Shown here piece after piece: positions 1-64,000 of a DNA stretch of 64,000 nt. The stretch's first letter is position 1. Each line of letters starts with the position of its first letter. The position numbers were made by a program, and so were the translations under genes. The notes below the pieces were generated by a model. The model was given only the letters and a program-made list of their open reading frames with translations, was not told where the DNA came from and did no database searches. This stretch comes from Actibacterium ureilyticum (GTDB taxonomy: Bacteria > Pseudomonadota > Alphaproteobacteria > Rhodobacterales > Rhodobacteraceae). The stretch covers positions 64,501-128,500 of the forward strand of contig NZ_NSBT01000006.1 of assembly GCF_002285435.1 (NCBI RefSeq), in the 5' to 3' direction.

Positions 1-383
1 ACCACCACGCAGTCGCAATCGGCGGCAACCACCCCGGCCCCGGCAATGGCGGTGTCCAATGCCCGGTCGAATGTGGGAAAGACGACCTCGCCGCCCGCGC
101 GCAGCGCGCCGAGCAGGCGCTTGAACCCGTCCAGGTCGAAGCTTTCCGGCGCGCCCTTGCGGTGCAGCAACCCGCGCGCCTGAAGGATCGGATTGGCCAG
201 GTGAAACCCGTCCATCGGCACCACCTGCGCCGCGCGTCCCGCTTCCGTCAGGCGGTCGGCCAGTTCCTGTGCCAGGCGCGACTTGCCACTGGCCGGCGCC
301 CCGGCCAGCGCGATCAGACGCCGCCCCGCAGGCAGCCCCGCCACCATCGGCAGCAGGCCGTCGATCCCGGTCAATGTGGTCAT
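1..383 (-). CDS. frcK: FrcK-type sugar/nucleoside kinase family protein (partial, C-terminus beyond window)
   Basis: This is a P-loop kinase of the uridine kinase/pantothenate kinase-like group, the kinase that closes fructose (frc) operons. The first 127 codons are present and the rest runs off the left edge. Walker A GAPASGKS lies at residues 28-35, followed by DGFH near 58-61 and an RKGAPESFD segment near 75-83, both typical of this family. The start ATG overlaps the frcA stop as ATGA, so translation is probably coupled. Order after frcB-frcC-frcA is the main reason for the FrcK name. Phosphorylation of the imported sugar is inferred from other frc operons and not proven by the sequence. 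Confidence 0.8.
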   Translation of the reverse strand, partial: MTTLTGIDGLLPMVAGLPAGRRLIALAGAPASGKSRLAQELADRLTEAGRAAQVVPMDGFHLANPILQARGLLHRKGAPESFDLDGFKRLLGALRAGGEVVFPTFDRALDTAIAGAGVVAADCDCVV

Positions 384-1153
384 GCGGCGGCAGGTGCCTC
401 GGGCAGTTTCGCGCCGGTCATATAAGCCACGGCGTCGGACATGGTGCAATCGCCGGGCTTCACCACGCACAGCCGTTTGCCCAGCCGGTGGACATGAATG
501 CGGTCGGCGACCTCGAACACATGGGGCATGTTGTGGCTGATCAGGATGATCGGAATGCCGCGCGATTTCACGTCCTGGATCAGCTCCAGCACCCGGCGGC
601 TTTCCTTGACCCCCAGGGCGGCGGTGGGTTCGTCCAGGATCACCACCTTGGACCCGAACGCCGCCGCGCGCGCCACCGCGACGCCCTGCCGCTGACCGCC
701 CGACAGGCTTTCGACCGCCTGGTTGATGTTCTGGATCGTGGCCAGGCCCAGCTCGTTCAGCTTTTCGCGCGCGAATGCCTGCATCGCGGGCTTGTCCAGC
801 ATCCGGAACCACCGGCCCAGAAGCCCCTGGCGGCGCAGCTCGCGCCCCATGAACATGTTGTCGGCAATCGACAGGGCGGGGGACATCGCCAATTGCTGAT
901 AGACGGTTTCGATCCCGGCCTCGCGCGCCTCGATCGGGCTGCGAAAGGCGACTGTGCGGCCGTCCAGCGTGACCGTGCCCGCATCCGGGGTCAGGGCGCC
1001 TGACACCGCCTTGATCAGCGATGACTTGCCCGCGCCATTGTCGCCGATCACGGCCAGGATCTCGCCCGGCATCAGGTCGAAATCGGCGTGGTCGATGGCG
1101 GTGACCTTGCCAAAGCGTTTGACCAGCCCGCGTGCCTTCAGAATGGGTTCCAT
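380..1153 (-). CDS. frcA: Sugar ABC transporter ATP-binding protein FrcA
   Basis: This 257-residue cytoplasmic ATPase energises uptake of fructose or a related sugar together with FrcB and FrcC. It has one ABC domain: Walker A GDNGAGKS at 37-44, signature LSGGQ at 150-154, Walker B VVILDE at 170-175 and the H-loop His at 207. Length and the single domain distinguish FrcA from RbsA/XylG-type proteins, which carry two fused ATPase domains. The ATG is placed at 1153 because it shares its A with the frcC stop (TGATG). The open frame extends further upstream, but that part only shadows frcC. Confidence 0.9.
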   Translation of the reverse strand: MEPILKARGLVKRFGKVTAIDHADFDLMPGEILAVIGDNGAGKSSLIKAVSGALTPDAGTVTLDGRTVAFRSPIEAREAGIETVYQQLAMSPALSIADNMFMGRELRRQGLLGRWFRMLDKPAMQAFAREKLNELGLATIQNINQAVESLSGGQRQGVAVARAAAFGSKVVILDEPTAALGVKESRRVLELIQDVKSRGIPIILISHNMPHVFEVADRIHVHRLGKRLCVVKPGDCTMSDAVAYMTGAKLPEAPAAA

Positions 1154-2220
1154 CACGCCGTCACCTTTCTGATCCATTGATCGACCGCAACCGCCCCGAT
1201 GATCAGCGCCCCGATCAGCAGGAATGTCCATTGCGGGTTCGCGCCCGCCATTCGAAGGCCCAGTTCGAACACGCCAACGATCAGCGCGCCGAAGAACGCA
1301 CCCAGGATCGAGCCGCGCCCGCCAAAGAGCGATATGCCCCCGATCACCACGGCGGTGATCGACTGGATATTGCCGATGACCCCCGTCGTGGCCGAGGGCG
1401 AGACAGAGCCGAAGCGCCCGATCATCACCCAGCCCGCCAGGCCGCAGATGAACCCCACCAGCATATAGACCGACATCAGCGTGCCGTGGACGTTCACGCC
1501 CGACAGTTCGGCGGCCTCGGGGTCGTCGCCCACTGCGTACACGTGCCGCCCCCAGGCCGTGTGCCGCAGCGCATAGGCCAGGATCAGCACCAGCGCGATC
1601 ATCAGCAGCACCCCCAGCGTGAAGGTCGCCCCGGCCAGTTGCATCTTCAGGCCCAGGAACTGCAGAAATGGCGCCTCGGCCTCGATATCCTGGGCGCGGA
1701 TGGTTTCGTTTGCCGAATATAGATAGTTGGCCGCCAGCACGATCTGCCACATGCCCAGCGTCACGATGAAGGGCGGCAGCTTCACCCGCGACACCAGCCA
1801 GCCGCTGACCGCGCCGATGGCGGTGCCCGCCGCCAGCCCCAGCGCAACCGCGATGGGCGCGGGGATGCCATAGCGGAAGGTGAACTGTCCCATGATGACC
1901 GAACACAGCACCGCAATCGCGCCCACGCTCAGGTCGATGCCCGCCGTCAGGATGACCAGCGATTGCGCGGCGGCCAGAACCCCCACGATCTGCACCTGTT
2001 GCAGGATCAGCGTCAGCGCGAAGGGCGAGAAGAATTTCGATCCCAACAGCACGCCGAACAGCGTCAGCGCGGCGATCAGAACGATCAGCGGCACCAGCGC
2101 GGGGGTGGTGTGCAGCAGGTGGTGAAAGCGCCCGATGATCCCCTTGTCGCCCGCGTCGAAACGCGCGACGTCGGTTGTGGCGCCTGCGGCGGCGGCCTCG
2201 TAATTGTCGGTCTGTGACAT
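1153..2220 (-). CDS. frcC: Sugar ABC transporter permease FrcC
   Basis: This inner-membrane permease of the ribose/fructose family has 355 residues and several hydrophobic helices. The cytoplasmic coupling segment includes GDDPEAAELSGVNV, the conserved loop that contacts the ATPase. The soluble N-terminus (about 45 residues) precedes the first membrane span. The start at MSQTDN is preferred over an in-frame ATG 16 codons upstream, whose extension is proline-rich and unlike the family. It lies between frcB (90-base gap) and frcA (one-base overlap). Substrate is inferred from operon order; ribose or another monosaccharide is possible. Confidence 0.88.
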   Translation of the reverse strand: MSQTDNYEAAAAGATTDVARFDAGDKGIIGRFHHLLHTTPALVPLIVLIAALTLFGVLLGSKFFSPFALTLILQQVQIVGVLAAAQSLVILTAGIDLSVGAIAVLCSVIMGQFTFRYGIPAPIAVALGLAAGTAIGAVSGWLVSRVKLPPFIVTLGMWQIVLAANYLYSANETIRAQDIEAEAPFLQFLGLKMQLAGATFTLGVLLMIALVLILAYALRHTAWGRHVYAVGDDPEAAELSGVNVHGTLMSVYMLVGFICGLAGWVMIGRFGSVSPSATTGVIGNIQSITAVVIGGISLFGGRGSILGAFFGALIVGVFELGLRMAGANPQWTFLLIGALIIGAVAVDQWIRKVTA

Positions 2221-2309
2221 GGCGGATCCCCTGTCCGGTGGGCGGTGTCCGGGGGCAGGGGGCGGCACGGGGCCGCCCCCACCCGAAAGATGGTGTCAGG
2301 CGGGGCGGC

Positions 2310-3329
2310 TCAGCCCCAGCACAGTTCCGCGCCCTTGGCCGAATCCAGGCTTTCGATCCCGTCGGCGGGCGCGTCGGTGATCAGGGCGACGCCGGTGTCG
2401 AAGAAATCCTTGCCCTCGGTCGCCTGGGGCTTGGTGCCGTCACTGGCCCAGGCGGCGATCGCCTCGATCCCTTTCGAGGCCATCAGCAGCGGATATTGCT
2501 GCGACGTGGCGCCGATCACCCCATCGGCCACGTTCTGCACGCCGGGGCAGCCTCCATCGACCGACACGATCAGCACATCGTTTTCCCGGCCCACGGATTT
2601 CAGCGCCTCGAACGCACCGGCGGCCGCCGGTTCGTTGATCGTATAGACGACATTGATGAAGGGGTCGGTCGCCAGCAGGTTCTCCATCGCCTTGCGGCCG
2701 CCTTCCTCGTTGCCCTGGGTCACGTCATGGCCGACGATGCGGGGATCGGTCTCGTCCCCCCATTTGTCGGGATCGCCCAGATCGATGCCGAAACCCTGCA
2801 GGAAGCCCTGATCGCGCAGGACGCCCACGGTCGGCTGGCTGACATCCAGGTCCAGCATCGCGATCTTTGCATCCGCCGCCGCATCGCCAAGCGAGGCCGC
2901 AGCCCATTGGCCGATCAGCTCGCCCGCCAGGAAATTGTCGGTGGCAAAGGTCATGTCGGCGGCATCGATCGGGTCCAGCGGCGTGTCCAGCGCGATGACC
3001 AGGATACCGGCATCGCGTGCCTGCTGCACAACCGGCACGATCCCCGAGGTGTCGGATGCGGTCAGCAATATGCCCTTGGCCCCGTTGGCGATGCAGGTTT
3101 CAATCGCCGCGACCTGGCTTTCATTGTCGCCATCGACCTTGCCGGCATAGCTGTTCAGGGTGATGCCCAACTCTTCGGCCTTGGCGGTCGCCCCCTCGCG
3201 CATCTTGACGAAGAACGGGTTGGTGTCGGTCTTGGTGATGATGCAGGCGGAAACGCCATGCCCTTCGGCGAAGGCGCCCCCGCTCATCGCGGCCAGCGCC
3301 AGCGCACTGCCAAGCAGCAGTTTTGTCAT
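2310..3329 (-). CDS. frcB: Fructose-type periplasmic sugar-binding protein FrcB
   Basis: This is the first gene of the transporter operon: a 339-residue periplasmic binding protein of the RbsB/FrcB (type 1) family. A Sec signal peptide ends at GGAFA, near residue 21. The mature protein shows family blocks such as [16 protein letters not shown] and [13 protein letters not shown], and the second-lobe VSVDGGCPG segment. It captures the sugar and delivers it to FrcC. The following ROK regulator, the divergent operator and the FrcK kinase make fructose or a related sugar the best guess. Exact specificity cannot be read from sequence alone. Confidence 0.88.
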
Positions 3330-3399
3330 TCTATCCTCCCTGGTTTGCCACCGTTCCTCGCAGTGGCGATGGCTTTAGGAGGCGCGATTCACCAGATCA

Positions 3400-3428
3400 T
3401 GTCAATAAATAAATAAACTTGATTTATT
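3400..3428. promoter_or_regulatory. Candidate ROK-repressor operator and frcB promoter -35 box
   Basis: The short gap between divergent frcB and the ROK regulator is strikingly AT-rich. A perfect inverted repeat AATAAA-CTTGA-TTTATT occupies 3412-3428. Next to it, on the minus strand, is a consensus -35 box TTGACA (3405-3400) reading toward frcB; no clear -10 box follows. ROK proteins such as NagC and XylR bind AT-rich palindromes, so sugar-relieved repression of frcBCAK and autoregulation is the natural inference. Confidence 0.55.
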
Positions 3429-3479
3429 AATTTGCGGCGCCCTTAAATGGGCCGGACCGACCGACAACCGGAATGGGGC

Positions 3480-4679
3480 ATGACAACGGGACAGCTCAGC
3501 ATATTGCATAGCGGCGTCAACCAAAGCGGGGTGCGGGCGCATAACGAACGGCTGCTGTTGTCGACGCTGCACCGTCATGGCGCCCTGCCGGGCAGCGCGA
3601 TTGCGCGCCAGACGGGATTGTCGCCGCAGACCGTATCCGTGATCCTGCGCAAGCTCGAGGCTGACGGGCTGGTCTGCCGGGGCGAGCGAATGCGCGGCAA
3701 GGTGGGCAAGCCGTCGGTGCCGATGGCGCTGTGTCCCGATGGGGTCCTGTCCTATGGGCTGAAGATCGGGCGGCGCAGTGCCGATCTGGTGCTGATGGAT
3801 CTGAGCGGATCGGTCCGACGCCATATGAGCATCCAGTACCCCTATCCCGTGCCGGATCAGGTCACCGCTTTCCTGCGCGATGCGTTCGCCCGGATCAGTG
3901 CCGACCTGACCCCGCAGGAACAGGCGCGGATCTGCGGCATCGGGGTGGCCCGCCCGTTCGAGCTGTGGCGCTGGCACGAAATCGTCGGCGCCCCGCAAGA
4001 GGCGCTGAATGTCTGGAAACGGGTCGAGATCCCGGCCTTGCTGGCCGATCTGACCGATCTGCCGGTGTTCGAGCTGAACGATGCCACCGCCGCCTGCCGG
4101 GCCGAGCATATGTTCGGCAGCGGTAAGCGGTTTGGCGATTACGCCTATTTCTTTCTGGGGGCCTTTATCGGGGGCGGCGTCGTGCTGAACCATGACGTGT
4201 TCGAAGGCAATCGTGGCAACGCGGGTGCCATGGGGCCGATGCTGGTGGCAGGCGACGGGGGGCGCAAACGGCAATTGCTGGAGGTCGCCTCGTTCCACGT
4301 TCTGGAACAGGAGCTTGCCGCCGCCGGGCTGGACCCGGCACAGCTGTGGCGCCAGCCGCAGGATTGGTCAGGCATCGCGCCCCAGGTCGATCGCTGGGCG
4401 GACCGCACGATTCAGGCGCTGGCCCATGCCGGTCTGTCCGTCTGCGCCGTCATCGATTTCGAGGCGATCGTGATCGACGGCGCCATGCCCGCCACGCTGC
4501 GCCGCCGGTTGGTCGATGGCGTGCGCGCGGCGCTTTCCCGGCTGGACGCGCGCGGGCTGATCGTACCGCAGGTGGCCGAGGGCAGCATTGGCGCCGACGC
4601 GCGCGCCATCGGTGCGGCCTGTGCCCCGATCATCGCGCAGTTTCTGCTGAACGCGCATTTCGGCTTTGCCGAGGCCTGA
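3480..4679 (+). CDS. ROK family transcriptional regulator (FrcR-type)
   Basis: This 399-residue protein has an N-terminal winged helix-turn-helix (about residues 15-70, ARQTGLSPQTVSVILRKLE) followed by a ROK sugar-kinase-like domain (FFLGAFIGGGVVLNHDVFEGNRGNAG, split by variation in the glycine loop). It diverges from frcB, matching the frcR-frcBCAK layout known in rhizobia, and probably represses the operon until its sugar binds. The usual ROK zinc motif is not clearly kept, so kinase activity is unlikely. An in-frame ATG at 3447 would add 11 residues. The start at 3480 is preferred because a GGAATGGGG stretch precedes it. It ends directly against the convergent oxoprolinase. Confidence 0.85.
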   Translation: MTTGQLSILHSGVNQSGVRAHNERLLLSTLHRHGALPGSAIARQTGLSPQTVSVILRKLEADGLVCRGERMRGKVGKPSVPMALCPDGVLSYGLKIGRRSADLVLMDLSGSVRRHMSIQYPYPVPDQVTAFLRDAFARISADLTPQEQARICGIGVARPFELWRWHEIVGAPQEALNVWKRVEIPALLADLTDLPVFELNDATAACRAEHMFGSGKRFGDYAYFFLGAFIGGGVVLNHDVFEGNRGNAGAMGPMLVAGDGGRKRQLLEVASFHVLEQELAAAGLDPAQLWRQPQDWSGIAPQVDRWADRTIQALAHAGLSVCAVIDFEAIVIDGAMPATLRRRLVDGVRAALSRLDARGLIVPQVAEGSIGADARAIGAACAPIIAQFLLNAHFGFAEA

Positions 4680-7600
4680 TCAGCCCTCGGGGCCGAACCC
4701 GCCACCGCCCGGTGTCTCCATCAGGAAGATGTCCCCGGCGGCCATATCAGCGGCATCGTTTCCGGCCAACTCGTCAACCCGCCCGTCGGCCCGGATGACC
4801 GCGTTGCGCCCGCAGGCGCCATTGCCGCCCCCCGCCGCCCCCTGTGGCGGCACCACCCGGTGCGAGCTGAGGACCGTGGCCGTCGCCGGTTCCAGAAACC
4901 GCAGTTTCCGCCGGATACCGTTGCCGCCCGTGTGACGGCCCCCGCCAACCGATCCGCGCCGGATCGAAAACTCCTCGACCCGCACCGGAAAGCGCCATTC
5001 CAGAACCTCGGGATCGGTCATCAGCGTGTTGGTCATGTGCGAATGCACCGCATCGGTCCCGTCGAAATCGGGCCCCGCGCCGGTGCCGCCGCAGATGGTC
5101 TCGTAATTCTGATAGCTGTCGTTGCCATAGACGAAATTGTTCATCGTCCCCTGCGACCCCGCGATCACCCCCAGCGCGCCGAACAGCGTGTCGGCAATGG
5201 CCTGGCTGACCTCGGTATTGCCGGCGATCACGGCGGCCGGATAGCGCGGGTTGATCATCGACCCGTCCGGCACCCGGATCGTCAGGGGTTTCAGGCACCC
5301 CTCGTTCATCGGGATATCGGCGCCCACCAGCGTGCGGAAGACATAGAGCACAACCGCGTGGCAGATCGACAGCGGCGCGTTGTAGTTGCCCTTGTCCTGA
5401 TCGCTGGTGCCGGTGAAATCGATCAGCGCGGTGCGGGCATCGCGGTCCACGGTGATTTCCACCGCGATCTGCTGACCGCTGTCCAGCGCATAGGTGTTGC
5501 GCCCGTCGCGCAGCACACCCAGCACGCGGCGCACGCTCTCCTCGGCATTGTCCTGGACGTGCCGCATATAGGCCTGCACCGCGTCCAGCCCGAACTGCGC
5601 CACCATCTTGCGGACCTCACGCGCGCCGGTTTCGTTCGCGGCGATCTGCGCGGCCAGATCGGCCATGTTGTCGTCGATATTGCGACAGGGATAGGGGCCA
5701 GAGCCCAGCAGCGCACGGGTTTCCGCGGCCCGGAAGTGCCCCCGATCGACCAGCTTGAAATTATCGATCACCACGCCTTCTTCGTCGATATGCGTGCTGT
5801 CGGGCGGGGCCGAGCCGGGCGTGCGCCCGCCGATATCCGCGTGATGCCCGCGCGAGCCGACGAAGAACAGGATTTCATCCCCGGCATCGTCGAAGACCGG
5901 GGTGATGACCGTCACATCGGGCAGATGCGTGCCGCCATTGAACGGTGCGTTCAGCATGAAGACATCGCCCTTGGCGATCCGGCCCGCGTTTTCGCGGATC
6001 ACGGTGCGCACCGCGTCCCCCATCGAGCCCAGATGCACCGGCACATGCGGCGCGTTCGCCACCAGCCCGCCGGTCGGATCGAACAGTGCGCAGGAGAAAT
6101 CCAGCCGCTCCTTGATATTCACCGAATAGGCGGTGTTGGCCAGCGTCGCGCCCATCTGTTCGGCGATCGACATGAACAGGTTATTGAAAACCTCAAGCAG
6201 GATCGGATCGGCCTCGGTCCCGATGGCGTGTGCCGTCGGGCGTGGGGTCACACGCTCCAGCACCAGATTGCCCAGCCGGTCCACGCCCGCGCCCCAGCCC
6301 GGTTCGACGATGACGGTGCCCGTGGCCTCGGTGATAATGGCCGGGCCGGTGATCTTTTGGCCGGGTTTCAGCGCCGCGCGCCGGTAAAGCGGCGTGTCAT
6401 GGGCCGCGCCCGCGCTGTGCATGGGCACATGGGCCACGGGGGTGGCGGTGTCGGTCATGGCCGGGATTTCGGTTTCGGCGACCGCATCGGCGGTGCCCAC
6501 GGCCTCGACCAGCAGCGTGTCAATCAGCACATCGCGGGCGGGGTCGGCAAAACCGTAAAGCGCCTGATGCGCGGCATCGAAATCGCGGCGCATGGTATCG
6601 GCATCGGCCAGCGGCACGACCAGAACCTGATGCGAGCCGCTATAGCGCAACTGCGCCTGACGGATCGTGTCCACCGCCTCGGGCGCGACGCCCTGGCCTG
6701 TGACCTCGGCCCGTGCTTCGGCCGCCAGGCTGTCCAGCCGACGCGCCGCGCGGGCGGCGCTGTCACCGTCCAGCATGGCGTTGAACTGTTCTTGCCGCAG
6801 CGCGCGAATCTCGGCCAGACCCATGCCATAGGCCGACAGGACCCCTGCGAACGGGTGCAAGAACACCCGCCCCATCCCCAGCGCATCGGCCACCAGACAG
6901 GCATGCTGCCCGCCCGCGCCGCCGAAACAGTTCAGCGTGTAGTCCGTCACGTCATAACCGCGTTCGACCGAGACCTTCTTGATCGCGCGGGCCATGTTTT
7001 CGACCGCGATGCGCAAGAACCCCTCGGCCACCTCTTCCACCGGCAGGGGGGCGGCGGCGGTGTCGTCGGCAATCTGTGCCGCCAGCGCCGCGAATTTCGT
7101 GCGTACGGTGTCCACATCCAGCGGCTGATCGGCATCGGGGCCGAAGACATGCGGGAAATGATCGGGGTGCAGCTTGCCCAGCAGAACATTGCAATCGGTG
7201 ACTGTCAGCGGCCCGCCCCGGCGGTAACAGGCGGGGCCGGGATTGGCGCCCGCGCTTTCGGGGCCGACCTGAAACCGGTTGTCGCGGAATTGCAGGATCG
7301 AGCCGCCCCCCGCCGCAACCGTGTGGATGTTCATCATCGGCGCGCGCAGGCGGATGCCCGCGACCTCGGTCTCGAAATTGCGCTCGTACTGTCCGGCATA
7401 GTGGCAGACATCGGTCGATGTGCCGCCCATGTCGAACCCGATCAGCCGGTCCAGCCCCACCTGACCGGCGGTCTTGACCATGCCCACAACGCCGCCCGCG
7501 GGGCCGGACAGGATCGCATCCTTGCCCTGAAACAGCGCGGCATCGGTCAGCCCGCCATTCGACTGCATGAACATCAGCCGCTTGCCGTCATCGGCCCCTG

Positions 7601-8285
7601 CCGTCAGCGCATCGCGCACCTGCTCGACATAGCGGCGCAGGATCGGGCTGAGATAGGCATCGACCACGGTCGTGTCCCCGCGCCCGACCAGCTTCATCAG
7701 CGGGCTGGTGGCGTGGCTGGTCGAGATTTGCGTGAACCCGATATCGGCCGCGATTTCAGCGGCGCGTTGTTCATGGGCGGGCGATTTATAGCTGTGCATG
7801 AACGCGATGGCGACAGAGCGGATGCCATCATCGAACGCCGCCTGCAACGCTTTGCGCGTCGCGCCCTCGTCCAGCGGGGTCAGGACGGCGCCGCTGGCAT
7901 CCAGCCGCTCGGGGATTTCGGCCACGCGTTCATACAGCATCTGCGGCAGTTGGATATGCAGATCGAAAAGGCGCGGGCGGTTCTGATAGCCGATGCGCAG
8001 CAGGTCGCCCAACCCTTGGGTGATCAGCAGAAGCGTGCGGTCGCCCTTACGCTCCAGCAGCGCGTTGGTGGCGACGGTCGTGCCCATCTTGACCGCGTCG
8101 ATCGTCTGCGGCGGGATCGGGTCATCCGGCCTTAGCCCCAGCAACTCGCGAATGCCCTGCACCGCGGCATCGGCATAGCGTTCGGGGTTTTCCGAGAGCA
8201 GTTTATGCGTGTGCAGCCCGCCATCCGGATCGCGCGCGACGATGTCGGTAAATGTCCCGCCCCGGTCGATCCAGAATTGCCACAT
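4680..8285 (-). CDS. Fused hydantoinase/5-oxoprolinase (OplAH-type)
   Basis: This very large protein (about 1201 residues) fuses HyuA-like and HyuB-like halves, the size of bacterial and eukaryotic ATP-dependent 5-oxoprolinases. The HyuA half opens with DRGGTFTD (residues 7-14) and contains the [16 protein letters not shown] phosphate-binding segment. The HyuB half begins near residue 690 ([21 protein letters not shown]) and carries [15 protein letters not shown] and [11 protein letters not shown]. Expected reaction: 5-oxo-L-proline + ATP + water to glutamate, in glutathione turnover; other cyclic amides are possible. An ATG five codons upstream (8300) is an alternative start. It ends head-on against the ROK gene with no spacer, so it is a separate transcription unit from frc. 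Confidence 0.88.
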
Positions 8286-8360
8286 CGCGTCTGCCCCCAT
8301 TCCTGCCGCGGGCGACTATGGGGTATTTCGCGGGCCATGGAAACCCAAGGCCCCGGGGCG

Positions 8361-9062
8361 TCAGGCCATCGTGCCCAGAACGCCCTCGGCCGCCGCGCGG
8401 ATCGCGCGGATATTGGCGCCATAGGGGGCCGGGTCGCTGACCGAGCCGCCCTTGAACACCGCCGAGCCCGCGACCAGCACATCGGCGCCCGCCGCCGCCA
8501 TCAGCGGCGCGGTTTCGGGCGTGATGCCGCCGTCGATCTCGATATGAACCGGACGGTCGCCAATCATCGCGCGCAGGCGTTTCACCTTGTCGATCTGGCT
8601 GTGAATGAATTTCTGCCCGCCGAAGCCGGGGTTCACGGTCATGACGCAGATCAGGTCGACCATGTCGATCAGGTATTCCACATCCTCGATCCCCGTACCG
8701 GGGTTCAGCGCCAGACCGGCCTTGCAGCCTGCGCCGCGAATGGCCTGCAACGTGCGGTGGATGTGCGGTCCCGCTTCCAGATGCGCGGTCAGGATATCGG
8801 CGCCCGCTTCGGCATAGGCGTCGATATAGGGATCGACCGGTGCGATCATCAGATGCACGTCCATCACCGTTTTCACATGCGGGCGAAAGGCTTTGACGGC
8901 GGGCGGGCCAAAGGTCAGGTTCGGCACGAAATGCCCGTCCATCACATCGACATGGACCCAATCGGCGCCCTGGGCCTCGATGGCCTGAATCTCGGCCCCG
9001 AAGTTGGCGAAATCGGCGGACAGGATCGACGGGGCGATCTTGATGGTGCGGTCAAAGCTCAT
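8361..9062 (-). CDS. rpe: Ribulose-phosphate 3-epimerase
   Basis: This 233-residue TIM-barrel enzyme interconverts ribulose 5-phosphate and xylulose 5-phosphate in the pentose phosphate and Calvin pathways. Family signatures are clear: IKIAPSILSADFANFG at the N-terminus, HVDVMDGHFVPN with metal/catalytic residues H37, D39 and D42, DVHLMI with H70, and the phosphate-binding IDGGITPETAP near the C-terminus. The start at MSFDRT gives the normal family length; a longer in-frame extension has no family character. It is transcribed in the same direction as the oxoprolinase downstream, with a 75-base gap. Confidence 0.95.
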   Translation of the reverse strand: MSFDRTIKIAPSILSADFANFGAEIQAIEAQGADWVHVDVMDGHFVPNLTFGPPAVKAFRPHVKTVMDVHLMIAPVDPYIDAYAEAGADILTAHLEAGPHIHRTLQAIRGAGCKAGLALNPGTGIEDVEYLIDMVDLICVMTVNPGFGGQKFIHSQIDKVKRLRAMIGDRPVHIEIDGGITPETAPLMAAAGADVLVAGSAVFKGGSVSDPAPYGANIRAIRAAAEGVLGTMA

Positions 9063-9220
9063 GTCGGTGCCTTTCTGCCAGCGGCGTGTTTGGGCGTTCT
9101 CTTGCCCGATTTGCGCGGCAGGCGCCACGTTAAAATGCCCGGCCCGCCCGCGAAACCGCCGGTTTGCAGATGGCCGCGCGGGCCGCTAGGGTGGCGGCGT
9201 TTCCGAGCCCGGAGGGGTTG

Positions 9221-10360
9221 ATGCCCATGATCGCCTATCTCGCCGAATGGACGCGCAAGAAGGATACGCTGTTTGCCTCGCTGGCCGAGGCGGCGGGTGG
9301 GGGCGTGCGCCTGCGGGCCATCGGGTTGTCTCTGCGCGGGTATCCCGAAAGCGATGCGCGTGCGCGTGCTGCGCTGGCGGTGGCCAAGCGCCAGCCACGC
9401 GGGGCGCTGGGCAAATGGTTGAAATACTGGCTGATCCGGCTGCAGTACAATTGGGCGCGGCGCTATTTCACCCGCCATCCCGACCGGATCGCGGTGTGCT
9501 GGAACGGGCTGACGGGGTCGCGCCGGGCCTTTATGGCCGGGGCGCAGGACGCGGGCGCGGCGCGGCTTTTTGCCGAACTCGCGCCCTTTCCCGGCCGCGC
9601 CACGCTGGACCCCGAGGGGGTCAATGCCCAGAATTCCCTGCCGCGCGAGGGGGCGTTCTATCGCGGCTGGGCCGAGGGGCAGGGCGGTGTCGATGATAGC
9701 TGGCGCGGGCTGGGCGCGAACCTGACCGCGCGCGCCTCGCGCCGCGCCGATGTGGGGCAAGCGGGGGCCGAGGCGCTGGCGGATGCGGGCAATTTCCTGT
9801 TCGTGCCGTTGCAGGTGCCCAATGACAGCCAGATCACCCTGTTTGCGGGCTGGGTGCAATCGGTGCAGGGGATGGTGAGCGCGCTGGCCGAGGCCGCGCA
9901 GGCGCTGCCCGACGGCTGGCATATCCGGATCAAGGAGCACCCGTCGGCTCGCACATCCCTGGCCGACGCGCTGGCCGACGCGCTGGAACGCGGCGGCGGT
10001 CGGCTGGTCGTCGACAATCAGACCGACACGTTCGAACAGGTCCGCGCCAGCGGCGGGGTGATCACAATCAACTCGTCCGTGGGGCTTCAGGCGTTCTTCC
10101 ATGACCGCCCGGTGATCGTGCTGGGACAGGCATTCTTTGCCATCGATGGGCTGGTGCATGTGGCGCCCGATTCCGACAGCCTGAAGGCGTTGCTGGCCGC
10201 ACCCGAAACGCTGCAATTCGATGCCGATCTGCGCGCCGATTTCATGACATTTCTTGATCGTACCTATTACCCGCGCATATCGACCGACCCGCAGGGCAAT
10301 GTTTCACTGGATCCGGGCGATGCACAGGCCAAGATCGCGCAGGCAACAGCCGTGAAATAA
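9221..10360 (+). CDS. Capsule polysaccharide biosynthesis/export (KpsS/KpsC-like) protein
   Basis: This 379-residue protein resembles the Capsule_synth family (KpsC/KpsS, Kdo glycosyltransferases). Recognisable pieces are the LFVPLQVPNDSQITLFAGW block (about residues 192-210), the IRIKEHPSA segment, and the C-terminal GGVITINSSVGLQAFFHDRP stretch, where such proteins bind the nucleotide sugar. The start follows a good GGAGGGG ribosome site at 9211-9217. No other capsule gene is nearby, so it is a lone copy between rpe and asd. Acceptor and donor sugars are unknown; the family assignment is moderately sure. Confidence 0.7.
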   Translation: MPMIAYLAEWTRKKDTLFASLAEAAGGGVRLRAIGLSLRGYPESDARARAALAVAKRQPRGALGKWLKYWLIRLQYNWARRYFTRHPDRIAVCWNGLTGSRRAFMAGAQDAGAARLFAELAPFPGRATLDPEGVNAQNSLPREGAFYRGWAEGQGGVDDSWRGLGANLTARASRRADVGQAGAEALADAGNFLFVPLQVPNDSQITLFAGWVQSVQGMVSALAEAAQALPDGWHIRIKEHPSARTSLADALADALERGGGRLVVDNQTDTFEQVRASGGVITINSSVGLQAFFHDRPVIVLGQAFFAIDGLVHVAPDSDSLKALLAAPETLQFDADLRADFMTFLDRTYYPRISTDPQGNVSLDPGDAQAKIAQATAVK

Positions 10361-10439
10361 GGGCTCTCGGGGCTTTTCCCCGCGCGCCCTTTCCTATATG
10401 GCTCCGCGCCAGTCATCAGACTCACGAAGGAGGTCCGAA

Positions 10440-11462
10440 ATGGGCTATAAAGTCGTCGTCGCGGGCGCCACGGGCAATGTGGGCCGCGAAATGCTGAACA
10501 TCCTGGCCGAGCGCCAGTTCCCGGTGGACGAGGTTGCCGCACTGGCATCGCGCCGCTCGCTGGGGACCGAGGTGAGCTTCGGCGACAAGACCCTGACCAC
10601 CCAGGACCTGGACACCTTCGATTTCACCGGCTGGGACATCGCGCTGTTCGCCGTCGGCTCGGACGCGACCAAGACCTATGCGCCCAAAGCGGCCAAGGCC
10701 GGTTGCGTGGTGATCGATAACAGCTCGCTTTACCGCTATGACCCCGATGTGCCGCTGATCGTGCCCGAAGTGAACGCCGACGCGATCGAGGGTTATGCCA
10801 AGAAGAACATCATCGCCAACCCCAACTGCTCGACCGCGCAGATGGTGGTGGCGCTGAAGCCGCTTCATGACCGGGCCAAGATCAAGCGCGTTGTGGTCAG
10901 CACCTATCAATCCGTTTCGGGCTCGGGGAAAGAGGCCATCGACGAGCTGTGGAACCAGACCAAGGGCATGTATGTCCCGGGGCAGGAGGTCGATCCGTCC
11001 GTCTATACCAAGCAGATCGCCTTCAACGTCATTCCGCATATCGACGTTTTCTTGGACGATGGCTCGACCAAGGAAGAATGGAAGATGGTGGCCGAGACCA
11101 AGAAGATCGTCGATCCGTCGATCAAGGTCACCGCAACCTGCGTGCGCGTGCCGGTCTTTGTAGGCCATTCGGAATCGATCAATATCGAGTTCGAGGATTT
11201 CCTGGACGAGGACGAGGCCCGCGACATCCTGCGCGAGGCGCCGGGCATCATGGTCGTCGACAAGCGCGAGGATGGCGGCTACGTCACCCCGGTCGAATGT
11301 GTGGGCGATTTCGCCACCTTCATCAGCCGCATCCGCCAGGACAGCACGATTGAAAACGGTCTGAACCTGTGGTGCGTCAGTGACAACCTGCGCAAGGGCG
11401 CGGCGCTGAACGCGGTACAGATCGCCGAGGTTCTGGGCCAGCGGGTTCTGAAAAAGGGCTGA
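10440..11462 (+). CDS. asd: Aspartate-semialdehyde dehydrogenase
   Basis: This enzyme makes L-aspartate 4-semialdehyde from aspartyl phosphate with NADPH, the branch point to lysine/diaminopimelate, threonine and methionine. The 340-residue protein has the NADP-binding GATGNVG (residues 9-15), the catalytic cysteine C130 in NPNCSTAQM, and the substrate-binding SVSGSGKEAI segment. The start is fixed by a complete AAGGAGGT Shine-Dalgarno at 10427-10434, five bases before ATG; this is the best ribosome site noted in the window. A strong terminator follows. dapA, later in the same pathway, lies at 58485. Confidence 0.97.
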   Translation: MGYKVVVAGATGNVGREMLNILAERQFPVDEVAALASRRSLGTEVSFGDKTLTTQDLDTFDFTGWDIALFAVGSDATKTYAPKAAKAGCVVIDNSSLYRYDPDVPLIVPEVNADAIEGYAKKNIIANPNCSTAQMVVALKPLHDRAKIKRVVVSTYQSVSGSGKEAIDELWNQTKGMYVPGQEVDPSVYTKQIAFNVIPHIDVFLDDGSTKEEWKMVAETKKIVDPSIKVTATCVRVPVFVGHSESINIEFEDFLDEDEARDILREAPGIMVVDKREDGGYVTPVECVGDFATFISRIRQDSTIENGLNLWCVSDNLRKGAALNAVQIAEVLGQRVLKKG

Positions 11463-11487
11463 TCGCTGCCATCAAGTGATTGAAAGG

Positions 11488-11515
11488 AAAGGGGCTTCGG
11501 CCCCTTTTCGTTTTT
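11488..11515 (+). terminator. Rho-independent terminator after asd
   Basis: A hairpin with arms AAAGGGGC and GCCCCTTT closes on a TTCG tetraloop (11496-11499) and is followed by a T-rich run (TTTTCGTTTTT). It sits 25 bases after the asd stop and should end that transcript. Confidence 0.9.
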
Positions 11516-12082
11516 CGGCCCGCGGGTGATTCGCGCCCTGATACCCGCGTCATTTCGCAATTGCTGACAGTTTCTGTTCGGTTTGGGCGATTGTCGCCGG
11601 GGACTCAAAAATCCGCGTTGGGTGGCCATGAGAATATGAGTCCAAATCAGCACATTACCGGAATTTCACGCACGACCCCCTTCAATCATGTCGGAAATAA
11701 GGCAAGCTTATCTTGTCGGCATTCGTCTGACCAATCAGGCAGATGGCGGACGCAAAGACAGGGCGATCCGGGCGCCGGGTGTCTTTGCGGAACAGGCAGG
11801 AAATATCAGGCGCTCGGACGGGTAGGGGCAGTATGGATTATGTCAGCATGGCGCGGATCGGGCGTCTGGTTGCGATTGGAAAGATCTGCGTGATCAGGCC
11901 CAATCTGGACCGGTCGCTTTGGCTGCAAGACGACGGGGACGGTGACGACGCGAAAGCGGGAACGCCGCGCCTGGTGTCGCATAACACGGACCTGCCGTTC
12001 TTCCCCGATATGATCCCGGCCTAGCGACGGCACGGGGCACCTGATCCGGGCGTCGATGCCGGACAGGTGCCGTTTGGGTGCC
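11516..12082. other. Long weakly coding gap between asd and carbonic anhydrase
   Basis: About 570 bases lie between the asd terminator and the 3' end of the carbonic anhydrase gene. They hold no recognisable gene. Visible structure is limited to two short imperfect inverted repeats, ATAAG-CTTAT (around 11697-11713) and TCTGACC-GGCAGA (around 11728-11744), and one doubtful 63-codon reading frame listed separately. A small RNA or decayed gene is possible; nothing in the sequence decides this. Confidence 0.5.
11833..12024 (+). CDS. Possible small hypothetical protein (63 residues)
   Basis: An ATG at 11833 preceded by GGGGCAG opens a 63-codon frame ending at TAG in 12022-12024. About four-fifths of its codons end in G or C, as in neighbouring genes, which is the only support for coding. 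The product begins MDYVSMARIGRLVAIG and is acidic in the middle (DDGDGDD). No family is recognised and no signal peptide is obvious. It may equally be a chance open frame in GC-rich DNA. Confidence 0.25.
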   Translation: MDYVSMARIGRLVAIGKICVIRPNLDRSLWLQDDGDGDDAKAGTPRLVSHNTDLPFFPDMIPA

Positions 12083-12733
12083 TCAGACCGGGACGAAGTG
12101 GTTCGACGCGACGTCGAAAACTTCCAGCTCGCCGTCGCGAATGTCGAACCACGCGCCGTGAAGCGCCAGGGTTTCCGCCTTCACGGCCTCGGCGACAAAC
12201 GGGAAGGTCATCAGGTTTTCCAGCGAAATCTTGATCGCTTCCTTTTCCAGCATGCGCAGGCGCTTGGCTTCGTTTTCTTCCGGCGCAAGGCGCTCATAAC
12301 CCGGACGCAGCATGTCCATCCACCGCCCGACATACGAGGTCTTCTCCTCCAGCTCGGGCGCGGTGCCGGCACACATGTCATGGCAGCCCTTCACGCCACC
12401 GCAATTGGAATGGCCCAGCACCAGCAGGTTCGACACCTTGAGCGCGGTCACCGCGTATTCGATCGCGGCCGATGTGCCGTGATGGTCGCCATCGGGGGCG
12501 TGCGGCGGCACCAGGTTGGCGATGTTGCGATGGATGAAGAACTCGCCCTGTTCGGCGCCGAAGATGGATGTGACATGCACACGGCTGTCGCAACAGGCGA
12601 TCACCATCGCGCGGGGGCGCTGACCCTCTTCGGCCAGGCGCCGATACCAGGATTTGTTTTCGCTGAAGGCCGTTGCCTTCCACCCGTGAAAGCGTTGCAG
12701 CAGATAAGTTGGCAGTGGTCGCGCGTGGTCCAT
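12083..12733 (-). CDS. can: Beta-class carbonic anhydrase
   Basis: This 216-residue zinc enzyme interconverts CO2 and bicarbonate in the cytoplasm. The ligand set is complete: C47 and D49 with R51 in CCDSR, and H108 and C111 in HSNCGG, spaced as in E. coli Can. The start at MDHARP is preferred: it gives family length and follows an AGGAGACGGG ribosome site. Upstream in-frame codons read into the promoter region shared with the divergent small gene at 12895. Bicarbonate supply for carboxylases such as acetyl-CoA carboxylase (accD in this window) is the usual housekeeping role. Confidence 0.95.
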   Translation of the reverse strand: MDHARPLPTYLLQRFHGWKATAFSENKSWYRRLAEEGQRPRAMVIACCDSRVHVTSIFGAEQGEFFIHRNIANLVPPHAPDGDHHGTSAAIEYAVTALKVSNLLVLGHSNCGGVKGCHDMCAGTAPELEEKTSYVGRWMDMLRPGYERLAPEENEAKRLRMLEKEAIKISLENLMTFPFVAEAVKAETLALHGAWFDIRDGELEVFDVASNHFVPV

Positions 12734-12894
12734 CCCGTCTCCTAATCGTAAGCCGTCATTTCGTGCAGCGACATCTATTAGAGCGCATTTGGCGGGAATT
12801 CGAGTTTTATCTTTCGTCGGCGCAACGATTTCTTGAGGAAACCCGACAAACATGTAGAAGGTTGGGCCGGGGTGAAGTGTGTGAGGGTGTGGGC

Positions 12895-13275
12895 ATGACC
12901 AGTGTCATCGATTTGTGGCGCGACGAACCGTTGCGGTTCGATCCGGAGCGTCTGGCCGATATGTATATCGAACTGGGCGAGGCGCAGGCGCAGGATGCCG
13001 TGGAGCGGATGCTGCACGATCTGGATTTCACATTGCGGCGGATCAAGGGGCTGCGCCGGGCGGAACGGTATGGCTGTCTGTCCCGCTCGTGCGAGCGGAT
13101 TTCCGACATCGCCACGGAACTGGGCCTGTCCAGCCTGGCCCGCGTGACCCGTGATGTGGCGATCACCGCCGCCTGCGGTGACGAAACGGCGCTGTCGGCG
13201 ACGATGTCGCGGTTGGAGCGTGTGGCGAACCGTTCGCTGAAAATCGTTTCCGGTCTGCACGACATGTCGGGCTGA
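12895..13275 (+). CDS. Small helical protein, degenerate HPt-like (hypothetical)
   Basis: This 126-residue soluble protein is apparently all-helical. The stretch from about residue 55 to the end (SRSCERISDIATELGLSSLA ... TMSRLERVANRSL) has the layout of a histidine-phosphotransfer four-helix bundle: a helix, a GLSSLA-type turn, a helix, then a paired helix. The phospho-accepting His of the usual HxLKG motif is absent; the aligned place reads SCERIS. A regulatory or scaffold role is therefore more likely than phosphotransfer. The start is the ATG with GAGGG seven bases upstream. It is divergent from carbonic anhydrase and 67 bases before pepA. The HPt comparison is by eye and tentative. Confidence 0.6.
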   Translation: MTSVIDLWRDEPLRFDPERLADMYIELGEAQAQDAVERMLHDLDFTLRRIKGLRRAERYGCLSRSCERISDIATELGLSSLARVTRDVAITAACGDETALSATMSRLERVANRSLKIVSGLHDMSG

Positions 13276-13342
13276 TCGGCGCTTGCGGCGGGCGCCGCAG
13301 CGATTACTGTGGGACCCGTCGGAAAAGCAGTCGAGGTCCCGT

Positions 13343-14725
13343 ATGCCCCCCAAATTCGCCGCCGCCGATGCGGAATCGATCCCCGTCCACGTGGTCGGGG
13401 CCGACGGTCTGCAACCTTTCCTGGATGGGCTGGACCCGTCGGCGCGGACCTGGCTGGAGGCAACCGGGTTCCGTGGCGATCTGGGACAGGTGCAGCCGAT
13501 CCCCGGGGCCGATGGTGCGCTGGGGGCCGTTGCCGCCGGGTTTGGCACGCCCCAGACCCGCGCCCGCGGCCGGTTCCATCTGGCGCAGGCGGCGCAGGGG
13601 CTTCCCGCAGGCACCTATCACCTGCAGAGCGACCTGACCGGCGACGAACTGACGGCCGAGGCGCTGGGCTGGCTGCTGGCGGGCTATCGGTTCGACCGCT
13701 ACAAGCCCGCCAATGGCAAGGATGTGCGGCTGAAACCACCGGCCGGTGTCGATGCCGCCCGGCTGGAAGCTATCGCGCAGGGCGAATGCCTGACCCGCGA
13801 TCTGATCAACACGCCCGCCGCCGATATGGGCCCACAGGCGCTGGAACAGGCCGCGCGCGATCTGGCCGCGCGGTTCGGCGCGGATATCGATGTCTGCACC
13901 GGCGACGCGCTGCTGGACCGCAACTTTCCCATGATACACGCCGTCGGGCGCGCCGCCGCGCAGGCCCCGCGCCTGATCGACATGCGCTGGGGTGGCAGCG
14001 GCCCGCGCCTGACGCTGGTGGGCAAGGGGGTGTGTTTCGATACGGGCGGGCTGAACCTGAAGCCCGGCGCGTCGATGGGGCTGATGAAAAAGGACATGGG
14101 CGGTGCGGCCACCGTTCTGGGTCTGGCGCAGATGATCATGGCGCTGGATCTGCCGGTGCGGCTCAGGGTGCTGATCCCGGCGGTGGAAAACAGTGTCTCG
14201 GCCACCTCGTTCCGGCCGCAGGACATCCTGACCTCGCGCAAGGGCCTGACGGTCGAGGTCAACAATACCGATGCCGAGGGGCGGCTGGTGCTGGCCGATG
14301 CGCTGGCGCTGGCGGATGAGGAACCCGCCGACCTGATCGTGTCGATGGCGACGCTGACCGGTGCCGCGCGGGTGGCTGTCGGCCCCGACATCGCGCCGTT
14401 TTACACCGATCAGGACGGGGTTGCCGCCGCGCTGGGTGCCGCCGCCGCGCAGGTTGCCGATCCGGTCTGGCGGATGCCGTTTCACGCGCCCTATGAGAAG
14501 ATGATCGAGCCGGGCATCGCCGATCTGGACAATGCCCCCTCGGGCGGGTTCGCGGGGTCGATCACCGCCGCGCTGTTCCTGCGCCGCTTTGTCGACAACC
14601 CGGCCTATGCGCATTTCGACATCTATGGCTGGCAACCTGCCGCCGCTCCGGCCCGCCCCAAGGGCGGCGTGGGGCAGGGCGCGCGGGCGCTGTTGCAGGC
14701 GCTGCCGCAGGTATTGGCGCTATGA
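13343..14725 (+). CDS. Leucyl aminopeptidase family protein (M17)
   Basis: This cytosolic two-metal aminopeptidase has 460 residues, with a short and divergent N-terminal domain. The M17 catalytic domain carries the metal/catalytic lysine block KGVCFDTGGLNLKP, then KKDMGGAATVLG, and the second metal signature NNTDAEGRLVLADAL. It removes N-terminal residues from peptides; hexameric assembly is typical of the family. The chosen ATG at 13343 gives normal length; an upstream in-frame ATG at 13283 lies almost in the previous gene. Its stop overlaps the next start (ATGA), coupling it to an NlpC/P60 hydrolase. This pairing suggests joint work on cell-wall peptides, as in the LdcA/Pgp6-type recycling context. 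Confidence 0.9.
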   Translation: MPPKFAAADAESIPVHVVGADGLQPFLDGLDPSARTWLEATGFRGDLGQVQPIPGADGALGAVAAGFGTPQTRARGRFHLAQAAQGLPAGTYHLQSDLTGDELTAEALGWLLAGYRFDRYKPANGKDVRLKPPAGVDAARLEAIAQGECLTRDLINTPAADMGPQALEQAARDLAARFGADIDVCTGDALLDRNFPMIHAVGRAAAQAPRLIDMRWGGSGPRLTLVGKGVCFDTGGLNLKPGASMGLMKKDMGGAATVLGLAQMIMALDLPVRLRVLIPAVENSVSATSFRPQDILTSRKGLTVEVNNTDAEGRLVLADALALADEEPADLIVSMATLTGAARVAVGPDIAPFYTDQDGVAAALGAAAAQVADPVWRMPFHAPYEKMIEPGIADLDNAPSGGFAGSITAALFLRRFVDNPAYAHFDIYGWQPAAAPARPKGGVGQGARALLQALPQVLAL

Positions 14726-15561
14726 CCGACACGCGCCTTTTGCCCAGCAACGGATCGGTCGCCGCGGAGGAGCTGCGCGGCACGGTCCAGGCCGAGCGTT
14801 TCGTTACCGGCGAGCAGATGCGCATCACAGCCCCCGTGGCCGATCTCTATTGCACGCTGCCAGCGGGGCGGCTTGACCGGCAACTGCTGTTCGGCGACGG
14901 GTTCCGGCTGTTGGAGCGATGCGGCGACTGGGCCTTTGGCCAGGCCGATCGCGGTGGCTATGTCGGCTATGTCCGCCAAGCGGCGTTGGGCAACTGGCTG
15001 GCGCCCGATCACGTTGTCAGCGCGCGCGCGACGCTGGTCTTCGACGCACCGGATTTCAAGACGCCGTCGCCCCTGACGATCCCGCTGGGCGCGCGTGTGG
15101 CCATCGCCGCGCAGCATGACGACCGGTTCAGCCAGACGCAGGACGGCCGGTTCATCCCCACCCGCCACCTGCGCCCGATTGCGCAGCCCGAAACCGATCC
15201 GGTGGCCGTGGCCGAACGGCTGTTGGGCACGCCTTACCTTTGGGGGGGGAACGGCGCGCAGGGGATCGACTGTTCGGGTGTCGCACAGGTGGCGCTTCTG
15301 GCCTGTGGCGTGGATTGCCCGGGCGACAGCGATCTGCAACTGGCGATGTTGCCGGGCGATCTGTCGGCGGGTACGCCGCCGCAACGGGGCGACCTGCTGT
15401 TCTGGAAAGGGCATGTCGCGCTGGTGGCGGGGCCGGATACGGTGCTGCACGCCAATGTCCATCACATGGCCGTTGCGGTCGAGCCGCTCGGCCCCTGTAT
15501 CGACCGGATCGCGCAACAGGGCGACGGGCCGGTCACGGGCCACAAGCGCCTGACGCTCTAG
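14722..15561 (+). CDS. NlpC/P60 family peptidoglycan hydrolase
   Basis: This 279-residue protein has two N-terminal SH3-like regions (about 20-95 and 100-155) and a C-terminal NlpC/P60 cysteine peptidase domain. The catalytic triad candidates are C184 (GIDCSG), H231 (KGHVAL) and H243. Such enzymes cut gamma-D-glutamyl-diaminopimelate or similar peptide bonds in murein. No signal peptide is visible, so it may act on recycled muropeptides in the cytoplasm. That would fit translational coupling to the preceding leucyl aminopeptidase through an ATGA overlap. Its 3' end overlaps the convergent DUF2794 gene by four bases. Confidence 0.9.
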   Translation: MTDTRLLPSNGSVAAEELRGTVQAERFVTGEQMRITAPVADLYCTLPAGRLDRQLLFGDGFRLLERCGDWAFGQADRGGYVGYVRQAALGNWLAPDHVVSARATLVFDAPDFKTPSPLTIPLGARVAIAAQHDDRFSQTQDGRFIPTRHLRPIAQPETDPVAVAERLLGTPYLWGGNGAQGIDCSGVAQVALLACGVDCPGDSDLQLAMLPGDLSAGTPPQRGDLLFWKGHVALVAGPDTVLHANVHHMAVAVEPLGPCIDRIAQQGDGPVTGHKRLTL

Positions 15562-15902
15562 TCGACGGCGCGGATCAGCTTTTTCTCAAGCACGCGCAGA
15601 ACGGTTTTCAGATCCGCGCCGCGCTTCAGGATCTGACCGTCGATGCCGATCACCGCATATTGCCCCTGTTTCAGCCGCAGCTTGGGACGCTTTTCGATGC
15701 GATAGAGCGGGTTTTCCGCCGTGCGCCGGAACACCGAAAAGACCGCAACGTCGCGCAGGCACGAGATGCCGTAATCCCGCCACTCGCCCGCGGCGACCAT
15801 CCGGCCATACAGCGTCAGGATCACGCCCAGTTCACGGCGGTCAAAGCTGACTTGTTCGGGAACGGCTTGCCCGGTGACGGGCGGGAAATGTTGCAGCGTC
15901 AT
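15558..15902 (-). CDS. DUF2794 domain-containing protein
   Basis: This 114-residue cytoplasmic protein of unknown function is widespread in alphaproteobacteria. The hallmark core VSFDRRELGVILTLYGRMVA, then GEWRDYGISCLRD, AVFSVFRRT and PLYRIEKRPKL, is nearly textbook for DUF2794. The start at MTLQHF is chosen by typical length; an ATG nine codons earlier (15929) is possible. Neither has a strong ribosome site. It is monocistronic, converging on the NlpC/P60 gene. Confidence 0.85.
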   Translation of the reverse strand: MTLQHFPPVTGQAVPEQVSFDRRELGVILTLYGRMVAAGEWRDYGISCLRDVAVFSVFRRTAENPLYRIEKRPKLRLKQGQYAVIGIDGQILKRGADLKTVLRVLEKKLIRAVD

Positions 15903-16100
15903 GATCAAAGCCTGAACCGGATCGCGCATCAAATCAAGCGGCGCCCCAATTTTGCCGGGAAATGACCCGCAGAAATTCCCAAGTTGACCCTGCGTCCGCC
16001 CGGATTCGCGGCGAATGTCATTCCATAGCGAGAAGACGCTAGCCCGGTGTCGCGGATTACAGCCCCCACCCAGCCCGTGACACCGGGATCTCTTCACAAG

Positions 16101-16127
16101 AAAAACCCCCGTTTCCGGACGGGGGTT
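16101..16127 (-). terminator. Rho-independent terminator after tetR
   Basis: Nine-base arms AACCCCCGT and ACGGGGGTT (16104-16112 and 16119-16127) enclose a TTCCGG loop. Read on the minus strand, the hairpin is followed by TTTTTCTTG and lies 20 bases beyond the tetR stop. Confidence 0.88.
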
Positions 16128-16147
16128 CTTTCTTTGGTGATGGTCGC

Positions 16148-16756
16148 TCAGGTGCCGTAGCGGGCCATGAACATGTCGACCGCCGCTTTCAGGATGGTGT
16201 CGAGCTCTTCTTCGGAAAACTCTGTCTGGACGCAGCACATCATCATCGGAAAGATGCGCGCCTTGCACATTTCCGCAAACAGGTCCGCCGCCAGAAGCGG
16301 ATCGTCGATATCCAGCAGCCCGTCGTCATTGGCCTTGGTCAGATAGTCGCACAGATGCCGGCGTACCAGACCGGGACCGGACTCGTAAAACCGCCGCCCC
16401 AGATCCGGGAAGCGCATGGATTCCGATGCGCACATCCGCACCACGTTCTTGCCCATGTCCGAGGTCATAAACCGGATGATCTGCCGCCCCGCGCCGTAAA
16501 GCACGTCGCGCGGCTTGGCGTCGGCTGGCAGCTCGCTGACATAGTTTTCCGCCTGGCGCAGGCATTCGCATTGCGCAACCTCGACGAACAGCAGCCGCTT
16601 GTCGGGAAAATAGCTGTAAAGCGTTGCCTTGGATACGCCGGCTGTCCGGGCGATATCGTCAACGCTGGCCCCTTCGAACCCGTCCTTCATGAAGACATCG
16701 CGTGCCCCCGCAAGCACTTGTTCGAATTTACGGCCCTTTCTGATCTGATTGTTCAT
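16148..16756 (-). CDS. TetR/AcrR family transcriptional regulator
   Basis: This 202-residue repressor has the N-terminal TetR helix-turn-helix around residues 25-55 (GASVDDIARTAGVSKATLYSYFPDKR). The C-terminal ligand domain, rich in Met and Cys (PMMMCCVQTEF), resembles the AefR-like subgroup. Start: ATG with AAGGGGATCT upstream. A 47-residue secreted-peptide gene lies 80 bases upstream on the same strand, and two long palindromes stand in front of that gene, so the pair may be an autoregulated operon. No efflux pump, the most common partner of such regulators, lies next to it; the divergent gene is mbfA. Ligand and targets are unknown. Confidence 0.88.
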   Translation of the reverse strand: MNNQIRKGRKFEQVLAGARDVFMKDGFEGASVDDIARTAGVSKATLYSYFPDKRLLFVEVAQCECLRQAENYVSELPADAKPRDVLYGAGRQIIRFMTSDMGKNVVRMCASESMRFPDLGRRFYESGPGLVRRHLCDYLTKANDDGLLDIDDPLLAADLFAEMCKARIFPMMMCCVQTEFSEEELDTILKAAVDMFMARYGT

Positions 16757-16836
16757 GGAGTTGTGCAGATCCCCTTATGTGACGACTATAGACAGCTGGC
16801 TTTCCCAACGGCAAGCATCCTGCGGTGGATGGGCGC

Positions 16837-16980
16837 CTAATTGTCGGGTTTCGGCGTGCCGGGCGTCTGGACCGGCGGCACGTCGATGGTTGGCGGGAAC
16901 AGGTCCATCGTGACAAAGGCGCTGGCCTGTGCGGCGGTCAGCACGGTCAGGGCAATGGCAAGCGCGGCGACGGGTTTCAT
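16837..16980 (-). CDS. Small exported proline-rich peptide (47 residues, hypothetical)
   Basis: An ATG at 16980, five bases after a GGAG site (16988-16985), opens a 47-codon gene. Residues 1-21 form a clean Sec signal peptide (MKPVAALAIALTVL, cleavage after QASA). The predicted mature part of about 26 residues is proline-rich and slightly acidic (FPPTIDVPPVQTPGTPKPDN). It has no lipobox and no cysteine. It lies upstream of tetR in the same direction, with a 35-base palindrome directly over its 5' leader. No family is recognised. The signal peptide makes a real gene likely; function is unknown. Confidence 0.6.
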   Translation of the reverse strand: MKPVAALAIALTVLTAAQASAFVTMDLFPPTIDVPPVQTPGTPKPDN

Positions 16981-16989
16981 GTGGGATCT

Positions 16990-17024
16990 CCAAATATGAA
17001 CTATACGGTACAGTTCATATTTGG
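16990..17024. promoter_or_regulatory. Palindrome P1: candidate TetR operator before the small peptide gene
   Basis: Perfect 13-base arms, CCAAATATGAACT and its complement AGTTCATATTTGG, are separated by ATACGGTAC, which is itself nearly symmetrical. The inner 19 bases (16998-17016) form the kind of GAAC-GTAC-GTTC dyad bound by TetR/AcrR repressors. On the minus strand it contains a plausible -10 (TATAGT) and its end touches the ribosome site of the 47-residue peptide, so a bound repressor, or an RNA hairpin, would block expression. Confidence 0.65.
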
Positions 17025-17048
17025 CTGTTGGGCGGATTCCGCAAGGGC

Positions 17049-17074
17049 AAAAGTGAACAAATCGGTTCACTTTT
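17049..17074. promoter_or_regulatory. Palindrome P2: second candidate regulator site, upstream of mbfA
   Basis: Perfect 10-base arms AAAAGTGAAC and GTTCACTTTT flank AAATCG. It shares the TGAAC...GTTCA outer half-sites with P1 but with narrower spacing (6 against 11 bases between the half-sites). It ends six bases before the mbfA -35 box, a position suited to an activator or a repressor of mbfA, and stands upstream of the peptide-tetR promoter on the other strand. Confidence 0.6.
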
Positions 17075-17080
17075 CCGGGG

Positions 17081-17121
17081 TTGAGCTTTGCGGTGGTGTG
17101 ATTAAATTAGAACCATTCTAA
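17081..17121 (+). promoter_or_regulatory. mbfA promoter with overlapping Irr-type iron control element
   Basis: A promoter reads TTGAGC (17081-17086), 16-base spacer, TAAATT (17103-17108). Overlapping the -10 is a perfect dyad TTAGAA-CCA-TTCTAA (17107-17121), which matches the iron control element (ICE) bound by the alphaproteobacterial heme-sensing regulator Irr. Known biology: Irr represses mbfA under low iron and is lost when iron and heme are plentiful. The geometry seen here fits repression by promoter occlusion. Confidence 0.8.
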
Positions 17122-17135
17122 ACTAGGGGTGCCCC

Positions 17136-18113
17136 ATGATACCCGGATTCAGCCAAAGACGGCGGTTCAACGACCTGAACGAACAAGAGATACTGGCGCT
17201 CGCGATCTCGTCCGAGGAGGACGACGCCCGGATCTATCGCACCTATGCCGAACAGTTGCGCGCCGATTTCCCCGATACCGCCAAGGTGTTCGAGGATATG
17301 GCCCAGGAAGAGGACGGCCATCGCCAACGGCTGATCGACCTGCACCGCCAGCGTTTCGGCCAGACGATCCCGCTGATCCGGCGCGAGCATGTGTCGGGCT
17401 TCTATACCCGGCGCCCGGTCTGGCTGATGCAGAACCTGGGGCTGGAGCGGATCCGCGACGAGGCCGAACAGATGGAGCGCGACGCCGAACGTTTCTATGT
17501 CGCCGCCGCCAAGCGCAGTACCGATGCCGCAACCCGCAAGCTGCTGGGCGATCTGGCCGCGGCTGAGGCCGGCCACAACGACCTGGCCGCGCATCTGATT
17601 CGGGATCATCTGGACGATGACGCGCGCGAGGCCGAGGACCGTTCGGCCCATCGCCGGTTCGTTCTGACCTGGGTGCAGCCGGGGCTGGCCGGTCTGATGG
17701 ATGGATCGGTGTCGACCCTGGCGCCGATCTTTGCCACGGCCTTTGCGACACAGGATACATGGACCACATTCCTGGTCGGGCTTGCCGCGTCGGTGGGGGC
17801 CGGGATTTCCATGGGCTTTACCGAGGCCGCGTCGGATGACGGTCAGATCTCGGGGCGTGGCTCGCCGCTGAAACGTGGGATCGCATCGGGTGTCATGACG
17901 GCGGTCGGGGGGCTGGGCCATGCGCTGCCATATCTGATCCCGCATTTCTGGACCGCCACGATCATCGCCATGGTCGTCGTCTTCGTCGAGCTGTGGGCGA
18001 TTGCCTGGATCCAGAAGAAATACATGGACACGCCCTTCCTGCGCGCCGCGATGCAGGTGGTGCTGGGCGGCGCGCTGGTCTTTGCCGCGGGCGTGCTGAT
18101 CGGCAGCGGCTGA
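17136..18113 (+). CDS. mbfA: MbfA: ferritin-like/VIT1 fusion iron exporter
   Basis: This 325-residue protein fuses an N-terminal erythrin (ferritin-like di-iron) domain with a C-terminal VIT1/CCC1 membrane domain. The ferritin part has helices with E27-E28 and two ExxH motifs (E59-H62 in EEDGH and E144-H147 in EAGH), expected iron ligands. From about residue 178 the VIT1 part follows (GLAGLMDGSVSTLAPIFA, then several membrane spans ending at GVLIGSG). In rhizobia MbfA exports Fe2+ from the cytoplasm and protects against iron and peroxide stress. The Irr-type box directly upstream agrees with that role. Start: ATG after AGGGG. Confidence 0.93.
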   Translation: MIPGFSQRRRFNDLNEQEILALAISSEEDDARIYRTYAEQLRADFPDTAKVFEDMAQEEDGHRQRLIDLHRQRFGQTIPLIRREHVSGFYTRRPVWLMQNLGLERIRDEAEQMERDAERFYVAAAKRSTDAATRKLLGDLAAAEAGHNDLAAHLIRDHLDDDAREAEDRSAHRRFVLTWVQPGLAGLMDGSVSTLAPIFATAFATQDTWTTFLVGLAASVGAGISMGFTEAASDDGQISGRGSPLKRGIASGVMTAVGGLGHALPYLIPHFWTATIIAMVVVFVELWAIAWIQKKYMDTPFLRAAMQVVLGGALVFAAGVLIGSG

Positions 18114-18167
18114 CGAACCTGAAAGATCGCGCGTGCGCTGTCACCGCCGCTGTGCTACGGCGGTGAC

Positions 18168-19097
18168 ATGCTGGCTGTCTTTTTGAAAACCCTGCCGTTT
18201 TTCGCACTGATCGGGCTGGGGTTCTGGTCGGGCAAGACCAAGTTCTTCACCGCCGAGGCAACGGCCTATCTGACCAAGTTCGTGTTCTATTTCGCCCTGT
18301 CGGCGATGCTGTTCCGGTTTTCGGCCAACCTGTCGCTGGCCGAGGTTCTGGATTGGTCCTTTGTCGGGGCCTATCTGTCGGGGACGATCGTGGTGTACCT
18401 GCTGGCGACGCTGGTCGCGCTGATCCGTGGCATCGGGGTCGAGGAAGCCGCGGTCGAGGCGCAATGCGCCGTCATTGGCAACGTGGGTTTCCTGGGCATT
18501 CCGATGCTGGTGCTGCTGATGGGCGATGCCGCGATTGGCCCGGTCATGCTGGTGCTGGCGGTCGACCTGATCGTGTTTTCCAGCCTGATCGTCATCCTGA
18601 TCACCGGCTCGCGCGATGGGCGCGTGTCGCTGCGGGTGCTGGGCACGGTCGCGGGCGGGCTGGTGCGCAACCCGATGATCGTGTCGATTGTCCTTGGGCT
18701 GGGCTGGTCGGCGCTGGGTTGGCCGATCCCGGCCCCGATGCAGGAATTTCTGAACATTCTGGGGGCCGCCGCCACGCCGGGCGCGTTGTTCGCCATTGGC
18801 GCGTCGCTGGCGGTCAGCCGCGCCGAACGGGTGGTGGTGCCGCTGTGGCTGTCATTTGCCAAGCTGGCGCTGCATCCCGCTGCCGTGGCCGTCGCGGCGC
18901 TGATGGTGTTTCCGGTCGAACCCTATGCCGCCAGCGTGATGATCGCCGCCGCCGCGCTGCCGGTGGCTGGCAATGTCTTCATCCTGGCGCAGCATTACGG
19001 TGTGGCGCCGCAGCGCGCCTCGGCCTCGATCCTGATTTCGACCGTGATCAGCGTCTTCACGATTTCGGCGGTGATTGCCTGGGTGGGCGGCGGCTGA
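18168..19097 (+). CDS. AEC family transporter (auxin efflux carrier-like)
   Basis: This 309-residue inner-membrane protein has about ten hydrophobic segments in two repeats. Typical AEC features are the N-terminal LPFFALIGLGFWSGK, the CAVIGNVGFLGIPM core in the first half and ALPVAGNVFILAQHYG in the second half. Bacterial members carry malate, malonate and other small organic anions; the substrate here cannot be inferred. It is the first gene of a compact run extending to the hydrolase ending at 23576, although 57 bases separate it from the next gene. Confidence 0.85.
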   Translation: MLAVFLKTLPFFALIGLGFWSGKTKFFTAEATAYLTKFVFYFALSAMLFRFSANLSLAEVLDWSFVGAYLSGTIVVYLLATLVALIRGIGVEEAAVEAQCAVIGNVGFLGIPMLVLLMGDAAIGPVMLVLAVDLIVFSSLIVILITGSRDGRVSLRVLGTVAGGLVRNPMIVSIVLGLGWSALGWPIPAPMQEFLNILGAAATPGALFAIGASLAVSRAERVVVPLWLSFAKLALHPAAVAVAALMVFPVEPYAASVMIAAAALPVAGNVFILAQHYGVAPQRASASILISTVISVFTISAVIAWVGGG

Positions 19098-19154
19098 AAC
19101 TTGCGCCGCACCGGGTGGCGCGCTAGGCCTTGGACAATGACAGTGGAGGGTCGC

Positions 19155-19985
19155 ATGGAAACCGTTTCGGAAAATCGCGCATTCGGCGGGGTGCAGGGGG
19201 TCTATACCCATGCCTCGGACGCTTGCGCCTGTGACATGACATTCGGGCTGTTCCTGCCCGAAGAGGCCGCCGAGGGGCCGGTGCCGGTCCTGTGGTACCT
19301 GTCGGGCCTGACCTGCACCCATGAAAACGCCATGACCAAGGCCGGCGCACAGGGCTGGGCGGCGGAACATGGCATAGCGCTGGTCTTTCCCGATACCTCG
19401 CCCCGGGGTGACGGTGTGGCGGATGACGAGGCCTATGACCTGGGCAAGGGCGCGGGGTTCTATGTGAATGCCACCCAGGACCCCTGGAAGCCGCATTTCC
19501 GCATGTGGGATTACATCGCCGACGAGCTGCCGCGCGTCCTGGCCGCCAATTTCGCCATCGACGAGGATCGCCAGGCCATCACCGGCCATTCCATGGGTGG
19601 GCACGGGGCGCTGACACTGGCGATGAACCTGCCCGGCCGTTTCGCCAGCGTGTCGGCCTTTTCGCCCATCGCCAACCCGACGCAATCGGATTGGGGCCGC
19701 AAGCAGCTGGGCGCCTATCTGGGTGCGGATGAAACCACCTGGGCGGCGCATGACGCCAGCCTTCTGATGCGCGAGACCGGGTTCGACGGCCCGGTTCTGA
19801 TCGATCAGGGTAGCAAGGACCAGTTCCTGGACCTGCTGAAGCCCGAAGCCCTGGCCGAGGCCATCGCCGAACGCCGTCAGCCCGCGACCTTCCGGATGCA
19901 GGACGGCTATGACCATTCCTATTTCTTCGTGTCGACCTTCATGGAAGATCACGTCGATTTCCACGCAGCTGCGCTGTACCGCTGA
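19155..19985 (+). CDS. fghA: S-formylglutathione hydrolase
   Basis: This 276-residue alpha/beta hydrolase (esterase D family) splits S-formylglutathione to formate and glutathione, the second step of glutathione-dependent formaldehyde detoxification. The catalytic triad is S146 (GHSMGG), D222 (GSKDQF) and H254 (YDHSYFF), and the YLSGLTCTHENAM block is diagnostic. The start at 19155 follows GGAGGG; earlier in-frame ATGs lack one. The partner glutathione-dependent formaldehyde dehydrogenase is not in this window. Confidence 0.95.
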   Translation: METVSENRAFGGVQGVYTHASDACACDMTFGLFLPEEAAEGPVPVLWYLSGLTCTHENAMTKAGAQGWAAEHGIALVFPDTSPRGDGVADDEAYDLGKGAGFYVNATQDPWKPHFRMWDYIADELPRVLAANFAIDEDRQAITGHSMGGHGALTLAMNLPGRFASVSAFSPIANPTQSDWGRKQLGAYLGADETTWAAHDASLLMRETGFDGPVLIDQGSKDQFLDLLKPEALAEAIAERRQPATFRMQDGYDHSYFFVSTFMEDHVDFHAAALYR

Positions 19986-19990
19986 AAACC

Positions 19991-20680
19991 ATGAGCTCTG
20001 ACATGCATGAATACCGCAGCCTGCAAGACATATTCCTGTCCAATGGCGGCAGGGTGATCCACAAATGGCTGCACTATTTCGACATCTACGAGCGCCATTT
20101 CAGGCGTTTCGTCGGTAAGTCACCGACCATGCTGGAAATCGGTGTGTTCAAGGGCGGGTCTCTGGCCATGTGGCAGCAGTATTTCGGCCCCGGCACCCAG
20201 ATCGTCGGCATCGACATCAATCCCGACTGCGCGCGATACGCGGGTGACGGGATCGACGTGCGGATCGGTTCGCAAGACGATCCGGCGCTTCTGGATCAGA
20301 TCCTGAACGACTATGCGTTCGATATCGTTCTGGATGATGGCAGTCACCGGATGGAGCATCTGAACGCGTCGTTCGATCTGATCTATGACCGGATCTCGCC
20401 GAATGGCGTTTACATGGCCGAGGATCTGCACAGCTGCTACCTGCCGCGTTTCGGCGGCGGGATAAACAAAAAGGCCTCGTTCATGGAGACCGTCAAAAAC
20501 AAGATCGACGAACTTCATGCGACCTATGTGGGCAAGCTCGAGGTATCGGAGTTCACCAAGTCCACGGCGTCGATCAATGTGTATGATTCAATTGTCGTGT
20601 TCGAAAAGGCACCGCAAGGCGCGCGCAGTCATATCAAGACCGGTTCGATGGACCTGCTGCCATCGGATTTCGCGCGATGA
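19991..20680 (+). CDS. Class I SAM-dependent methyltransferase
   Basis: This 229-residue cytoplasmic protein has the SAM-binding motif [11 protein letters not shown] at residues 48-57, the acidic ribose-binding VGIDINPDC after strand 2, and a [10 protein letters not shown] motif near 108-117. That pattern is seen in sugar or natural-product O-methyltransferases of the TylF/MycE/rhamnosyl type. The acceptor is unknown. It starts five bases after fghA and overlaps the next start by ATGA, so it is part of the same operon. Confidence 0.75.
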
Positions 20681-21129
20681 TCTATGTCGATGCCGATGCC
20701 TGCCCCGTCAAGGCCGAGGTCGAGCGTGTCGCCGACCGCCACAAGGCGCAGGTCCGGATGGTCGCCAATGGCGGGCTGCGCCCGTCGCCCAACCCGCGCA
20801 TCGAAATGGTCTATGTCGCCGAGGGCCCGGACGAGGCCGACAAGTGGATCGCCGAACGCGCAGGCACGGGTGACGTGGTGATCACCGGCGACATCCCCCT
20901 GGCCGCCAAATGCGTCGAGGCCGGCGCGCGTGTCCTGCGCCACAATGGCGAGGCGCTGACCCCCGCCAATATCGGCAATGTGCTGGCCACGCGCGATCTG
21001 ATGAGCGACCTGCGCGCCGCCGATCCGTTCCGTCAGGGCGGCGGGGCGGCATTTTCCAAGGCCGACCGCTCGCGCTTTCTGGATGCGCTGGAACGCGCGC
21101 TGGCCGCTATCGCACGCGAGGCCCCATGA
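20677..21129 (+). CDS. UPF0178 (YaiI/YqxD) family protein
   Basis: This 150-residue cytosolic protein has family signatures at both ends: [19 protein letters not shown] at the N-terminus, then [13 protein letters not shown], and the C-terminal [20 protein letters not shown]. The acidic pocket resembles PIN/NYN-type nuclease folds, but the biochemical role of the family is not established. It overlaps both neighbours by ATGA. Confidence 0.92.
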
Positions 21130-21767
21130 CCATTCACCGCCCCGAAGCCGTCATCTTCGATATCGGCAATGTGCTGTTCGAATGGCGCCCCGAACGGTTC
21201 TATGACCGCCGGATCGGGCCGGAACGCCGCCGCGCGCTGTTCGACGCGGTCGATCTGAACGGGATGAACGAACGGGTGGATCTGGGCGCCGATTTCACCG
21301 CCACGATCTATGACATGGCCGATGCGCATCCCGATTATCGGGACGAGATCCGCATGTGGCGCGACGACTGGCTGGAGATGGCCCAGCCGCTGATCCCCGG
21401 ATCGCTGCACCTGATGCGGGCGCTTCAGGCACGCGGCGTGCCGGTTTTCACGCTCACGAATTTCGGCATTGGCAGCTTCGATTATGCCGCCGACACGACC
21501 TATCCGTTCCTGCGCGATTTCGACCGGGCCTATATCTCGGGCCATCTGGGGGTGATCAAACCCGACCCGCGCATCTATGAGATCGTGGAACAGGATTGCG
21601 GCATCGCGCCCGACCGGCTGCTGTTCACCGATGACCGCGCCGACAACATCGCCGCGGCCCGGGCACGCGGCTGGCAGGTGCATCTGTTCGACGGCCCCGC
21701 GGGCTGGGCCGCGCGGCTGGTCGCGGCGGGACTTCTGACCGAAAGCGAGGTGGCAAATGCAGCCTGA
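21126..21767 (+). CDS. HAD superfamily hydrolase (YihX/haloacid dehalogenase-like phosphatase)
   Basis: This 213-residue protein carries all four HAD motifs: nucleophile region FDIGNVLF (D12), TLTNFG (motif II), the lysine of [10 protein letters not shown] (motif III) and FTDDRADN (motif IV). The FDIGNV form with Ile/Gly after the nucleophile and the helical cap are typical of the YihX/epoxide-hydrolase N-terminal-like branch, which removes phosphate from sugar phosphates or FMN-type substrates. The start is set by the ATGA overlap with the UPF0178 gene. Its last 11 bases overlap the cyclodeaminase gene. Confidence 0.9.
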
Positions 21768-22674
21768 AATCGTACCCTTCGAGGCCGAGGCGCTGTTGGA
21801 CTGGAACGCATTGACCGACGCGATCGAGGCTGGCCACCGTCTGCCCCGGGCCAAGATGGACGACACGTTCCTGTATCGCGATCCCGACACCCTGCTCAGC
21901 CGGGCGGCCTGGGTCGACGGGCTGGGCATGGCGGTCAAGACGGCCACGATCTTTCCCGGCAATCCCGCGCGCGATCGGGCGATGGTCAACGGCGCGGTCT
22001 GCCTTTACGCCGATGGCGACGGCACGCTCGAGGCGCTGGTCGATTTCCACCTTGTCACCAAATGGAAAACGGCGGGCGACAGCCTGCTTGCGGCCAAGCG
22101 CCTGGCGCGACCCGACAGCCGCACGATCCTGATCGTGGGCGCGGGCACGGTGGGTCATTCGCTGTACCAGGCCTATTCCAGCGCCTTTCCCGACGCGCGT
22201 TTCCTGATCTGGAACCGCAGCGCGGCGGGGGCCACGCGCATGGCGGCGGATTTTCCCGATGTGACCGTGGTGACCGACCTGCCCGATGCGGTGGCGCAGG
22301 CCGATATCGTCACCGCCGCCACCATGTCGACCACACCGGTGCTGCGCGGCGAATGGCTGCGCGCGGGCCAGCATATCGACCTGATCGGGGCCTTTCGTCC
22401 CGACATGCGCGAGGCCGACGATGCCGCCCTGAAACGCGCCCGCATCCATGTCGATAGCTTCGACAGCACGCTGGATCACATCGGCGAGCTGAAGATCCCG
22501 CTGGCCGATGGCGCGATCGAGCGCAGCGATGTGCTGGCCGATTTCTATGACCTGGGCAGCGGTGGTTTCGCGCGGGAAACCGAGGATGAAATCACCCTGT
22601 TCAAGAACGGGGGCGGTGCGCATCTAGATCTGATGACCAGCCGCTATATCCTGGACGCATGGTCGCAGCGCTGA
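21757..22674 (+). CDS. Ornithine cyclodeaminase/mu-crystallin family protein
   Basis: This 305-residue NAD(P)-dependent enzyme has the family substrate region MAVKTATIFPGNP (about 50-62), the Rossmann nucleotide loop IVGAGTVGHSL and ATMSTTPVL. Known members convert ornithine to proline, or act as delta1-pyrroline-2-carboxylate reductases or alanine dehydrogenases; DLIGAFRPDMREAD and the C-terminal GSGGFARE fit the broad family without deciding the substrate. It overlaps the preceding HAD gene by 11 bases and the following hydrolase by 16. Confidence 0.88.
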   Translation: MQPEIVPFEAEALLDWNALTDAIEAGHRLPRAKMDDTFLYRDPDTLLSRAAWVDGLGMAVKTATIFPGNPARDRAMVNGAVCLYADGDGTLEALVDFHLVTKWKTAGDSLLAAKRLARPDSRTILIVGAGTVGHSLYQAYSSAFPDARFLIWNRSAAGATRMAADFPDVTVVTDLPDAVAQADIVTAATMSTTPVLRGEWLRAGQHIDLIGAFRPDMREADDAALKRARIHVDSFDSTLDHIGELKIPLADGAIERSDVLADFYDLGSGGFARETEDEITLFKNGGGAHLDLMTSRYILDAWSQR

Positions 22675-23576
22675 TCCTTCTTGCCGGTCTGGCCCTGGCG
22701 GCGGCGCTGTCGTGGCTGTTGGCCGAACGCCTGCGCCGGCCGCTGGACGATACGGCGCGCCACGCCGCACCGGGCCAGTTCGCGGAGCTGTCCCAGGGGC
22801 GCACCCATTACCGCTGGGATGGCGCGGTGCGTGGCCCGGTCCTGGTGTGCATCCACGGGCTGACATCTGCGTCCTATGTCTGGGACGCGCTGGTGCCGCG
22901 GCTGGGGATGATGGGCTTTCGCGTGCTGCGCTATGACCTCTATGGCCGGGGGCTGTCGGACCGGCCAGAGGGCACGCAGGATGCGGCGTTCTTCCTCAGG
23001 CAGCTCGAGGATCTGCTGGAGCATCAGGGGCTGTCGGACGATCTGACGCTGCTGGGCTATTCCATGGGCGGCACCATCGCCACCGATTTCGCCGCCGAGG
23101 AACCTCATCGCCTGACCCGTGTGATCCTGCTGGCGCCGGCGGGTCTGGGCTTTGTCCCCCGGTGGCTGGAGCGGATGGCCATGCGCGTGCCGGTGGTCGG
23201 CGCCTGGCTGATGCGGGTGCCGGGCGGGTGGCTGATGCGCCGGGCGCTGCGCCGTGGTCCGCAGACGGATATCACCCCGCGCCAGATGGCGGAAACGCGC
23301 TTTGCGGGGTACCTGCCCGCGGTCCGGTCCAGCCTGCGCCACATGCTGTCCCGCGATCTGACAGGCGCACACCACCAGATCGCCCGGAACGATATCCCGC
23401 TTCTGGCGATATGGGGCGAGGATGACCCGTTCATCCCCCTGCGTGCCGTCGGGCGCCTGGCCCAGGCCAACCGCCGCGCCCGTCAGGTCACCCTGCCCAA
23501 GGCCGGGCATATGCTGCCCGTGACCCATCCCGACCAGATCCATACCGCGATACAGGGCTTTCTGCGCAATGGCTGA
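22659..23576 (+). CDS. Alpha/beta hydrolase, membrane-anchored
   Basis: This 305-residue protein has an N-terminal hydrophobic anchor (residues 3-22) followed by an alpha/beta hydrolase fold. Visible are the oxyanion HG (CIHGLTS, near 65-71), nucleophile S135 in GYSMGG, acid GEDDPF, and the final histidine in GHMLPVTHPDQ. An esterase or lipase acting at the periplasmic side or at the membrane is plausible. It overlaps the cyclodeaminase gene by 16 bases and is the last gene of the run, converging on the MFS gene four bases away. Confidence 0.88.
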   Translation: MVAALILLAGLALAAALSWLLAERLRRPLDDTARHAAPGQFAELSQGRTHYRWDGAVRGPVLVCIHGLTSASYVWDALVPRLGMMGFRVLRYDLYGRGLSDRPEGTQDAAFFLRQLEDLLEHQGLSDDLTLLGYSMGGTIATDFAAEEPHRLTRVILLAPAGLGFVPRWLERMAMRVPVVGAWLMRVPGGWLMRRALRRGPQTDITPRQMAETRFAGYLPAVRSSLRHMLSRDLTGAHHQIARNDIPLLAIWGEDDPFIPLRAVGRLAQANRRARQVTLPKAGHMLPVTHPDQIHTAIQGFLRNG

Positions 23577-23579
23577 AGA

Positions 23580-24824
23580 TCAGGCCGCAACCGGCTCTGC
23601 CGGGGTTTCGCGAATGGGCAGGTGGACGATGGCCGAAAACGCGCCGACCCCGACGCCGACCCACCAGACCAGCGTGTAATCGCCATAGATGTCATACATC
23701 CGGCCCCCCAGCCACACGCCCAGGAAGCTGCCCAGCTGGTGGCTGAAAAAGACGATCCCGTACAGCGTGCCCATATAGCGCAGCCCATAGATATGCGCGA
23801 CCAAACCGCTGGTCAGCGGCACCGTGGCCAGCCAGAGCGACCCCATCACCACCGAAAAGACGATGACCGATGCCGGTGTGATCGGCATCAGGATGAATGC
23901 CGCCGCAGCCAAAGTCCGCCCGGTATAGATCGCCGCCAACAGGTATTTCTTGGAAAACCGCTTGCCCAGCCAGGCGGCGTAAAGCGTCCCGGCCACATTG
24001 GCCAACCCGATCAGCGAAATCGACACCGCCCCCAGCGCCGAGGTCGTGCTGACCCCCAGCGCGGCCAGCGTGCCCGACGGATCGATGGCGCCGCACATCT
24101 CGGTCACGAAGGCCGGGAAATGCGCGGTGATAAAGGCCAGCTGATACCCGCAGGAAAAGAAGCCCAGGAAGATCAGCGTATAGGACGGGTCGCGAAAGGC
24201 ACGGCGCAGGACAGTGCCCATGCTTTCTTCCAGTTCCGCCCGTGTCGCGGCCTGGGGGCTGCGCATCATCGGCAGCGCCAGAAGCGTGGCGATGATCACC
24301 ACCGCAAAGACCACGAAGACATTCTGCCAGGACATGAAGCCCAGCATCCATTCCGCCACCGGCGCGCCAAAGATCTGGCCCGACGATCCCGCCGCCGTCG
24401 CAATGCCCAGCGACAGCGACCTGTGCTCGTCACTGGACGCGCGGCCCACCACGGCCAGGATCACGCCGAACCCCGTGCCCGCAATGCCGAAGCCCACGAG
24501 CCATTCCAGCCATTGGTGCTGCGCGGGTTCGGTCGCGACCGATGACAGCAACAGCCCGGCAGCATAGCACAGCGCGCCCAGGATGATCGCCCGGCGGTCG
24601 CCGAATTTCTCGGCCAAGGCACCAAAGATCGGCTGCCCGATCCCCCAGGCCAGGTTCTGAAACGCGATGGCCAACGAGAACTCGGACCGGGGCCAGCCGA
24701 ATTCCTCGGCAATCGGGATCTGAAAGACCCCGAAACTGGCCCGCACCGCAAAGCTCAGCATGATGACGATACAGCCGCCGATCAGAACGGGTGTGATCAG
24801 CGGGGGCGATGTGCGTGTTGTCAT
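23580..24824 (-). CDS. MFS transporter (OxlT/monocarboxylate-porter-like)
   Basis: This 414-residue inner-membrane protein has 12 predicted spans. Early segments such as SFAVRASFGVFQIPIAEEFG and FQNLAWGIGQPIFGALAEKFGDRRAI (read across the second span) match the oxalate/formate and monocarboxylate MFS branch. The start is the ATG behind GGAGGCCCC; the longer upstream frame is not membrane-like and lies in the promoter region. It is divergent from zapE with a 113-base gap. Substrate unknown, probably a small carboxylate. Confidence 0.85.
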   Translation of the reverse strand: MTTRTSPPLITPVLIGGCIVIMLSFAVRASFGVFQIPIAEEFGWPRSEFSLAIAFQNLAWGIGQPIFGALAEKFGDRRAIILGALCYAAGLLLSSVATEPAQHQWLEWLVGFGIAGTGFGVILAVVGRASSDEHRSLSLGIATAAGSSGQIFGAPVAEWMLGFMSWQNVFVVFAVVIIATLLALPMMRSPQAATRAELEESMGTVLRRAFRDPSYTLIFLGFFSCGYQLAFITAHFPAFVTEMCGAIDPSGTLAALGVSTTSALGAVSISLIGLANVAGTLYAAWLGKRFSKKYLLAAIYTGRTLAAAAFILMPITPASVIVFSVVMGSLWLATVPLTSGLVAHIYGLRYMGTLYGIVFFSHQLGSFLGVWLGGRMYDIYGDYTLVWWVGVGVGAFSAIVHLPIRETPAEPVAA

Positions 24825-24937
24825 GGGGCCTCCTGTCGCGGGCGCAGGATTTCGCAGCCGGGCCTCTGGGTCAAACGAAATGAATTGATCCGACGGTTCA
24901 TCTTTTCTTATGCGTGCCGAATGTCTAAGGGAAACCC

Positions 24938-26017
24938 ATGGTGAAGACACTGCGTGAGATCTATTCCGCCAAGGTGCAAGCGGGTGAAATACATGCCGAT
25001 CCGGGGCAGGTGGCGGTGCTGGACCCGCTGGACCGGATCTGCACCGCCCTGGCGGCCGCACCCGAAACCGGTGGCGGCTTTTCCCTGTTCCGGCGCAAGG
25101 CGAAACCCGAACCGGTGCGCGGGCTTTACATGTGGGGTGGCGTCGGGCGCGGCAAATCCATGCTGATGGACCTCTTTTACGATCATGTGCCGATTTCCGG
25201 AAAGCGGCGGGTGCATTTCCACGCCTTCTTGCAAGAGGTGCATGCCGACCTGCACACCGTCCGCCAGACCGGCGTGGACGACGCGCTGGCCAAGGTGGCG
25301 CAGGCCCTTGCGGGCGATCTGCGGCTTTTGTGCTTCGACGAGATGCAGATCACCGATATCACCGATGCGATGCTGGTGGGGCGGCTTTTCGATCTGCTGT
25401 TCGAACAGGGTGTCACGGTCGTGACCACGTCGAACCGCATCCCGGACGACCTTTACAAGGACGGGTTGCAGCGCGAGCTTTTCCTTCCCTTCATCGCGCT
25501 GATCAAGGACCGGCTCGAGGTGCACCACCTGGCCTCGCCCACCGATTACCGGCAGAACCGCCTGTCGGGGGCGGATGTGTTCTTTGCGCCGGCCGATGCC
25601 TCGGCCCGTGGGGCCATGGACGAGATCTGGCAGGACCTGACCGGCGGGGCGGGCGCGCCGCTGACGCTGACGATCAAGGGGCGCGCGGTCGAGCTGCCGA
25701 AGTTCCACAACGGCGTGGCGCGCGCCCGGTTCTGGGACCTGTGCGGCAAACCGCTGGGCCCGGGCGACTATCTGGTGATTGCCGATACCGTGCGGGTGCT
25801 GCTGCTGGACGACATCCCGCAACTGGGCCGCAGCAATTTCAACGAGGCCAAGCGCTTCGTCACCCTGATCGACGCGCTTTACGAGGCCAAGGTGCGGCTG
25901 ATCTGTTCGGCCGCCGCCCAGCCCGAGATGCTGTATGTCGAAGGCACCGGCGCGTTCGAGTTCGAACGCACCGCCAGCCGCTTGCGCGAGATGCAGGACG
26001 CCGCCTGGGGCAGCTAG
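24938..26017 (+). CDS. zapE: Cell division protein ZapE (AFG1-like ATPase)
   Basis: This 359-residue P-loop ATPase of the AFG1/ZapE family has Walker A MWGGVGRGKSMLMDLF near residues 65-80, RRVHFHAF next, Walker B LLCFDEMQITDI and the sensor TTSNR. In E. coli ZapE associates with the Z-ring under some growth conditions; mitochondrial AFG1 handles inner-membrane proteins. Length and motifs are normal. It converges on folC across a 125-base gap with a large hairpin. Confidence 0.93.
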   Translation: MVKTLREIYSAKVQAGEIHADPGQVAVLDPLDRICTALAAAPETGGGFSLFRRKAKPEPVRGLYMWGGVGRGKSMLMDLFYDHVPISGKRRVHFHAFLQEVHADLHTVRQTGVDDALAKVAQALAGDLRLLCFDEMQITDITDAMLVGRLFDLLFEQGVTVVTTSNRIPDDLYKDGLQRELFLPFIALIKDRLEVHHLASPTDYRQNRLSGADVFFAPADASARGAMDEIWQDLTGGAGAPLTLTIKGRAVELPKFHNGVARARFWDLCGKPLGPGDYLVIADTVRVLLLDDIPQLGRSNFNEAKRFVTLIDALYEAKVRLICSAAAQPEMLYVEGTGAFEFERTASRLREMQDAAWGS

Positions 26018-26042
26018 GACAGCACGCCGCCGCCTTCGGCGA

Positions 26043-26120
26043 GAGTATTTGGACCAAGAAGAAGACAGGGTTCCGCTTCTTCTTGGACGAAATACTCCGG
26101 GGTTTGGGGCAGCGCCCCAA
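26043..26120. repeat. Long inverted repeat / REP-like intergenic element between zapE and folC
   Basis: Outer arms GAGTATTT and AAATACTC (26043-26050, 26090-26097) and inner arms CCAAGAAGAAG and CTTCTTCTTGG (26054-26064, 26076-26086) form a 55-base hairpin. A second hairpin TTGGGGC-AGC-GCCCCAA follows at 26104-26120. The element sits between two converging genes and could terminate both. A related element lies at 57924-57985. Similar sequences recur between genes in other Rhodobacterales genomes, as far as I recall. Confidence 0.75.
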
Positions 26121-26142
26121 TCGGGTTGGACCGGGCGCGCGT

Positions 26143-27417
26143 TCAGGCATTCTGGCGCAGGATATGACCGGCCAGATATAGCGATCCGCAGATCAGAATG
26201 CGCGCGTTCGGTGTTTGGTTTGCGATATCCGCAACGGCCTGCGCGACGCTGTCGGCGGTTGCGGCCTGAAGTCCGACCTGTTCCGCCGCCGCCGCTGTGT
26301 CGGTGGCGGGCAGGGTGTTCTCCTCGCCCGGGATCGACACGGCGGTCAGGCTTTGGGCGACATTGGCCAGAGGGCGCATGTAGCCCGTGACATCCTTGGT
26401 GTTCAGCATGCCGCAGATCAGGTGCAGCGGGCGTGGGGGCAGGCGGTTCAGCGCCTCGGCCAGCGCGATCCCCGCCGCGGGGTTATGGCCGCCATCCAGC
26501 CACAGCTCGGCGCGACCCGCCGCGTCGACCAGTGGGCCGGTCCGCAGCCGTTGCAGGCGGGCGGGCCATTCGGCGCGGGTGACGGCGGCCTCGCAGGCGT
26601 CATCGTCCAGCCCCAGGTGGCGCAGCGCGGCCAGCGCGGCCCCGGCATTCTGGATCTGGTGCGCGCCGATCAGGTTGGGCAGGGGCAGGTCCAGCAACCC
26701 GCTCTCGTCCTGATAGACCAGCCGTTCGCGTTCTTCCCAAACATGCCAGTGCTGCCCATGGGCCAGCAGGGGGGTGCCGAGCGACGCGGCGCGCGCCTCG
26801 ATCACCTCCAACGCCGCATCGTCCTGCGGGCCGACGACGCAGGGCACGCCGCGTTTCAGGATGCCCGCCTTTTCGCCCGCGATCTCGGCCAGGGTGTCGC
26901 CCAGATATTGCTGATGGTCGATCGAGACCGGCGTGATGACGGTCAGAGCGGGCCGGTCGATCACGTTGGTCGCATCCAGCCGCCCGCCCAGGCCGACCTC
27001 GAGCAATGTGTAATCCGCCGGGGTCCGGGCAAAGGCCAGCAAGGCGGCGACGGTCGTGATCTCGAAATAGGTGATTTGTTGCCGGTCATTGGCGTCCCAG
27101 CATTCGTCCAGCAGGGCGCTCAGCGCGTCTTCGGTGATCAAATCGCCCGCCAGCCGGATGCGTTCGTGAAATCGCGCCAGATGCGGCGAGGTATAGGCGT
27201 GCACGCGCTTGCCTGCCGCCTGAAGCCCCGCGCGGATCATCGCCTGGGTCGAGCCCTTGCCATTGGTGCCCGCCAGATGGATCACCGGCGGCAGGTCGCG
27301 TTCGGGGTGCCCGAGCGTTTCCAGCAGGCGCCAGACGCGGTCCAGCGTCAGATCCATGATCTTGGGGTGCAGCGTCATCATCCGTTCCAGGATGACGTCG
27401 CTTTGCTGCGGGCTCAC
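26143..27417 (-). CDS. folC: Bifunctional folylpolyglutamate synthase/dihydrofolate synthase
   Basis: This 424-residue enzyme adds glutamate to dihydropteroate and to folates. The P-loop GTNGKGST at residues 50-57, [30 protein letters not shown] and the C-terminal-domain WLDGGHNP are all present. The start is GTG at 27417, overlapping the accD stop as GTGA: the codons after it ([13 protein letters not shown]) belong to the family, so the ATGs at 27381/27378 would truncate it. accD-folC is a conserved pair in many bacteria. Confidence 0.94.
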
Positions 27418-28337
27418 GGGGCGTCGGCGGGCGGGGGTTCGACCGCCGGGGCGTCCTGCGGCGCGGGCAGGTCGCCCTTGACCGCCGGGGTCAGGCCCAT
27501 CAGCATCCGGGTGATGGTGATCAGCTCGTCGCGCATTTCGGTGCGCGGGGTGACGCGGTCCAGCATGCCGTGATCCAGCAGGTATTCGGCGCGCTGGAAC
27601 CCTTCGGGCAGCTTCTCGCGGATGGTCTGTTCGATCACGCGCGGACCGGCAAAGCAGATCAGCGCGTTCGGTTCGGCGATATGCACATCGCCCAGCATCG
27701 CATAGGACGCGGTGACACCGCCCGTGGTGGGATGCGTCAGCACGACGATATAGGGCAGGCCGGCTTCTTTCAGCATCTCGACCGCGACGGTGGTGCGCGG
27801 CATCTGCATCAGCGACAGGATGCCTTCCTGCATGCGGGCGCCACCGGCGGCGGAAAACAGGATCAGCGGCCGGCCAAGCGCCACGGCGCGTTCGGCGGCG
27901 GCGATGATCGCGTTGCCCACATACATGCCCATCGAGCCGCCCATGAAGCTGAAATCCTGTGCCGCGGCAACGATGGGCGTGCGGCCCATCTCGCCCTCGG
28001 CCACCAGCATCGCCTCGGCCTCGCCCGTCGATTTCAGCGCGGCTTTCATGCGGTCGGGGTATTTCTTCTGGTCGCGGAAATGCAGCGGATCGGCCAGCGG
28101 CGCGGGCACGGCGACCTCGGTGAAGATGCCGCCGTCGAACAGGCTGTGAAAGCGCGCGCGGGGGGTGATGGCCATGTGATGCCCGCAATTGGTGCAGACA
28201 TTCAGGTTGTCGCTCAGCTCGCGGTGGAACAGCATCGTTCCGCATTCGTCGCATTTCGTCCACAGGTTCTCGGGCACGTCGCGCCGCGAAAACAGCGAGT
28301 TTATCGTCGGACGGACATAGTTCGTGATCCAGTTCAT
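27414..28337 (-). CDS. accD: Acetyl-CoA carboxylase carboxyltransferase subunit beta
   Basis: This 307-residue subunit pairs with AccA to form malonyl-CoA for fatty acid synthesis. The N-terminal zinc ribbon is intact (C29, C32, C48, C51), followed by the crotonase-fold body with [25 protein letters not shown] and [17 protein letters not shown]. The C-terminus ends in a low-complexity proline/acid tail. The start at MNWITNYV is the usual family start. Upstream and in the same direction lies a CPBP protease 58 bases away. Confidence 0.96.
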
Positions 28338-28395
28338 CGGCGCGGCCTTCTGCGTTTCGTGCCCCGAGATAAGCCCCGGCGCGGTGAATTGCAAT

Positions 28396-29277
28396 CTAGC
28401 GGATGACGATCAGGCGCAACAGGCGCCAGATCAGGAACAGCATCAGCAGGTCGATGGCGATGCTGCCGCCAAGCGCGCTTGCCTCGGCCACGCCAAACGG
28501 TGTCACATAAAGCGCAAGGCCGGTGATCGTGCCCTTGACCGACAGAAACAGCAGCGCCGACAGGTTGTTGACGAAATGCAGGCCGATCGCCACGCCCAGC
28601 GAGCCGGTGCGTTCGGTCAGGTCCATCGCGATCAGCGCGAAAAGGAATGTGGTCAGCACGATCAGCCAGGCGGTGGCACCGGCCTCGGGGTTGTAATGCA
28701 GCGCGGCGAAGACCAGCGACGGGATGCCCATCCAGACCCAGCGCGCGTTGAACCGCGCGGCCAGTTGCTGGGGCAGATAACCGCGAAAGATCAGTTCCTC
28801 CGCCGTCACCTGGATCAGCACCAGCAGCGCCGCCAGCGGCAGCAAGCGCAGCCAGGTTCCCAAAGCCATGTTCGGCTCTGGCCCGATGAACCACCAGGCC
28901 GCCGCGGCCAGCCCGGCATAGATCGGCGCCAGCACCAGAACGGTCAGGCCAAAGCCGCGCAGGGTCTCGCCGCGTGGCCCGAACAGGGTGCCCGCGGGCC
29001 GCAGATGGCAGGCGGGCGCGGCGATGATCGGGGCCAGGAACATGCCGATGAAGCTGATCAGCACGAACAGGGTCGTGCCGATTGTCACGGGTTTCTGCAG
29101 CGACTGGATGAAACCGAAATAGTTCAGCGGCCCGACGATGGGATAGGCCACCACCGCCATCATCGCAAAGAAGCCCAGAAAGACGAACATCATCAGCAAC
29201 AGGCCAAGCAGCAGCCGCCAGATCTGCGGATATAGCCGCGCGGGCTGGACCATGGCCTGAAATTCGGGTTGGGGCAT
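28396..29277 (-). CDS. CPBP family intramembrane metalloprotease
   Basis: This 293-residue polytopic protein has about eight spans. The three CPBP (Abi/Rce1) motifs are present in order: EELIFRG (EExxxR) near residue 163, FAALHYNP, and GLHFVNN, which supply the glutamates, histidines and asparagine for zinc-dependent cleavage in the membrane. Targets are unknown. An alternative start eight codons later (29253) is possible; neither has a strong ribosome site. It precedes accD on the same strand and is divergent from ilvD. Confidence 0.88.
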
Positions 29278-29328
29278 CTTCTGTCCGATATCGTTGTCTG
29301 CTCGCGCCCAAGGCTAGCGCGGCAATAC

Positions 29329-29357
29329 GCGCGCTGCAATCGCCGGTTGCGGCGCGC
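29329..29357. other. GC-rich stem-loop in the CPBP-ilvD gap
   Basis: Arms GCGCGCTGCAA and TTGCGGCGCGC pair over 11 positions (one G-T pair) with a seven-base loop. It lies about 80 bases before ilvD. There is no T-run, so it is not a simple terminator, and I find no convincing leader peptide next to it. Confidence 0.35.
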
Positions 29358-29434
29358 GAAACTGTGGGGGAACGCCTTGTGCTGGCCTGCGCCGGGGTCT
29401 ATTCCGTTGCCCAGCCAGTTCTTCGGAGGATTCC

Positions 29435-31168
29435 ATGCTCAAGCGCCGCTTTGACAAAGACAAGCTTCCCAGCCGCCACGTGACCGAAGGCCCCGCGCGG
29501 GCGCCACACCGGTCGTATTTCTATGCGATGGGGATTTCCGAGGAAGAGATTCATCAGCCCTTTATCGGCGTCGCCACCTGCTGGAACGAGGCCGCGCCGT
29601 GTAACATCGCACTGAACCGTCAGGCCCAGTCGGTCAAGATGGGCGTGAAGGAGGCCGGGGGCACCCCGCGTGAATTCACCACCATCACCGTGACCGACGG
29701 GATCGCAATGGGCCACGAGGGGATGCGTTCGTCGCTCGCCAGCCGCGAGGCGATTGCCGACACGGTCGAGCTGACGATGCGCGGCCATTGCTATGACGCC
29801 ATCGTGGGCCTGGCGGGCTGCGACAAATCCCTGCCGGGGATGATGATGGCCATGGTGCGGCTGAACGTGCCGTCGGTCTTCATCTATGGCGGGTCGATCA
29901 TGCCGGGCCGGTTCCAGGGCCGCGATGTGACCGTGCAGGACGTGTTCGAGGCCGTGGGTCGTCACCAGGCGGGCGCCAATTCCGACGAGGAACTGCGCGC
30001 GCTGGAAAAGGTCGCCTGTCCGTCGGCCGGTGCCTGTGGTGGCCAGTTCACCGCCAACACCATGGCCTGTGTGTCCGAAGCCATCGGTCTGGCGCTGCTG
30101 AACAGCTCGGGCGCGCCGGCGCCCTATGAAAGCCGCGACCAGTACGGCACGGCCTCGGGCGAGGCGGTGATGAACCTTTTGGAGCGCAACATCCGCGCCC
30201 GTGACGTGGTGACCCGCAAATCGCTGGAAAACGCCGCGCGCGTCGTGGCCTGCACCGGCGGGTCGACCAATGCCGGTCTGCACCTGCCCGCCATCGCGCA
30301 TGAGGCCGGTATCGATTTCGACCTGTTCGATGTCTGCGATATCTTCAAGGACACGCCCTATTTCGTCGACCTGAAACCGGGCGGCCAGTATGTGGCCAAG
30401 GACCTGTACGAGGCCGGTGGCGTGCCAGTGGTGATGAAAGAACTGCGCCGCGCGGGTCTGATCCACGAGGATTGCATGACCGCCAGCGGCGAAACCATTG
30501 GCGAGGCGCTGGACAAGATCGAGGGCGAGGCCGATGGCCGCGTGATCTATCCCGTGGACAAGCCGATCACGGCCACCGGCGGTGTCGTGGGCCTGCGCGG
30601 CAACCTGGCCCCCGAAGGCGCCATCGTGAAGGTCGCGGGCATGGACGAGGAACAGCAGGTCTTTACCGGCCCGGCCCGCGTGTTCGAATGCGAGGAAGAC
30701 GCGTTCGAGGCCGTGAAGGCGCGCGCCTATAACGAAGGCGAGGTCATCGTGATCCGCAACGAGGGCCCCGCAGGCGGCCCCGGCATGCGCGAGATGCTGG
30801 CCACCACCGCCGCCCTGTCGGGTCAGGGCATGGGCAAGAAGGTGGCGCTGATCACCGACGGGCGCTTCTCGGGCGCGACGCGCGGGTTCTGCGTGGGCCA
30901 TGTCGGGCCAGAGGCCGCGCATGGCGGGCCGATTGCCCTGTTGCAGGATGGCGACCAGATCACCATCAACGCGATTACCGGTGAAATTTCGGTCGCCTTG
31001 AGCGAAGAAGCGCTTGCCGAGCGCAAAGCCAACTGGACAGGCCCCCGCGACACGATCTATGCCAGTGGCGCATTGTGGAAATACGCGCAGCTTGTGGGGC
31101 CGACCCGCCAGGGCGCCGTGACGCATCCGGGGGCAAATGCGGAAAAGCACATCTATATGGATCTGTAA
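29435..31168 (+). CDS. ilvD: Dihydroxy-acid dehydratase
   Basis: This 577-residue iron-sulfur dehydratase makes the 2-keto acid precursors of valine, leucine and isoleucine. Cluster and metal motifs are present: [24 protein letters not shown], and [19 protein letters not shown], plus the C-terminal [12 protein letters not shown]. The start has a good GGAGGA ribosome site. Its last 32 bases overlap, in another frame, the start of a lipoprotein gene. Confidence 0.96.
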
Positions 31169-31802
31169 CCGGTTCCGCGTGGCGGGGGCGCTGTTGGGCG
31201 CCCTTGTCCTTGCGGGATGCATGGACAGCGGCGGCGGGCTGGTCAGCCGCCTGAGCAGCCCGGTCGACCGGGTGTCGGTTGCGGGCAATCAGGTGACGGT
31301 GGCCGGGCCCAATGGCTATTGCGTGGATCGCAGCGCAACCCGCGCAAGGTTGCAGCCCGCCTTTGTCATGATGGCCAGCTGCGCGGCGGTCAGCCGCAAC
31401 GCCGATGCCCCGGCGCCGCGCGTGCCCGCGCTTCTGACGGCGACCGTTGCACAGGAACCGGCGCCCACACCGGCCTCGCAGATCGAGATCGAACAGATGC
31501 GGGCCTTTTTCGCCTCGTCCCCGGGACGGGCGGCGCTGGCGCGGGACGGACGGCCCGACAGTGTCGAGATCTTGGACATGTTCCGCCAGTCGGACGTGTT
31601 CTTCATCCATGCCAGCGACCAGAGCGCGGCCGCCGAAACCAATCTGCGGGACGATTACTGGCGCGCGATCTTCGATGTGAACGGGCGCACGGTTTCGGCC
31701 TCGTTATTCGTGTTCCGCAATCGCCCGATCAGCGACGATGCGGGGCTCAGCACCCTGAACGAATTCGCAAGCCGCATCCGCGCGGCCAGCGGCGGGGAAT
31801 GA
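31137..31802 (+). CDS. Hypothetical lipoprotein
   Basis: This 221-residue protein starts inside the 3' end of ilvD. Its N-terminus has basic residues, a hydrophobic segment and lipobox LAGC with C28, so it should be lipidated and face the periplasm. The body contains a [29 protein letters not shown] region reminiscent of small SH3-like/beta domains. No catalytic motif is seen. A later GTG (31179) would shorten the signal to 14 residues and lose its positive charges, so the ATG is preferred (GGGGGCAA upstream). No named family is recognised with confidence. Confidence 0.8.
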
Positions 31803-31876
31803 GCCGCTGCGCCCATCGGGCCTTGCCCGGTTGCGACGACAGGCGATAGGGTCCGGGCAAGGCAGGGCAATCGCGC

Positions 31877-32650
31877 ATGGACCGCAGGATCAAACGCCAG
31901 ATCGACAAGCAGATACACCGCCGCGCGCTGCGGCGGTGGCGTGCCGATGCCGATGACGCGGACCGGATCGAACCCGCCCGCCTGCAAGAGCTGCGGGCCG
32001 AGGCGCGCGCCCTGCGCCAGCCCCTGGATCGGCTGATCCGCCTGGCCGACAGCCGTCTTGCGCTGCCGCGGGTCGGGTCCATGGCGATGCGCAAGCTGCC
32101 CGCGGTGGATTGGGCCTGGCGCCCGGATCTCTGGCGTTACGTGCTGGCACAGCCGGGCCATTGCGGGGTCGAGGCGGGGACCCAGCTGGATACCGGGGTC
32201 AAGCTGTTCCACGATTGCACCCTGGCCGAGATGACGGCGCGACAGGTCCGCAACCGGCGCGAGGCCGACCTGGCCGCCTTTGGGCTGCAAATCGACGTTC
32301 TGGAATGCCGGGGCAGTTTCGTGTCGCTGGTGATCGACCTGCCGCCCGAGGCCTGCGCGGATATGAGCCGCGAACATATCCTGCGCGTCGATTTCACCGT
32401 CGAGGTCGAGTACCCGCTGGAGCTTTTCGCCCGGCTGAACCTGCGCAGCGGCACGCGGACCGAACAGGTGGTGCGCGAATTGCCGGTGGGCGATCCGCTG
32501 TGCCATGCGGAATTCGATCTGGCCTATACCGGTCTGGACGAGGCCCGCATCGACGCGATCTGGCTGGATCTGATCATCGAAAGCCCGCGCATGAACCAGA
32601 TCACCGTGCGGGACGTGACCTTCAGCCGCCGCCTGCGCGCGCAATTGTGA
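31877..32650 (+). CDS. DUF6478-like hypothetical protein
   Basis: This 257-residue cytosolic protein has a very basic, helical N-terminus (MDRRIKRQIDKQIHRRALRR). A central part (PAVDWAWRPDLWRYVLAQPG, about 75-95) and a beta-rich C-terminal half follow (DLPPEACADMSREHILRVDF). From memory this resembles DUF6478, found in Rhodobacterales; the name is not verified. There is no signal peptide. The next small gene starts 11 bases after its stop, so the two are probably cotranscribed. Function is unknown. Confidence 0.75.
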   Translation: MDRRIKRQIDKQIHRRALRRWRADADDADRIEPARLQELRAEARALRQPLDRLIRLADSRLALPRVGSMAMRKLPAVDWAWRPDLWRYVLAQPGHCGVEAGTQLDTGVKLFHDCTLAEMTARQVRNRREADLAAFGLQIDVLECRGSFVSLVIDLPPEACADMSREHILRVDFTVEVEYPLELFARLNLRSGTRTEQVVRELPVGDPLCHAEFDLAYTGLDEARIDAIWLDLIIESPRMNQITVRDVTFSRRLRAQL

Positions 32651-32661
32651 CAGGAGCCCCG

Positions 32662-33018
32662 ATGCAGTTGATCCAATCCGCGATTGCCGATGGCCGCTGG
32701 CAGGGCCTCATCGCCACCGACCGGCACGACCCGGTGGTCGAAATCTGGCATCAGGGCATGCGGCTGGACGGGGTGGCGGTCGAACAGCAGCCGGGCACCG
32801 ACGGTCAGGTTCTGGTGTCCTTCGCGATCCCGGCAGAGCTGTTGTCCGATGGCGTGCAGACCTTCATCGTTCGGGACGGTGACGGGACCCAGATCGGCCA
32901 TTTCTCGATCCTGACCGGCACGCCGCTGGATCAGGATCTGCGTGCGGAAATCGACCTGCTGCGGGCTGAGCTCGATCTGCTGAAGAAAGCCTTTCGCCGG
33001 CATTGCGCCGACGGGTGA
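32662..33018 (+). CDS. Hypothetical protein with C-terminal coiled coil (118 residues)
   Basis: The first 85 residues look beta-rich (WQGLIATDRHDPVVEIWHQG and later GDGTQIGHFSILTG). The last 30 form a leucine-heptad helix (LRAEIDLLRAELDLLKKAF) likely to dimerise. The start is an ATG behind CAGGAG. It follows the DUF6478-like gene by 11 bases. No family is recognised. Codon use and spacing support a true gene. Confidence 0.7.
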   Translation: MQLIQSAIADGRWQGLIATDRHDPVVEIWHQGMRLDGVAVEQQPGTDGQVLVSFAIPAELLSDGVQTFIVRDGDGTQIGHFSILTGTPLDQDLRAEIDLLRAELDLLKKAFRRHCADG

Positions 33019-33046
33019 CGCCGCGTCCGGGGTGACTTTCGCGTAA

Positions 33047-35104
<2,058 letters not shown>

Positions 35105-35306
35105 TATCGCACATAAGACAATTTATATATATTTATATTCAATATCTTAGTTATTTTCACCTGATTGGATTATGCCTTTTTCCCTGTTTCCCGTCGCGTA
35201 ACGATCCAATCAATACCCCACTATTGTCGGGCAGTTTCCCCATTCTCGCCCGAATTCGCGGGGATACAGATCGCGGGGGTAAGAATAAGATTGTGAAGGA
35301 AGCGGT
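35105..35306. promoter_or_regulatory. AT-rich intergenic region with a 9-base inverted repeat before lysR
   Basis: The first 60 bases after the flavoenzyme gene are extremely AT-rich for this genome (TTTATATATATTTATATTC). Further on, TGATTGGAT (35162-35170) is repeated inverted as ATCCAATCA (35204-35212) across 33 bases. This is the likely promoter and autoregulatory region of the LysR gene, whose ribosome site is AAGGAAG near 35295. The pair does not contain the usual T-N11-A LysR core in an obvious way. Confidence 0.5.
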
Positions 35307-36212
35307 ATGGATCGATTGACGGAAATGGAGGCGTTCGCCACGGTTGTGGATCAGGGGGGATTCACGGACGCAGCCAAGAAGATGGGGATCTCGAAATCCG
35401 CTGTCTCCAAGCACGTCTCATCGCTGGAGGCCCGTCTGGGGGCCCGGCTGCTGAATCGCACGACGCGCCGTGTCAGCCCCACCGAAATCGGGCTGGCCTA
35501 TTACGACCGTGCCCGCCGTGTTCTGAATGACGCGGGCGAGGCCGACGCGCTGGTCACATCGATGCAATCCGCCCCCTCGGGATTGCTGCGCATCTCGGTC
35601 GCGACCGATTTCGGCGTGAACCACCTGTCGCCGATCCTGGGCGAGTTTCTGCAGAAATTCCCCGAAATCACCGTGAACATGGTGCTGAACAACCGCTATG
35701 TCGAGCTGATCTCGGAAGGGTTCGACATGGCCATCCGCGTGGGCGAGCTGGAAGACAGCACCCTGCGCGCCCGCAAGCTGACCGACACCACCAAACGGAT
35801 GATCGGCTCGCCGGAATATTTCGCGAAATACGGCCGCCCGCAGAAGATCGACGATCTGAACGAGCACAAGCTGCTGCATTATTCCAACCAGTCCAGCGGC
35901 AATGTCTGGAAGATCACCGCGCCGTCGGGCGAAAAGCGCCAGGTGCGCACCGCCGGCTGGCTGACGGTGAATGACGGCCAGTCGCTGCTGAATGCCGCCG
36001 TTTCGGGGCTGGGCATCGCCTATTTGCCCAGTTTCCTGTATCAAGACGCCATGAAAGCGGGTCTGGTGGAAGAGGCCATTCCGGATCTGCCGGTCGAAAA
36101 TCTGGGGATCTATGCGGTTTACCCGCCAGGGCGTTTCACCCAGCCCAAGGTGCGCGCCTTTATCGACTTTCTGGTCGAAAGCTTTGCGGCAAAGGGGCCT
36201 GAAATCTGGTAA
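35307..36212 (+). CDS. LysR family transcriptional regulator
   Basis: This 301-residue LTTR has the winged HTH at residues 1-60 (TDAAKKMGISKSAVSKHVSSLE) and a type 2 periplasmic-binding-like effector domain. The AVSKHVSSLEARLGARLLNRTTRR stretch (read in two parts) and RVGELEDSTLRARKL are typical of the CrgA/DhcR-like branch, which often controls nearby oxidoreductases. Targets are not certain: it follows the FadH-type gene in the same direction rather than diverging from one. Confidence 0.92.
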   Translation: MDRLTEMEAFATVVDQGGFTDAAKKMGISKSAVSKHVSSLEARLGARLLNRTTRRVSPTEIGLAYYDRARRVLNDAGEADALVTSMQSAPSGLLRISVATDFGVNHLSPILGEFLQKFPEITVNMVLNNRYVELISEGFDMAIRVGELEDSTLRARKLTDTTKRMIGSPEYFAKYGRPQKIDDLNEHKLLHYSNQSSGNVWKITAPSGEKRQVRTAGWLTVNDGQSLLNAAVSGLGIAYLPSFLYQDAMKAGLVEEAIPDLPVENLGIYAVYPPGRFTQPKVRAFIDFLVESFAAKGPEIW

Positions 36213-36243
36213 TCGAGCAGTCGTAGCGAGTGAAGATGCACGA

Positions 36244-37188
36244 CTAGCGGGTCGAGGTGAGGATCACCTCGACCCTTCTATTTTGGGTGCGCCCGTTTTC
36301 GGACAGGTTGCTGGCAATCGGCGACAGATACCCGACGCCCTGGGCATCGACCTGATTTGCGGCGACATCGAACCGGTCCACCAGCACCCGGCCGACGGAT
36401 TGCGCGCGCTTCTTCGACAGGGCGATGTTGCCGTCCAGGCTGCCTTCGGCATCGGTGTGGCCGACCAGAACCACCGTGCGTGTCGGATTGGCGCGCAGAT
36501 AGGCCGCCAGTTCGGAAAGCGAGCTGTAATCCTCGCCATCCAGGCTGGACGAGCCGGTCTGAAACCGCAGATCGTCCAGGATAAGCCGGCCGGTGGTTTC
36601 CAATTGTTCCGAAAGCGGCCCCGTCGCGATGATCGGCTGTGCGGCGGGCGCGACCGCGCCCTTGCTGGAGGTGCTGGAGACCGTCGGCAACCCGTCTTCG
36701 GGGCCGATGCGCACCAGTTGCACGAACCCGCGGCGTGACGATCGGCTGACCAGCAGACAGGCGTATTCCGGCTTGGTCTCGCCCATGCGCTGGGCCGACA
36801 GAAAGCGGTAATCGCCCAGATCCACATGCATGGCCGGTTCCGGCATCACATTGGTGGCATAGCGGAAATCGAACCCGCCGCAATCGGCATCGGCGCATTC
36901 GAACAGGATCTCGAACCCCGCATCCGTCAACTGATCGCGCAGCGGCGCCAGGAGTTGCAACGTGGTCTGCCCCTCGCTCGGGATTTGCCAGGCCTGCTGC
37001 AACAGCGCGCCTTCGGCCCACAGCGTCTGAACTTCGCCAGCCTCCCACGGGCCGATGGGCAGGTGAAAGCTGGTCAGTTCCTCGATCCGTTCCGCCGCGC
37101 GCGAGGCACCGGCGGGAAACTCCAGCGAAAACGCCCCCGCCGTTCCCGGCGCGGACAGCGCAAGGGCTATGGCCAGGGCGCGGATCAC
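36244..37188 (-). CDS. OmpA-domain protein with a DUF4892-like N-terminal region
   Basis: This 314-residue exported protein has a signal peptide ending at GTAGA, near residue 19. The middle part (about 30-170), with LLAPLRDQLTDAGFEILFEC and ADCGGFDFRYATNV, resembles the DUF4892 domain found with OmpA domains in other proteobacteria. The C-terminal OmpA/MotB peptidoglycan-binding domain (about 200-314) has LVGHTDAEGS and the NGRTQNRRVEVIL end. It probably links the envelope to murein. It overlaps the next upstream gene's stop by four bases (ATGA-type). Confidence 0.85.
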   Translation of the reverse strand: MIRALAIALALSAPGTAGAFSLEFPAGASRAAERIEELTSFHLPIGPWEAGEVQTLWAEGALLQQAWQIPSEGQTTLQLLAPLRDQLTDAGFEILFECADADCGGFDFRYATNVMPEPAMHVDLGDYRFLSAQRMGETKPEYACLLVSRSSRRGFVQLVRIGPEDGLPTVSSTSSKGAVAPAAQPIIATGPLSEQLETTGRLILDDLRFQTGSSSLDGEDYSSLSELAAYLRANPTRTVVLVGHTDAEGSLDGNIALSKKRAQSVGRVLVDRFDVAANQVDAQGVGYLSPIASNLSENGRTQNRRVEVILTSTR

Positions 37189-37760
37189 CGGTGTGAACCG
37201 TGATATTCCGGGTTCGGCTGCATATCGACGGCCGATGCCATCCGGTTGGTCATGTTGAAGAAGCCGGTAACCGCGGCGATGTCCCAGATGTCACGATCCG
37301 AAAAGCCCACATCGCGCAACGCCTGGCGGTCGGGTTCCTCGACCCGGGCGCTGCCTTCGGTCAGCTTGACGGCGAAATCCAGCATTGCGCGCTGGCGGGG
37401 CGACAGATCGGCGACGCGATAGTTCATCACCAGCGCTTCGCCCAGAACCGGGTCGCCCGACAGCTCGCGCAGGGCGGCGCCATGCGCCACCTGACAATAC
37501 CAGCAGCGGTTGATCGACGACACCACGACCGCGATCATCTCGCGCTCGGTCTTGTCCAGCCCGCTTTGGCCCAGCATCAGGTCATTGTACATCGCCGCAA
37601 AGGCGTTCAGCTTGTCGATATCGAAGGCATAGGCCTGCAACACATTCGGGATCAGGCCCAGCTTTTCGGCGCAGATGTCGAAATATTTCTGTGTGTCCTC
37701 GGGCAGGGGGCTGACCGGGGGCAGGTCCAGTGCGGTGGGGGTCTTGGTCTTGGTGGTCAA
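37185..37760 (-). CDS. Alkylhydroperoxidase (AhpD-like) / peroxidase-related protein
   Basis: This carboxymuconolactone decarboxylase-fold protein of about 191 residues carries the CxxC-H motif CWYCQVAHG and the preceding EREMIAVVVSSINR, as in the uncharacterised peroxidase-related family. It likely reduces peroxides with an unidentified thiol donor. Start: family members begin shortly before PTALDLPPVSPLPE, and the only suitable codon after the GNAT stop is TTG at 37760. An ATG at 37811 inside the GNAT gene would add 17 residues. Either way translation is coupled to the upstream gene. Confidence 0.85.
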   Translation of the reverse strand: MTTKTKTPTALDLPPVSPLPEDTQKYFDICAEKLGLIPNVLQAYAFDIDKLNAFAAMYNDLMLGQSGLDKTEREMIAVVVSSINRCWYCQVAHGAALRELSGDPVLGEALVMNYRVADLSPRQRAMLDFAVKLTEGSARVEEPDRQALRDVGFSDRDIWDIAAVTGFFNMTNRMASAVDMQPNPEYHGSHR

Positions 37761-37764
37761 CTGC

Positions 37765-38490
37765 TCAGGCCTCTTCGGGCGCTTTGATCCGATAGTGGTA
37801 GTGTCCCACAACTTGCATGTTCAGGGAAGCATAGAGCGCATTGGCCGCGTCGTTGGCATCGGTCACCAGAACGGCCAGAGTCGTGGCGCCCCGATCTTGG
37901 GCCCAGCATGCGGCCAGCCGCATCATGTTGACGGCGGTTTTCTGCCGACGCTGGGTGGGTTCGACCTCGACCGCGTGGCAAAAGGCGATTTCCCCGTGGA
38001 TCGCGACAAAGGCCGCCCCGGCAGCGCGGTCGCGCGCACGGCCCAGAACGCTGGTCTTTGGGCCCGTCACGCGGTCCATCACCGCCAGCCGTTCCGTCCC
38101 GATCCCGCCCGCGGCCCAGATCTCTTGCGTGATCTGTAACGGCTGCCACAGGGTGAACGCGGTGACCGGCGGCGGCAGCTGGGCCAGATCGGCGACCGGG
38201 ATGGCGCGGACCTGAACCGGGTCGATCACGCGGTAACCGGCATCGGCCAGCAGGGTGTCCAGCGCATCGTCCCCGGCGCGGATCATGAACAGCGGGTCCT
38301 GCCCAAGCGCGCGCATGGCGTCTTCGGCGGCGGGCAGGTCGCCCGCGTCAAACGGTCCGTCCGCCGTGGCGGCCGACACGCGTTTGCCCCCGCCCTGGCC
38401 ATCGCGGATCGTCCAGGGGCCGACGCGCCGGGTCGCGGCGGGCGGCCATGTCGCCGCGATCGCGGTGTAAAGCGTTGCCGGGTCGATCAC
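37765..38490 (-). CDS. GNAT family N-acetyltransferase
   Basis: This 241-residue protein has a variable N-terminal half and a C-terminal GNAT fold: AAFVAIHGEIAFCHAVEVEP, then the acetyl-CoA-binding RRQKTAVNMMRLAACWAQD helix and NALYASLNMQVVGHYHYR. The start is GTG at 38490, overlapping the cinA-type stop as GTGA. Reading further upstream only shadows that gene. Substrate unknown; the operon partners (MoCF protein, AhpD-like protein) give no clear clue. Confidence 0.85.
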   Translation of the reverse strand: MIDPATLYTAIAATWPPAATRRVGPWTIRDGQGGGKRVSAATADGPFDAGDLPAAEDAMRALGQDPLFMIRAGDDALDTLLADAGYRVIDPVQVRAIPVADLAQLPPPVTAFTLWQPLQITQEIWAAGGIGTERLAVMDRVTGPKTSVLGRARDRAAGAAFVAIHGEIAFCHAVEVEPTQRRQKTAVNMMRLAACWAQDRGATTLAVLVTDANDAANALYASLNMQVVGHYHYRIKAPEEA

Positions 38491-39215
38491 AGCGCCCCCG
38501 CGAACCGGTCGCACAGGTGGGTCATGGCGGCGTCGATCCGGCCCGCATCGGTGCCCCGGATCACGATATTCGACCCATAGGCGCCGTCGCGCTGGAACGG
38601 ATAGGACCCGATCGACAGATCCGGGAAATCGGCGGCCAGATCCGACAGCGGACCGGCGATCTCGCCCTCGCCGCAATTGATCCGCAGCGTCTGGCTGAGC
38701 AACGGATCGCCCCCCGTCAGCGTCGGCAGGACCGAGGCCACCATCGCCTGAAAGATATTCGGCACACCCGCCATCACATGCACATTGCCGATGGTGAAGC
38801 CGGGCGCCACGCTGATCGGGTTGTCGATCAGGGTCGCGCCATCGGGGATGCGCGCCATGCGCTGGCGCGCGGCGTTGAATTCGGCGCCTGTCTTGGCGTA
38901 ATGCGCGGCCAGCAGCGCCCGCGCGTCGTCGCGAATGTCGATGCCCACGCCAAAGGCCGCTGCGATGCAATCGGCGGTGATGTCGTCATGGGTGGGGCCA
39001 ATCCCGCCCGAGGTGAAGACGGTGTCGAACGCCGCGCGCAGATCGTTCACCGCCGCCACGATGGCGTCGCGGTCATCCGACACCACGCGCGCCTCTTTCA
39101 GGGTGATGCCGTGCTTGGTCAGCTCGTTGGCCAGATAATGCATGTTCGCATCGCGCGTGCGGCCTGACAGGATCTCGTCACCGATTACCAGCATTGCTGC
39201 GGTCGGGTTGGTCAT
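38487..39215 (-). CDS. Competence/damage-inducible protein A family (MoCF-domain) protein
   Basis: This 242-residue protein is the single-domain form of CinA, with only the molybdopterin-binding (MoaB/Mog-like) fold: LVIGDEILSGRTRDAN at the N-terminus, TSGGIGPTHDDIT near residue 70, and VMAGVPNIFQAM. The C-terminal nicotinamide-nucleotide amidase domain of full CinA is absent. In related short proteins, pyrophosphatase or nucleotide recycling activity has been proposed. It is the first gene of the three-gene overlapped set with the GNAT and AhpD-like genes. Confidence 0.9.
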   Translation of the reverse strand: MTNPTAAMLVIGDEILSGRTRDANMHYLANELTKHGITLKEARVVSDDRDAIVAAVNDLRAAFDTVFTSGGIGPTHDDITADCIAAAFGVGIDIRDDARALLAAHYAKTGAEFNAARQRMARIPDGATLIDNPISVAPGFTIGNVHVMAGVPNIFQAMVASVLPTLTGGDPLLSQTLRINCGEGEIAGPLSDLAADFPDLSIGSYPFQRDGAYGSNIVIRGTDAGRIDAAMTHLCDRFAGAL

Positions 39216-39260
39216 CGGAGCCTCCTTGTCGTTTGCTTATCAGAGGTATAGGTGGCGCGC

Positions 39261-39968
39261 ATGCGCTTTCAAACCCCTCTTGTGCCGGGGCGGCTGGTCC
39301 GCCGCTATAAACGCTTTCTGGCCGATGTGACGCTGACCGACGGGGCCGAGGTGACGGCCCATTGCGCCAATCCCGGCTCGATGATGGGGCTGGCCGAACC
39401 GGGCACGAAAGTCTGGCTGGAACCCAATGACGACCCGAAGAAAAAGCTGAAATACGGCTGGCGGCTGGTCGAACATGACAACGGTCATTTCACCGGGGTC
39501 GACACATCGGTTCCCAACCGGGCGCTGCGCGATGCGCTGATCGCCCGTCAGGTGCCGGGCCTGCCGGATTACGAAAGCGTCCGGGCCGAGGTGAAATACG
39601 GCCAGAACAGCCGGATCGATTTCCTGCTGTCCGGCCCGCAAGGCGATATCTTTGTCGAGGTCAAAAGCGTCACCCTGTCGCGCCAGCCGGGGCTGGCCGA
39701 GTTTCCCGACAGCGTCACCGCACGCGGGCTGAAGCACCTGCACGAGCTGGCCGGGGTCACGGCCCAGGGCGGCCGCGCGCTGATGCTGTATCTGGTGCAG
39801 CGCACCGATGCCGACCGGGTGAGCGTGGCCGACGATATCGACCCGGCCTATGCCGCCGGTTTGACGGCGGCAGTGCAGGCGGGGGTGGGCGTGCTGGCGC
39901 TGGGCTGCCAGATCACGCCCGAAGGGGTTGCACCGGGTGCGGCGCTGCCCTTTGACCTGCCGGGATAG
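39261..39968 (+). CDS. sfsA: DNA/RNA nuclease SfsA
   Basis: This 235-residue SfsA-family protein matches throughout: MRFQTPLVPGRLVRRYKRF start, AHCANPGSMMGL, the VEVKSVTL nuclease-like core preceded by NSRIDFLL, and FPDSVTARGLKHL. SfsA was named for sugar fermentation stimulation and is now viewed as a nuclease-fold protein. The ATG at 39261 has AGGTGG seven bases upstream; a GTG at 39252 would add three residues. It converges on mscS, three bases away. Confidence 0.93.
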   Translation: MRFQTPLVPGRLVRRYKRFLADVTLTDGAEVTAHCANPGSMMGLAEPGTKVWLEPNDDPKKKLKYGWRLVEHDNGHFTGVDTSVPNRALRDALIARQVPGLPDYESVRAEVKYGQNSRIDFLLSGPQGDIFVEVKSVTLSRQPGLAEFPDSVTARGLKHLHELAGVTAQGGRALMLYLVQRTDADRVSVADDIDPAYAAGLTAAVQAGVGVLALGCQITPEGVAPGAALPFDLPG

Positions 39969-39971
39969 GGC

Positions 39972-40823
39972 TCAGGCGGCTTGCACCAGGGTGCGCGTGG
40001 GGAAGGGGATGTCGATCCCTTCGCTGTCCAGCGCGTCCTTGACCTTGCGCTTGATGTCGGCCTGATACTGAAAGTAATCCGCCGCATCGACCCAGACCCG
40101 GACCAGGAAATCGACCGAGCTGCTGTTCAGGTTGTTGACCTGAATGAACGGCGCGGGATCGGATTTCGACCGGGCATCGGCCATGACGGTGTCGCGGATC
40201 ACACGCTCGGCCCGGTCCAGATCGGCGCCATAGCCCACGCCGAAGGTCCATTCGGCGCGCCGCGTGTCATAGGCCGAAAAGTTCGAAATCGTGTTTCCCC
40301 AGACCTCGGCATTGGGGATGATGGTCTTGACGTTGCTCAGGTCCGCCAGGACGGTGTTGTTCAGCGTGATGTCCTTGACCGTGCCGGTGCGGTCGTTGAC
40401 CGAGATGAAATCGCCCAGCTTGAAGGGGCGGAAGATGATGATCATCACGCCCGCCGCAACATTCGACAGCGCGCCCTGCAATGCCAGACCAATGGCCAGA
40501 CCCACCGCACCGATGGCCGCCACGATCGACGTCGTCTGAACGCCGAAAGTGTTCAGCACGAAAAGCGCCGCGAAGCCCAGGATGGTGTAACGCGCGATAT
40601 TGCCCAGGAAATGGAACAGCGTGTTGTCGAGCTTGGGGTGCGCCTCGCCGATGCGGACGATCCGGCGCTTGGCCCAGGCCGACACGATGAAGCCCAGGAT
40701 CAGAATCACGATGACGGCCAGAACGCTGCCCAGAATGTCGGCCAGGAATTCCAGCGTGACGAAATCCCCAAGGGTCTTTCCGCTGTAGATTTCGGTTTGC
40801 ATCAGCTCGCGCAGCGCTTCCAT
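39972..40823 (-). CDS. Small-conductance mechanosensitive channel (MscS family)
   Basis: This 283-residue channel protein has three spans in the N-terminal 140 residues, with the pore-lining TM3 glycine/alanine helix (GAVGLAIGLALQGALSNVAA), the beta domain (RPFKLGDFISVNDRTGTVKDI) and C-terminal cage. It opens when the membrane is stretched and releases solutes during osmotic downshock. The start at MEALRELM follows GGAGAG and gives normal length. Confidence 0.93.
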   Translation of the reverse strand: MEALRELMQTEIYSGKTLGDFVTLEFLADILGSVLAVIVILILGFIVSAWAKRRIVRIGEAHPKLDNTLFHFLGNIARYTILGFAALFVLNTFGVQTTSIVAAIGAVGLAIGLALQGALSNVAAGVMIIIFRPFKLGDFISVNDRTGTVKDITLNNTVLADLSNVKTIIPNAEVWGNTISNFSAYDTRRAEWTFGVGYGADLDRAERVIRDTVMADARSKSDPAPFIQVNNLNSSSVDFLVRVWVDAADYFQYQADIKRKVKDALDSEGIDIPFPTRTLVQAA

Positions 40824-40965
40824 CGAACAAGTCTCTCCATTTTTTGCATAATTCGCGACGTACGGGTCGAACGCACGAACCACCCCTGCGGTTCCCTGCC
40901 GCGCCGGTCTGGCCCTTTGGCGCAAAGATGCTTAGATAAACCGCAAAGCAGATCGGAGTGGTGTT

Positions 40966-41781
40966 TTGGACGATGGCACGCGCGGCCGCCTGACCAAGGA
41001 CGGCATCAGAATTCACGAAACGGCGGATTTCGCCGGGATGCACGCGGCGGGCAAGCTGGCGGCAACGATTCTGGACGAGATCGCACCCCATGTGGTGCCG
41101 GGCCAGACAACGGGCGAGCTGGACCGCCTGATCAACAAGATGGTCGACGACGCGGGGGTGAAATCCGCCACGATCGGCTATCGCGGGTATCAGCATGCCA
41201 GCTGTATTAGTGTGAACCACGTGGTGTGTCACGGCATTCCCGGCGACAAGAAGCTGAAGGATGGCGATATCCTGAATATCGACGTGACGGTGATCGTCGA
41301 TGGCTGGTTCGGCGATACCAGCCGGATGTATGTCGCGGGCAAGCTCAGCCGCAAGGCCGAGCGTCTGATCCAGGTGACCCATGACGCGCTGTTCAAGGGG
41401 ATCGAGGCAGTGCGCCCCGGCAATACCTTTGGCGATATCGGCCATGCGATCCAAAGCTTCGTCGAAAGCCACCGGATGAGCGTGGTGCGCGATTTCTGCG
41501 GCCACGGGCTGGGCCGCGTGTTCCACGCCCCGCCCAACGTGCTGCATTACGGCCGCCCCGGCACCGGCCCGGTGCTGGAAGAGGGGATGTTCTTCACCAT
41601 CGAGCCGATGGTGAACCTGGGCCGCCCCGAGACCAAGGTGCTGGCCGATGACTGGACCGCCGTGACGCGCGACAAGTCGCTGTCGGCGCAGTTCGAACAT
41701 TCCATCGGCGTTACCGCCGACGGGTGCGAGATTTTCACCCTGTCGCCGGGCGGGCTGTTCCACCCCACCTACGGGGAATAG
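40966..41781 (+). CDS. map: Type I methionyl aminopeptidase
   Basis: This 271-residue enzyme removes the initiator methionine. Metal ligands are in DVTVIVDGWFGDTSRMY (two Asp), CGHGLGRVFH (His), FTIEPMV (Glu) and QFEHSIGV (Glu). The YQHASCISVNHVVCHGIPG block is standard. The start is TTG at 40966, seven bases after GGAG; no other in-frame start keeps the N-terminal family segment. A rare start codon on an essential gene is worth noting. A terminator-like hairpin follows. Confidence 0.93.
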   Translation: MDDGTRGRLTKDGIRIHETADFAGMHAAGKLAATILDEIAPHVVPGQTTGELDRLINKMVDDAGVKSATIGYRGYQHASCISVNHVVCHGIPGDKKLKDGDILNIDVTVIVDGWFGDTSRMYVAGKLSRKAERLIQVTHDALFKGIEAVRPGNTFGDIGHAIQSFVESHRMSVVRDFCGHGLGRVFHAPPNVLHYGRPGTGPVLEEGMFFTIEPMVNLGRPETKVLADDWTAVTRDKSLSAQFEHSIGVTADGCEIFTLSPGGLFHPTYGE

Positions 41782-41822
41782 GGCGCGGGTTTTCCCCGCC
41801 ATTCCGGATTTTTGAACAAAAA

Positions 41823-41865
41823 CAGGGGTCTGGGCGTCATTTGGCGCCCGGGCCCCTGGTGTTTT
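41823..41865 (+). terminator. Probable terminator after map
   Basis: A 14-pair stem (CAGGGG...CCCCTG on the outside, GGGCG with CGCCC inside, two G-T pairs) encloses a TCATTTG loop and is followed by GTGTTTTC. The T-run is short, so efficiency is uncertain. Confidence 0.6.
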
Positions 41866-41906
41866 CAAGGGGATCGAAATTCAGACTTGAAGAATCTGAT
41901 CATTTT

Positions 41907-41938
41907 TGTCAGGATAAGGATGTGAGCCAATCCTGACA
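41907..41938. promoter_or_regulatory. Inverted repeat upstream of the small gene-hemP pair
   Basis: TGTCAGGAT and ATCCTGACA face each other across 14 bases, beginning 75 bases upstream of the 56-residue gene. The surrounding sequence is relatively AT-rich. An iron-responsive regulator site is plausible given hemP, but the arms do not match the Irr ICE motif seen before mbfA. Confidence 0.5.
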
Positions 41939-41981
41939 TCGTGTCGGGCAGCCAACCATCAAAAAAATGGAGAGCTGTACG

Positions 41982-42152
41982 ATGACGGAAAAGGCTTGTC
42001 AGCCGAACATGAAAAGACACCGCGCCGAACAGGACGGCGATCGGGGCGAGCTTTGGTCGCTGGCCTTCGAATCGCTTTATTACGGGCCGTTCCGTCTGGA
42101 ATGGCTGCTGGACCAATTTGAATGGCGCATGCGCGAAGGAGATCAGATATGA
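41982..42152 (+). CDS. Small hypothetical protein preceding hemP (56 residues)
   Basis: An ATG behind GGAGAG opens a 56-codon gene whose stop overlaps the hemP start as ATGA. The product is charged and soluble, with a Trp/Tyr-rich C-terminal half (LWSLAFESLYYGPFRLEWLL). Translational coupling to hemP and good ribosome sites on both make it a true gene in my view. No family name is recognised; a role in heme or iron handling is only guilt by association. Confidence 0.65.
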   Translation: MTEKACQPNMKRHRAEQDGDRGELWSLAFESLYYGPFRLEWLLDQFEWRMREGDQI

Positions 42153-42313
42153 CGGCACAGAATTCGATCACGCAGATGCAATTCGGCGATCCGCTGCCGA
42201 TGCATGACGCTCAATTGCTGACCGAAGGCGGCGCGATGGCGCTGATCCAGCTGAACGAGCAGATCTATACGCTGCGGATCACGCGGGCGGGCAAGCTTAT
42301 CCTGACGAAATAG
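42149..42313 (+). CDS. hemP: Hemin uptake protein HemP
   Basis: This 54-residue protein ends in the family signature: ALIQLNEQIYTLRITRAGKL followed by ILTK. Proteins of this kind (HemP/HmuP) sit near heme-uptake genes, and in Bradyrhizobium and relatives HmuP is required with Irr to activate the heme receptor gene. No receptor, TonB or hmu ABC gene lies next to it here, so it probably acts in trans. The start follows AAGGAGATCAGAT. Its 3' end overlaps the convergent rsmD by 17 bases. Confidence 0.88.
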   Translation: MTAQNSITQMQFGDPLPMHDAQLLTEGGAMALIQLNEQIYTLRITRAGKLILTK

Positions 42314-42866
42314 GGGTCAGGATGTGGATATGTGTGTCGCCGTATCGGCGGTGATCGCACATGTCCAGGCCCGGTGGGGCGGTCTGCTGGGCGTTTTCTT
42401 CCCACAGGATCAGGGCGTCGGGCGCGATCCATCCGCCGTCTTGCGCGGCGGCCAGCGCCCGTTGCCCCAACCCCTTGCCATAGGGCGGATCCAGAAAGAT
42501 CAGGTCGAACGGCGCGCCGGGGTTCACGCCAAGCCGCGTGGCATCGCGGCGAAACAGCTTGGTTGCGCCCTGGGCCTGGCATTTGTCGATGTTCTGGCGG
42601 ATCAGGCCGCGCGCCTTGATCCCGTCATCCACGAATGTGACATGGGCCGCGCCGCGCGACAGCGCCTCGAGCCCCAGCGCGCCGGTCCCGGCAAACAGGT
42701 CCAGCACCCGTGCCCCGGACACCGGATCGCCATAGCCGCCATTCTGCACCAGGTTGAACAGGCTTTCGCGCACCCGGTCGGTCGTGGGGCGCAGATGCGC
42801 GCCCGCGTCGCCCTTGCCGACCGAGGCGAGCGCCAGCCCGCGATGCTTTCCGGCGATGATCCTCAC
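42297..42866 (-). CDS. rsmD: 16S rRNA (guanine(966)-N(2))-methyltransferase RsmD
   Basis: This 189-residue SAM methyltransferase has MRIIAGKHRGLALASV at the start, TTDRVRESLFNLV, motif I DLFAGTGALGLEALSRGA and the catalytic DPPYG motif. It methylates G966 of 16S rRNA. The start is GTG at 42866, overlapping the stop of the upstream reductase as GTGA. Confidence 0.95.
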   Translation of the reverse strand: MRIIAGKHRGLALASVGKGDAGAHLRPTTDRVRESLFNLVQNGGYGDPVSGARVLDLFAGTGALGLEALSRGAAHVTFVDDGIKARGLIRQNIDKCQAQGATKLFRRDATRLGVNPGAPFDLIFLDPPYGKGLGQRALAAAQDGGWIAPDALILWEENAQQTAPPGLDMCDHRRYGDTHIHILTPISSG

Positions 42867-44074
42867 GCCTTCATCAGCGCCTTGAGCTCGATCGCGGTGT
42901 CGGCCACGGCGTCGGGCGATGCGGTCTTGCCCGCGTCGATCAGCCGTTTGCCCACCATATAGGCGCGCGGATCGTTCATCGCGTCCACCGCCAGCAGCCG
43001 GTCCCCGGCGAAATACCAGACCGACTGGCTGCCGGGTTTGTCGCCCGGGCGCACGACCACCTTGTCATACCCGCTGTTCAGCCCGGCGATCTGCAGTTTC
43101 ACATCGTATTGGTCCGACCAGAACCAGGGCTGCGGCACGTACTCCTTGCCCGCGCCCAGCATGTTCCCGGCCACGCATTCGGCTTGGTCGATGGCGTTGG
43201 GCACGCTTTCCAGCCGGATTCGGCCCGCGTCCAGCGGGAACGAGGCGCAATCGCCCGCCGCCCAGATCGTGGGGTCCGAGGTGCGGCCGAACGCATCCAC
43301 CGCGATCCCGTTGTCGATGGTCAGCCCCGTAGCCTCGGCCAAGGCGGTGGTGGGGGTGATGCCCACGCCGACAATGACCATATCCACATCCAGCGTGCTG
43401 CCATCGTCCAGTTCCGCGCCGGTCACATGGGTGTCGCCGGTCAGCCGGGTCAGGCCGACCCCCTCGCGCAGGTCGACGCCGTGTTCGCTGTGCAGGCTGC
43501 GGAAGTAGTCGGCGGTCTCGGCGCAGGCCACACGTTGCAGGATGCGCGGCGCCATTTCGACCAGCGTCACCTTCAAGCCCAGCTTGGCACAGACCGCCGC
43601 CGCCTCCAGCCCGATATACCCGCCGCCGACGATCAGGACGCGGCGGCCTTCCTTGCAGCCGGGCGCCATCGCATCGACATCGGCCAGCGTGCGCACCACA
43701 TGCACGCCGCCCAACTCGCCGCCGATACTGCCCGGCAGGCGGCGCGGCACCGAACCCGTGGTCAGCGCCAGCATGTCATAGGGGATCGCCTCGCCGCCCG
43801 CGATCACCACCTTGTCGGTGCGGTCGATGGACACGGCCGTATCCGACAGCCGCAGGTCGATGCCGTTTTCGGCGTAAAAGCTTTCGGGCCGCAGATAGAG
43901 CCGTTCCAGCGCCATGTCGCCCAGCAGATAGGCCTTGGACAGCGGGGGCCGCTGATAGGGCGGGGCGGATTCTTCGCCGATCAGGGTGATCTTGCCGGTG
44001 AATTCCAGCGCCCGCAGCTTGGCCACAAGCGATGCCCCGGCCTGACCGGCCCCGATAACGACGACGTTCTGCAT
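42863..44074 (-). CDS. FAD-dependent oxidoreductase (ferredoxin/rubredoxin reductase-like)
   Basis: This 403-residue two-dinucleotide flavoprotein has an FAD motif at the N-terminus (VVIGAGQAGASLVAKLR), an NAD motif in the centre (LIVGGGYIGLEAAAVCAKLG), FAD-binding IWAAGDCASF, and a C-terminal reductase domain containing WFWSDQYDVKLQIAGL. That last block is typical of reductases serving Rieske dioxygenases and P450 systems (rhodocoxin/terpredoxin reductase type). Its electron acceptor is not nearby, so the partner is unknown. Confidence 0.9.
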   Translation of the reverse strand: MQNVVVIGAGQAGASLVAKLRALEFTGKITLIGEESAPPYQRPPLSKAYLLGDMALERLYLRPESFYAENGIDLRLSDTAVSIDRTDKVVIAGGEAIPYDMLALTTGSVPRRLPGSIGGELGGVHVVRTLADVDAMAPGCKEGRRVLIVGGGYIGLEAAAVCAKLGLKVTLVEMAPRILQRVACAETADYFRSLHSEHGVDLREGVGLTRLTGDTHVTGAELDDGSTLDVDMVIVGVGITPTTALAEATGLTIDNGIAVDAFGRTSDPTIWAAGDCASFPLDAGRIRLESVPNAIDQAECVAGNMLGAGKEYVPQPWFWSDQYDVKLQIAGLNSGYDKVVVRPGDKPGSQSVWYFAGDRLLAVDAMNDPRAYMVGKRLIDAGKTASPDAVADTAIELKALMKA

Positions 44075-44158
44075 GTTCCCGATCTTCCCCGCTGGCGTAT
44101 TTTGCGGGTCAGACTACTATTCGGTCATGGAAATGCAACGCGCGAAAGGACCGATCAC

Positions 44159-44647
44159 ATGACACTAGCCGTTGGAGACAAACTGCCCGGGGCCACTTTG
44201 GTTCAGCTGGGCGACGAGGGGCCGGAACCGGTCGCGCTGGGCGACCGGCTGGCGGGGCGCAAGGTGGTGATTTTCGCGGTGCCCGGGGCCTATACCCCCA
44301 CCTGCCATTCCGCCCATGTGCCCAGCTTCATCCGCACCAAGGACGCGCTGGCCGACAAGGGCGTGGACGAGGTGATCTGCGTATCGGTCAACGACCCCTT
44401 CGTGATGAAGGCCTGGGGCGCGGATACCGGCGCGACCGCGGCCGGTCTGACCATGCTGGGCGATCCCGAAAGCAGCTTTACCCGTGCCATCGGCATGGAT
44501 TTCGACGCCCCGCCCGCCGGGCTGCTGGGCCGGTCCAAACGCTATGCCATGCTGGTCGAGGACGGCGTGGTCAAGCTGCTGCATGTCGAGGAAAGCCCCG
44601 GCGCCTGTGAAATCTCGGCCGGCGAAAGCCTGCTGGCCGCGATCTGA
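44159..44647 (+). CDS. Peroxiredoxin (Prx5 subfamily)
   Basis: This 162-residue thiol peroxidase has the Prx5-type active site PGAYTPTCHSAHVPS with peroxidatic C49. VCVSVNDPF in its V-I-C-V-S form and the GDPESSFTRAIGM block also belong to this branch. It reduces hydrogen peroxide and alkyl hydroperoxides, commonly with glutathione/glutaredoxin. Start: ATG at 44159. The gene converges with phhB across 11 bases. Confidence 0.93.
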   Translation: MTLAVGDKLPGATLVQLGDEGPEPVALGDRLAGRKVVIFAVPGAYTPTCHSAHVPSFIRTKDALADKGVDEVICVSVNDPFVMKAWGADTGATAAGLTMLGDPESSFTRAIGMDFDAPPAGLLGRSKRYAMLVEDGVVKLLHVEESPGACEISAGESLLAAI

Positions 44648-44658
44648 GCGATCCGGCC

Positions 44659-44955
44659 TCAGCCCGCAAGCGCATCCAGTTTGCGGGCCAGCTTCATGTC
44701 CAGCGCGGTCAGCCCGCCCGCATCATGGGTCGAAAGCGTGACCTCGACCGTGCGATAGACATTGGACCATTCGGGATGATGATTCCATTTCTCGGCCCAG
44801 ATCGCGCATTGCGTCATCCAGCCGAACGCGGCGACGAAATTCGGAAACTCAAACGTCTTGGTGATCGCGTCGCGCCCGTCGACCATCTGCCAGCCGGTCT
44901 GGAACAGCGGCGACAATTCGGTGCTGCGCTCGCTTTCGGTCAATCTGTCGGTCAT
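44659..44955 (-). CDS. phhB: 4a-hydroxytetrahydrobiopterin dehydratase
   Basis: This 98-residue PCD/DCoH family enzyme has the conserved core [19 protein letters not shown] followed by [14 protein letters not shown]. It dehydrates pterin-4a-carbinolamine formed by pterin-dependent hydroxylases such as phenylalanine hydroxylase; it may also take part in molybdenum-cofactor quality control. The start overlaps the stop of the upstream GNAT gene (ATGA). No hydroxylase gene is in the window. Confidence 0.95.
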
Positions 44956-46136
44956 GGGGCTTCTCCCTGGTCTTTGCGGAACGGGCCATAGGCGGTGAGC
45001 ACTTCGATCTCCTGATCCACCGCGTTGCGCTCGGCGGTCAGAAATTGCGCCACGGCGTCGCGAAACCCGCCATCGGCGATCCAGTGCAGCGAATGGGTCG
45101 GCACCGGCAGATAGCCGCGCGCCAGCTTGTGATCGCCCTGGGCGCCGGCCTCGACCCGGGCCAGCCCGTGGGCAATGGCGAAATCGATGGCCTGATAATA
45201 GCACAGCTCGAAATGCAGACAGGGGTGATCCTCGCGGCAGCCCCAATAGCGACCGTAAAGCGTATCCCGCCCGATCGCGTTCAGCGCCCCGGCGACCGGG
45301 CGTCCATCGCGTTCGGCCAGCACCAGAAGCAGGTCGTCGCGCAGCGTTTCATGCGCGATCCGGAAGAAATCCCGCGTCAGATAGGGTGTTCCCCATTTCC
45401 GCGCGCCCGTGTCCTGATAGAATTGCCAGAACGCGTCCCAATGTTCGGCTTCGATCTGTTGGCCGGTCAATTGCCGGATCGTGCCGCCGAACCCCTGGGC
45501 CGTCGCGCGTTCCTTGCGGATGTTCTTGCGCTTGCGCGAGGACAGATCGGCCAGAAACCCGTCGAAATCGGCATAGCCCGCGTTTTCCCAATGAAACTGC
45601 TGGCCGATCCGGTGCAGCAGGCCCATCTGCGCACCGGCTTCGGCCTCGTCCTCGGTGCAATAGGTGATGTGCAGCGAGGACAGCTCGTTTTCCGCCGCCA
45701 GTTGCACCGCGCCCTGAACCAGCGCGGCCTGTGCGGCGGCCTCGAACCCCGGCCGGGCCAGGAATCGCCGTCCGGTCGCGGGGGTGAAGGGCACCGCGAT
45801 CTGCAGCTTGGGGTAATACCGCCCGCCCGCCCGTTCATAGGCATCGGCCCAGCCCCAATCGAAGACATATTCGCCCTGGCTGTGGCTTTTGACATAAAGC
45901 GGTGCCACCCCGATCAGCCTTTCCCCCGCCCAGGCGGTCAGGTGACGCGGATGCCAGCCCGTGCCCTCGCCGACCGACCCGCTGTCTTCCAGCGCGGACA
46001 GGAAACGGTGCGTGGTGAACGGATCCAGCGGGCGACCGCCCTCATGTACCTCGGGGCAGGCGCAGGCATCCCATTGGGCGGCGTCAATCTGTGACAGCGC
46101 CGTCAGAATGCGGATTTCGATAGCGATGGAATCCAT
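44952..46136 (-). CDS. FemAB/DUF482-type GNAT family N-acetyltransferase
   Basis: This 394-residue protein has two GNAT-like halves as in FemAB-like (PF04339) proteins. Family blocks are [32 protein letters not shown] and [15 protein letters not shown], then a C-terminal [20 protein letters not shown] and [16 protein letters not shown]. This family is common in alphaproteobacteria; its acyl acceptor is unknown. It is coupled to phhB downstream. Confidence 0.9.
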
Positions 46137-46186
46137 CCCGGCCCCTTTTGCAGATGCAGCATTAGGTGGCGCATTGGCGGCTCAGG

Positions 46187-46957
46187 TCAAGCGCCCGGCA
46201 ATTCCGCAGCATAGCCTTCGAAGGTCACATTGTCGGCAACGCGCCGCGCGCGGGCCTCGTCGCCGGCTGAGCGGATCGTCCAGCACAGGATCGGGACGCC
46301 GTGCGATTTCAGCCGGGCCACCGGCGCAGCATCCAGATCATCGGCGTCATGGCTGATGAAGGACGCCCCGGTCGCGTCGAAATCGGGAATGTCGCGCAGT
46401 TCGGCGCGCCGCGCCTCGGGCACCAGCTGCCAGTCCTCGGCCGCGAAGTCACAGGTCACCAGCCCGCGCGGCCGCAGTGGGGCCAGACGCGCCAGCGCGG
46501 CCACGGAATGGGGGTTGAACGACATCAGCGCCACATCGCCGCCGTACCCTTCCAGCGCGCGGGCGACCGCCTGTTCCAGCGGCCCCACATCGGGCCCCAG
46601 CGCGCCGTCCTGATCCTTGACCTCGATCAGCAGCGGCAGGCGCCCGGCGACCAGCGTCAGCACCTCGTCCAGCGTGGGGATCGTTTCGCCCCCATCGGTC
46701 AGGGGCATGGCGCCCAGATCGGCGGCGCTGCGCTGGCGCACGGCACCCGGCTGGCCGGTCAGGCGCTTCAGGTCATAGTCGTGGAACACCATCGCCTGAC
46801 CATCGGCCGAAAGCTGCACATCGATCTCGGCGCCGTACCCGGCCGCCAGGGCGGCACGAAGCGCGGCGCGCGAATTCTCGATCACGCCAGCGGTGCGGTC
46901 ATGATAGCCGCGATGGGCGATGGGCCGCGTCAGCAGGCCCGGGGGCAGGGGGATCAT
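46187..46957 (-). CDS. Glycerophosphodiester phosphodiesterase family protein
   Basis: This 256-residue TIM-barrel enzyme has AHRGYH (catalytic His) near residue 14, EIDVQLSADGQAMVFHDYDL with metal ligands and the second His, and LLIEVKDQDG. It hydrolyses glycerophosphodiesters to glycerol 3-phosphate and an alcohol. There is no signal peptide, so it is likely cytoplasmic. Its start overlaps the stop of the RidA gene (ATGA). Confidence 0.92.
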   Translation of the reverse strand: MIPLPPGLLTRPIAHRGYHDRTAGVIENSRAALRAALAAGYGAEIDVQLSADGQAMVFHDYDLKRLTGQPGAVRQRSAADLGAMPLTDGGETIPTLDEVLTLVAGRLPLLIEVKDQDGALGPDVGPLEQAVARALEGYGGDVALMSFNPHSVAALARLAPLRPRGLVTCDFAAEDWQLVPEARRAELRDIPDFDATGASFISHDADDLDAAPVARLKSHGVPILCWTIRSAGDEARARRVADNVTFEGYAAELPGA

Positions 46958-47418
46958 CGGATTTCGAAGATGCCTTCGATTTCGACCGCAACGCCAAAGG
47001 GCAGCGAGGCCGCGCTGACGGCGGACCGCGAATGGCGCCCGGCATCGCCCAACGCCTCGACCAGGAAATCCGAGGCCCCGTTCACAACCTTGGGCTGGTC
47101 GCCGAAATCGGCGGTGGAGTTGACGAAACCGGTCAGCTTGACGACCCGCACCAGCCGGTCCAGATCCCCGCCACAGGCGGCCTTGACCTGGGACAGCAGG
47201 CCGATGGCACAGCTGCGCGCGGCGGCGGCCCCGGTTTCGGTGTCCATATCCGCGCCCAGCTTGCCGGTCAGGAACCCGCCATCGGCCATCGACACCTGGC
47301 CGGACACAAAGACCAGATCGCCCGTGATCACGAAGGGCACGTAATTGGCGGCAGGCGCCTGTGCATCCGGCAGGGTCACCCCCAGTTCGGCCAGACGGCC
47401 TTCGAATTTCCCACTCAT
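46954..47418 (-). CDS. RidA family protein
   Basis: This 154-residue YjgF/RidA-family protein of the longer subfamily begins FEGRLAELGVTLP and includes VFVSGQVSM, RVVKLTGFVNS and the C-terminal LPFGVAVEIEGIFE. The key arginine of true RidA enamine deaminases, expected as R-[AS]-x-V near the end, appears here as SRSAVSAASLP, so imine deaminase activity is plausible but not assured. It is coupled to the GDPD gene. Confidence 0.92.
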   Translation of the reverse strand: MSGKFEGRLAELGVTLPDAQAPAANYVPFVITGDLVFVSGQVSMADGGFLTGKLGADMDTETGAAAARSCAIGLLSQVKAACGGDLDRLVRVVKLTGFVNSTADFGDQPKVVNGASDFLVEALGDAGRHSRSAVSAASLPFGVAVEIEGIFEIR

Positions 47419-47484
47419 GGCGTTCCCTCTGTCTGTCGTTTCGGCGGCAGGCTAGAGCGCACCCGCCGCATTGGAAAGCCGGAA

Positions 47485-48792
47485 TCAGCTTTCGCGGAAC
47501 GCTTTGTTGAAATAGTCGGCCAGCGGCTTCACCAGATAGCCCATCGGCGTACGATCATTTGTACGCATATAGGTTTCGACAGGCATGCCGGGGATGATCT
47601 TCAGGTCCTTCAGCTTCTCAAGCTCGCCCGGGTTCAGCTCGATCTCGGCCCGGTAATAGGTGGCCTGCGTCCGCTCATCGGTGAACGAATCCGCCGACAC
47701 CTTGACCACCGTGCCGTTCAGTTCCGGCGTCGTGCGGCTGTCGAAGGCGGAAAAGCGCAGGATGACCTCCTGCCCGGCCAGGACCTGGTCGATATGTATG
47801 GGCTCGATCCGCGCGGCGATGACCAGCGGGCGGTCCTGCGGCACGATATAGAGCACGGGCTCCGCCGCCCGGATGACCGAGCGCGGCGTGAACACCGTCA
47901 GGTCATAGACGATGCCCGACACCGGCGCGCGGATTTCCAGCCGGTCCAGCTGTTCCTGCAGCGACTGGCGGCGTTCGGCCAGTTCCAGCTCGCGGTATTG
48001 CAGGTCGCGCAGCTGCGTGATTGCCTCTTCCCGGCGGCTGGTGCCCAGCTTCAGGATCTCGATATCGGTCTCGGTGATCCGCCCTTCGGCCTGTGCGACC
48101 GATGCGGCAAGCTCGCCCACCCGCCCCAAAAGGCCGGCTTCCTCGCGTTGAAGCGCCAGCACCCGGGGTGCCTGGGCCAGACCCTTTTCCAGCAGCTCCT
48201 GCTGGCTGGCCAGTTCCTGCTGGATCAGCGACAGCTGGCTTTCCAGCGCCTTTTGCTGCGCTGCGATGCCCACCACCTGATCGGTGATCTGGCCGCGCCG
48301 TTTGTCCAACTGATCGGTTTCCTTTTCCAGCGAGATCTGGCGCGCTTCGAACAGGCGCGATTGCCCCTCCATCAGGTCGATGACCTCGGGCCGGGTGCGG
48401 GCCAGATCGATCAGCGCGGGATCGAACGCGATTTCGGTCGCATCGTCACGCTCGGCCTGCAGCCGCCCGCGCCGGGCCATGATCTCGAACAGCTGACCCT
48501 CGACGATGGCCAGTTCGGACCGCAACAGCTTGGCGTCCAGGTCGATCAGCACATCACCGGCGGCGACGGTGTCGCCCTCGTCGATCATGATCTTTTCGAC
48601 CACACCGCCATCGGGATGCTGCACGACCTGTCGGTTCTGGTCGACCTCGACCTGGCCCGAGGCGATGATCGCGCCCGAGATATTGGCCAGCACCGACCAG
48701 GTGCCGAAGCCGCCGATCAGCAGCACCAGCGCGGTCATGCCGATCACCATCGGCCCGCGGGCCGACCATGCGTAATTGCCCGGCTGGCTCAT
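47485..48792 (-). CDS. HlyD family type I secretion periplasmic adaptor
   Basis: This 435-residue membrane-fusion protein has one N-terminal span (about 15-37), a lipoyl-like half (DGGVVEKIMIDEGDTVAAGD), a long coiled coil (about 140-290, many Gln/Glu/Leu heptads), the second lipoyl half (LEIRAPVSGIVYDLTVFTPRSV) and a C-terminal beta barrel ending PMGYLVKPLADYFNKAF. This order is typical of PrsE/PrtE adaptors that join the ABC protein to a TolC-type outer-membrane channel. It starts within the stop of the ABC gene (ATGA). No TolC or secreted RTX substrate is nearby. Confidence 0.93.
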   Translation of the reverse strand: MSQPGNYAWSARGPMVIGMTALVLLIGGFGTWSVLANISGAIIASGQVEVDQNRQVVQHPDGGVVEKIMIDEGDTVAAGDVLIDLDAKLLRSELAIVEGQLFEIMARRGRLQAERDDATEIAFDPALIDLARTRPEVIDLMEGQSRLFEARQISLEKETDQLDKRRGQITDQVVGIAAQQKALESQLSLIQQELASQQELLEKGLAQAPRVLALQREEAGLLGRVGELAASVAQAEGRITETDIEILKLGTSRREEAITQLRDLQYRELELAERRQSLQEQLDRLEIRAPVSGIVYDLTVFTPRSVIRAAEPVLYIVPQDRPLVIAARIEPIHIDQVLAGQEVILRFSAFDSRTTPELNGTVVKVSADSFTDERTQATYYRAEIELNPGELEKLKDLKIIPGMPVETYMRTNDRTPMGYLVKPLADYFNKAFRES

Positions 48793-50534
48793 GTCACACC
48801 TCCGCCCACGCCCTGGGACTGTTTGATGTCGGAATAGTTCTTGACCGTTTCGCGCAGCACGTCGTCACGCGGGCCGAACGCCTTGCGCGCGCCGCCCTCC
48901 AGCACCAGCAACAGGTCGCATTCCTGGATCGCGGCGGGGCGGTGGGCCATGATCAGCACCGATTTCCCGTCTTCCTTCATCTGGCGGATGGCGGTGTTCA
49001 GCGCCGCCGACCCCTGATTGTCGAGGTTCGAGTTCGGCTCGTCCAGCACCAGCAGGACCGGATCGCCATACATCGCACGGGCCAGGCCGATGCGCTGGAT
49101 CTGGCCGCCGGACAGTCGCCCGCCCGACGCGCTGACGCGGGTGTCATAGCCCCCCGGCAGGCGCACGATCATGTCATGCGCGCCAGCCTTCTTGGCGGCG
49201 GCGACGACCGCCTCGGGATCGGGTTGCAGCGACAGTTTGGCGATGTTTTCGGCAATGGTGCCGTCAAACAGCGTCACCCGCTGCGGCAGATAGCCGATAT
49301 GCTGGCCCAGCACGTCGGGGTCGTATTGATCCAGCGTTGCACCGTCCAGGCGAATGCGCCCGCCCGCGGGCCGCCAGACCCCGGTCAGCGCGCGTGCCAG
49401 CGTGGATTTGCCCGCGCCCGAGGCGCCGATGACACCGATCGCCTGTCCGGGGTCCAGATTGAACGACACCATCCGCAGCGCGGCCTGTTGTTCGCCCGGC
49501 GGCACCACGGTCAGCTGCGACACGTCCAGCTTGGCCTTGGGTTTGGGCAGCGGCATGCGTTCGGGCTCTTCGGGGATCTCGGCCAGCAATTCGCCCAGAT
49601 CGCGCCAGCCACGGGTTGCCCGTTGCAGCATTTCCCACTGGCCGATGGTCTGTTCGACCGGCGCCAGGGCGCGGCCCATCAGGATCGAGCCCGCGATCAT
49701 CGCACCCGGTGTCAGCTGGTTCTGCAGCACCAGCCAGGCCCCCAGCGCCAGCATCGCCGATTGCAGGAACAGCCGGAACGTCTTGGACATGGTCATGAAG
49801 CTGCCGGCATTGTCGGCGGCGGCCAGACGGTTGTCCAACGCCTCGACCCGGGCCTTTTCCCAGCGGGCAAACGCGGCGCCCTGCATACCCAGGCTGCGCA
49901 CCATCTCGGCCTCGGACCGCAATTGTTCGGCCATATGCTCGGCCCGGGCCGAGCTGACATTGGCCTGTTGCATCGGGGCGCGGGTGCGCCATTGGTTCAG
50001 GATCGCCACCGCGATCAGCAGCCCGCCGCCCAGAACCGCAAGCGACCCCAGGAGCGGGTGGAAGATGAAGATCCCGAACAGGAAGAAAGGCGTCCAGGGG
50101 ATATCGAAAAACGCCAGCAGCACCGGCGAGGACAGCAGCCGCTGCACCGCTTCCAGGTCGCGCAGGCCGGTTGGCGGCGCCTCGGGGCCCTTGGCCAGCG
50201 ACGCTTTGCGCAGCACGGCGGAAAACACGCGGCTGTCCAGCAGGGTCTGGAACCGGGCGCCCGCCCGCGCCATCACGCGGCCCCGGGCGTAATCCAGCAG
50301 ACCCATCATCAGATACAGGAACGCCACCAGCGCAAACAGGGCGGCCAGCGTCTCCTCGCTTCGGCTGCCCAGAACCCGGTCATAGACCTGAAGCATGAAG
50401 AGCGGTCCGGTCAGCATCAGCAGGTTCGTGAAGATGCTGAAGACGAAAACCGATCCGAACAGGCTGCGGCTGGCCTTGCGCGCGTCGCGCAGTTCTGTCA
50501 GGCCTTTATCAAGCTCAGATTGTCGCATCGCCAT
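48789..50534 (-). CDS. Type I secretion system permease/ATPase (PrtD family)
   Basis: This 581-residue fused ABC exporter has a membrane domain of six spans (about 20-300) without the N-terminal C39 peptidase domain. The nucleotide-binding domain (about 330-575) carries Walker A GASGAGKST, signature LSGGQ, Walker B LLVLDEPNSNLDNQG and the switch AHRP. PrtD/PrsD members export RTX-type proteins, proteases or S-layer proteins with uncleaved C-terminal signals. The start follows AAGGAAG; a second ATG two codons later is equivalent. Confidence 0.94.
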   Translation of the reverse strand: MAMRQSELDKGLTELRDARKASRSLFGSVFVFSIFTNLLMLTGPLFMLQVYDRVLGSRSEETLAALFALVAFLYLMMGLLDYARGRVMARAGARFQTLLDSRVFSAVLRKASLAKGPEAPPTGLRDLEAVQRLLSSPVLLAFFDIPWTPFFLFGIFIFHPLLGSLAVLGGGLLIAVAILNQWRTRAPMQQANVSSARAEHMAEQLRSEAEMVRSLGMQGAAFARWEKARVEALDNRLAAADNAGSFMTMSKTFRLFLQSAMLALGAWLVLQNQLTPGAMIAGSILMGRALAPVEQTIGQWEMLQRATRGWRDLGELLAEIPEEPERMPLPKPKAKLDVSQLTVVPPGEQQAALRMVSFNLDPGQAIGVIGASGAGKSTLARALTGVWRPAGGRIRLDGATLDQYDPDVLGQHIGYLPQRVTLFDGTIAENIAKLSLQPDPEAVVAAAKKAGAHDMIVRLPGGYDTRVSASGGRLSGGQIQRIGLARAMYGDPVLLVLDEPNSNLDNQGSAALNTAIRQMKEDGKSVLIMAHRPAAIQECDLLLVLEGGARKAFGPRDDVLRETVKNYSDIKQSQGVGGGVT

Positions 50535-50596
50535 GGCTGGCGCTTCCTTTCAACGTCGGGCCGGTGCCCGGGGATGTCGCTTCTTCGCCACAGGGG

Positions 50597-50650
50597 GCAA
50601 CATAGAGTCGTGAAGCCGTCTGGGTTTCCTTGGCGTCTCTACTATGTTGC
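50597..50650. repeat. Widely spaced inverted repeat between prtD-type gene and mlaA
   Basis: GCAACATAG (50597-50605) returns inverted as CTATGTTGC (50642-50650), 36 bases apart, in the 173-base divergent region. The centre-to-centre distance of 45 bases is a little over four helical turns, compatible with two regulator half-sites or a looped RNA leader. Nothing else conserved is visible there. Confidence 0.45.
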
Positions 50651-50707
50651 AGTCGCGGAATGAAGACTATCTTAGGAACCGGATTATCTGTTCAGGGTCA
50701 ATGATCA

Positions 50708-51442
50708 ATGAATTTTGTGAATTCAAAACTTTGTTTAATTGCGGTTTGCGTGCTGACGGCTTGCGGCGCGCCCCAAGGCCCCGATGGTGTCTATGATCCG
50801 ATCGAGCCCGTGAACCGCGCCGTGCACGGCGTGAATAAAGGGCTGGATACGGTGATTGTAAATCCCGTGGCGCAAACTTATGGCACGGTTCTGCCGCAGC
50901 CCGCCCGTCAGGGTGTGCGGAACTTTGCCGACAATCTTGGCCTGCCCTCGGCGGTTCTGAACAATCTGCTTCAGTTCAAGCTGCAGGACGCCTTCGTCAA
51001 TTCCGCCCGTTTCCTCTTCAACAGCACCATCGGCATCGGCGGGCTGTTCGATCCCGCCAGCACGATCGGGGTCGAGGAACGCGATACGGATTTCGGCGAA
51101 ACCCTGCATATATGGGGCGTGGGCGAGGGGGCCTATCTGGAATTGCCGCTGCTGGGGCCGTCGACCAGCCGCGATGCGGTGGGCACGCTTGTCGATTTCG
51201 TGACCGACCCGCTGAATGCCGTCGGATCGCATCCCGAAGCCGATGCAATCGTGGGCGGACGGGTCGGCGCACGCGTTGGTGATCGATATACCTACTCGGA
51301 TTCCATAGATTCGGTCCTATATGAGAGTACGGACAGCTATGCCCAAAGCCGGTCGATCTATTTGCAGAATCGCCGGTTCGAGCTTGGCGGTGCCAGTGAT
51401 GATGCGTATTTTGACCCGTATGAGGACTCCTATGCAGAATAA
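50708..51442 (+). CDS. mlaA: MlaA family outer-membrane lipoprotein
   Basis: This 244-residue VacJ/MlaA protein has lipobox LTAC with C19. The family core includes YDPIEPVNRAVHGVNKGLD, VRNFADNLGLPSAVLNNLLQ and ETLHIWGVGEGAYLELPLLG followed by PSTSRD. It removes misplaced phospholipid from the outer leaflet of the outer membrane and passes it to MlaC. The next gene is mlaC, whose start overlaps by 11 bases. The inner-membrane mlaFEDB genes are not in this window. Confidence 0.93.
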   Translation: MNFVNSKLCLIAVCVLTACGAPQGPDGVYDPIEPVNRAVHGVNKGLDTVIVNPVAQTYGTVLPQPARQGVRNFADNLGLPSAVLNNLLQFKLQDAFVNSARFLFNSTIGIGGLFDPASTIGVEERDTDFGETLHIWGVGEGAYLELPLLGPSTSRDAVGTLVDFVTDPLNAVGSHPEADAIVGGRVGARVGDRYTYSDSIDSVLYESTDSYAQSRSIYLQNRRFELGGASDDAYFDPYEDSYAE

Positions 51443-52037
51443 TCTGAACAGACGTTCCGTTCTGGCCGGTATCGGTGCCGGAGCCGCGACCCTGGCCGTT
51501 TCCGGCCCGGCCCTGGCGTTGAACACCGATCAGGCGCGGGTGCTGATCGACCGGCTTGTCGGGGAAATCAACGGGGTCATCAATTCCGGCAAATCCGAAT
51601 CCGCCATGCTGCGCGATTTCGAAAGGGTCTTTTCCCGCTATGCCGATGTGCCGATCATCGCACGCTCGGCGCTGGGTGTGGCCGCGCGCTCGGCCAGTTC
51701 CGCGCAGCTGCGGGCGTTCACGTCGGCGTTCCAGGGCTATATCTCGCGCAAATACGGGCGCCGTTTCCGTGAGTTCATCGGTGGCCGGCTCGAGGTGCAG
51801 GAGGCCCGCGCGGTCAAGAGCTTCTACGAGGTCAAGACCACCGCCTTCCTGCGCGGCTCGTCCCCGTTCGAGGTGATCTTCCTGGTCTCGGACAAAAGCG
51901 GGCGGGATCTGTTCTTCAACCTCTATATCGAAGGCGTCAACATGCTGGCGACCGAGCGCACCGAGATCGGTGCGATGCTGGATCGCCGCAAGGGTGACAT
52001 CGATGCGGTGACACAGGATCTGGCCAAGGCGGGCTGA
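51432..52037 (+). CDS. mlaC: MlaC/Ttg2D-type phospholipid-binding ABC substrate protein
   Basis: This 201-residue periplasmic lipid shuttle has an N-terminal RRSVLAG that makes a Tat-type signal peptide (cleaved after PALA, near residue 29). The MlaC body follows (SRYADVPIIARSALG, AFQGYISRKYGRRFREF). It ferries phospholipid between MlaA and the inner-membrane Mla complex. The ATG at 51432 lies six bases after GAGG; an ATG at 51420 would add MRTP ahead of it. Confidence 0.9.
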   Translation: MQNNLNRRSVLAGIGAGAATLAVSGPALALNTDQARVLIDRLVGEINGVINSGKSESAMLRDFERVFSRYADVPIIARSALGVAARSASSAQLRAFTSAFQGYISRKYGRRFREFIGGRLEVQEARAVKSFYEVKTTAFLRGSSPFEVIFLVSDKSGRDLFFNLYIEGVNMLATERTEIGAMLDRRKGDIDAVTQDLAKAG

Positions 52038-52056
52038 TCGCCCGCCCGGCCGGGCA

Positions 52057-54213
52057 TCAGTTCCGCCGCCCCAGCAGATTTTCCAGAACGTCGATCAGGA
52101 TCTGTTCCGCATTGTTCTTGCGGCGCGGTTGTTCGCGCCGTTGGGCCTGTGCCTGGGGTTGTTGCTGCCGCACCGGGCGCGGGACCAGCATGGGCAATTC
52201 GTGCACCGGCTGGTCCTGATGGACGCGCAGCATGGTCTCGTGCCAGATATCGGCGGGCAGCCCGCCCCCCGTCACACCGGTCAGGGGCGTGTTGTCGTCA
52301 TACCCCATCCAGACCCCGGCGACATAATCGGCGGTAAAGCCGATGAACCACGCATCGCGCGCCGCCGATGTGGTGCCCGTCTTGCCCGCGGCCGGACGCC
52401 CCGGCAGCTTGGCGCGATGGCCCGAGCCCTGTTCGACCACCTGGTTCATCATGTAAACCAGACTTTGAGCGGCGGTTTCGGTGATCACGCGCTCGCCCAT
52501 CCCGCCTTCCTGGCCGATCAAGGGGGTATCGTCCCCCTGCAGCCGCAGCTCGATCAGGCCATAGGGCGTGACCGACCGTCCGCCATTTAGGATCCCGGCA
52601 TAGGCGCCCGTCATTTCCAGCAGCGTCGATTCCGATGCGCCCAATGCCAGCGCAGGGCCCGCCGCCAGATCGCTTTCGATCCCGAAATCGGCGGCGATCT
52701 TGCGGACATTCTCGCGCCCGACCTCTTCCGAGATCTTGACCGCCGGCACGTTCAGCGAATCCGCCAGTGCCTTGGTCAAGGTGACCCGGCCATAGTGTTT
52801 CTTGGTATAGTTCTGGGGGCAATACCGCCCCGACCCCGGCACATTCATGCACCACGGCTCGTCCACCACCGTGGCGTTGGGGGTAAAGCCCAGATCCAGC
52901 GCGGCGGCATAAACGAAAGGCTTGAACGCCGAACCGGTCTGGCGCTTGGCCATGGTGGCCCGGTTGAAGGCACCCGCCACCTTGGATTTGCGCCCGCCCA
53001 CCATTGCGCGCACCGCGCCGTCGGAGGACATCACGATGATCGCCGCCTCGGCCTTGGAACCGGCCTTGACCTTGGTCTCGAACACATAGGCCAGCGCGGA
53101 TTCCGCCGCCTTTTGCAGCCGCCGGTCCAGGGTCGAGCGGATGATCACATCCTCGGTCGTGTCGCGGGTCAGAAAGGCCGGGCCGCTGTCCATCACCCAA
53201 TCGGCGAAATAGCCGCCTGCGCGGGCCTCGGCCGCGGCTGAAAGCTGTGCGGGATTGGCGCGGGCCGACTTGGCCTCGGCCGCAGTCAGATAGCCCTGAT
53301 CCTGCATCAGCCCGACAATCAGATCGGCGCGGTCCTGCGCCAGTTGCAGATTGTTGGTGGGGGCATAGGTCGTCGGCGCCTTGAGCAGGCCGGCCAGCAT
53401 CGCGCCTTCGGCGATCGAGACCTTGTTGGCGGATCTGCCGAAGTAACGTTGTGCCGCGGCCTCGAACCCGCGCGTGCCGGCGCCCAGATAGGCGCGGTTC
53501 AGATAGATCGTCAGGATCTCGTCCTTGGAGTATTTCAGCTCCATCGCCATCGCAAAGACGGCTTCCTTGGCCTTGCGCCACAGGGTGGTGCGGCGGCAAT
53601 CTGCCTCGTACTCGGCCTCGTTCTTCCAGGTGGCGGCGTCAAAGGGCACACCCAGGCACAGCAGCTTGGCGGTCTGCTGGGTGATGGTCGAGCCGCCATG
53701 GCCCGACAGCGGCCCGCGCCCCTCGCGCAGGTTGATGCGCACCGCGCTGGCGATCCCGCGCGGGCTGACGCCGATATGGCGATAGAACCGCTTGTCCTCG
53801 ACCGCGACAACGGCGTTTTTCAGGGCAGGCGCCACGGTATCGGCGCTGATCTGGCCGCCAAACTGGTCGCCGCGCCAGGCAAAGACCTTGCCGTCGCGGT
53901 CCAGAATCGTCACCGACCCGCGGGTCCGGGCATCCAGCAATTCGGTGACCGGCGGCAGGGTCGATTGAAAATACAGCACCGCCCCGCCCACGACCAACGC
54001 GATGACGGTGGTAAAGGCCACCCCCGCCCGCAGGCCAAGCCGCAGAATCCAGCCGATCAGGCGCCTGATGCTGCGAAACAGGAAATTTCCCTTTGGGCGT
54101 TGCGGCTTGCGCGGTTTCGACCGTTTTCGGGGCGGCGCCTTTTTGGGCGCTGCCTTTTTCGGATACCGCCGCTCGGCAACCAGAGGGGGCCGTTTGCCAC
54201 CGGTTCTGCTCAT
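52057..54213 (-). CDS. Penicillin-binding protein 1A (bifunctional transglycosylase/transpeptidase)
   Basis: This 718-residue class A PBP has a very basic, proline-rich cytoplasmic tail (residues 1-50) and a membrane anchor (about 60-82). The GT51 glycosyltransferase domain has catalytic EDKRFYRHIG (E139) and GGSTITQQTAKL. The transpeptidase domain has the SxxK serine in TGSAFKPF, SLN and KTGTT. It polymerises and cross-links peptidoglycan. Two unusual Cys sit in the GT region (LCLGVPF, EADCRRT). The start at MSRTGGKRP is preferred over a codon 48 positions earlier that reads an AT-rich upstream region. Confidence 0.95.
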   Translation of the reverse strand: MSRTGGKRPPLVAERRYPKKAAPKKAPPRKRSKPRKPQRPKGNFLFRSIRRLIGWILRLGLRAGVAFTTVIALVVGGAVLYFQSTLPPVTELLDARTRGSVTILDRDGKVFAWRGDQFGGQISADTVAPALKNAVVAVEDKRFYRHIGVSPRGIASAVRINLREGRGPLSGHGGSTITQQTAKLLCLGVPFDAATWKNEAEYEADCRRTTLWRKAKEAVFAMAMELKYSKDEILTIYLNRAYLGAGTRGFEAAAQRYFGRSANKVSIAEGAMLAGLLKAPTTYAPTNNLQLAQDRADLIVGLMQDQGYLTAAEAKSARANPAQLSAAAEARAGGYFADWVMDSGPAFLTRDTTEDVIIRSTLDRRLQKAAESALAYVFETKVKAGSKAEAAIIVMSSDGAVRAMVGGRKSKVAGAFNRATMAKRQTGSAFKPFVYAAALDLGFTPNATVVDEPWCMNVPGSGRYCPQNYTKKHYGRVTLTKALADSLNVPAVKISEEVGRENVRKIAADFGIESDLAAGPALALGASESTLLEMTGAYAGILNGGRSVTPYGLIELRLQGDDTPLIGQEGGMGERVITETAAQSLVYMMNQVVEQGSGHRAKLPGRPAAGKTGTTSAARDAWFIGFTADYVAGVWMGYDDNTPLTGVTGGGLPADIWHETMLRVHQDQPVHELPMLVPRPVRQQQPQAQAQRREQPRRKNNAEQILIDVLENLLGRRN

Positions 54214-54472
54214 GTCTGGTCCAATGTCGGATACTGCTCTTTTTTCCCACAATAGCGCGGGCGAGTCGGAATGTTGAGCGCTTCGAAGCCCAAGTGCTGC
54301 CTTTTTTATTTGCTTATTTTTTAGGCTCAATGAGTAGTTTGTGCAATTTTTGTGCAAAAATGTCGGATTTGCGGCGGTATTTTAGGCCATGCTTTCTTGA
54401 ACCCCAGGCGGCTTGGTCCCCTTAGTGCGGTCATTCCCGCAGTCGTAAACTGCCAACTTCGAGGGGACAGAC
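54214..54472. promoter_or_regulatory. glnK upstream region with two direct repeats one helical turn apart
   Basis: This 259-base divergent gap between PBP1A and glnK is AT-rich in its centre. TTTGTGCAA occurs twice, at 54338-54346 and 54349-54357, exactly 11 bases apart on the same strand. On the other strand this reads TTGCAC twice. It lies about 120 bases before glnK, a fitting place for an activator such as NtrC, which in Rhodobacter works at sigma-54-independent promoters. I found no GG-N10-GC sigma-54 site. Confidence 0.5.
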
Positions 54473-54811
54473 GTGAAACTAATCATAGCAGCAATCAAGC
54501 CGTTCAAGCTGGAAGAGGTCCGCGAAGCGCTGACCTCCATCGGCGTGCGCGGCATGATGGTAACGGAAATCAAGGGTTTCGGCTCGCAATCAGGCCACAC
54601 AGAGATCTATCGCGGCGCTGAATATGCCGTGAACTTCGTACCGAAGGTGAAGCTGGAAATCGTTGTTTCAGCTGCGATGGCCGACCAGGTCGTCGAAACC
54701 ATCCAGACAACGGCCAAGACCGACAAGATCGGCGACGGCAAGATCTTTGTTCTGGATGTCGAACAGGCCGTGCGGGTGCGTACCGGCGAAACCAACGGCG
54801 ACGCGCTGTAA
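54473..54811 (+). CDS. glnK: Nitrogen regulatory protein P-II (GlnK)
   Basis: This 112-residue trimeric signal protein senses ATP/ADP, 2-oxoglutarate and uridylylation state. The T-loop is intact with Y51 as the uridylylation site (GAEYAVNFVPK), followed by the B-loop TDKIGDGKIFV and C-loop RTGE. Start: GTG at 54473 with GAGGGGACAGAC upstream. It sits 26 bases before amtB, so GlnK most likely gates the AmtB channel in the classical way. Confidence 0.96.
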   Translation: MKLIIAAIKPFKLEEVREALTSIGVRGMMVTEIKGFGSQSGHTEIYRGAEYAVNFVPKVKLEIVVSAAMADQVVETIQTTAKTDKIGDGKIFVLDVEQAVRVRTGETNGDAL

Positions 54812-54837
54812 GGCGTAGCGGGAAAGGAAAGAGATTA

Positions 54838-56160
54838 ATGAAACGCTTCACCAAATATGGTCTTGCTGCGGCCGCGATCGCGCTTCCCAGCGTGGGTCTT
54901 GCACAGGAAGCCGAGGCCGTCGCGCCCGGGTTCGATGAGATCGGCCCCTATATCATGACCACCCTGCTGTTCTGCATGGCAGGTTTCCTGGTTTTCTTCA
55001 TGGCCGCTGGCTTTGCCATGTTAGAAGGCGGCTTGGTCCGTTCCAAAAACGTCACCATGCAGATGACCAAGAACATCGCGCTCTACTCGATTGCAGCGAT
55101 CATGTATTGGCTCATCGGTTTCAACCTGATGTATCCGGGCGATTTCAACGGCTATATCGGCAGCTTCTTCGTGCCGACCGTTCTTGATCCGGTTGGTGTT
55201 GCTGCTGCGGACGCCGCGCTGGACTATGCCTCGATCGGGTCGGACTTCTTCTTCCAGCTGGTATTCGTTGCCGCGACGGCCTCAATCGTTTCGGGTGCGC
55301 TGGCAGAACGTATCAAACTTTGGCCCTTCCTGATCTTCGTTGTCGTTCTGACCGGTATTCTGTATCCGATCTCGGGATCTTGGCAGTGGGGCGGCGGTTG
55401 GCTGTCCGAGAAAGGTTTCTCGGATTTCGCCGGTTCGACCGTCGTGCACTCTGTCGGTGGCTGGGCCGCTTTGGCGGGTGCGATCATCTTGGGACCGCGT
55501 ATCGGCAAGTACAAGGACGGCAAGGTCACGCCCATGCCGGGCTCTAACCTTGCGCTGGCAACCCTGGGTACGTTCATCCTGTGGCTGGGTTGGTTCGGCT
55601 TCAATGGCGGCTCTCAGCTGGCCATGGGAACTGTGGGTGACGTCTCGGATGTATCGCGCATCTTTGCCAACACCAACATGGCAGCGGCTGCGGGTGCAGT
55701 TACCGCACTTATCCTGACGCAGGTCATCTACAAAAAGCCCGACCTGACCATGGTGCTGAACGGCGCGCTGGCCGGTCTGGTGTCGATCACTGCCGAACCC
55801 CTGGCGCCCAGCCTGTTCGGATCGCTCTGGATCGGTGCCGTCGGTGGCGTGATTGTAGTCTTTGCAGTGCCTCTGCTGGACAAGTTCAAGATTGACGATG
55901 TCGTGGGTGCCGTTCCGGTCCACCTGTTTGCCGGGATCTGGGGCACCATCGCGGTTGTGTTCTACAACTCCGACGCAAGCCTTGGCACTCAGCTGCTGGG
56001 TATTGTCGCCTACGGCGTGTTCACCTTCGTGGCATCGGCCATCGTTTGGTTCATCCTCAAGGCGATCATGGGCATCCGTGTCAGCGAAGAGGACGAGGTC
56101 AACGGTCTGGACATGTCCGAACTGGGCATGGAGGCCTATCCCGAGTTTACCAACGGCTGA
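54838..56160 (+). CDS. amtB: Ammonium transporter AmtB
   Basis: This 440-residue trimeric channel has a cleavable signal peptide (to about residue 22) and 11 spans. The twin histidines of the pore are H204 (DFAGSTVVHSVGG) and H362 (VHLFAGIWGT), with the conserved D196 eight residues before H204. It conducts ammonia/ammonium under nitrogen limitation and is blocked by GlnK. Its codon usage contains more T-ending codons than most of the window. A perfect terminator follows. Confidence 0.96.
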   Translation: MKRFTKYGLAAAAIALPSVGLAQEAEAVAPGFDEIGPYIMTTLLFCMAGFLVFFMAAGFAMLEGGLVRSKNVTMQMTKNIALYSIAAIMYWLIGFNLMYPGDFNGYIGSFFVPTVLDPVGVAAADAALDYASIGSDFFFQLVFVAATASIVSGALAERIKLWPFLIFVVVLTGILYPISGSWQWGGGWLSEKGFSDFAGSTVVHSVGGWAALAGAIILGPRIGKYKDGKVTPMPGSNLALATLGTFILWLGWFGFNGGSQLAMGTVGDVSDVSRIFANTNMAAAAGAVTALILTQVIYKKPDLTMVLNGALAGLVSITAEPLAPSLFGSLWIGAVGGVIVVFAVPLLDKFKIDDVVGAVPVHLFAGIWGTIAVVFYNSDASLGTQLLGIVAYGVFTFVASAIVWFILKAIMGIRVSEEDEVNGLDMSELGMEAYPEFTNG

Positions 56161-56189
56161 TTTCCTTCCTATCAGCCGCTGACAAACTG

Positions 56190-56215
56190 CCCGGGCGTTC
56201 GCGCCCGGGTTTTTT
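56190..56215 (+). terminator. Rho-independent terminator after amtB
   Basis: Perfect eight-base arms CCCGGGCG and CGCCCGGG close on a TTCG tetraloop and are followed by six T residues, 29 bases past the amtB stop. Confidence 0.95.
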
Positions 56216-56230
56216 CATGCGCGGGGCACA

Positions 56231-56263
56231 AAAGAAAACGCCCGCGTCATCGGCGCGGGCGTT
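56231..56263 (-). terminator. Rho-independent terminator after sseA
   Basis: Perfect ten-base arms AACGCCCGCG and CGCGGGCGTT with a seven-base loop lie 30 bases beyond the sseA stop. On the minus strand the stem is followed by TTCTTTT. Together with the amtB terminator it insulates two converging genes. Confidence 0.92.
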
Positions 56264-56292
56264 CGGAATTTCACTTGCGCGGCGGGGTTGGG

Positions 56293-57141
56293 TCAGCCGG
56301 TCGCCACCTTCAGATCGCCATACATTCCCCATTCGGCCCAGGACCCGTCGTAAAGCGTGTGGTCGGTCTTGCCCAAACGCTCCATCGCCAGGTTCAGGAT
56401 CGCCGCCGTCACGCCCGAGCCACAGGTGGTGATCGCGGGTTTGGCGAAGTCGAGGCCGATGGCGTCGAAAGCCGCGCGCAGACCTTCGGCGTCCTTCATC
56501 GTGCCATCGTCGTTCAGCAGATCGCCAAACGGCAGGTTCAGTGAATTCGGGATATGGCCCGCGCGCAGGTTGGGCCGGGGTTCGGGCACCGCGCCACGGA
56601 ACCGGTCGGCGGCACGGGCATCCACGATGGTATAGTCGCCCAGTTTCGATGCCGCGGCCACCTGTGTCACGTCCTTGACCAGATGCGCCTGTCGCTGGAC
56701 GGTCATGTGCCGGTCCTTGATCACCGGCGGCAGATCCTCGATCGGGTGGCCTTCGGCCTGCCATTTCGGGAAGCCACCGTCCAGAACGGCGACATCGGTC
56801 TTGCCCATCAGGCGGAACAGCCACCAGACGCGGGCGGCCGAAAACAGGCCCATGCCGTCATAGATCACGACCTGATGCCCGTCGCCCACGCCCATGGCGC
56901 GCAGGCGGCTCATGAACTTTTCGACCGGCGGGGCCATGTGCGGCAGATCCGACCGCTGGTCGCTGATATCGTCGATGTCGAAGAACCGCGCGCCGGGGAT
57001 ATGGGCGGCGTCGTATTCGGCACGGGCATCGCGGTTCATGTCGGGCATGTACCACGATGCATCCAGGATGCGCAGATCGGGATCCGACAGATGCTTTCTC
57101 AGCCAGTCGGTCGAAACCAGTGTTTTGGGATCGTCCTGCAT
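56293..57141 (-). CDS. sseA: 3-mercaptopyruvate sulfurtransferase
   Basis: This 282-residue tandem rhodanese has an N-terminal inactive repeat (about 10-135) and a C-terminal catalytic repeat. The active-site loop CGSGVTA with C240 is the form specific for mercaptopyruvate (rhodaneses have CRxGxT). It moves sulfur from 3-mercaptopyruvate to cyanide or thiols. Start: ATG at 57141 behind GAGGTGTGC; an in-frame TTG 11 codons upstream is less likely. Confidence 0.93.
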   Translation of the reverse strand: MQDDPKTLVSTDWLRKHLSDPDLRILDASWYMPDMNRDARAEYDAAHIPGARFFDIDDISDQRSDLPHMAPPVEKFMSRLRAMGVGDGHQVVIYDGMGLFSAARVWWLFRLMGKTDVAVLDGGFPKWQAEGHPIEDLPPVIKDRHMTVQRQAHLVKDVTQVAAASKLGDYTIVDARAADRFRGAVPEPRPNLRAGHIPNSLNLPFGDLLNDDGTMKDAEGLRAAFDAIGLDFAKPAITTCGSGVTAAILNLAMERLGKTDHTLYDGSWAEWGMYGDLKVATG

Positions 57142-57397
57142 GCACACCTCGGCAGTTGAATGGTCTTTCTTCAATAGAAGCAGCCGTGCCGGGTGGCAAG
57201 TCCGGGGCGCTGCGGGGAGGAGGGTGCGCGCGCCCCGGGATCTGTCACGTTTTCACTCGTTACGCGGTTTCCGGCCTTTGTATCGCGGGTCAAACCGACC
57301 GCCGCCGGAAACATACCGCCCGGTGCAAACCTTTCGCATCCGGAACAAGGCAACCATAGCGGGAATCGCTGACCGGGTTGAGGGGATAAAACGGCGG
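57142..57397. other. Structured intergenic region between smpB and sseA
   Basis: The 256 bases hold two inverted repeats: CCGGGGCGC/GCGCCCCGG (57202-57210 and 57230-57238) and GTTTCCGG/CCGGAAAC (57267-57274 and 57305-57312). Neither has a T-run. They may mark the smpB transcript end and the sseA leader. I see no gene and no tmRNA or other known RNA here. Confidence 0.4.
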
Positions 57398-57874
57398 CTA
57401 TTCCCCGTGCCGCAACAGGCGCTGCTTTTCGCGGCCCCAGTCGCGCTTGGCCTCGGTCGCGCGCTTGTCGTGGGATTTCTTGCCCTTGGCGATGCCGATC
57501 TTCAGCTTGGCCCGGCCGCGATGGTTGAAATACAGCACCAGCGGCACCAGGGTCATGCCCTTGCGCTGGGTGTCCGACCAAAGCCGCGCCAGTTCCTTTT
57601 TCGATACCAGCAGCTTGCGCTTGCGCCGTTCCTCGTGCCCCCAGGTCTTGGCCTGTTCATAGGGCGCTATATAGCTGTTGATCAGCCACAGCTCGCCGTC
57701 TTCGACGCTGGCATAGCTTTCGGCGATGTTGGATTGCCCTTCGCGCAGGGACTTGACCTCGGACCCCATGAGCACGACCCCGCATTCGAGGTCGTCCTCG
57801 ATCGCGTAATCGTAACGTGCGCGCCGGTTTTCGGCGATAACCTTGTAATTCGGATCTGATTTGGGTTTGGCCAT
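57398..57874 (-). CDS. smpB: SsrA-binding protein SmpB
   Basis: This 158-residue protein delivers tmRNA to stalled ribosomes. It has the usual [20 protein letters not shown] start and [11 protein letters not shown] with the RNA-binding loop. The basic C-terminal tail ([20 protein letters not shown]) enters the empty mRNA channel. Start at MAKPKSDPN by family length. The gene order dapA, TrmO-like, smpB on one strand suggests a short operon. Confidence 0.96.
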
Positions 57875-57923
57875 CGCCGTTATGTATGGGGTGCCGGGGC
57901 GGCTGTCCAGTGGTGGCGGGGGA

Positions 57924-57985
57924 AGGGGCGTTGCCCCTCTGGGCCGTTGGCCCATTCACCCCAGAGTATTTGTGGAGCAATGAAG
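57924..57985. repeat. Second copy of the hairpin-plus-GAGTATTT intergenic element
   Basis: AGGGGC-GTT-GCCCCT (57924-57938) is followed by a second hairpin GGGCC-GTT-GGCCC (57941-57953), then CCCCAGAGTATTTGTGGAGC leading to AATGAAG. This has the same order as the element at 26043-26120 read on the other strand: a GGGGC/GCCCC hairpin, CCCC, GAGTATTT, then an AAGAAG-like end. It intrudes into the TrmO-like gene and encodes its last nine residues. Confidence 0.6.
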
Positions 57986-58480
57986 CCCGCGCCGTTTGTC
58001 AGGGCGCTCCGGGGGCACATCGACGCTGGGCAGCCACGGTTTGATGTCAATGAGCGGGGTGCCGTCGAAACAGTCGATGGCGTCGATGCCGATCTCGCCG
58101 GTTTCGGGGTTCAGCGCGGTGATGTGAACGGTGGACAACGCCACCGGGTTGGGCCGCACGGGCGAGCGCAGGGCAAAGGTGCCACGGGGGCCGTCCGCGT
58201 GGCGCGGGGCCTGTACGATCAGGTCGCGGCGGCCCTGGTCCATCCAATAGAGCAGGATGACCGGCTGGCCCACCTGCAACCCGGTCAGGCCGGGGGCATA
58301 GCGCGGGTCGAGCTCTATGCGGGCGGCTTGCCCGGTTTCGCGGGCGCGGCCGATGTTGCGGGGGGCCGTGCCCTTGGCCCAAGGGGTGCGGATACGCCCG
58401 ATGAAGGCCACGCGGGGGCCATCGCTTTCGGCCGGATCGAAATCCAGCGCGACCTCGCCCGGGCGTATCGCGGTGCTCAT
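57956..58480 (-). CDS. TrmO-like tRNA (N6-threonylcarbamoyladenosine) methyltransferase
   Basis: This 174-residue TsaA/TrmO-fold protein has FIGRIRTPWAKGTAPRN, the TGQAARIELDPRYAPGL region, LRSPVRPNPVALS and the conserved GTPLIDIKPWLP. TrmO family enzymes methylate t6A37 in tRNAs for Thr using SAM. The C-terminal few residues are encoded by a repeat element, so the stop position may be strain-variable. It lies four bases after dapA. Confidence 0.85.
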   Translation of the reverse strand: MSTAIRPGEVALDFDPAESDGPRVAFIGRIRTPWAKGTAPRNIGRARETGQAARIELDPRYAPGLTGLQVGQPVILLYWMDQGRRDLIVQAPRHADGPRGTFALRSPVRPNPVALSTVHITALNPETGEIGIDAIDCFDGTPLIDIKPWLPSVDVPPERPDKRRGLHCSTNTLG

Positions 58481-58484
58481 CGGC

Positions 58485-59360
58485 CTAGTTCAGCAGCCCG
58501 GCGTGGCGCATGGCCGCGTCGATCATCTGGGCCGTGCCCTCGGTCACGGTGGTCAGGGGCGAGCGGACCTCGTTCCCGCATTTGCCCAGGCGTGACATGG
58601 CGTATTTCGCGCCCGCGACGCCCGGTTCGGCAAAGATCGCCTTGTGCAGGGGCATCAGGCGGTCGAGCTGTTCCAGCGCCCTGGCATAGTCGCCCGACAG
58701 GGTGCTTTCCTGGAACTCGGCGCAGAGCTTCGGCGCCACATTGGCGGTGACCGAAATGCAGCCGACCCCGCCATGGGCGTTGAAGCCCAGCGCGGTCGCA
58801 TCCTCGCCCGACAGCTGGATGAAATCCGTGCCGCAGGTGATGCGCTGTTGCGGCACGCGGCTGAGGTCGCCGGTGGCGTCCTTGACCCCGATCACGCGCG
58901 GCAGCTTGGCCAGTTCGCCCATCGTGGCGGGGGTCATGTCGACCACCGACCGGCCGGGGATGTTGTAGATGATGATCGGCAGCTCGCAGCAATCATGTGC
59001 GGCGGTGAAATGCGCGATCAGCCCGGCCTGGGTGGGCTTGTTGTAATAAGGCGTGACCACAAGCGCGGCATCGGCGCCCACGCGCGCGGCGTGCTGCATC
59101 AGGCGCACGGTTTCGGCGGTGTTGTTGGAGCCTGCGCCCGCGATCACCGGCACGCGGCCCGCGACGGTTTCCACCACGGCTTCGACCACCTGTTCATGCT
59201 CGGCATGGCTGAGCGTCGGGCTTTCGCCCGTCGTGCCCACCGGCACCAACCCGTGCGAGCCTTCGGCGATGTGCCATTCGACCAGGCGTTTGAGCGCATC
59301 GAAATCCACTGCGCCGTCCTTGAACGGCGTCACCAGGGCTGGAAGGGACCCTTTGATCAT
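58485..59360 (-). CDS. dapA: 4-hydroxy-tetrahydrodipicolinate synthase
   Basis: This 291-residue class I aldolase condenses aspartate semialdehyde with pyruvate at the start of the diaminopimelate/lysine branch. The Schiff-base lysine is K160 (GVKDATGD). Y132 in IIYNIPGRS, the T43-T44 pair in GTTGES and R137 complete the active site; YYNKPTQ is typical. Start at [13 protein letters not shown], with AAAAGGAG before it. It is divergent from the lytic transglycosylase. asd at 10440 provides its substrate. Confidence 0.96.
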
Positions 59361-59495
59361 GACACGCTCCTTTTCTGGTTGCCGGGCGCGACTCGCCCGT
59401 TGATAAACGCGGCGCAACGTAACGGTGTGAAACCTTATTGCCAAGTTTGTGTATTGCGGCCTGATACGCGCGGGCTAGTCTTTTGGCAATCGGGA

Positions 59496-61439
59496 ATGGA
59501 TACGGCTTGTGGAATGCGCACCTTATTGTGCTGTCTGACATTTTGGCTTGGGGCATTGCCGGGTCTGGCGGTGGCCGAGGACCTGCGCGCGGTGATGCGT
59601 GCGGTGCGGGCCGACCAATGGGACAACGCGCGCGATCTGGCCCGTCAGGCCGGCGCGCTGGAACAGGACATCGTCACCTGGCGCTGGTTGCGCGCGGGCG
59701 AGGGGGCGTTTGACGATTACCGCACGTTCCTGTTGCGCCATGGCGACTGGCCAGGGCTGGACCGGGTACGCGCGCGGGGCGAGGCCGCAATCCGCGCCAC
59801 CGACGATCCGCGTCATGTGATTGCCTATTTCGACGGGCGGCAACCGGTGACAGGGGCGGGCGGGCTTGCATTGACGCGCGCCTATGACACGCTGGGCATG
59901 ACTGCGGATGCCGAGGCGCAGGCGGTGCTGACCTGGCACACGCTGCCGCTGGCCGCGCCGGCGCATGGCTGGATGATGGATCGCTTCGGGCATCATCTGG
60001 CGCCGCATCATGTCACCCGTCTGGATGCGATGCTGTGGCAGGGCGAATCCGATTCGGCACGGCTGATGCTGGATCTGGTGCCGCGCGACTGGCGCGCGCT
60101 GGCTGTGGCGCGGCTGACCCTGCGCGCCACCGGGCCGGGCGTGGACAAGCTGGTGGCCGCGGTGCCCCCGGCGCTGGCTGACGATCCGGGGCTGGCGCAT
60201 GAGCGCTTCCAGTGGCGGGCGCGCAAGGGGCTGGAGGAAAGCGCGATCGCGCTGCTGGATGCGCAGAGCGTATCGGCCGCGATGTTGGGCGAACCCGCGC
60301 ACTGGGCCGGGCGCCGCCGCAGCTATGCGCGCGAGATGATGCGCGAAGGCCAGAGCGAGCTGGCCTATAGGCTGGCGGCGAACAATTTCCTGACCGAGGG
60401 GTCGGATTACGCCGATCTGGAATGGCTGGCGGGGTTCATCGCCTTGCGGCAGCTGAACGAACCCGCTGTGGCGCTGGCGCATTTCGACCGGTTCGCGGCT
60501 GCGGTCGAAACCCCGATCAGCCTGGGGCGGGCGGGCTATTGGCGGGGCCGCGCGCTGCGTGCGCTGGGACGGCCCGAGGCGGCGCGTGACGCTTTTGCCC
60601 AGGGCGCCGAACATCAGACCAGCTTTTATGGCCAGCTTGCCGCCGAAGAGCTGGGCGCGCCGATGTCACCCGACCTGATCGCGGGGCGTGACCCAGCGGC
60701 GTGGAGCAATGCGTTGTTCCCCGAATCCGACGTTCTGCGCGTCGCACGGCTGTTTCATGACGCGGGCGAGCGCAACCTGACCGAATGGTTCCTGACCCAT
60801 CTGGCCGAAACCGGCGATGCGGCCGGGCGGCGCGGCCTGGTCGAGCTGGCGCTGTCCTGGGATGAGCCGCATATCGCGCTGCGGATCGCCAAGGCCGCGG
60901 CGGGGTTCGGGCAGGTGGTGCCGCAGGGGTATTTCCCCGTTACCGATGTGGCGCAGCTGGATCATACGGTCGCGCCCGAGCTGGTGCTGGCCATCGCGCG
61001 GCGCGAAAGCGAATTCGACCCGGTCGTCGTCAGCGGCGCGGGCGCGCGCGGGCTGATGCAGCTGATGCCCGGCACGGCGCGGGACATGGCGCGCACCCTG
61101 TCGGTGCCCTATTCCCCGGCGGCGCTGCTGTCGGACCCGGCCTATAACGCGCGGCTCGGCACCGCCTATCTGGCCGAACTGATCGCCGAATTCGGCCACA
61201 ACTATGTGCTGGTCGCCGCTGCCTATAACGCCGGGCCCAGCCGGGCGCGGCGGTGGATCCAGGCCTATGGCGACCCCCGGTCGGCCGGTGTCGATGTCGT
61301 GGACTGGATCGAGATGATCCCGTTTCGCGAAACCCGCAACTATGTGATGCGGGTGACGGAATCGCTGGTGGTGTACCGCGCGCGGCTGGCGGGCCGGACG
61401 GTTGCGTTCGATCTGGCGGATGAACTCAAAGCCTATTGA
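59496..61439 (+). CDS. Soluble lytic murein transglycosylase (Slt70-like)
   Basis: This exported protein of about 647 residues has a signal peptide (TLLCCLTFWLGALPGLAVA), a long alpha-helical superhelix U/L domain (to about residue 495) and a C-terminal lysozyme-like domain. The catalytic glutamate lies in ARRESEFDP; GARGLMQLMPGTA and AAYNAGPSRARRW are the remaining family motifs. It cleaves glycan strands to anhydromuropeptides. Either 59496 or the ATG at 59514 may be the start; both have only short purine runs upstream. Its stop overlaps the convergent DMT gene by seven bases. Confidence 0.93.
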   Translation: MDTACGMRTLLCCLTFWLGALPGLAVAEDLRAVMRAVRADQWDNARDLARQAGALEQDIVTWRWLRAGEGAFDDYRTFLLRHGDWPGLDRVRARGEAAIRATDDPRHVIAYFDGRQPVTGAGGLALTRAYDTLGMTADAEAQAVLTWHTLPLAAPAHGWMMDRFGHHLAPHHVTRLDAMLWQGESDSARLMLDLVPRDWRALAVARLTLRATGPGVDKLVAAVPPALADDPGLAHERFQWRARKGLEESAIALLDAQSVSAAMLGEPAHWAGRRRSYAREMMREGQSELAYRLAANNFLTEGSDYADLEWLAGFIALRQLNEPAVALAHFDRFAAAVETPISLGRAGYWRGRALRALGRPEAARDAFAQGAEHQTSFYGQLAAEELGAPMSPDLIAGRDPAAWSNALFPESDVLRVARLFHDAGERNLTEWFLTHLAETGDAAGRRGLVELALSWDEPHIALRIAKAAAGFGQVVPQGYFPVTDVAQLDHTVAPELVLAIARRESEFDPVVVSGAGARGLMQLMPGTARDMARTLSVPYSPAALLSDPAYNARLGTAYLAELIAEFGHNYVLVAAAYNAGPSRARRWIQAYGDPRSAGVDVVDWIEMIPFRETRNYVMRVTESLVVYRARLAGRTVAFDLADELKAY

Positions 61440-62299
61440 GCGACCCGTTCGCGCCACAGCGTGAAGATCCCCGCCGCCGTGACGACCGCCGCGCCGATGG
61501 CGACATTGGCGTGCAGGTCCTCGTTGAAGACCAGCATCCCCAGGCCCGAGGCAAAGACCAGCTGCAAATAGGCAAAGGGCTGCACCGCGCTGGCCTCGGA
61601 CACCTCATAGACCTTGATCAGCAGGAAATGACCGAAGGCGCCCGTGATGCACAAAAGCGCCATCCAGCGCCAGTCGGCGGCGCTCATCGGTTCCCAAGCC
61701 CAGACCCCGATCAGGGTCATGACCGCGGCCCCCACGGTACCGGTCCAGAAAAAGCTGGTGGCCGCGCTGTCGCGCCGGGCGACATAGCGCGTCAGCAACC
61801 CGTAAAGCGCGAACATCAGCGCCGCCAGCAGCGCGATCAGCGCAGCGGGGGAAAACACCCGCAGTCCCGGTTGCAGGATGATCAGGATCCCGATGAAACC
61901 CACGCCAATCGCCATCCAGCGCAGCCGGCCCACGCGCTCGCCCAGCACCGGGCCGGACAGCGCGGCGATGATCAATGGGTAACAGGCAAAGATCGCGTGG
62001 CTTTCGACCAGCCCCAACAGGACAAAGGCCAGGACGGTCACGCAGATTTCCAGCGCCAGCAGGGCGCCGCGAAACGCCTGTATCAGCGGCTGGCTGGTCT
62101 GCGCGGCCGCCTTGACGCCGCCCGCCTTGTAACTGGCCACCGCGATGACGAAGGCCGCGAAGAACCAGTACCGGATCATCACGATCATCAGCACGTTGTA
62201 TTCGCCCGCCAAATGGCGCGAGATCCCGTCCTGCATGGCAAAGACAAACGTCGTGGCGACCATCAGCGCGATGCCAAGGCGCGGGTTGGACGGGCTCAT
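61433..62299 (-). CDS. DMT family (EamA) transporter
   Basis: This 288-residue inner-membrane protein has ten spans in two EamA repeats. Blocks include DGISRHLAGEYNVLMIVMIR in the first repeat and CITGAFGHFLLIKVYEVSEA in the second. Members export amino acids, purines or other metabolites; no substrate is evident. Its start overlaps the mnmD stop (ATGA), so the two are coupled. Confidence 0.9.
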   Translation of the reverse strand: MSPSNPRLGIALMVATTFVFAMQDGISRHLAGEYNVLMIVMIRYWFFAAFVIAVASYKAGGVKAAAQTSQPLIQAFRGALLALEICVTVLAFVLLGLVESHAIFACYPLIIAALSGPVLGERVGRLRWMAIGVGFIGILIILQPGLRVFSPAALIALLAALMFALYGLLTRYVARRDSAATSFFWTGTVGAAVMTLIGVWAWEPMSAADWRWMALLCITGAFGHFLLIKVYEVSEASAVQPFAYLQLVFASGLGMLVFNEDLHANVAIGAAVVTAAGIFTLWRERVAQ

Positions 62300-62973
62300 A
62301 CGGGCATCCTTGCGGTGGTCATGTGGCGTTTGCGGCCATGGCCCGGCACGCGGGTCACGTCGAACCCCGCATCGGCCAGCGCCCGCCGCACGAAGCCCGC
62401 GGCGGTATAGGTCGCGGCCGTGCCGCCCGGTGCGGTATGGCGGGCGACCTGGCGCAACAGGTCGGTATCCCACAGCTCGGGGTTCTTGGCCGGGGCAAAG
62501 CCGTCCAGGAACCACGCATCGGCCCGCCCGGCCCAGTCGGGCAGGGTGGCGCGGGCGTCACCCACGATGATCTCGGCGCTCAGGTCGTCCAGCGTGATCT
62601 GCCGCGCGCCGGTGGCCCATTGGTCCAGAAACGGATCGGCGATGGCGCGGGCTTCGGGAAATGCCTGAAGCGCGCGGTCGATATCGGGGGCGGTCATCGG
62701 AAAAGCCTCGAAACTGGTGAAGTGCAGCCGCCCCGCGATGCCCGCCTGCCGCCAGTCCAGCAGCGCGGCCAGCATGTTCAGCCCGGTGCCAAAGCCCAGC
62801 TCGGCAATGTGGAACCCGTCGCGGAACCGCGCGGGCAGGTCATTGCCGGTCAGGAACACATGGCGGGTTTCGGCCAGCCCGTCGGTGATCGAGTAATAGG
62901 GGTCATCGAACTGCGTCGATACCGGGATGATGCCGTCTTTCCAGTCAAGCGCGGCTGTCTGGTCACTGGCCAT
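62296..62973 (-). CDS. mnmD: tRNA (5-methylaminomethyl-2-thiouridine(34))-methyltransferase MnmD
   Basis: This 225-residue enzyme corresponds to the methyltransferase half of MnmC. It has PVSTQFDDPYYSITDGLAET at the start, the SAM motif IAELGFGTGLNMLA and WFLDGFAPAKNPELWDTDLL. It finishes the mnm5s2U34 wobble modification of tRNA. The start at MASDQTAAL is followed by the family sequence. A separate FAD oxidoreductase that resembles the other MnmC half starts 54 bases away on the opposite strand. Confidence 0.93.
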   Translation of the reverse strand: MASDQTAALDWKDGIIPVSTQFDDPYYSITDGLAETRHVFLTGNDLPARFRDGFHIAELGFGTGLNMLAALLDWRQAGIAGRLHFTSFEAFPMTAPDIDRALQAFPEARAIADPFLDQWATGARQITLDDLSAEIIVGDARATLPDWAGRADAWFLDGFAPAKNPELWDTDLLRQVARHTAPGGTAATYTAAGFVRRALADAGFDVTRVPGHGRKRHMTTARMPV

Positions 62974-63027
62974 GACTTGTCCTATGAGCTTGGGTGAACG
63001 CAGCGACTTTGGAAGAGGCGCCGTCGA

Positions 63028-64000
63028 ATGGCAATGGCAGAAGTGACCGTGATGGGCGCCGGGATTTTCGGCCTGTCGGTGGCCTATGCCTGTGCCAGGG
63101 CGGGCGCGCGGGTGCAGGTGATCGACCCGCATGGCGTGGGCGCGGGTTCCAGTGGCGGGCTGGTCGGCGCGCTGTCGCCGCACACGCCGGAAAACTGGAA
63201 CCCCAAGAAGGCGTTTCAACTGGAAAGCCTGTTGATGGCCGAGGGGTATTGGGCCGCCATTGCCGACCTGACCGGGCTGTCTGCGGGCTATGGCCGCGTC
63301 GGGCGGCTGCAAGCCATCGACACACCCCGCGCGCTGGAGCTGGCGCAGGCGCGGGCCGGGGGTGCGGCGACGCTGTGGCAGGGCAGGGCCGAATGGAACG
63401 TGGTCCCGGCGGGGCAGTTCGCGGGCTGGGCGCCCGAGGCCGCGACCGGGTATCTGATCCACGACACGCTCAGCGCGCGGATGCACCCGCGCCGGGCTTG
63501 TGCCGCGCTGGCGGCGGCAATCCGGGAATTGGGTGGTCGCATCGACACTGATGCCACGCCGCGCGGTTCGGTCGTCTGGGCCACGGGCCATCGGGGGTTG
63601 CTGGAGCTTTCGAAGGCACTGGCCAAGCCGGTCGGCAACGGGGTCAAGGGGCAGGCGCTGTTGCTGGACCATGACGCGGCGGGTGCGCCGCAGATCTATG
63701 CCGATGGGCTGCACATCATCCCGCATGCGGATGGGACGGTTGCCATCGGCTCGACCTCGGAACGTGATTTCGACGCGCCCGATACGACCGATGCGCAGCT
63801 TGACGCGCTGCTGGTGCGGGCGGCGCGGATCCTGCCCGCGTTGCAGGGCGCGCAGGTTCTGGAACGCTGGGCGGGCGTGCGGCCCCGCGCCAAATCCCGC
63901 GCGCCGATGCTGGGCGCTTGGCCCGGACGGCCGGGGCATTTCATCGCCAATGGCGGGTTCAAGATCGGCTTTGGCATTGCGCCCAAGGTCGGGGCGGTGA
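63028..64000 (+). CDS. FAD-dependent oxidoreductase, MnmC oxidoreductase-half-like (partial, C-terminus beyond window)
   Basis: This DAAO-family flavoprotein shows 324 codons and continues past the right edge. The dinucleotide motif VMGAGIFGLSVAYACARAG starts at residue 8, followed by the FAD-binding GAGSSGGLVGALSPHTPENW. YADGLHIIPHADGTVAIGST and ANGGFKIGFGIAPK near the end of the visible part are typical of glycine-oxidase/MnmC relatives. Adjacent divergent mnmD suggests it oxidises cmnm5U34 to nm5U34, the step done by the C-terminal half of fused MnmC. A general amine oxidase role remains possible. Confidence 0.85.
   Translation, partial: MAMAEVTVMGAGIFGLSVAYACARAGARVQVIDPHGVGAGSSGGLVGALSPHTPENWNPKKAFQLESLLMAEGYWAAIADLTGLSAGYGRVGRLQAIDTPRALELAQARAGGAATLWQGRAEWNVVPAGQFAGWAPEAATGYLIHDTLSARMHPRRACAALAAAIRELGGRIDTDATPRGSVVWATGHRGLLELSKALAKPVGNGVKGQALLLDHDAAGAPQIYADGLHIIPHADGTVAIGSTSERDFDAPDTTDAQLDALLVRAARILPALQGAQVLERWAGVRPRAKSRAPMLGAWPGRPGHFIANGGFKIGFGIAPKVGAV

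Follow-up and report, generated by a model that had tools for sequence, protein, structure and literature searches.

Predicted control of an RND efflux pump, a small exported peptide and sometimes rpoH by an AefR-like TetR repressor in Rhodobacteraceae

Comparison of genome sequences makes it quite likely that an AefR-like TetR repressor of the Rhodobacteraceae represses an RND efflux pump and, in most relatives, its own gene, often also a small exported peptide and sometimes rpoH, and that the iron exporter gene mbfA, its divergent neighbour in Actibacterium ureilyticum, is a separate unit under Irr control. This proposal is supported by (i) the identity of the operator, (ii) its presence at unlinked targets and (iii) its dependence on the repressor. 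The unlinked RND pump and rpoH targets suggest toxic-compound efflux and envelope stress as the theme instead of iron, and the exported peptide looks like part of a toxic-compound response, not of iron export. The analysis started from a 64-kb stretch of A. ureilyticum DNA (hereafter the window), and the features of the locus are listed in Table 1.

The gene layout described in the first-pass annotation, i.e. two palindromes (P1 and P2) between a peptide–tetR pair and the divergent mbfA, holds, and P2 does lie beside the likely -35 of mbfA. P1 is a 35-bp near-perfect palindrome with 17-nt arms, one mismatch and a 1-nt centre, and P2 has perfect 10-nt arms around a 6-nt centre. One P1-like palindrome is present in the window vs none in 60 dinucleotide shuffles. 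Palindromes of P2 length occur four times in the window, with a shuffle mean of 1.4; the length of P2 alone is thus unremarkable, and its significance comes from conservation across genomes. A 22-bp dyad model (AACTGAACCGATCGGTTCAGTT), trained on 47 other loci with the window excluded, ranks P2 as the best site in the whole 64 kb and P1 as second, P1 being recognized in two overlapping registers 5 bp apart. In 3000 shuffled 410-bp regions, the dyad score never exceeded 11.8 bits. Dyad-model scores against shuffles and palindrome counts in shuffles together rule out a chance origin of the palindromes. The TetR repressor encoded next to them very probably binds both P1 and P2, as the comparative evidence below indicates. 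Two dimers bind at the operator of QacR, and by analogy the overlapping dyads of P1 may also bind two dimers. Elsewhere in the window, a weak dyad site (14.3 bits) is found at position 50955. A dyad pattern with a 9-bp gap, taken from within the window, was rejected; it has the wrong spacing and misses both P1 and P2.

Table 1. Features of the tetR–mbfA region, in window coordinates
Feature	Position	Strand	Description
Terminator-like hairpin	16104..16127		Downstream of tetR; found on + strand; no more than chance expectation for the region
tetR	16148..16756	-	TetR_N + TetR_C_7 (AefR-like) repressor, 202 aa
tetR promoter-like site	16785..16814	-	TTGCCG, 18 bp, TATAGT; operator degenerate in the window
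Peptide gene	16837..16980	-	47-aa ORF; N terminus resembling a signal peptide; LPxLTFP-type core, diverged; window copy without Cys
P1	16990..17024		Predicted TetR operator, probably two overlapping dyads, between peptide start codon and peptide promoter; 22.2/21.1 bits
Candidate peptide promoter	17017..17044	-	TTGCGG (17044-17039), 16 bp, AAATAT (17022-17017); between P2 and P1; read from sequence
P2	17049..17074		Predicted TetR operator upstream of the peptide gene -35; 25.3 bits
Irr (ICE) box TTAGAACCATTCTAA	17107..17121		Before mbfA
mbfA	17136..18113	+	Iron exporter, divergent; syntenic neighbour, candidate regulon member only

We surveyed 111 tetR loci, the window included. The tetR gene is divergent from mbfA in 79 of them. 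In 48, tetR is preceded by a small ORF that encodes a signal peptide and an LPxLTFP-type core, and usually a TQGC...C tail. Dyads are present in the peptide promoters of all 48 loci (39/39 with mbfA and 9/9 without), a figure that is partly circular because the dyad model was trained on those promoters; the tests on the RND and rpoH genes given below are not circular. Control of the exported peptide by TetR, as proposed at first pass, is very probable as a prediction. In relatives, each peptide promoter carries one to three dyads, the proximal one mostly 18–48 bp from the peptide start codon, and a TTG(A/C) -35 between the distal dyad and the next dyad is kept. The overlap of a -10 element with P1, also proposed at first pass, can be seen in the window as AAATAT inside P1, but the match is weak and was missed by a consensus scan. 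Among the tetR loci without a peptide, only 3 of 63 have dyads (mbfA loci 1/40; loci with neither gene 2/23); the expected conservation of the palindromes beside orthologous tetR genes is thus found where the peptide is present but hardly at all where it is absent.

At the two dyad-bearing loci with neither peptide nor mbfA (L074 and L102), the LTFP peptide gives way, behind the same dyads, to another small exported protein of about 75–80 aa. This suggests that the slot, and not one particular peptide, is under selection. In five further loci (L276–L280), the peptide adjoins mbfA, tetR is elsewhere in the genome and the dyads are kept. A natural control is provided by a genome without a tetR match (L293 of G170), where the peptide gene adjoins mbfA and dyads are lacking. 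Taken with the independence of the dyads from mbfA (see below), their presence in the five loci and absence in the control indicate that they need the peptide and TetR, not mbfA.

Autocontrol of tetR, also part of the first-pass proposal, is supported as a prediction for most relatives: in 74 of the 111 loci, a dyad covers the -10 of the tetR promoter. In the window itself, that operator is degenerate and the dyad model scored no dyad at the tetR promoter. However, the peptide gene is separated from tetR by an 80-bp gap in which no terminator was found. Transcripts of the window tetR could start at the peptide promoter, and P1 and P2 may act on this gene by readthrough.

We then consider promoters unlinked to the tetR locus, which were missed at first pass. 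Of 46 genomes searched by pattern, 33 contain exact dyads and three contain reversed-pattern controls. Away from the tetR locus, the dyads cluster in front of two genes, an RND adaptor gene and rpoH. With the dyad model fixed, the RND adaptor dyad is present in 24 of 28 genomes with tetR and in 25 of 26 further tetR-containing genomes that lack a peptide at the tetR locus. Overall, this amounts to 49/54 genomes with tetR vs 0/16 without (Fisher 8e-12), where some adaptors of the latter group may be paralogues. As an orthology check, adaptors with a conserved TPR_21 neighbour were compared, and the dyad is present in 18/20 vs 0/9 (p 5e-6). The rpoH dyad is found in a minority of the genomes with tetR (11/28) vs none of those without (0/18; p 0.003). 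Genomes with and without tetR are interspersed on the rpoH tree, where well-supported branches force at least five changes, and therefore common descent alone does not explain the dyad pattern. These comparisons support the prediction that whether unlinked promoters carry operators of the P1/P2 family depends on the presence of TetR.

Both targets can be recognized in the window's own genome. A dyad at position 320547 of contig 18 lies 79 bp upstream of an RND adaptor there; the adaptor and an AcrB-type permease were identified, and a perfect dyad (TGAACCGCTCGGTTCA; contig 30:525384-525399, i.e. L121 1501-1516) lies ∼41 bp upstream of rpoH. The latter overlaps a likely sigma-32 promoter (CTTGAA...CCTATCT), the CTTGAA box of which resembles one dyad half-site. 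Pattern searches supplied these targets and may have passed over weaker sites. To our knowledge, a direct link from efflux to rpoH would be new.

Several single loci add observations of their own. Two tandem dyads 46 bp apart precede the RND adaptor of G279 (contig 1:744897-744958; L192). Dyads also occur before a TolC-like gene (L199, G316) and an MFS transporter gene (L145, G003), both named from sequence only and again efflux functions. Strong dyads (27–28 bits) precede a gene for a small secreted protein at L190 (G173) and L184 (G249), and this protein is a possible further regulon member; an acetolactate-synthase-like gene, likewise named from sequence, is divergent from the secreted-protein gene in G173 and probably also in G249.

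The mbfA product matches the NCBIfam FeExpMbfA equivalog (NF045676) with 578.7 bits vs a cut-off of 450. The Irr box of the window is absent from the first-pass annotation; across relatives, 64 of 79 loci have an ICE-like box no more than 90 bp from mbfA. In R. sphaeroides, Irr binds the mbfA promoter and a 5' end falls inside the box (PMC3413700). The window shares with that system the MbfA protein and an Irr box preceding its gene, and differs from it in the TetR dyads, which are independent of mbfA, a separate unit. We conclude that mbfA is a syntenic neighbour under a predicted Irr control of its own.

Other explanations of the palindromes have to be weighed against control of the peptide, pump and rpoH by TetR. 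One is that TetR also represses mbfA through P2 and that a single ligand induces both the peptide and iron export. The position of P2 beside the mbfA -35 would fit, as would the distance of the mbfA-proximal dyad centre from the mbfA start (72–98 bp in 30 of the 39 loci with peptide and mbfA) and the frequent adjacency of peptide and mbfA even where tetR is elsewhere, as at L276–L280. We nevertheless regard this as unlikely: 39 of the 40 tetR–mbfA loci without a peptide have no such dyad, the distal P2-type dyad is kept in eight of the nine peptide loci without mbfA, dyad presence is not associated with mbfA (40/79 vs 11/32, p 0.14), mbfA has its own Irr box and compactness of the divergent promoter region would be enough to place P2 near mbfA. 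The dyads follow the peptide and not mbfA, and the first-pass suggestion that iron efflux is joined to the TetR ligand finds no support; an iron link through P2 is rejected as the main function. Some influence of TetR on mbfA is possible because P2 abuts the mbfA promoter, and none of the present findings requires it.

It could also be argued that the palindromes bind another regulator and that TetR is a bystander, given that the tetR promoter of the window lacks a dyad. This appears highly unlikely, since the tetR promoter carries a dyad in 74 of 111 relatives and since the dyads at two unlinked genes are absent without tetR (0/16 and 0/18), where the tree shows several independent changes. 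Hardly any weight, finally, can be given to the idea that the 47-aa ORF is not a protein and that P1 and P2 have no role beyond that of a leader or in tetR readthrough. The window copy is indeed diverged and without Cys, and tetR could use the peptide promoter across the gap in which no terminator was found. However, the 68 homologues (42–69 aa) keep the start and the signal peptide, and 66 of them the core motif; codon differences are most frequent at third positions (116, 77 and 159 at positions 1, 2 and 3); some copies are far from tetR; and two loci replace the peptide by another exported small protein. This comparative evidence indicates that the window ORF is probably translated, and control of a true exported peptide by TetR is the reading followed below.

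At least two Cys are present in 52 of the 68 homologues. With a profile built without it, the window peptide is the best of 1070 window ORFs, though weakly (E 0.011), and it is best described as a putative diverged family member that has no Cys. Searches of Pfam and NCBIfam gave no convincing family match for the peptide; a known family is ruled out there, and the weak single-member matches are noise. The AlphaFold model of the window peptide has one N-terminal helix (residues 3–20, the signal peptide) and no secondary structure in the remainder, and is uninformative (pTM 0.27).

The TetR protein contains TetR_N and TetR_C_7 domains (Pfam E 1.6e-15 and 8.7e-36), and orthologues at E<=1e-30 are present in 277 of 395 Rhodobacteraceae genomes (∼70% of the sample). 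Its best solved relative is 6g87 (E 1.6e-30), which we take to be FrrA, and its similarity to the solved AefR (PDB 3cdl) is distant (E 4e-8). It can be classed from these matches as an AefR-like repressor, related to repressors of RND efflux pumps that have hydrophobic compounds as ligands. Adjacency of such AefR/FrrA-like regulators to their pump is usual but not defining. We know of no peptide or rpoH target described for FrrA, and our literature search found no paper on the regulon of the Rhodobacteraceae TetR and met no described function. The AefR of P. fluorescens represses the MexEF-OprN pump and senses flavonoids (PMC11915855). The present regulator resembles AefR of Pseudomonas (PDB 3cdl; PMC11915855) in its TetR_N and TetR_C_7 domains and in its predicted repression of an RND pump; unlike AefR, it adjoins a small exported peptide and mbfA, and the pump is unlinked. 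FrrA of Bradyrhizobium, which adjoins FreCAB, is genistein-responsive according to a secondary account (PMC4070704, citing Wenzel 2012). As far as that account goes, the two are alike as alphaproteobacterial TetR proteins with control (here predicted) of an RND efflux system, and differ in that the FrrA gene adjoins its own pump, whereas here tetR is on contig 43 and the pump on contig 18.

Based on these comparisons, we propose that the TetR operator is the dyad TGAACCGNNCGGTTCA and its variants. In the window's own genome, TetR would bind P1 and P2 around the peptide promoter, and also the unlinked sites upstream of the RND adaptor–permease operon and of rpoH, presumably repressing these target promoters. 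A ligand entering the cell, by analogy with AefR and FrrA a hydrophobic compound, would release TetR, and the pump, the peptide and (in this genome) the heat-shock sigma factor RpoH would be induced at the same time. The peptide would enter the periplasm by export and probably be cleaved to about 26–40 residues.

The same dyad at peptide and pump promoters suggests the co-regulation that is expected of RND accessory proteins, and no convincing homology of the peptide to a known accessory protein of the AcrZ or CusF type was found in Pfam and NCBIfam. In E. coli, the small proteins AcrZ and CusF cooperate with RND pumps (PMC4462101). The peptide is like them in being a small protein predicted to be co-regulated or to work with an efflux system. 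AcrZ acts in the inner membrane, and the Cus copper pump has CusF as its small partner; the peptide differs from both in having a cleavable-looking signal peptide, an LPxLTFP core and usually two Cys. By analogy, our guess is that the peptide is an accessory of the efflux response. More specifically, and only tentatively, the LPxLTFP peptides (usually with two Cys) could be a controlled partner of RND efflux in Rhodobacteraceae that, inside the periplasm or outside the cell, modulates the pump, scavenges the toxic compound or serves as a signal, with the same repressor tying the response to RpoH in some lineages.

In brief, a regulon comprising an operator sequence, a pump and further targets can now be proposed for the TetR of ∼70% of the sampled Rhodobacteraceae, and a family of small exported peptides that is predicted to be co-controlled with multidrug efflux is brought to light.
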